Below, one piece after another: positions 1-20,891 of a DNA stretch of 20,891 nucleotides. This DNA comes from a virus. Below the pieces are notes generated by a model, which saw nothing but the letters and a program-made list of their open reading frames with translations, ran no database searches and was not told the DNA's origin. The translations under genes and the position numbers were made by a program. The stretch spans positions 1 through 20,891 of IMG/VR virus record IMGVR_UViG_3300013132_000316. One strand, written 5' to 3'. Every line of letters begins with the position of its first letter. Position 1 is the first letter of the stretch.

Positions 1-33
1 ATCTGTTGTAATTCTGTCGCCATAATGTGTGCC

Positions 34-41
34 TTTAAATA
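34..41 (+). promoter_or_regulatory. Possible T4-type late promoter
   Basis: The octamer TTTAAATA matches the T4 late promoter consensus TATAAATA at 7 of 8 positions and lies about 70 bases before the start chosen for the first gene. In T4 this element is read by the phage sigma factor gp55. The match is short and AT-rich, so it could be chance. It is supported by similar octamers at several other gene starts in this window. Confidence 0.4.
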
Positions 42-109
42 TGCCTAGGGAGATATTTACGAGTTTTGGTCAGCTCCTGCCAATAAATAATCGCAAGGTC
101 ATAACGATA

Positions 110-361
110 ATGCAAAAACGCACCCGCAGCATACTGGAAGAACTGGACTCGATCTACGAAGAGCGATATGAGCAACGGGACCGCCGCTACATCATCGAGA
201 GCCGCGCCAGCAACGTGATAGCCAGTGCTGTGCGCCTGATCGAGCAGATCGAGTCGGCCTATCCCGCGGACCAGGCAGATAACCTTGTGCGTAAACTGCT
301 CAACGCCATACGCGCCAAAGATCCAGGCAAGTTCACCCGGACCGTTCGCCGTTCTGACTAG
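110..361 (+). CDS. Small conserved phage protein, function unknown
   Basis: This encodes a hydrophilic, charged protein of 83 residues. The frame stays open upstream to an ATG at 29, but the ATG at 110 was chosen because the sequence from there (MQKRTRSILEELDSIYEER) reads like the start of small uncharacterised proteins I recall from T4-like marine phages, and an AAGG lies about 10 bases upstream. The region between 29 and 110 also carries a late-promoter-like octamer, which fits non-coding leader. The sequence is rich in Arg and Glu and probably mostly helical, with no membrane segment or enzymatic motif. It sits 12 bases upstream of the SGNH-like gene and probably shares its transcript. No function is assigned. 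Confidence 0.75.
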   Translation: MQKRTRSILEELDSIYEERYEQRDRRYIIESRASNVIASAVRLIEQIESAYPADQADNLVRKLLNAIRAKDPGKFTRTVRRSD

Positions 362-373
362 CAGTAACCCAAG

Positions 374-1453
374 ATGATCCAATCCTCACGATACAAGAAC
401 TTGCCGGCCTGGTTTGTTGGATCACCTGATCAGGGCGATTACTACGACCAAAAGACTGGCAGTTATCTGGGCTCTTGGTCCCGTTCAGGTGGTAATTTTG
501 TAAACGAGTCCAAGATCAACAGCAACATTTCAGAAATCCAAGCTGAGTCCGAATCCCCGCAGATAATAGCCCAGCCGACTACTGGAGAACTGCTTTCTTC
601 TTTGGTACACACTGTCTTGACCAAGGTGTCTCGCGAACCACCAGATCCGGATCCTCTGCGTCTGCCTGGAAAATATGTTGCTTTCGTGGGTGACAGTTTC
701 TGTGCGCACATGGACAAGGCCAGATTTGTCCAATTTTGTAAGTTTGGATATAACATGAGGTTCCGGCCTATGGGCGGTGTGAGCTGGACTGGGTTGGTCG
801 CAGATTCGCTTGGGTGCAATCTCGCGCCCTATGGTTTTGGGGGTAGATCCTGGTGGTACAGCTGGCAGAAATTCTGGCATGATTGGCACCACCGGCTGGA
901 TGAATTGGAGGCCGTGATTTTCACGCATACCTTCGCAGACAGGATCAACAACTCGGTCGATAATGATCTACCACATTTGGCACTCCACGACGGGTTTGAT
1001 GACACAGAAAAAATACAGGCATGGAAATACTATACCACCTACATCAAGGATAACCACTTCCAGACCTGGTGTCAACAGCAGTATTTCCGCCATATCCGAG
1101 AGGTCATGCCCGATGTGCCGCAGATGCATTTTTTCGCGTTCAACTTGCCCACTCCCGAGACCTGCGAGATATTGCCGGGAGTGAAATTCACCACGCCCTT
1201 GTTCTTATTGTCAGCTGCCGAGACCCGCATCAAGGATCCTAAAAAAATCTCAAATACACCATTTGACGAAAGAGCTAACCATTTCAATGAGCACAACAAT
1301 CGTGCCATGGCCGATCTGGTGTTGACCGCGGCCCAGCACTACCGGCCGGGCGCATACCCTATCCCCCATCTCGATTTTTACCAGAAAAAACCCAATGACT
1401 TCATCCAGGCACTAGATCACTTCGTTGACCAAGACTTCTGGCGCTGGATCTGA
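374..1453 (+). CDS. SGNH/GDSL-hydrolase-like protein
   Basis: This 359-residue protein has a central segment resembling the SGNH hydrolase fold. After a hydrophobic strand (KYVAFVGDSF) comes a GDS triplet at residues 106-108, with Ser108 as the candidate nucleophile. Near the C-terminal end, NHFNEHNNRAMAD (about 302-314) resembles the block V helix that carries the catalytic His, here probably His303. The Asp usually three residues before that His is not in place (Arg300 instead; an Asp at 298 is nearby), so the catalytic triad is uncertain. The first 90 residues are a low-similarity extension rich in Ser, Tyr and Gly. Family members hydrolyse esters or act on glycans; in a phage, modification of a surface glycan or a structural role is possible, but no substrate can be read from the sequence. 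It is followed by a late-promoter-like site. Confidence 0.6.
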   Translation: MIQSSRYKNLPAWFVGSPDQGDYYDQKTGSYLGSWSRSGGNFVNESKINSNISEIQAESESPQIIAQPTTGELLSSLVHTVLTKVSREPPDPDPLRLPGKYVAFVGDSFCAHMDKARFVQFCKFGYNMRFRPMGGVSWTGLVADSLGCNLAPYGFGGRSWWYSWQKFWHDWHHRLDELEAVIFTHTFADRINNSVDNDLPHLALHDGFDDTEKIQAWKYYTTYIKDNHFQTWCQQQYFRHIREVMPDVPQMHFFAFNLPTPETCEILPGVKFTTPLFLLSAAETRIKDPKKISNTPFDERANHFNEHNNRAMADLVLTAAQHYRPGAYPIPHLDFYQKKPNDFIQALDHFVDQDFWRWI

Positions 1454-1464
1454 GCTTGCCCGAC

Positions 1465-1472
1465 GATAAATA
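1465..1472 (+). promoter_or_regulatory. Probable T4-type late promoter
   Basis: GATAAATA matches TATAAATA at 7 of 8 positions and sits in the 40-base gap between two genes, 21 bases before the next ATG at 1494. The spacing allows a short leader, as for T4 late genes. Confidence 0.55.
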
Positions 1473-1493
1473 TATCCAACCACCAATCACGCT

Positions 1494-3350
1494 ATGAAAA
1501 TCAACGAAGGCGGAAACATTTTTAAAGATGCCCAGGGCCGACCTCGCACTCAGCGCATCAATCTACAGGACATCGAACCAACCATAGACTGGCTGGAGCG
1601 CGTGACTGGCCTAGAACTGCGGACCATGGCCCTGGGATCAACGGGCCTCAAGCCCACTTCGGGCGATCTCGATCTGGCTGTGGATAGTACCAAGACCGAC
1701 AAAGCTGAATTCGCCCAGCGCCTGGCCGACTACGTGAGCCAGCACGGTCAGGATCCCGCGCAATGGGTCAAGAAGTCAGGCACCGCAGTGCATTTCCTCA
1801 CGCCCATCCGTGGCCGCGCAGACACCGGCTTCGTGCAGACCGATTTCATGTTCATGCCCAAGCCGGACTTTTCCAAGTTCATACTACGCCAAGATCCCGA
1901 GAGCGAGTACAAAGGTGCCACCCGCAACATCCTGATCAACTCCATGGCCAAATCAATGGGCTACAAGCTCAACCAGCTGGATGGCATCGCTGATCGCTCG
2001 ACCAATCGCTTGATAACAGACGATCCCGAACAGATAGCCCACTTGCTGCTAAATCCACGCGCTACCAGCCATGATCTGGGTTCGGTCGAGCGCATCATGG
2101 CCGCCCTAGCCCAGGATCCGAAACGGGAAGAAAAGCTGGCGGACTTCCGTGCCCATATGGAGCGAGAAGGCACGCCCATACAAGAGACCACTGCAGTCTA
2201 CACTGAATATTCGGAAGTGAACTGGATGGCCCGCTTGCGCGACAGGATAGTGAACCAGGGCATGGTGCCCATATTCGAAGCCGCACGAATCGAGCACCCA
2301 GAAGACATGGTGTTAGATGCTGGCAGCCGTGGACTGAAAGGCGCGCTGGATGGCATCTTGGCCGCTGCCCGGAATCCCGCTGCTACCACGGTCAAATGGG
2401 ACGGCAGACCCGCCATCATATTCGGTAGGAAACCCACGGGCGAGTTCGTGCTGACGGACAAGGCTGGTTTTGGTGCCCGGGGCTATGATGGCCTGGCCAC
2501 CAGCCCGGAACAGATAGAGCAGATCATGCGAGCGCGTGGTGGCGAGCGCGGTGAGCTAGTGAACTTGTACAAGGCCCTGTTTCCCGTGCTCCGCCGTGCC
2601 ACGCCCGATGACTTCCGCGGCTATGTGCAGGGCGATCTCTTGTTCACACAGCGACCACCGGTAGTGGACGGTGCTTACGAGTTCCAGCCCAACACGGTAA
2701 AATATCGCGTGCCTATAGACAGTGAGTTGGGCCAGCAAATAGGCGACAGCCAGATCGGCATCGTGGTGCACACGCAACTGGCCGAGCCAGGTGCCGCGCC
2801 TGAAGCGATCCGCGCCGCTGATCTCGCCCCAGTGCCAGGTCTCCTTATCCTGGATCCCAGCCTGCGCGAACCACGAGACGTGAAACTCAAACCACAGGTA
2901 GTCAAAGACGTCCAACGTATCATCACGCAGTATGGCCCAGCCATAGATCAGCTGTTCAATCCAGCGGAACTGCGCGCCCGCAAGATTACGGACTTCCCCC
3001 AGCTGATCAAGCAATACATGAACAGCAGGGTGCGCGCCCGCGATTACTCAAATCTCGTGGGCGGCTTTGGCGAGTGGGTGCAGGCCCGCGTGCCGGCCAA
3101 GGCACCTCGCATATTTGAGTGGGCCACGGCTAACCGGCAGGCAGTGGCCGCGGTGTTCCAGGCCTTCCTGGACATCAGCAGTCTCAAGAACGAGCTGGTG
3201 CGCCAGCTGGACAGCCAGGCCCAGGACGTGCAGGCTTCAGTGAACGATGAACCCGGACACGAAGGCTATGTGGGACAGGGCATGAAGTTCGTGGACAGGA
3301 TGCGCTTTTCAGCCGCAAACTTCGCGCGAAACAACCCAGAATTAGCCTAG
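1494..3350 (+). CDS. Two-domain protein: polymerase-beta-type nucleotidyltransferase plus KxDG ligase-like domain
   Basis: This 618-residue protein seems to join two nucleotide-transfer folds. The N-terminal part has the polymerase-beta superfamily signature: Gly48-Ser49, then Asp58 and Asp60 in GDLDLAV, with a possible third carboxylate at Asp117 (QTDFMF). The C-terminal half, from about residue 240, has KWDGRPAIIFG with Lys301 in the KxDG position, which is the nucleotide-accepting lysine in DNA/RNA ligases and capping enzymes. It continues with YVQGDLLF (Gly380-Asp381) and VKYR (Lys403-Arg405), which match ligase motifs III/IV and V in order. I recall ligase-like proteins with KWDG and QGDLLF in T4-like cyanophages, filed as an uncharacterised DUF6267-type family; the fused N-terminal domain is the unusual part. 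A repair, RNA-end or capping-type role is possible but the substrate is unknown. It is preceded by a late-type promoter. Domain calls are from motifs only. Confidence 0.7.
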   Translation: MKINEGGNIFKDAQGRPRTQRINLQDIEPTIDWLERVTGLELRTMALGSTGLKPTSGDLDLAVDSTKTDKAEFAQRLADYVSQHGQDPAQWVKKSGTAVHFLTPIRGRADTGFVQTDFMFMPKPDFSKFILRQDPESEYKGATRNILINSMAKSMGYKLNQLDGIADRSTNRLITDDPEQIAHLLLNPRATSHDLGSVERIMAALAQDPKREEKLADFRAHMEREGTPIQETTAVYTEYSEVNWMARLRDRIVNQGMVPIFEAARIEHPEDMVLDAGSRGLKGALDGILAAARNPAATTVKWDGRPAIIFGRKPTGEFVLTDKAGFGARGYDGLATSPEQIEQIMRARGGERGELVNLYKALFPVLRRATPDDFRGYVQGDLLFTQRPPVVDGAYEFQPNTVKYRVPIDSELGQQIGDSQIGIVVHTQLAEPGAAPEAIRAADLAPVPGLLILDPSLREPRDVKLKPQVVKDVQRIITQYGPAIDQLFNPAELRARKITDFPQLIKQYMNSRVRARDYSNLVGGFGEWVQARVPAKAPRIFEWATANRQAVAAVFQAFLDISSLKNELVRQLDSQAQDVQASVNDEPGHEGYVGQGMKFVDRMRFSAANFARNNPELA

Positions 3351-3373
3351 TCTAGATCATTTTGGTTCGGTTT

Positions 3374-3381
3374 GGTAAATA
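3374..3381 (+). promoter_or_regulatory. Possible late promoter and strong RBS leader
   Basis: GGTAAATA keeps the TAAATA core of the late consensus. It lies 42 bases before the ATG at 3424. The leader between holds a repeated GGCCAC (about 3388 and 3399) and a strong Shine-Dalgarno, AAGGAG at 3409-3414, nine bases before the ATG. The strong RBS and the hairpin terminator at 3833 suggest the downstream gene is highly expressed. Confidence 0.45.
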
Positions 3382-3423
3382 AAAGTAGGCCACCAAAAGG
3401 CCACAAACAAGGAGAGTAACAAA

Positions 3424-4503
3424 ATGGCAACAGTAACCAAAACATCCGGCGACTTTAAGCCGGTAATGAACGTAGACCAACCGTCTTATACCTTTACCGC
3501 TATCAACGCAGTCACCAGCGGTGTATCAGTGAACGTCCAGGGTCCCAAGCTAGACTTCGGCACAGTGACCTTCACGGGCGCAGCCACACCTACGGGCGCT
3601 AACATCCTCACAGCGATCGAGACCATCCAGCAAAAAGCCACAATCGCTATCTATGAGTTCACCGAAGTGGGTGACAACACAGACACGCTGGCCCTGGCCA
3701 TCTACCCCACAGGCGCTTGGGATTTCACCAACGGTGGCGACCTGGACGTGGCACTCACAGCCGCTCTCGGCTTTAACGTGACCACGGCTGCCACAGCAAC
3801 CTTCGAACTAATAGTATCAGTTTGTGATCAAGACCCCGGAACTTTCCGGGGTTTTTTTATGGCCGTAAATATCCCCATGCAACCCATATCACTCTGGCCG
3901 GTCTGGTTCTATGATTTCCAGTGGGAGGATCATGACCAGCATGCCGAACGTCTGCGCGACATCTGCTACGAACAAGAACGCGAGCGCAACTTCAGCACCA
4001 TCGCCGTGAACGCCAAGGGCGGGCTGTATGAGAGCTCGTTTGACTTCCTGCAGATAGAGGATGCATCCGTCGAAGCCCTGGCTGGGTGGATCCGTGGATC
4101 GTTCCAGCAGGCTGCTGCGCATGCCAATCAACGGGCCTGGGCCGCGGGCCGGAGCACCCGAGTGGACATACACGAGTCCTGGTGCCACATCACCAGGGAC
4201 GGCGGTTTCCATGACATGCACGCCCATCCCGACAGTTCCTGGTCGGCCATCTACTATCTAGACGTGGGAGACATGCAGGCTGGGACCACCAACGGTGTGA
4301 ATCGTTTTTACAATCCCAACCACTCGATGTATGTGGATGCAGGCACGGCTTGGATGCAGGGCCAGACATCAACTGACTTCTTCGGCGAACCGGGCATGCT
4401 GGTCATATTCCCAAGCTGGGTGCAGCACAGCGCCATCACCTACCGGGGCACGCGTGATCGCTTGGTCATAGCGGCCAACTGCAGGATACTGGATCTGGCA
4501 TGA
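3424..4503 (+). CDS. Beta-rich probable structural protein fused in frame to a 2OG-Fe(II) oxygenase
   Basis: The 359-residue reading frame has two unlike halves. Residues 1-140 are rich in Thr, Ala, Val and Gly with alternating beta-strand patterns and no enzyme motif, like a small phage virion protein. Residues 146-359 resemble phage 2OG-Fe(II) oxygenases, which use iron and 2-oxoglutarate to hydroxylate a target. Candidate iron ligands are His268 and Asp270 in HPDSSWSAIYYLD and His335 in FPSWVQHS, with Arg346 placed for 2-oxoglutarate. The halves are joined by a stretch (about residues 132-145) whose DNA is a textbook intrinsic terminator. Stops lie just before that hairpin in both other frames (TAA and TAG at 3809-3814, TGA at 3825-3827), so either half could be an independent gene whose boundary has been lost by an indel or assembly error. 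A true fusion is also possible. The translated target of the oxygenase is unknown. Confidence 0.65.
   Translation: MATVTKTSGDFKPVMNVDQPSYTFTAINAVTSGVSVNVQGPKLDFGTVTFTGAATPTGANILTAIETIQQKATIAIYEFTEVGDNTDTLALAIYPTGAWDFTNGGDLDVALTAALGFNVTTAATATFELIVSVCDQDPGTFRGFFMAVNIPMQPISLWPVWFYDFQWEDHDQHAERLRDICYEQERERNFSTIAVNAKGGLYESSFDFLQIEDASVEALAGWIRGSFQQAAAHANQRAWAAGRSTRVDIHESWCHITRDGGFHDMHAHPDSSWSAIYYLDVGDMQAGTTNGVNRFYNPNHSMYVDAGTAWMQGQTSTDFFGEPGMLVIFPSWVQHSAITYRGTRDRLVIAANCRILDLA
3833..3858 (+). terminator. Intrinsic terminator inside an open reading frame
   Basis: Bases 3833-3840 (ACCCCGGA) pair perfectly with 3845-3852 (TCCGGGGT) across a four-base ACTT loop, and T runs through 3858. This is a GC-rich 8-bp stem plus U-tract, the standard form of a rho-independent terminator. 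It lies inside the 3424-4503 reading frame and ends exactly where an ATG (3859) begins the oxygenase part. Confidence 0.85.
3859..4503 (+). CDS. 2OG-Fe(II) oxygenase, possible separate translation start
   Basis: If the 3424-4503 frame is really two genes, the oxygenase would begin at this ATG directly after the terminator T-run and be 214 residues long, a normal length for the small phage 2OG-Fe(II) oxygenases. The only upstream Shine-Dalgarno-like sequence is GGGG at 3848-3851, inside the terminator stem, so translation from here would be weak or coupled to structure. The entry duplicates the C-terminal half of the fused frame and is given because either reading is defensible. Confidence 0.4.
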   Translation: MAVNIPMQPISLWPVWFYDFQWEDHDQHAERLRDICYEQERERNFSTIAVNAKGGLYESSFDFLQIEDASVEALAGWIRGSFQQAAAHANQRAWAAGRSTRVDIHESWCHITRDGGFHDMHAHPDSSWSAIYYLDVGDMQAGTTNGVNRFYNPNHSMYVDAGTAWMQGQTSTDFFGEPGMLVIFPSWVQHSAITYRGTRDRLVIAANCRILDLA

Positions 4504-4919
4504 CACGGATCACCTGTCGCACGCTGTTTGACATCACCAGGACCGGAGTCAAGCACTCGTTCAACGCAGGCCGTCTACCTTTCACCAATCACGCTGGACA
4601 AACGATCACGGACCACCGCACCTGGATGCTGGCCCGCAACCAGCAGCGCAACTGGGAGACCTTGATCCAGATCCTGAGCCTGCGGATCCAGCCGCAGGAC
4701 TTATCCGATCCCGACTTCTGGCTGGGTGATGCTGTCTGGTGGGCGTTTAGATTTTCAGTCACAGATCCCGCGGCCTTGTCCCTGGGCGACCGGCCATACG
4801 GACAGATCGAGCAGGATTGCAGCATGGTTCCCATGCTAATCGGCTTGCGCGAGCAAGTCACAATCACGCCCATGCTCATACCCGGTATCAACATAGTTTT
4901 TGAAGCCGCCTATCCATAA
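4500..4919 (+). CDS. Conserved phage protein of unknown function
   Basis: This 139-residue protein overlaps the oxygenase stop by ATGA, which implies translational coupling. It contains FDITRTGVKH near the N-terminus and ARNQQRNWETLIQILSLR around residues 45-62, patterns I recall from uncharacterised proteins of T4-like cyanophages and pelagiphages. It is rich in Trp, Arg and Gln, with no signal peptide, membrane segment or catalytic motif. Its stop codon overlaps a late-promoter-like octamer. Confidence 0.8.
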   Translation: MTRITCRTLFDITRTGVKHSFNAGRLPFTNHAGQTITDHRTWMLARNQQRNWETLIQILSLRIQPQDLSDPDFWLGDAVWWAFRFSVTDPAALSLGDRPYGQIEQDCSMVPMLIGLREQVTITPMLIPGINIVFEAAYP

Positions 4920-4922
4920 ATA
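4915..4922 (+). promoter_or_regulatory. Late-promoter-like octamer overlapping a stop codon
   Basis: CATAAATA matches TATAAATA at 7 of 8 positions. It contains the TAA of the upstream gene and ends 7 bases before the ATG at 4930. If it is used as in T4, transcription would begin almost at that ATG, making the next mRNA nearly leaderless, so it may serve a gene farther downstream or be chance. Confidence 0.4.
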
Positions 4923-4929
4923 AACTATC

Positions 4930-5193
4930 ATGACTGACCCAACAGACATCGAGAAAAAGAGCCTGGAAGCGCACGTAGAACTGTGCGCCGAGCGCTATCG
5001 CTTCCTGGAAGAGAAACTGGAAAACATGGAGGCTAAGATGAACGACATCAACGCCGTGATCCGCGAGGTCCATGACAGCATCATAGGCCTGGGAGAACGG
5101 CGCAACAGCCAGATCATGGCATTTGGTGTGGGACTCACCGCCACGCTCCTGGGCATCATCGGCTACCTACTGACCACATTCGTATTGAAATGA
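4930..5193 (+). CDS. Small single-span membrane protein with coiled coil
   Basis: The 87-residue protein has a charged N-terminal two-thirds with heptad-like spacing (residues about 10-55, EKLENMEAKMNDINAVIREV) and one hydrophobic segment at about residues 62-86 ending FVLK. This architecture resembles XhlA-type phage membrane proteins and small membrane proteins of T4-like marine phages. A role in lysis or membrane association is possible, but no endolysin is adjacent, so no function is claimed. It overlaps the next gene by ATGA. Confidence 0.8.
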   Translation: MTDPTDIEKKSLEAHVELCAERYRFLEEKLENMEAKMNDINAVIREVHDSIIGLGERRNSQIMAFGVGLTATLLGIIGYLLTTFVLK

Positions 5194-5690
5194 CACCACA
5201 ACGGGCATTCCATCGCCTGCACGACATGGTCGCGCAGGATCTAGCCGCTCTCGCGCCCAACACCATCATGCCCGATGGTCGGGGCTATCTCGCTTTCGAG
5301 ATCTACAGCATACAACCCCATGACGGTCTATGGCAAGTGAGCCGGCGTGGAGATCCACAGGCCGTGATGACGAGCGTGCGATCTGCGGTCAGCTGGTGCG
5401 TGGCCGACAAGTATGGCCAGCACCGCTTGAGCACGGACATCCTGCAGCTGGATCAGCAGAAGCTGCAGCTGGAAAATGACATCCAGATACGAGAAACACT
5501 GGCCAAACGTCGCCTGCCCATAAGCGAAGACGCCATAGCAGCCAAGATAGCCAGCCGGCGCTGGCGCCTGCAGCAGATAGACGAACGATTGGCCAAATGT
5601 GTAAATGTGGCTAAATACTGGCAACTTCGAGGATTCAATAATGAAACTGCACGAGCTGGGCGCACAGCGTCCCACAGAACACATCGCTAA
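5190..5690 (+). CDS. Conserved phage protein of unknown function
   Basis: This 166-residue protein is coupled by ATGA to the membrane protein. Its middle has RSAVSWCVADKYG (about residues 64-76), followed by a long helix rich in Gln, Leu and Glu (about 85-135), then CVNVAKYWQLRGFNNETAR (about 136-155), a C-terminal signature I recall from T4-like phage hypothetical proteins. The last 50 bases overlap the start of the next gene in another frame. No enzymatic motif was seen. Confidence 0.75.
   Translation: MTPQRAFHRLHDMVAQDLAALAPNTIMPDGRGYLAFEIYSIQPHDGLWQVSRRGDPQAVMTSVRSAVSWCVADKYGQHRLSTDILQLDQQKLQLENDIQIRETLAKRRLPISEDAIAAKIASRRWRLQQIDERLAKCVNVAKYWQLRGFNNETARAGRTASHRTHR
5610..5617 (+). promoter_or_regulatory. 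Weak late-promoter-like octamer
   Basis: GCTAAATA keeps the TAAATA core and lies 24 bases before the ATG at 5641, with GAGGA about 7 bases before that ATG. It sits inside the end of the upstream gene. The match to TATAAATA is only 6 of 8. Confidence 0.35.
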
Positions 5691-6591
5691 AACACTCAAG
5701 AGCCACATGGGCCATTCTATCAACTTTGATAGGATCACGGAAGCCCAGGCCCGCCGGATGCTGGGGCGCACGCAGGCCCTGCTGCGCGAATGGCGCACAT
5801 CAGTCAGCCGCCACTACAGCGAGCGCAATCCCGACTATATCAAGCTAGTCATGGTCGAGCAGGCCTTGAAACAGCGCATGGCCGAAGAAATGCCTGCTGC
5901 CACTCCTGGTGCAGCACCAGTGGCTGGCGCCGCTGCGGTCGATCCTGCCAAGCAGGCCGCCATGGCAACTGCCCAACAGCAGCAGAAAAAGAAAGAAATC
6001 CAGGATCAGATCAAGATCAAACAAAAAGAAATCAGTGATCTCCAGCGGGCCATGAACAGTCCCTTGGAAGAGAAATACATGGGCAAGAAATATGGCAAGG
6101 CCAAGTTCCAGAAGGCCGCTGCCGCAGGTAAGAAACTGGGAGAAGGCCGCCGCTCCATCCGTGAAGCCAGCGAGCTGCAGACCGCGCAGGTCGTGTTGGC
6201 CAGCCAGGACATGATCGACAAGATGCAGGGCATGATGGAAGACATCAGCGAGATGCAGTTCAAGGATCTCCCGGCCCTGACTGACACCATCAAGAACGAC
6301 ATGGGCGTGGAGCAGGCCAGCCAGTTCCAGAGCCAGGCCTCCGCTGCACTGACTAACCTCCTGGCAGCTGTGCAGGCCGGCAAGACCGAACTGGAAGGCG
6401 CGCAAGGCGTGCTCACAGGAGCCGCACCACAGGTACCCGGTGCTGCTCCAGCAGACGCAGGTGGCATGCCCCCAGCACCAGCCCCAGGCGGAGACATCGA
6501 AGCTGACATGAGCTTGGATGCCAATCTGCCTCCCGCCGGCGAGGAAGAGGACGAGACCCCAGCCGCCTCACTAGGGCGCGAGCGCCGGTAA
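5641..6591 (+). CDS. Conserved phage protein, possible scaffold or internal virion protein
   Basis: The frame is open from 5605, but the ATG at 5641 was preferred because GAGGA precedes it and the sequence MKLHEL matches the start of similar phage proteins. The 316-residue product has a conserved N-terminal region (about residues 20-80, with QARRMLGRTQALLREWR), a Lys/Gln-rich coiled-coil region (about 108-150), a helical Met/Gln-rich part (about 180-255), and a disordered acidic Pro/Ala/Gly-rich tail. Low complexity plus coiled coil fits scaffolding or internal head proteins, but no direct evidence shows it. It overlaps the next gene by one base (TAATG). Confidence 0.7.
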   Translation: MKLHELGAQRPTEHIAKTLKSHMGHSINFDRITEAQARRMLGRTQALLREWRTSVSRHYSERNPDYIKLVMVEQALKQRMAEEMPAATPGAAPVAGAAAVDPAKQAAMATAQQQQKKKEIQDQIKIKQKEISDLQRAMNSPLEEKYMGKKYGKAKFQKAAAAGKKLGEGRRSIREASELQTAQVVLASQDMIDKMQGMMEDISEMQFKDLPALTDTIKNDMGVEQASQFQSQASAALTNLLAAVQAGKTELEGAQGVLTGAAPQVPGAAPADAGGMPPAPAPGGDIEADMSLDANLPPAGEEEDETPAASLGRERR

Positions 6592-6932
6592 TGAAAATAT
6601 TTGAAGTATCCGGCGATAAAGATCAAGAGAAACTGGCTGCCATCAGCCAGTTTTTGCTTGGCCGTGCCAAAGATGAAGGGTCTAAAAAACGCGTGATAGA
6701 TTTCCGCACCTTCGCCAATCTCGCTCAAGGACAGGGCATCAGCATCACCCCCGACAGCCTCAAAGGCATGATACAGCAGCCTCCTCTCCGCAATCTCATC
6801 AATGACGTGGAAGGCGACGACGCCAACACCGCCAGAGTGGTGTTCCAAGGGGCCGAAAACACTCCTCCCGAGATGTCGGTTGACACAGCCCGCCAGACAG
6901 TGAACCAGATGGCCAAACGGGCCCTGCCCTGA
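6591..6932 (+). CDS. Conserved phage protein of unknown function
   Basis: This 113-residue protein starts on the last base of the preceding stop (TAATG). It has a helical N-terminus (QEKLAAISQFLLGRAKD), then ITPDSLKGMIQQPPLRNLI (about residues 52-70) and a short beta-type segment VVFQGAE, then a C-terminal helix. I recall the same order in small proteins of T4-like cyanophages. It is probably co-transcribed with the coiled-coil protein and closes the late-type block before the new promoter at 6942. Confidence 0.75.
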   Translation: MKIFEVSGDKDQEKLAAISQFLLGRAKDEGSKKRVIDFRTFANLAQGQGISITPDSLKGMIQQPPLRNLINDVEGDDANTARVVFQGAENTPPEMSVDTARQTVNQMAKRALP

Positions 6933-6941
6933 CCAGATCAC

Positions 6942-6970
6942 TTGCGATACCCAACCTTGGGTGTTATACT
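6942..6970 (+). promoter_or_regulatory. Sigma70-like promoter of the radical SAM/IscU/IscA cassette
   Basis: TTGCGA at 6942-6947 and TATACT at 6965-6970 are separated by 17 bases, the ideal spacing for bacterial sigma70. It lies in the 46-base gap before the first cassette gene (ATG at 6979), which would give a very short leader. A perfect inverted repeat occupies the spacer. This is unlike the late octamers used upstream and suggests the cassette is transcribed by host polymerase earlier in infection. Confidence 0.65.
6949..6962. promoter_or_regulatory. Operator-like inverted repeat between -35 and -10
   Basis: ACCCAA (6949-6954) and TTGGGT (6957-6962) are perfect 6-bp arms around CC, lying within the promoter spacer. 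A dimeric repressor bound here would block RNA polymerase. No regulator is identified. A terminator is unlikely because no T-run follows. Confidence 0.45.
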
Positions 6971-6978
6971 AACAGCCT

Positions 6979-7869
6979 ATGTCTGACCGCATATTCATCG
7001 ATCGCTTGGAGTTCTACATCACCAATGTGTGCAACCTTACCTGCGACGGCTGCAATCGCTACAACAACTATCATTTCCGGGGCTGGCAGGCCTGGGACGA
7101 TTATGCAGAAGATCTAGAAAAGTGGGCTGAAAAAATAGATATACGGCATCCGGTAATCCTGGGCGGAGAACCTTTGCTCAACCCTGACATAGTGAAATGG
7201 ATCAAGGGCATACATCGGCTCTGGCCCGAACATTCGGGTGTGCAGGTGCAGAGCAATGGCACAAGGATCGACCGAGTGCGCGGGCTCTATGATGCCATCA
7301 CCGTGGACAACTGGATCGGTATCAGCATACACGACCCCGCTGACCGAGAAGAGATCTTCGCGCGCATACGCAATCTCTTGAAACACCCTATCACTGAAAC
7401 AGCGGACCGAGATCATCCCATTGGATCGGACTATCAGTTCGTGGATGCCAACAAGAAATATATCCATTGCTGGATGAGCAACAAGTTCGTACAGAGCAAC
7501 ATCATAGAAGCCAACGGTCGCTATACCTTGTACAACAGCGATCCCACGCGAGCCCATGAGAATTGCACGTTCCGACGTTTCAAGAACTACCACTGGATAC
7601 GAGGTCGGATCTACAAATGCGGTCCAGTGGCGCTGATGCCGGAGTTTGATCAGCAGCATCGGTTCGATATATCAGATGAAGATCGCGGACTGATGCATGC
7701 CTATCGCGGCCTCGCGGTAGATGAGTTTGATGCCCGAGGAGCGCATTTCCTTGCTACGATCGACGATGAGGTACCGCAGTGCAAGTTCTGTCCAGAGGAC
7801 TATGTGTACAAGCCAATCACGTTCTCGGATCGCAAAAAGTCGTGGCGTATAAGTACGGAAATACTATGA
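6979..7869 (+). CDS. Radical SAM protein 1, SPASM/twitch-like C-terminus
   Basis: This 296-residue protein has the radical SAM motif CNLTCDGC, with Cys18, Cys22 and Cys25 binding the [4Fe-4S] cluster that splits S-adenosylmethionine, followed by the SAM-binding GGEPLL at about residues 61-66. The C-terminal part has Cys196, Cys214 and a CxxC pair at 268 and 271, with GRIYKCGP between, which fits a twitch or SPASM-type auxiliary cluster. Such enzymes often modify peptides or proteins, but the substrate here is unknown and no short precursor-peptide gene is visible beside it. It is the first gene after a sigma70-like promoter and is followed after 12 bases by iscU, with the iscU Shine-Dalgarno AGGAGG overlapping its end region. 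Confidence 0.85.
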   Translation: MSDRIFIDRLEFYITNVCNLTCDGCNRYNNYHFRGWQAWDDYAEDLEKWAEKIDIRHPVILGGEPLLNPDIVKWIKGIHRLWPEHSGVQVQSNGTRIDRVRGLYDAITVDNWIGISIHDPADREEIFARIRNLLKHPITETADRDHPIGSDYQFVDANKKYIHCWMSNKFVQSNIIEANGRYTLYNSDPTRAHENCTFRRFKNYHWIRGRIYKCGPVALMPEFDQQHRFDISDEDRGLMHAYRGLAVDEFDARGAHFLATIDDEVPQCKFCPEDYVYKPITFSDRKKSWRISTEIL

Positions 7870-7881
7870 GGAGGACCAGAT

Positions 7882-8271
7882 ATGGCCTATAGTGAAAAGG
7901 TTGTGGACCATTACGAAAATCCCCGTAATGTGGGGTCTTTTGACAAAGCAGATCAAGATATAGGCACCGGCATGGTGGGAGCACCGGCCTGCGGTGATGT
8001 CATGAAGCTGCAGATCAAGGTAAACGATCGAGGCATCATTGAGGATGCACGGTTCAAAACTTATGGCTGCGGTAGTGCGATCGCAAGTTCGTCGCTGGTG
8101 ACTGAATGGGTCAAAGGTAAATCTCTAGACGAAGCAGCGACCATCAAGAATACTGAAATAGCTCAAGAGCTAGCTCTGCCTCCCGTGAAAATCCATTGTT
8201 CGATACTTGCCGAAGATGCTATCAAAGCAGCTATTGATGACTATCGAAAAAAAAATGATATCACTCACTGA
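7882..8271 (+). CDS. iscU: IscU iron-sulfur cluster scaffold
   Basis: This 129-residue protein is full length for IscU. It keeps the cluster-binding Cys37, Cys63 and Cys106, Asp39 in CGD and His105, at the same numbering as Escherichia coli IscU, plus the LPPVK motif (about 99-103) that the chaperone HscA recognises. IscU holds nascent [2Fe-2S] clusters built with sulfur from the desulfurase IscS. No iscS, hscA, hscB or fdx gene lies nearby, so it would depend on host partners. A strong AGGAGG precedes the ATG. The end overlaps the iscA start. The residues argue for an active scaffold, not a decayed copy. Confidence 0.95.
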   Translation: MAYSEKVVDHYENPRNVGSFDKADQDIGTGMVGAPACGDVMKLQIKVNDRGIIEDARFKTYGCGSAIASSSLVTEWVKGKSLDEAATIKNTEIAQELALPPVKIHCSILAEDAIKAAIDDYRKKNDITH

Positions 8272-8584
8272 CACAGCGGCCGACAAGATCCGCAAGCAGA
8301 TCGAACGTCGCGGTCAGGGGCTAGGCATCCGTGTGGGTGTGCGCACTACTGGCTGCTCTGGCATGGCCTACGTGTTGGAGTTCGTGGACCAGGAGCAGGC
8401 ACAAGAACACTGTGTGGAGCATCATGATGTGAATGGTGTGCGGGTGTTCATGGACCCCAAGCATCGTCCCTATCTCTATGGCATGACCTTGGATTATCAA
8501 CGCAAGGGCCTGAACGAGGGTTTTGAGTTCATCAACCCCAACGAACGCGACCGTTGCGGATGTGGCGAAAGTTTCCGTGTCTGA
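8255..8584 (+). CDS. iscA: IscA/HesB A-type iron-sulfur carrier
   Basis: The product has 109 residues when started at the ATG at 8255 (MISLTDTAADKIRKQ), which aligns with the family N-terminus; upstream in-frame ATGs would add residues lying inside iscU. The three cluster cysteines are present: Cys34 in TTGCSGMAY and Cys101 and Cys103 in CGCGESF. A-type carriers bind and transfer iron-sulfur clusters to target enzymes. Overlap with iscU by 17 bases implies coupled translation. HesB/IscA-like genes are known in marine T4-like phages; the pairing with iscU and two radical SAM genes is the notable point here. IscA and the related ErpA or SufA cannot be separated by eye. Confidence 0.9.
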   Translation: MISLTDTAADKIRKQIERRGQGLGIRVGVRTTGCSGMAYVLEFVDQEQAQEHCVEHHDVNGVRVFMDPKHRPYLYGMTLDYQRKGLNEGFEFINPNERDRCGCGESFRV

Positions 8585-9929
8585 CGTATCGACCTTTATC
8601 AAGTCGGCCAAGTCCACCCATGCCTGTCCGTGGTTAGAATCTGCCAGGCACATCGAGCAATTTGATTATTATCATCCTACCAAAGACATACTGATCAAAC
8701 CCTGTTGCAGTCTGCGTCCACAAGATCCACGCGATTTCCAGTTCGATACCGGCACCGGTGAAGCCAACATCAAACGCATGCAAGAAGAATTCGCGCAGGG
8801 GCAATGGCCGCGAGAATGTCAGGTCTGTCGGCAAGAAGAACAAGATGGCATGATTTCAGAACGCATAAGAGCCTTCGAATTCATTCGAGATAATCCGGGT
8901 GTGATGGAGAAGCGGATAGAGGTACACCTAAAGTTTTCTAACTTCTGCAACCTAGCCTGTCGAGTCTGCTACCCTACTGAAAGCACCACATATGGACGGA
9001 CCTATGACAGCACCAATCCTGCCGTGTTCACACAGCCAGACATCAGTGAACACAAGCATTGGCCAATGTTGTTAGACTACCTGGAAAAATTGATCCTTGG
9101 TGATCGTTGGATACAGCTTTGCCTGGTAGGTGGAGAAACTACAATCACTCCTGGTACCTATGCGCTGGGTGCATGGTTACAAGAAAAAGGGTACATTGGA
9201 AAACTTAATCTGGCCTTGGCATCCAACATGATGAACATACCGGACAAACTGTTCGATCTGTTTGATCAATTCAAGAGCGTGGTCGTGTCGGCCAGCCTCG
9301 ACAGCACAAATGACAATTTCCACTATGTGAGATGGCCTGGAACTTGGGACAAAGCCACAGCCACGGTCACACGGATACTCGAGCGCAAGCGCACAGGGTC
9401 ACCGATACGATTGCAAATCTGTCCAAATTTCAACATCAACAATGTGTTTTACTTTGATGACTTTCTGGATTACTGGGCGGATAACGAGTTTGATATCATG
9501 CTGATATTCAATCTTTATTCTCCCGAGGTCTTCAGGATTGACACGCTACCACCTTATATCCGACCTCTATTACTGGCCCGATTGAAATCATGTTTGGATC
9601 ATAGATTCTTCCGTAAGCACCAGCACACCCAAAAGGTGCGTTCCTGGTTGACAACCACTATTGATCGGTTGAGCGACTACAGCAACTGGAAATCATTCCT
9701 GTGGGATAGATATCTAGTGGCCAACGCTGAATTTGATCACAGCACGAATACCAGCATATGGATACACAATTCAAGACTGGGAGATCTGATCAGTGCGCAT
9801 GATCATAGCTATTATGAGCAGGCGTTCCAAATGTCTAAAGACCGTAGATTGACCGATGAGACGGCCATACTTCAAACTTCTGTTCATTCGAGATGGGATA
9901 TGATTCCCATACGCGAGGCGGTGAATTGA
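8577..9929 (+). CDS. Radical SAM protein 2 with N-terminal twitch-like cysteines
   Basis: From the GTG at 8577 the product has about 450 residues; a TTG at 8523 or GTG at 8562 are alternatives, with larger overlap into iscA. The N-terminal part has CPW, then KPCC and CQVC followed by EEQDG, a cysteine pattern I recall from twitch-domain radical SAM proteins of T4-like phages. The radical SAM motif follows as CNLACRVC in FSNFCNLACRVCYPTES, then LVGGETT as the SAM-binding glycine motif. The C-terminal 200 residues have many aromatics and no recognised domain. The substrate is unknown. It completes the four-gene iron-sulfur cassette and its stop overlaps the nuclease start. Confidence 0.85.
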   Translation: MSDVSTFIKSAKSTHACPWLESARHIEQFDYYHPTKDILIKPCCSLRPQDPRDFQFDTGTGEANIKRMQEEFAQGQWPRECQVCRQEEQDGMISERIRAFEFIRDNPGVMEKRIEVHLKFSNFCNLACRVCYPTESTTYGRTYDSTNPAVFTQPDISEHKHWPMLLDYLEKLILGDRWIQLCLVGGETTITPGTYALGAWLQEKGYIGKLNLALASNMMNIPDKLFDLFDQFKSVVVSASLDSTNDNFHYVRWPGTWDKATATVTRILERKRTGSPIRLQICPNFNINNVFYFDDFLDYWADNEFDIMLIFNLYSPEVFRIDTLPPYIRPLLLARLKSCLDHRFFRKHQHTQKVRSWLTTTIDRLSDYSNWKSFLWDRYLVANAEFDHSTNTSIWIHNSRLGDLISAHDHSYYEQAFQMSKDRRLTDETAILQTSVHSRWDMIPIREAVN

Positions 9930-10639
9930 TAACCAACCGTTTTAATTATGTCACTCTGTCAAGAGACAGCGTGGACGGCAAAAGATTATACGCCACGCCT
10001 GATGGCAAACAACTGCCATCAGTGACCACCATACTAGATCGCACCAAACCTGAAGAAAGCCGGCGTGCGCTGGCAGAATGGAAGCGCAGGGTGGGTACAG
10101 AAAAAGCCCAACAGATCACCACAGAAGCTGCCAACCGAGGCACCAGGATGCATACCTATCTCGAGCACTATGTCAAGACAGGTGAGCTTAAACCTGCTGG
10201 CACCAATCCATTCGCATGGCCCAGCCATCACATGGCCATGACAGTGATCGATCAGGGGCTGAAAAACGTGACTGAATTCTGGGGTGTAGAGATACCGCTA
10301 TACTTTCCCGGACTCTATGCAGGCACTAGCGATGGTGCGGGTATACATCTAGGCGACGAAGCCATCCTGGACTACAAGCAGACCAACCGACCCAAGCGCG
10401 AGGAGTGGATCGATGATTACAAGCTGCAGCTGGTGGCATACGCGCTGGCTCATAACGAAGTGCACGGCACGCACATACGCAAAGGCGTGGTGCTCATGTG
10501 CGTGCGACCCGAGCTGGACTCACAATTCAACATCATAAAACCACCACAATATCAGGAATTCGTGCTGGGCCCCCAGGATTTTGACCACTGGGAGCAAGAG
10601 TGGTGGCGGCGCTTGGAACTCTACTACTTGACCGCATAA
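9926..10639 (+). CDS. PD-(D/E)XK nuclease (RecB/Cas4-like exonuclease)
   Basis: The frame is open to an ATG at 9893, but the TTG at 9926 was chosen because GAGGCGG lies just upstream, it forms a TTGA overlap with the previous stop, and the protein then begins near RFNYVTLSRD as in similar phage proteins. The product has about 237 residues. LPSVTTILDRTKP near the N-terminus, Asp136 in GTSDGAG, and Asp149-Tyr-Lys151 in ILDYK, followed by DDYKLQLVAYALAHN, give the PD-(D/E)XK catalytic signature. It likely cuts or degrades DNA in recombination or replication of the phage. It is a known type in T4-like marine phages, and no Cas genes are nearby. Confidence 0.85.
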   Translation: MITNRFNYVTLSRDSVDGKRLYATPDGKQLPSVTTILDRTKPEESRRALAEWKRRVGTEKAQQITTEAANRGTRMHTYLEHYVKTGELKPAGTNPFAWPSHHMAMTVIDQGLKNVTEFWGVEIPLYFPGLYAGTSDGAGIHLGDEAILDYKQTNRPKREEWIDDYKLQLVAYALAHNEVHGTHIRKGVVLMCVRPELDSQFNIIKPPQYQEFVLGPQDFDHWEQEWWRRLELYYLTA

Positions 10640-10642
10640 ATA
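10635..10642 (+). promoter_or_regulatory. Probable late promoter of the tail spike gene
   Basis: CATAAATA matches TATAAATA at 7 of 8 positions and overlaps the nuclease stop codon. The ATG of the tail protein is 21 bases farther on, leaving room for a short leader. Position before an obvious virion gene strengthens the call. Confidence 0.6.
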
Positions 10643-10663
10643 CCCTATCACGGGTAAACTGAC

Positions 10664-12271
10664 ATGGCTATCGTTCAAGTATCACGCATCACCAATCGCA
10701 AGGGATTGACTGAAAATCTGCCACAACTGGCCGGCGCTGAGCTGGGCTGGTGCGTGGACAGCCGTCGCCTGTTCATAGGCAACGGTACCTTGCAGGAAGG
10801 TGCGCCCGTGATAGGCAACACCGAGATCCTGACAGAATTCTCGGACATCGTGGCCTTAAGCGACTACATCTACAAAGATATAGCAGTCGGGTATGCTGCC
10901 CAGACCGGCCCCACTGCATCTGATCCTGTGGTGCGCACGGTACAGGAAAAGCTGGATGATATCGCCAGCGTGCGAGATTTTGGCGCAGTGGGTGACGGGG
11001 TGGCCGATGACACGGCAGCCATCAACCGCGCGCTCTATCAGCTGTACTGCCGGGAGAACAACACGCAGATCCGCAGGATGCTGTACTTTCCTGCCGGTAC
11101 CTATCGCGTGATCGAAACCATCATCATACCCAGCTATGCCAAGCTGGTGGGTGAAGGCGCGGACTGCACCACCATCTTCCTGGATGAAAACGTGGACATC
11201 AGCAGTCTCACAGCCTACGTGGCACGCTATGGTGACAGCCTGCAGCAGGTCGGAGCCAACATCGGCAACAACGGAGCCACACCGCCACGCAACATAGAAA
11301 TATCAAGCATGACCTTCCAGACCGGTCCCGAAACTGACGTGTTCCTGGTGGAAGATGCCACCCAGTGCTACTTCGATTCGGTCAATTTCTTGGGCCCATA
11401 TGTAGCAAGCGATTTTACTGCGCCTGGCGGGGCAGCCAGCATACTCACAGCTGATATCGCCGGTGTGAGATTCGCCAGCACTCTTACCTTGGTCAGCAAC
11501 ACCATCACGTTCGACAAATGTAGATTTGATGGCTTGACCTGGGGTCTCAACACCGACCAACAAGTGCAAAGCATCACAGTGAGCAATGGCAAATTCAGCG
11601 ATCTTTATCGCGGCTTGGTCCTGGGTGCAGGAGCAGTAGTCAATGGTGGCGCCACTGGTTGGCGCACTGTGGCCAACATGTTTGACAGCATTTACGCGCA
11701 AGGCATCGTGTATGACGGTGTGAGCGTGAACGTCACGGCCAATAACGTGTTCTATGACGTGGCAAACGAACTGCAAGGTGCCGGCAACCCGTCCTATCCC
11801 GTCATACAGTTTGGTGATGATAACAACGCCAGCATCAATGATCTTTTCTTGCGTAATGACACAGATGCAGTGGTCTATGCCCGTGTGGCCATCACAGGTG
11901 TGGCCGGTTCCACTGGTAGCCAGATCCAGCTGGGGAGATACACTCGTGAAACGGGTCGTACGTTCACACTAGCCAACACAGTGAGCAATCAGACCATATT
12001 CACCACTAATGCCAATCAATTCCGGGCTTTCGCCATGTTCTATACCATCAATCGCAACGGCGAGATCCGGCACGGCACACTGACCGTGGTCAGTAAGATA
12101 GCGGACGGCAGCACGCTCAGCCAGGTCTATACCGACGATTACAGTGAAACAGATGATATAGGTGTCACGCTGGCCGTAACGCAAACTGGCAGCACAGTGT
12201 CTGTGCTCTACACCACGACCAATACTGGTTTCACCGGGCAACTCACCTACTCTCTACAGCATCTCGCTTGA
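10664..12271 (+). CDS. Tail spike or fibre with pectate-lyase-like beta-helix
   Basis: The 535-residue protein has an N-terminal anchor-like segment (about residues 1-60, with LAGAELGWCVDSRRLFIGNGT) of the type that joins phage fibres to the baseplate. From about residue 102, VRDFGAVGDGVADDTAAIN and LYFPAGTYRV (about 144) match the pectate lyase superfamily (Pectate_lyase_3) repeats found in tail spikes. The following 250 residues show repeating short strands rich in Asn, Val and Gly, as in a right-handed beta-helix. The last 120 residues form a Thr-rich beta domain, perhaps a trimer or receptor tip. It likely binds or cuts host surface polysaccharide. Catalytic residues cannot be named by eye. 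Confidence 0.85.
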   Translation: MAIVQVSRITNRKGLTENLPQLAGAELGWCVDSRRLFIGNGTLQEGAPVIGNTEILTEFSDIVALSDYIYKDIAVGYAAQTGPTASDPVVRTVQEKLDDIASVRDFGAVGDGVADDTAAINRALYQLYCRENNTQIRRMLYFPAGTYRVIETIIIPSYAKLVGEGADCTTIFLDENVDISSLTAYVARYGDSLQQVGANIGNNGATPPRNIEISSMTFQTGPETDVFLVEDATQCYFDSVNFLGPYVASDFTAPGGAASILTADIAGVRFASTLTLVSNTITFDKCRFDGLTWGLNTDQQVQSITVSNGKFSDLYRGLVLGAGAVVNGGATGWRTVANMFDSIYAQGIVYDGVSVNVTANNVFYDVANELQGAGNPSYPVIQFGDDNNASINDLFLRNDTDAVVYARVAITGVAGSTGSQIQLGRYTRETGRTFTLANTVSNQTIFTTNANQFRAFAMFYTINRNGEIRHGTLTVVSKIADGSTLSQVYTDDYSETDDIGVTLAVTQTGSTVSVLYTTTNTGFTGQLTYSLQHLA

Positions 12272-12696
12272 ACTGGCTCCCATCGTATCAAGATCGGCTA
12301 CGGGCCTGGTTAGTGCTGCGTGATCGCTGTGCACGCCAGCCTTTGAAACAGATCACGGACACCATAGATCATTGGTGGCGGTGCACACCTTGGCGACCAT
12401 ACTATCTGCACTGGGACGATCGAGAAGATTGGCCCAATCCCTGGCAATTGCTGGCAGATAATGAATACTGTGATGTTGCGCGTGCTCTAGGAATGCTGTA
12501 TACTATCAAACTGTTAGATAGATCAGATTGTGCAGATGCTGTCATGGTCTCCACTGCCCAGGGCAATTTAGTCCTGGTCGAGGGCGGGAAATATGTAATG
12601 AATTGGACCAGAGACGAGATCGTAAATATCCAATCCACACCGATCAAGATCGACAGAACGCTAGAACCAGCTGTTCTAGACAGGCTATTAGGGTAG
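12268..12696 (+). CDS. Conserved phage protein downstream of tail spike
   Basis: This 142-residue protein starts at a TTG overlapping the tail spike stop as TTGA, so it is probably translated by coupling. It is rich in Trp and Asp, with HWWRCTPWRPYYLHWDD (about residues 34-50) and WQLLADNEYCDVARALGMLY (about 58-77). I recall proteins like this in T4-like phages, uncharacterised. Position suggests an assembly partner of the spike, but the nearby nrd genes make that uncertain. A sigma70-like promoter candidate lies inside it. Confidence 0.7.
   Translation: MNWLPSYQDRLRAWLVLRDRCARQPLKQITDTIDHWWRCTPWRPYYLHWDDREDWPNPWQLLADNEYCDVARALGMLYTIKLLDRSDCADAVMVSTAQGNLVLVEGGKYVMNWTRDEIVNIQSTPIKIDRTLEPAVLDRLLG
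12476..12504 (+). promoter_or_regulatory. Candidate internal promoter for the nrd operon
   Basis: TTGCGC (12476-12481) and TATACT (12499-12504) are 17 bases apart, matching the cassette promoter at 6942 in form. It lies inside the small gene before nrdA, about 196 bases before the nrdA ATG. Such a promoter would let nucleotide-synthesis genes be expressed independently of the late tail genes. Coding sequence can produce this by chance. Confidence 0.35.
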
Positions 12697-12699
12697 AAC

Positions 12700-15015
12700 A
12701 TGACACAGATACAAGTACAAAAAAGAGATGGTACCAAAGAATCGCTAGACCTGGACAAGCTTCACCGGGTGGTGATCTGGGCCACACAAGGCATAACAGG
12801 CGTGAGCGCGAGCGAAGTTGAAATCAAGAGCCATCTACAGTTCTACAATGGTATAAAGACAGCAGACATCCAAGAGACACTGATCAAATCAGCAGCAGAT
12901 CTCATATCAGAAGAAACTCCCAACTATCAATACGTGGCCGGCCGCTTGATCTGCTATCACCTGCGCAAACAGGTCTACGGTGACTTCAAGCCCTGGCCTG
13001 TGATGGATCTGGTGAGGCAAAACGTGGCCGCTGGCTTCTATGATGAAGAACTGCTTACGGCCTACACGCAAGAAGAGTGGGATCGTATCAACGGGTTCAT
13101 CCGCCACGAGCGCGACGAAGACTTGACTTACGCTGCCATGGAGCAGTTCCGGGGCAAGTATCTCGTGCAGAATCGCGTGACTCGAGACATATATGAAACA
13201 CCGCAGGTGGCCTACGCACTGATAGCCGCTACCTTGTTCAGTGCCTATCCACGCGATAGCAGGATGATGTGGGTGCGAGACTACTACGACGCCATTTCAA
13301 CACATCAGATCAGCCTGCCCACTCCGGTCATGGCCGGCGTGCGCACCCCTCAACGACAGTTTTCATCATGCGTGCTGATCGAGACCGACGACAGCCTGGA
13401 TTCGATCAACGCCACGGCAAGTGCTATCGTGAAATACGTCAGCCAGAAGGCTGGCATAGGCATCGGTGCCAGTCGTATCCGCGCCATAGGCTCGCCCATA
13501 CGCAACGGAGATGCGTATCATACCGGGGTCATTCCTTTCTACAAGCTGTTCCAGGCAGCCACCCGCTCGTGCAGCCAAGGTGGTGTGCGCAATGGTGCTG
13601 CCACTCTTTATTATCCCATCTGGCATCTCGAAGTGGAAGACCTCCTAGTGCTCAAAAACAACAAAGGCACAGACGACAACAGGGTACGCCATATGGACTA
13701 TGGCGTACAATTCAACAAGGTCATGTACGAGCGTCTCCTGACCAATGGTGATATCACCCTGTTCTCGCCGCACGATGTGCCCGACTTGTGGGCGGCGTTT
13801 TATACTGATGTGGATCGCTTCCGTGAGCTGTATGAGCGTGCAGAAAAAAACACTAAACTGCGCAAGAAGACCATCAAAGCGCTGGAGCTTTTCACCAGAT
13901 TCATCGAAGAGCGCAAGAATACCGGCCGCGTGTATCTCATGAACGTGGATCACGCCAACAGCCATGGGGCGTTCCTGCCGGAACAGGCACCCATACGCCA
14001 GAGCAATCTCTGTTGCGAGATCAACCTACCCACCCGTCCATTAAATGATGTGAATGATCCAGAAGGAGAGATCGCCCTCTGTACCCTTTCGGCCATCAAC
14101 TGGGGCGTGTTCCGTGAGCCCCAAGACATGGAACGGGCCTGCACTTTGGCCGTGCGCGGTCTGGATGCCCTCTTATCATATCAGAACTATCCAATCCTGG
14201 CCGCGCAGAAGGCCACGGAGAACCGGCGGCCCTTGGGAGTGGGCATAATCAACTTGGCCTACTGGCTGGCCAAGAACGATCTGTCCTATTCAGACCCTCG
14301 CGCGCTGGCCGCGGTGGATCTCTGGGCGCAGCACTGGTCATACTATCTCATCCGTGCTTCGGTCACACTGGCCCGCGAGCGCGGTGCCTGCCCGCAGAGC
14401 GATCAAACACGCTATCATTCAGGTGTGCTGCCCGTGGACACCTACAAGCGCGAAGTGGATGAACTGGTTCCCCATGTGGATGCGGTAGATTGGTCAGGAC
14501 TCCGCGAGGATTTGAAACGCTATGGCATACGCAACAGCACCTTGATGGCTCTCATGCCCGCCGAGACGTCGGCACAGATATCCAATGCCACCAATGGTGT
14601 AGAGCCTCCCAGATCGTATGTGAGCGTGAAGCAGAGCAAGGACGGTGTGCTCAAACAGGTAGTGCCCGAATATCGTCGCCTCAAGAACAAGTATGAGCTG
14701 TTATGGAATCAGCGGAGCCCCGAAGGTTATCTCCGGATCATGGCCGTGCTGCAGAAATACATCGACCAAGGCATTTCCGTCAACACCAGCTACAATCCCC
14801 AACATTACGAAGATGAAAAAATCCCCATGTCGGAAATGATCAAGCACCTCGTTCTTGCCTACAAATACGGTCTAAAGCAACTTTATTATTGTAATGTCTA
14901 TGATGGCCAAGGCGAGATCGATCTCGATAGGCTGAACCAGAAGTCAGTCTTGATTGAAGCACCCAATACTAACCTGCAGGCGGACGATGCCGACTGCGAC
15001 AGCTGCAAAATATAG
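12700..15015 (+). CDS. nrdA: Class Ia ribonucleotide reductase large subunit
   Basis: NrdA reduces ribonucleoside diphosphates to deoxy forms. The 771-residue protein is full length. The N-terminal 90 residues keep the ATP-cone pattern (VQKRDGTKESLDLDKLHRVV), the site of overall dATP control. Active-site residues are visible: Cys224 (FSSCVL) and Cys461 (IALCTLS) form the redox pair, and Asn436, Cys438 and Glu440 in NLCCE are the catalytic set. The Tyr pair in LKQLYYCN serves radical transfer. The C-terminal DADCDSCKI has the shuttle cysteines two residues apart, closer than the CxxxxC of E. coli NrdA. It is followed by nrdB after 9 bases and glutaredoxin, a complete phage unit. Confidence 0.97.
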   Translation: MTQIQVQKRDGTKESLDLDKLHRVVIWATQGITGVSASEVEIKSHLQFYNGIKTADIQETLIKSAADLISEETPNYQYVAGRLICYHLRKQVYGDFKPWPVMDLVRQNVAAGFYDEELLTAYTQEEWDRINGFIRHERDEDLTYAAMEQFRGKYLVQNRVTRDIYETPQVAYALIAATLFSAYPRDSRMMWVRDYYDAISTHQISLPTPVMAGVRTPQRQFSSCVLIETDDSLDSINATASAIVKYVSQKAGIGIGASRIRAIGSPIRNGDAYHTGVIPFYKLFQAATRSCSQGGVRNGAATLYYPIWHLEVEDLLVLKNNKGTDDNRVRHMDYGVQFNKVMYERLLTNGDITLFSPHDVPDLWAAFYTDVDRFRELYERAEKNTKLRKKTIKALELFTRFIEERKNTGRVYLMNVDHANSHGAFLPEQAPIRQSNLCCEINLPTRPLNDVNDPEGEIALCTLSAINWGVFREPQDMERACTLAVRGLDALLSYQNYPILAAQKATENRRPLGVGIINLAYWLAKNDLSYSDPRALAAVDLWAQHWSYYLIRASVTLARERGACPQSDQTRYHSGVLPVDTYKREVDELVPHVDAVDWSGLREDLKRYGIRNSTLMALMPAETSAQISNATNGVEPPRSYVSVKQSKDGVLKQVVPEYRRLKNKYELLWNQRSPEGYLRIMAVLQKYIDQGISVNTSYNPQHYEDEKIPMSEMIKHLVLAYKYGLKQLYYCNVYDGQGEIDLDRLNQKSVLIEAPNTNLQADDADCDSCKI

Positions 15016-15024
15016 CGAGGCCAT

Positions 15025-16152
15025 ATGAGCGTATTGAATCTAAAAAGAAATCGAGATCACACCACCAGCCTGGCCTTCCTGGATCCGCAAGGCGCCATAG
15101 GCATGCAGCGGTATGATACCCTGAAATACCGGCAGTTTGACAAGCTGACCGACAAACAATTGGGATTCTTCTGGAGACCGGAAGAGGTCGACGTGCTCCG
15201 CGATGCCAAGGACTTCAAGGATCTCACCCCTCACGAGCAGCACATTTTCACATCTAACCTCAAGCGTCAGATCCTGCTGGACAGCGTGCAGGGCCGATCA
15301 CCTAATCTGGCGTTCCTGCCCATCACCACCCTGCCCGAGATCGAGACCTGGATAGAGACCTGGGCATTCTCGGAAACTATCCACAGCCGATCCTACACGC
15401 ACATCATCCGCAATGTCTATTCAGATCCCAGCCGGGTGTTCGACAGCATGCTAGACGTGGAAGAGATCATCTCCTGCGCGCGAGACATCACGCAATACTA
15501 TGATGATCTGGTCTCCTACAGCCAGTGGTATCAGCTGTTGGGAGCAGGATCCCATACAGTAAATGGAAAGACCATAGAAATAACAGAACATGAACTCAAG
15601 AAAAAATTGTGGCTCGCCCTCGCCAGTGTCAACGTTCTCGAGGGCATCCGGTTCTATGTTTCATTCGCGTGCTCCTGGGCGTTCGCAGAGCTCAAGAAGA
15701 TGGAGGGCAACGCAAAGATTATTAAATTTATCGCCAGAGATGAGAACGTGCATCTGGCCTTCACACAGCAGATGCTGAAGATCCTGCCCCAGGATGATCC
15801 TGTGTTCGCGCAGATACGCCAGGACACGCAGAGTGAGGTGGTGGCCATGTATGATCTGGCCATCCAGCAGGAAAAAGACTGGGCGCGTTATCTGTTCCGG
15901 GATGGTAGCATGATCGGACTGAACGAGCAATTGCTGAGTGATTATGTGGAATGGATCGGACACAAAAGGATGACCGCTATCGGTCTGCCCACCCAGCACC
16001 GCGGTGGATCAAATCCCCTGCCCTGGACACAGAAATGGATCGCGGGCGGTGAAGTGCAGGTGGCACCACAGGAGACCGAAATCTCATCCTACGTTATCGG
16101 TGGCACCCGGCAAGACGTAGACGCCACCACCCTATCAGGACTATCATTATGA
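15025..16152 (+). CDS. nrdB: Class Ia ribonucleotide reductase small subunit
   Basis: NrdB holds the di-iron centre and tyrosyl radical that start catalysis in NrdA. The 375-residue protein keeps every ligand at E. coli numbering plus two: Asp86, Glu117, His120, Glu206, Glu240 and His243, with radical Tyr124 in SRSYTH. The tail GTRQDVDATTLSGLSL is consistent with the flexible NrdA-binding C-terminus. GAGG precedes the ATG. No intein or intron interrupts it, although such insertions are common in phage nrd genes. Its stop overlaps the glutaredoxin start. Confidence 0.97.
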   Translation: MSVLNLKRNRDHTTSLAFLDPQGAIGMQRYDTLKYRQFDKLTDKQLGFFWRPEEVDVLRDAKDFKDLTPHEQHIFTSNLKRQILLDSVQGRSPNLAFLPITTLPEIETWIETWAFSETIHSRSYTHIIRNVYSDPSRVFDSMLDVEEIISCARDITQYYDDLVSYSQWYQLLGAGSHTVNGKTIEITEHELKKKLWLALASVNVLEGIRFYVSFACSWAFAELKKMEGNAKIIKFIARDENVHLAFTQQMLKILPQDDPVFAQIRQDTQSEVVAMYDLAIQQEKDWARYLFRDGSMIGLNEQLLSDYVEWIGHKRMTAIGLPTQHRGGSNPLPWTQKWIAGGEVQVAPQETEISSYVIGGTRQDVDATTLSGLSL

Positions 16153-16427
16153 TGCTGACCATTTACAGCAAGACCGTTTGCCCCTACTGCGTGAACGCCA
16201 AGAACTATCTCAAGAGCAAGAACATCGCGTTCCGAGAAGTCAACATAGAAGAAAACGACGATGGGCGTGTGTTCATGCAAGCCCAAGGACACAGATCAGT
16301 TCCCCAGATCTACCTCAACGGTCGGTTATTTGTCGAAGGTGGCTGGGCTGGTTTAAGTAAGATGAGCGCGGAAGAGATCATCAACGAAATAGAACTGCGC
16401 ACAGCCTTACTAAACCAGAGCCTATGA
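16149..16427 (+). CDS. Glutaredoxin
   Basis: This 92-residue protein has the glutaredoxin active site CPYC (residues 11-14) in YSKTVCPYCVNAKNYL, the cis-Pro segment HRSVPQIYLNG and the GG motif EGGWAGL. It most likely returns electrons to NrdA, as phage glutaredoxins beside nrdAB do. It overlaps the nrdB stop as ATGA; the second ATG at 16152 is an equally possible start. Named generically because grxC and phage nrdC types cannot be told apart by eye. Confidence 0.93.
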   Translation: MMLTIYSKTVCPYCVNAKNYLKSKNIAFREVNIEENDDGRVFMQAQGHRSVPQIYLNGRLFVEGGWAGLSKMSAEEIINEIELRTALLNQSL

Positions 16428-16723
16428 ACATCACACCAAACGAAATCTATACCATCAAACTGACCACGGGCGAAGAGGTAGTGGCCAGAGTGGTCAGCCA
16501 AGACGCCCAGGGACTGACCATCGAAAATCCCATCCTATGCGTGCTCAGTCCCCAGGGACTGCAGATGATGCCCGGTCTGTTTTCCGCAAATCTGGACAAA
16601 CCCGTCAGGCTAAATAGTTCCAGTTGGGCGTTGATCGCGGAGGTACGCGACGATGTGCGCAACAGTTGGATCCAAGCCACCACGGGCATCGCCCCAGCCA
16701 GCAAGAAAATACTCACTGGTTAA
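16424..16723 (+). CDS. Small conserved phage protein with Sm-like pattern
   Basis: The 99-residue protein begins with IYTIKLTTGEEVVARVVSQD, a pattern of short strands like the Sm/LSm fold, then ENPILCVLSPQGLQMMPGLF. I recall close relatives in T4-like cyanophages, without known function. Overlap by ATGA with the glutaredoxin gene and by TAATG with the next gene puts it in the nrd operon. Whether it binds RNA is unproven. Confidence 0.75.
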   Translation: MNITPNEIYTIKLTTGEEVVARVVSQDAQGLTIENPILCVLSPQGLQMMPGLFSANLDKPVRLNSSSWALIAEVRDDVRNSWIQATTGIAPASKKILTG

Positions 16724-16938
16724 TGCCCCATAGATTCGTGGTGCGCAAGGGCATCCACTTGCACACTTTCGAGCGCTATGAGGACATCCCAGATGATTTC
16801 GATCACTTGATCGAGTTCCTGCCAGAGATACCTCCCCCGCCACATACAGACCAACAGCATGAAGAGATCGAGGCATGGGAGTCTCGATTCAAAAGACTGA
16901 TGGAGATAGAGCATGCCCGCAGCCGCAAGACAAGGTGA
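16723..16938 (+). CDS. Small conserved phage protein of unknown function
   Basis: The frame is open upstream, but the ATG at 16723 overlaps the previous stop as TAATG and was chosen. The 71-residue product contains LIEFLPEIPPPPHTDQQHEE (about residues 23-42) then a charged helix ending RSRKTR. I recall this Pro-rich pattern from T4-like phages. No function is assigned. It overlaps the PAAR gene by 26 bases. Confidence 0.75.
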   Translation: MPHRFVVRKGIHLHTFERYEDIPDDFDHLIEFLPEIPPPPHTDQQHEEIEAWESRFKRLMEIEHARSRKTR

Positions 16939-17203
16939 TTCAGGAGTGGTACACTGCAGTGGTTTCACCATCGCGAGTGGTAGTGGTGATGTGTTGATCA
17001 ACGGCCGCGCCGCTGCTCGGGTTGGAGATACATCAACATCACATAAAAAACCCGGTGGCCGGCGTTGTGGCACGCACTCCGCATCCATAAGTTCAGGCAG
17101 CAGCACAGTGACTATCAATGGTCGACCGGCCGCGAGAGTGGGCGATTCCTTGGCAGGATGTACCTCTATCGCTTCCGGCAGTGGTGATGTGATCATAGGA
17201 TAA
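16913..17203 (+). CDS. PAAR spike-tip protein
   Basis: This 96-residue protein is a typical PAAR protein: it starts MPAAARQGDSGVVHCSG and has two copies of a NGRxAARVGD repeat (about residues 30-39 and 70-79) with a Gly/Ser-rich third strand at the end. PAAR proteins sharpen the tip of the central spike of contractile tails and bind a metal through His and Cys; candidates are His14, His44, Cys52 and His55. In T4 the equivalent is gp5.4. GGAGA precedes the ATG. It shows that the window carries a contractile-tail device. Confidence 0.93.
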   Translation: MPAAARQGDSGVVHCSGFTIASGSGDVLINGRAAARVGDTSTSHKKPGGRRCGTHSASISSGSSTVTINGRPAARVGDSLAGCTSIASGSGDVIIG

Positions 17204-17205
17204 TC

Positions 17206-18399
17206 ATGCCCGGTCCGCTCAGTCCAGTCATGATGATAGCCACTGCTGGTCTCCTGCCCAGTGGTGCTAGTGATCCACAGATAGGCGCCAGTCTCGATGT
17301 GTCGGCCAATCTGGTCACGGTCTTGACCGACTATAATGATCTTCCGGTCATACAACAATTTACCGACATCCTCACAGCCGCTGGCGGCAACGTAATCACT
17401 GCCAATACGCTGGCCACTCTCCAGACCGTGGCTGCCAATACCATACCAGCTCTCAGCAATGCCATACCCGAGGATTACTGGAGCGATCTGTCGGCGGTAG
17501 CACCCGGTAATATTTTCCAGCAGTACGACATGGCCAATGTGTTTGTGGGCGGGTTCTCGGGCCTGATCACCAACATGGCCGAAAACATCATGGGAGGTGG
17601 CGATCTCACTAGATTCTCGCAAATCTACAGCTCCTCACAAGGCTACGCAGGCCAGGCCAATCAGTTCATCAACAGCAATCAAAACGTAGACACCATATCC
17701 AGCACCTTCGGTCCCCAGAATGGCGGTATGGACTCGGTCATCACGGGCGGTTTCAATCAGGTCACCGAAGCATTTGGCGCGTTCGGCGGTGATCTGCAGA
17801 AACTGGGCCAGCTGATCAATCTCCGGAGCCTGGACAGCCTTGGCAGTCCCGCAGCCTTGGTAAAACAAGTGATCGATCTAGGCGGTCTCATACCTACCGT
17901 GACCAATCTCTTGCGCCAGGCTGGTCTGGACTCGGGACAGATCTCCAGTCTCGCAGCTGGCAGCTTGGGTGGTATCACGGACTCGGCAAACAAACTGCTG
18001 TATGAAGGCATGACACGCGTGACAGGTGATGCTCTGCAGCAGATCTGCGCGATCCTGGGTGTGACCTTGCCGGTAGGCCGCACCAGCGCTCGCAATCCTA
18101 CCGCCGACCCGGCATCAACATTCAACACCATCAACACCATGGCCGATCTCTTGAACCCGGTCAAGATCTTTCCCAACAGTTTCGCCACCCTGACCATGCC
18201 CACGCCCGACGGTCTCCGCGCTATCTATGCCACCCCATCTGGAGCTGTAAACACCAATCTCGAGAAATATCTATCTACGTCCACTGCTACCGTGAAACCT
18301 ATCAATGCCGACTTGATCAACAGGACGAGACAGGACAGTGAAGTAGCAGGCATCACGAGCACCGGATTTGCCGCGGCCCTTTCAAGGCTGACATCATGA
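17206..18399 (+). CDS. Probable tail or baseplate virion protein
   Basis: This 397-residue protein begins two bases after the PAAR stop. It is rich in Gly, Ala, Ser, Leu and Asn with long helical stretches (for example DLQKLGQLINLRSLDSL, about 195-211) and no enzyme motif, signal peptide or membrane segment. Position directly after PAAR and coupling to another protein of the same style suggest a tail or baseplate component. No recognised domain was seen, and the assignment is from context only. Confidence 0.65.
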   Translation: MPGPLSPVMMIATAGLLPSGASDPQIGASLDVSANLVTVLTDYNDLPVIQQFTDILTAAGGNVITANTLATLQTVAANTIPALSNAIPEDYWSDLSAVAPGNIFQQYDMANVFVGGFSGLITNMAENIMGGGDLTRFSQIYSSSQGYAGQANQFINSNQNVDTISSTFGPQNGGMDSVITGGFNQVTEAFGAFGGDLQKLGQLINLRSLDSLGSPAALVKQVIDLGGLIPTVTNLLRQAGLDSGQISSLAAGSLGGITDSANKLLYEGMTRVTGDALQQICAILGVTLPVGRTSARNPTADPASTFNTINTMADLLNPVKIFPNSFATLTMPTPDGLRAIYATPSGAVNTNLEKYLSTSTATVKPINADLINRTRQDSEVAGITSTGFAAALSRLTS

Positions 18400-19406
18400 G
18401 CGAATACGATAGACTCAAGAAAGTGATCCCGCCCGATCAGGCCCTGGCCAACCAGGCCCTGGGCCGCAGCCTGCGCCAGGTCAAGAAGATCACCGACAGC
18501 AAACTGCCGGCCATAGCCAATGCTCTAGCGGCCATGGAAAGCAATACCAATCTCGGTCTGGTCAACGCCCTTGAGTCACCCTTGCCCCAATCGGTCAGCG
18601 ATTTCTGGGCCAATACATTCGCCACCGGCACTGGAGCTGGCAATACCATCACCATCGACGACGGAGTAGGCATCGCTGCTGGAGTCAACATCAATGATCA
18701 GATGCCAGCGGTCATTGGCAACATCCAGGTCTTGGCCGACGGCAATCAACTGATCAGCCTGACAGCCAATGCTGCCGATCCCATGAGTGCCAACAACGGT
18801 ATCTACACGCAGATGCAGTATTGCCTTGGCAATGCCTATGGACCAGCACCGGTCATCCCGGCCACGCTGTATTTCGCTGGAGGCTCTTTCGCCAACATAG
18901 ATGCGGCGTTCTCAGCCGGCAATGGATTGATAGCGGCGGCCAACACAGCGATCGCATCGATCAACAGCACCAATGCCGATACGGCCGGTAACATTAACGC
19001 AGCTTGGGACACCATGGCCGCACAGATCCAACAGAATCAAGATACTCTAGCAGCCGCGGGCATCGATATCGGCAACGTGGTTTTAGGTGACTGGGCCAAC
19101 AGCAACATCTCCAGCAATCAACAGAGCGAAGCGCTGAGCCTGGGCACGCGATTGCATGCCATTGGACTGGACGTGGAAGAAGGGGGTGCCGCACAATTTT
19201 TCGAAGCGGTGGCCAACCTATCCAGCGTGGCTGGTCAATCCGTGATAGCCAGCCTGAGAGAGGCTCGCAACATCCAGCTGTTCAATGCCAGCGGACTGGC
19301 CATAGATACCCAGTTGAGCGATGTCAACGCCAACGCGACCGTGGCCAACAATCTCGGTGACGCGCAATATACTAGCACCCAGGCGCGAGCCAACATCATA
19401 GTTTGA
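18396..19406 (+). CDS. Probable tail or baseplate virion protein
   Basis: The 336-residue protein overlaps the previous stop by ATGA. It is very rich in Ala, Asn, Ile and Ser, with repeated helical segments (about residues 170-215, AANTAIASINSTNADTAGNI) and no catalytic motif. It resembles its upstream neighbour in composition, and both may be baseplate or spike-associated proteins. It is the last of the late-type genes; a hairpin and an early-type promoter follow at once. Confidence 0.65.
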   Translation: MSEYDRLKKVIPPDQALANQALGRSLRQVKKITDSKLPAIANALAAMESNTNLGLVNALESPLPQSVSDFWANTFATGTGAGNTITIDDGVGIAAGVNINDQMPAVIGNIQVLADGNQLISLTANAADPMSANNGIYTQMQYCLGNAYGPAPVIPATLYFAGGSFANIDAAFSAGNGLIAAANTAIASINSTNADTAGNINAAWDTMAAQIQQNQDTLAAAGIDIGNVVLGDWANSNISSNQQSEALSLGTRLHAIGLDVEEGGAAQFFEAVANLSSVAGQSVIASLREARNIQLFNASGLAIDTQLSDVNANATVANNLGDAQYTSTQARANIIV

Positions 19407-19408
19407 CA

Positions 19409-19436
19409 CGCGAGGTCAGTGCGCACTAACCTCGCG
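19409..19436. repeat. Perfect inverted repeat after late block
   Basis: CGCGAGGT (19409-19416) pairs with ACCTCGCG (19429-19436) around a 12-base centre that holds the palindrome AGTGCGCACT (19418-19427). It follows the stop at 19406 by two bases and ends one base before the -35 of the next promoter. It could be a terminator without a T-run, an mRNA end structure, or an operator site. Confidence 0.7.
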
Positions 19437-19437
19437 G

Positions 19438-19466
19438 TTGACCGGAAATGTCCTTTTTGCTATACT
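19438..19466 (+). promoter_or_regulatory. Early-type sigma70 promoter with extended -10
   Basis: TTGACC (19438-19443) and TATACT (19461-19466) are 17 bases apart, with TGC directly before the -10, an extended -10 form. It drives the small gene at 19499, whose AAGGAG lies at 19486-19491. It shares GGTTGACC and the AAGGAGC leader with the promoters at 20125 and 20741. Confidence 0.75.
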
Positions 19467-19498
19467 TGTTCCTGTAGCATATCACAAGGAGCCACAGC

Positions 19499-19672
19499 AT
19501 GTCAAAGAAACACTTCGAACTGCTCGCCCAATATATCTCGGGCATCATCGACTTCAACTGCCGATTGAATGCCGCGGTAGCAGTGGCGTCAGCCTGCAAA
19601 CAAGCCAATCCTAGATTCGACCAACAACGATTTTTTGCCGCCTGCCGTATCGGCGCACCGGAGCAAGCATGA
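19499..19672 (+). CDS. Small early-region protein of unknown function
   Basis: This 57-residue protein starts MSKKHFELLAQYISGI and ends RFDQQRFFAACRIGAPEQA. The RFDxxRFxxAC ending is a pattern I recall from short hypothetical proteins in many phages. It follows a strong promoter and AAGGAG, and its stop overlaps the next ATG as ATGA. Function is unknown. Confidence 0.85.
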   Translation: MSKKHFELLAQYISGIIDFNCRLNAAVAVASACKQANPRFDQQRFFAACRIGAPEQA

Positions 19673-19914
19673 CCTTTCTAGACCTCAAAAGCCGCCCCAC
19701 CGTGGGCTTTGATGCTGCCAACCGCGAGCACAGGTATCACTACATGCGATTCCTGCAGAATCGCAGCTGGCGCACCAGTCCCGTGCAGTTCTATCTCGAG
19801 CGTGGCTATGGTGATCTCTCCAGCATGATCGAGAACAAGCTGTCGGTGTATTATCTGGCCCAGGAGTTCCAGGCCACCGTGCCCGAGAGAGGTGAGCAAT
19901 GGGCTACCGGGTGA
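19669..19914 (+). CDS. Small early-region protein of unknown function
   Basis: This 81-residue protein is coupled by ATGA to the gene before it. It is rich in Tyr, Arg and Phe (HYMRFLQNRSWRTSPVQFYLER), with no motif recognised. It overlaps the next gene by 16 bases and belongs to one three-gene transcript from the promoter at 19438. Confidence 0.75.
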   Translation: MTFLDLKSRPTVGFDAANREHRYHYMRFLQNRSWRTSPVQFYLERGYGDLSSMIENKLSVYYLAQEFQATVPERGEQWATG

Positions 19915-20105
19915 TTGGACGGTTTGACGACGGGTTTGGACCACGGCCTGGCCTAGAAGGTCCATTTCACTATCCCAACGGTCGTGTGCTCTACTACGAT
20001 CCCCGTGCTGGCCAATACTGGGACCCACGCACGGACTTTTATGTGCCCGGGGAAGATGTGGCAGATCTACAACAGAGCATTTTCGATGTGGTAAGTGCCC
20101 ACTAA
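19899..20105 (+). CDS. Small aromatic-rich early-region protein
   Basis: The 68-residue protein has two related motifs, YYDPRAGQYWDPRTDFYV (about residues 32-49), rich in Tyr, Asp and Pro. Similar YDPRxxxYWDPxTDFY segments occur in short phage proteins as I recall. It overlaps the upstream gene by 16 bases; GAGAGGTGAG lies just before the ATG. The last codons are part of a 15-base motif repeated near 19418. Confidence 0.75.
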   Translation: MGYRVIGRFDDGFGPRPGLEGPFHYPNGRVLYYDPRAGQYWDPRTDFYVPGEDVADLQQSIFDVVSAH

Positions 20106-20124
20106 CCTGCTGTTTCGGCCCCGG

Positions 20125-20154
20125 TTGACCAAAAACGGCCATTTCGGCTATAAT
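20125..20154 (+). promoter_or_regulatory. Early-type sigma70 promoter
   Basis: TTGACC (20125-20130) and a perfect TATAAT (20149-20154) are 18 bases apart. The leader then runs to AAGGAG (20173-20178) before the ATG at 20184. The whole unit from GGTTGACC to the ATG is closely repeated at 20739-20803. Confidence 0.85.
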
Positions 20155-20183
20155 ATGGGTATAGTGGATAACAAGGAGCAGAT

Positions 20184-20423
20184 ATGAAACAAGGTGAAAT
20201 CCAGGTACACAAGGGCATTGGCACTATCCAAATGAGCCAAAACGAGGACGGTGCACGCTGTTACCGGTACACTCACTTTTTCTTCGGACGCACTTATGAG
20301 GAAGACACCATCAAAGTGGCGCGAGAAATGCTGGACTGGGAAGAAAAGGAAGCCCAAGAAGTCAAGACCGCTATCAACGTCCTGACCCGCAAAGGCTACA
20401 AGATCTTCAAAGAAGTAGCCTAA
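20184..20423 (+). CDS. Small early-region protein of unknown function
   Basis: This 79-residue protein has a beta-rich N-terminal half (GEIQVHKGIGTIQMSQ, YRYTHFFFG) and a charged helical C-terminal half (EMLDWEEKEAQEVKTAINVL). No domain was recognised. It has its own strong promoter and RBS. The stop overlaps the RBS (AAGGAG at 20422-20427) of the next gene, so the two are probably co-expressed. Confidence 0.8.
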   Translation: MKQGEIQVHKGIGTIQMSQNEDGARCYRYTHFFFGRTYEEDTIKVAREMLDWEEKEAQEVKTAINVLTRKGYKIFKEVA

Positions 20424-20433
20424 GGAGCCGACC

Positions 20434-20739
20434 ATGTGGTATGTATACGACAAACAATCAACCCGCATCCAACGCACCGTGAAGACCCAGGCTGCTGCCA
20501 AGGCCTGGATCACCCGAGAGCACCGGCGGCACCTGGCCCGCAGCATCGCCCATTGTTTCCATGGCATCTGCAACGATGGTCCCCTGTTCCAGTTTGGCTA
20601 CGCCGATGCTGGATACTTCCACCAGCATATCGAAAAGACCGAGACCAAGCGGAACCTCATGACCGGTAAAGAATTCACCCAGCCCGTGAACACGCCCCGG
20701 GCCTGCGATCCCAGTTCAGAACTCTACTGGAGCATGTAG
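20434..20739 (+). CDS. Small early-region protein of unknown function
   Basis: This 101-residue basic protein (MWYVYDKQSTRIQRTVKTQAAAKAW at its start is a strand followed by a helix) contains several His and Cys residues (HCFHGIC, about residues 40-46) but not a clear zinc-finger spacing. It follows AAGGAGCC by six bases. No family was recognised. It ends next to the third early promoter. Confidence 0.75.
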   Translation: MWYVYDKQSTRIQRTVKTQAAAKAWITREHRRHLARSIAHCFHGICNDGPLFQFGYADAGYFHQHIEKTETKRNLMTGKEFTQPVNTPRACDPSSELYWSM

Positions 20740-20740
20740 G

Positions 20741-20770
20741 TTGACCAGAAACTCCATTTTCGGTTATTAT
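20741..20770 (+). promoter_or_regulatory. Early-type sigma70 promoter
   Basis: TTGACC (20741-20746) and TATTAT (20765-20770) are 18 bases apart; the leader holds AAGGAG at 20789-20794. It is a near copy of the promoter unit at 20125, sharing the -35, TTTCGG before the -10, ATATGGGTA after it, and AAGGAGCAGAT. Confidence 0.75.
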
Positions 20771-20800
20771 ATGGGTACAGTGAAAATAAAGGAGCAGATG

Positions 20801-20891
20801 ATGGCTAAAGTTTTGACACACAATTTGCAAAATCGAGATTTTGATTCTTGTTACGACTCGGTGGCTGTTTTTGAGACTGAGGCAGCTCAAC
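20801..20891 (+). CDS. Partial early gene, cut by window end
   Basis: An open frame starts at ATG 20801 (the ATG at 20798 would be too near the AAGGAG) and runs through the end of the window, giving at least 30 residues starting MAKVLTHNLQNRDFDSCYDS. The DNA is visibly more AT-rich than the neighbouring genes. It lies in the right place for expression from the promoter at 20741. Product and length are unknown. Confidence 0.6.
   Translation, partial: MAKVLTHNLQNRDFDSCYDSVAVFETEAAQ

What the first reader, a model, noticed from the sequence alone, without database searches (positions are those of the whole stretch)
1494..3350. Fusion of a polymerase-beta-type nucleotidyltransferase and a KxDG ligase-like domain
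Seen: GS...DLD at residues 48-60 and, 240 residues later, KWDG (Lys301), QGDLL (380) and VKYR (403) in ligase motif order. Known: each signature belongs to a separate nucleotide-transfer fold. Inference: one protein could activate an end and join or tag it, for example an RNA or DNA repair or end-modification activity of the phage.
Basis: partly seen in the sequence, partly recalled or inferred. Interest (0 to 1): 0.7.

Follow-up and report, generated by a model that had tools for sequence, protein, structure and literature searches.

The report
Phage polymerase-X and ligase-like fusion protein
This phage gene joins in one protein a small polymerase-X-type nucleotide-adding domain and a ligase-type end-joining domain; the same two parts travel together, fused or as touching genes, through many phages, so they probably form a so far untested nucleic-acid end-repair tool.

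Summary
The ORF at 1494-3350 (618 aa) carries GS...DLD, KWDG and QGDLL, conserved in 73 full-length viral relatives. The fourth motif, VKYR, is not a ligase motif: Lys403 is not conserved. The likely ligase motifs IV and V are at the C-terminus (E590-G591, K598...R602), invariant even in distant cyanophage DUF6267 proteins. The AlphaFold model has two well-predicted domains. In the PDB search all 50 listed matches are family-X polymerases. The C-terminal half (Pfam DUF6267) alone returns almost only DNA and RNA ligases, each weakly, and matches by profile an RNA-ligase-like phage family (E=1.7e-8). A scan seeded on the first domain gave 80 loci: 73 have DUF6267 as partner (13 fused, 56 adjacent, 4 nearby), 2 have the RNA-ligase-like gene, 5 show none. 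Fused and separate forms interchanged at least twice. Some fusions add a third, HIGH-type, nucleotidyltransferase. Most large relatives also encode an ordinary DNA ligase, so this is a specialised extra. Best reading: an 'add nucleotides, then seal' end-repair enzyme, slightly more likely for RNA than DNA; activity is untested. Precedents in concept exist (PgVPolX; RlaP with RNA ligase), hence a new variant of a known kind.

The parts
1494..3350 (+). Whole gene, 618 aa: Pol-X-like nucleotidyltransferase fused to DUF6267 ligase-like domain
1494..2183 (+). N-terminal Pol-X-like palm and thumb, residues about 1-230
   Evidence: All 50 listed PDB fold matches are family-X polymerases, best E=4.5e-4, prob 1.00; relatives exist as stand-alone genes
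1635..1673 (+). GS...D58-L-D60, metal-binding motif
   Evidence: G48, D58, D60 73/73, S49 70/73; G48, G57, D58, D60 invariant in 40 diverse fused and stand-alone members
1842..1844 (+). D117, third carboxylate
   Evidence: 73/73; invariant in A6
2190..2285 (+). Disordered linker, residues 233-264
   Evidence: pLDDT below 50
2289..3326 (+). DUF6267 ligase-like domain, residues 266-611
   Evidence: PF19782 E=1.7e-42; profile match to RNA-ligase-like family; fold search
2394..2405 (+). Motif I K301-W-D-G304, predicted nucleotidyl-lysine
   Evidence: invariant
2628..2642 (+). Motif III candidate QGDLL, acidic residue D381
   Evidence: G380, D381, L382 invariant
2688..2705 (+).
   Evidence: P399, N400, Y404 invariant; K403 37/73; aligned
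2889..3212 (+). Helical insertion between motifs III and IV, residues 466-573
   Evidence: predicted secondary structure
3261..3272 (+). Motif IV candidate E590-G-Y-V593
   Evidence: E590, G591, V593 invariant
3285..3299 (+). Motif V candidate K598-F-V-D-R602
   Evidence: K598, V600, R602 invariant

Best explanation
A bifunctional polynucleotide end-repair enzyme. The N-terminal domain is a minimal family-X-polymerase-like palm and thumb (D58, D60, D117) that adds one or a few nucleotides to a 3'-OH. The C-terminal DUF6267 domain is a covalent nucleotidyltransferase of the DNA/RNA-ligase kind: K301 takes up AMP, passes it to a 5'-phosphate, and the ends are sealed. Shown: motifs, predicted folds, conservation, persistent fusion or operon pairing. 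Inferred: catalysis, ATP as donor, the order add-then-seal, and the substrate. Preferred substrate is RNA (for example tRNA cut by host nucleases), about 55%; nicked or gapped DNA about 35%; another nucleotide transfer about 10%.
For: Pol-X fold with the three carboxylates invariant; DUF6267 half with invariant KWDG, GDL, EG and K...R in ligase order, profile match to an RNA-ligase-like family at E=1.7e-8 whose members weakly match Pfam RNA_ligase, and a PDB list of about 46 of 50 ligase-superfamily or NHEJ ligation-complex chains. Partners in 75 of 80 sampled loci, mostly overlapping genes; fused/separate state changed at least twice on the tree. Six of eight large DUF6267-bearing records carry a separate ATP DNA ligase, so this is not the replicative ligase.
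Against: No single PDB match for the ligase half is significant (best E=0.086); motif III has Asp where ligases usually have Glu, no OB fold is present, and motif V is K-x-x-x-R instead of K-x-K. No sequence-level PDB match for either half. Closeness of motifs I and IV/V in the model was not measured. The RNA preference is weak: helicase, primase or UvsX neighbours in several phages point as much to DNA.
Confidence: 0.6

Rival explanations
1. DNA gap-filling and nick-sealing, like PgVPolX: the Pol-X half fills a short gap and the ligase half seals the DNA nick, perhaps on the incoming genome if the protein is packaged.
For: Family-X polymerases are DNA repair enzymes, and a Pol X-ligase fusion is biochemically proven in an algal virus (PMC5537341). 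Relatives lie near DnaB-like helicase, primase or UvsX genes. The PA5oct relative is recorded as a virion protein.
Against: Most large relatives already encode an ordinary DNA ligase; the partner family resembles RNA ligases more; the 8-kDa and fingers domains are missing, though ASFV PolX also lacks them.
Confidence: 0.3
2. The ligase-like half is not a sealing enzyme but transfers a nucleotide to another acceptor (a cap, a cofactor or a protein), working with the Pol-X-like and HIGH-type nucleotidyltransferase partners.
For: Fusion or adjacency with a HIGH-type (NMN-adenylyltransferase-like) domain in cyanophages and in L290, L291, L320, L308; no OB fold; capping enzymes belong to the same superfamily (general knowledge).
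Against: The best profile relatives are RNA-ligase-like and the PDB list is ligases; the window protein itself has no HIGH-type domain.
Confidence: 0.1
3. A structural or regulatory virion protein in which the enzyme folds are relics.
For: In the window's lineage it lies in a conserved order beside genes with weak virion-protein matches; the PA5oct relative is a recorded virion protein.
Against: Catalytic-type residues of both halves are invariant across sequences that differ at half or more of their positions.
Confidence: 0.05

Closest known systems
PgVPolX of Phaeocystis globosa virus (PMC5537341)
   Same: Pol-X core at the N-terminus, ligase with a KxDG lysine at the C-terminus, one viral protein
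   Different: PgVPolX has homology to Pol beta at 30% identity, an 8-kDa lyase domain and a full NAD+-dependent DNA ligase; here the palm and thumb are minimal and the ligase half is DUF6267; PF19782 is the match and DNA_ligase_aden is not
RlaP (PF10127) working with RNA ligases in phages (described in PMC7824862)
   Same: Pol-beta-type nucleotidyltransferase paired with an RNA-ligase-type enzyme in phages
   Different: No PF10127 match in 40 members; fold matches are family X; Atu_ph07 has an RlaP elsewhere in its genome
DUF6267 (PF19782) of T4-like cyanophages
   Same: The C-terminal half is a member, 59 of 59 aligned sequences match
   Different: The cyanophage genes examined lack the Pol-X part and are next to, or grouped with, a HIGH-type nucleotidyltransferase
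RNA-ligase-like genes of Atu_ph07 and Phosso next to a stand-alone Pol-X-like gene
   Same: Same partner domain, same ligase motif order
   Different: Separate genes with the ligase gene first; different ligase subfamily

Membership tests
DUF6267 (PF19782) | Match above the curated cut-off | tested here: met
   146.5 bits against cut-off 27
Family-X polymerase | Pol-X palm and thumb fold | tested here: met
   All 50 listed PDB matches are family X, best E=4.5e-4, prob 1.00
Family-X polymerase | Three catalytic carboxylates | tested here: met
   D58, D60, D117 invariant
Family-X polymerase | Pfam family-X profile above cut-off | tested here: not met
   Only weak thumb matches in 4 of 59 and 4 of 40 members
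Family-X polymerase | 8-kDa and fingers domains | tested here: not met
   Only about 47 residues with one long helix precede the GS motif; ASFV PolX also lacks them (PMC5537341)
Covalent nucleotidyltransferase (DNA/RNA ligase) superfamily | Motif I KxDG, motif IV EG and motif V Lys in order | tested here: met
   K301-D303-G304, E590-G591 and K598 invariant
Covalent nucleotidyltransferase (DNA/RNA ligase) superfamily | Acidic motif III residue, usually Glu | tested here: inconclusive
   Invariant D381 in GDL; Glu in the RNA-ligase-like relatives
Covalent nucleotidyltransferase (DNA/RNA ligase) superfamily | Adenylation-domain fold | tested here: inconclusive
   PDB list almost all ligases but best E=0.086, prob 0.57; profile match E=1.7e-8 to the RNA-ligase-like family
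DNA ligase with OB fold | C-terminal OB fold with motif VI | tested here: not met
   Chain ends about 16 residues after motif V
RlaP | PF10127 match | tested here: not met
   Absent from the families listed for 40 members (25 of 26 shown); no match in relatives' genomes at this gene
PgVPolX-type fusion | NAD+-dependent DNA ligase domain (PF01653) | tested here: not met
   Not among matches of any member; no match in the DUF6267-bearing records
End-repair enzyme (add and seal) | Nucleotide addition and lysine-AMP with sealing | not testable with these tools
   Needs biochemistry

The most novel reading that the evidence does not exclude
A widespread, unnamed phage repair module: a minimal Pol-X-like nucleotidyltransferase family coupled to a new ligase family (DUF6267), sometimes with a third HIGH-type nucleotidyltransferase in the same chain, which repairs cut RNA or DNA ends against host defence and may enter the cell with the virion.
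Probability: 0.4. Interest if true: 0.8.

Novelty: new variant of a known kind. Interest (0 to 1): 0.58.

Why it matters
DUF6267 occurs in more than two hundred annotated phage records (mostly cyanophages) and in hundreds of uncultured viral contigs with no assigned function. Recognising it as a ligase-type domain coupled to a Pol-X-like partner makes its function testable, names the residues to mutate (D58, D60, D117; K301, D381, E590, K598), and points to a repair or counter-defence step that exists beside the phages' ordinary DNA ligase.

Tried and rejected
VKYR as ligase motif V: rejected, K403 not conserved. RlaP membership: no PF10127 match. Replicative DNA ligase role: 6 of 8 large DUF6267-bearing records have a separate ATP DNA ligase, and Atu_ph07 and L167 an NAD+ ligase. 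Cellular relatives: a genome-contig scan matched 22 stretches by pattern but none encodes a relative; it reaches only sequences holding the two patterns used. Sequence-profile searches of PDB chains with A1, A3, A5 and A6 gave nothing meaningful. No paper held mentions DUF6267; the primary RlaP paper is not held. Not done: mapping of the Pol-X sugar-selecting residues and the distance of motif IV/V from K301, because model coordinates were not at hand; so no claim on ribo- versus deoxynucleotide choice. No tRNA gene in the window.

Full report
Observation. The open frame 1494-3350 (+) encodes 618 residues. The four motifs are present as described. Among 73 full-length sequences (relatives at 51-93% identity) G48, D58, D60, D117, K301, D303, G304 and G380-D381-L382 are the same in all and S49 in 70, but K403 of VKYR is not conserved. 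Pfam places residues 266-611 in DUF6267, E=1.7e-42. Adding distant cyanophage DUF6267 proteins leaves 38 invariant positions, among them K301, D303, G304, G380, D381, E590, G591, K598 and R602. The printed rows show KWDG, GDL, EG[YFW]V and K-x-V-[DN]-R in order in nearly all sequences. The likely ligase motifs IV and V therefore lie at the C-terminus.

N-terminal half. AlphaFold2 on a 59-sequence alignment gave mean pLDDT 87, with a poorly predicted linker at 233-264. The pTM of the whole chain is 0.56, so the relative placement of the two domains is not to be trusted. Foldseek against the PDB listed 50 structures, all family-X polymerases (Pol lambda, beta, mu, TdT); best E=4.5e-4, probability 1.00. 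Weak Pfam matches to the Pol beta thumb occur in 4 of 59 and 4 of 40 members (best 0.017 and 0.0059). The 8-kDa and fingers parts are absent, as PMC5537341 reports for ASFV PolX. A sequence profile finds no PDB family-X protein, so 'Pol-X-like' is the right wording.

C-terminal half. Modelled alone it has pLDDT 91 and pTM 0.86. No single PDB match is significant (best E=0.086), but about 46 of the 50 listed chains are DNA ligases I, III, IV, archaeal DNA and RNA ligases, T4 RNA ligase 1, LigD, tRNA ligase, RNA-editing ligase or NHEJ ligation complexes. A profile-profile comparison with an RNA-ligase-like phage family gives probability 95% and E=1.7e-8 and aligns KWDG with KLDG, PNTVxY with PNTIxY and EGYV...KFVDR with EGFV...KIVNR. 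Members of that family weakly match Pfam RNA_ligase (0.00095 to 0.085). There is no OB fold, and a helical insertion separates motif III from motif IV.

The halves belong together. Stand-alone relatives of the N-terminal half occur in jumbo phages Atu_ph07, Phosso and the PA5oct group. In Atu_ph07, Phosso and L167 the preceding, overlapping gene is the RNA-ligase-like one; in PA5oct it lies three genes upstream. A scan with an alignment of this domain, led by the Atu_ph07 stand-alone copy, kept 80 loci: 13 fused to DUF6267, 56 with DUF6267 adjacent (36 with a 4-base overlap), 4 with it about 0.9 kb downstream, 2 with the RNA-ligase-like gene upstream, and 5 with none seen. The query alignment held some fused members and only the best matches were kept, so the proportions describe this sample. 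On a tree of the domain the fused/separate label needs five changes, two of them forced by starred branches. Three fused proteins (L290, L291, L320) run on into a CTP_transf_like (HIGH-type) domain, and the cyanophage DUF6267 genes examined lie next to such a gene or near one.

What it probably does. Invariant active-site-type residues in both halves, persistent pairing and the chemistry of the two superfamilies argue for nucleotide addition followed by sealing. Six of eight large DUF6267-bearing records also hold an ordinary ATP-dependent DNA ligase, and Atu_ph07 and L167 an NAD+ ligase, so the module is a specialised extra. RNA is slightly favoured by the RNA-ligase-like partner, the missing DNA-binding domains and the published RlaP principle (PMC7824862). 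DNA is favoured by the family-X fold and by helicase, primase or UvsX neighbours. In the window's lineage the gene lies in a conserved order beside genes with weak virion-protein matches, and the PA5oct relative is recorded as a virion protein by mass spectrometry; packaging is possible but untested here.

Known relatives in concept. PgVPolX of an algal virus is a biochemically proven Pol X-NAD+ ligase fusion (PMC5537341). RlaP with RNA ligases is the nearest phage principle, but PF10127 is not matched and Atu_ph07 carries an RlaP elsewhere. No paper in the held library mentions DUF6267. The Pol-X-like domain matched no Pfam family above cut-off, and no PHROG or NCBIfam family among those proteins tested. 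I rate it a new variant of a known kind.

Limits. All functional statements are predictions. The ligase fold rests on several weak to moderate lines. Relatives were sampled as best matches, and most large records are of unknown completeness.

Noticed in passing
L291:2078-5362, L320:3944-7759, L290:3817-6006: Fusions of three nucleotide-transfer folds in one chain: Pol-X-like, DUF6267 ligase-like and HIGH-type nucleotidyltransferase with an HxGH motif.
   Followed up: partly
L083:5893-6606: The stand-alone Pol-X-like gene of Pseudomonas phage PA5oct (EST35_0231) is annotated as a structural protein found by ESI-MS/MS, suggesting virion packaging of this family.
   Followed up: no
window 7882-8271 and 8246-8584: Phage-encoded IscU/NifU-like scaffold (PF01592, 1.8e-54) and IscA-like protein (PF01521, 7.9e-18) side by side, between two radical SAM genes.
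   Followed up: no
window 29-361: A 110-aa protein of unknown function lies upstream of the fusion gene in most loci with flank (108 loci) at 65-90% identity in those listed; the 359-aa ORF 374-1453 between them is nearly unique to the window.
   Followed up: no
window 12700-16427: Ribonucleotide reductase large and small subunits followed by a glutaredoxin.
   Followed up: no
window 16913-17203: PAAR-motif protein, probably a tail spike tip.
   Followed up: no
Atu_ph07 (G008) 154923-155339, 66597-67055, 217410-217973: Besides the Pol-X-like/RNA-ligase-like pair this phage carries a RlaP, a Pfam-grade RNA ligase and an NAD+ DNA ligase elsewhere, i.e. several ligation systems in one genome.
   Followed up: no
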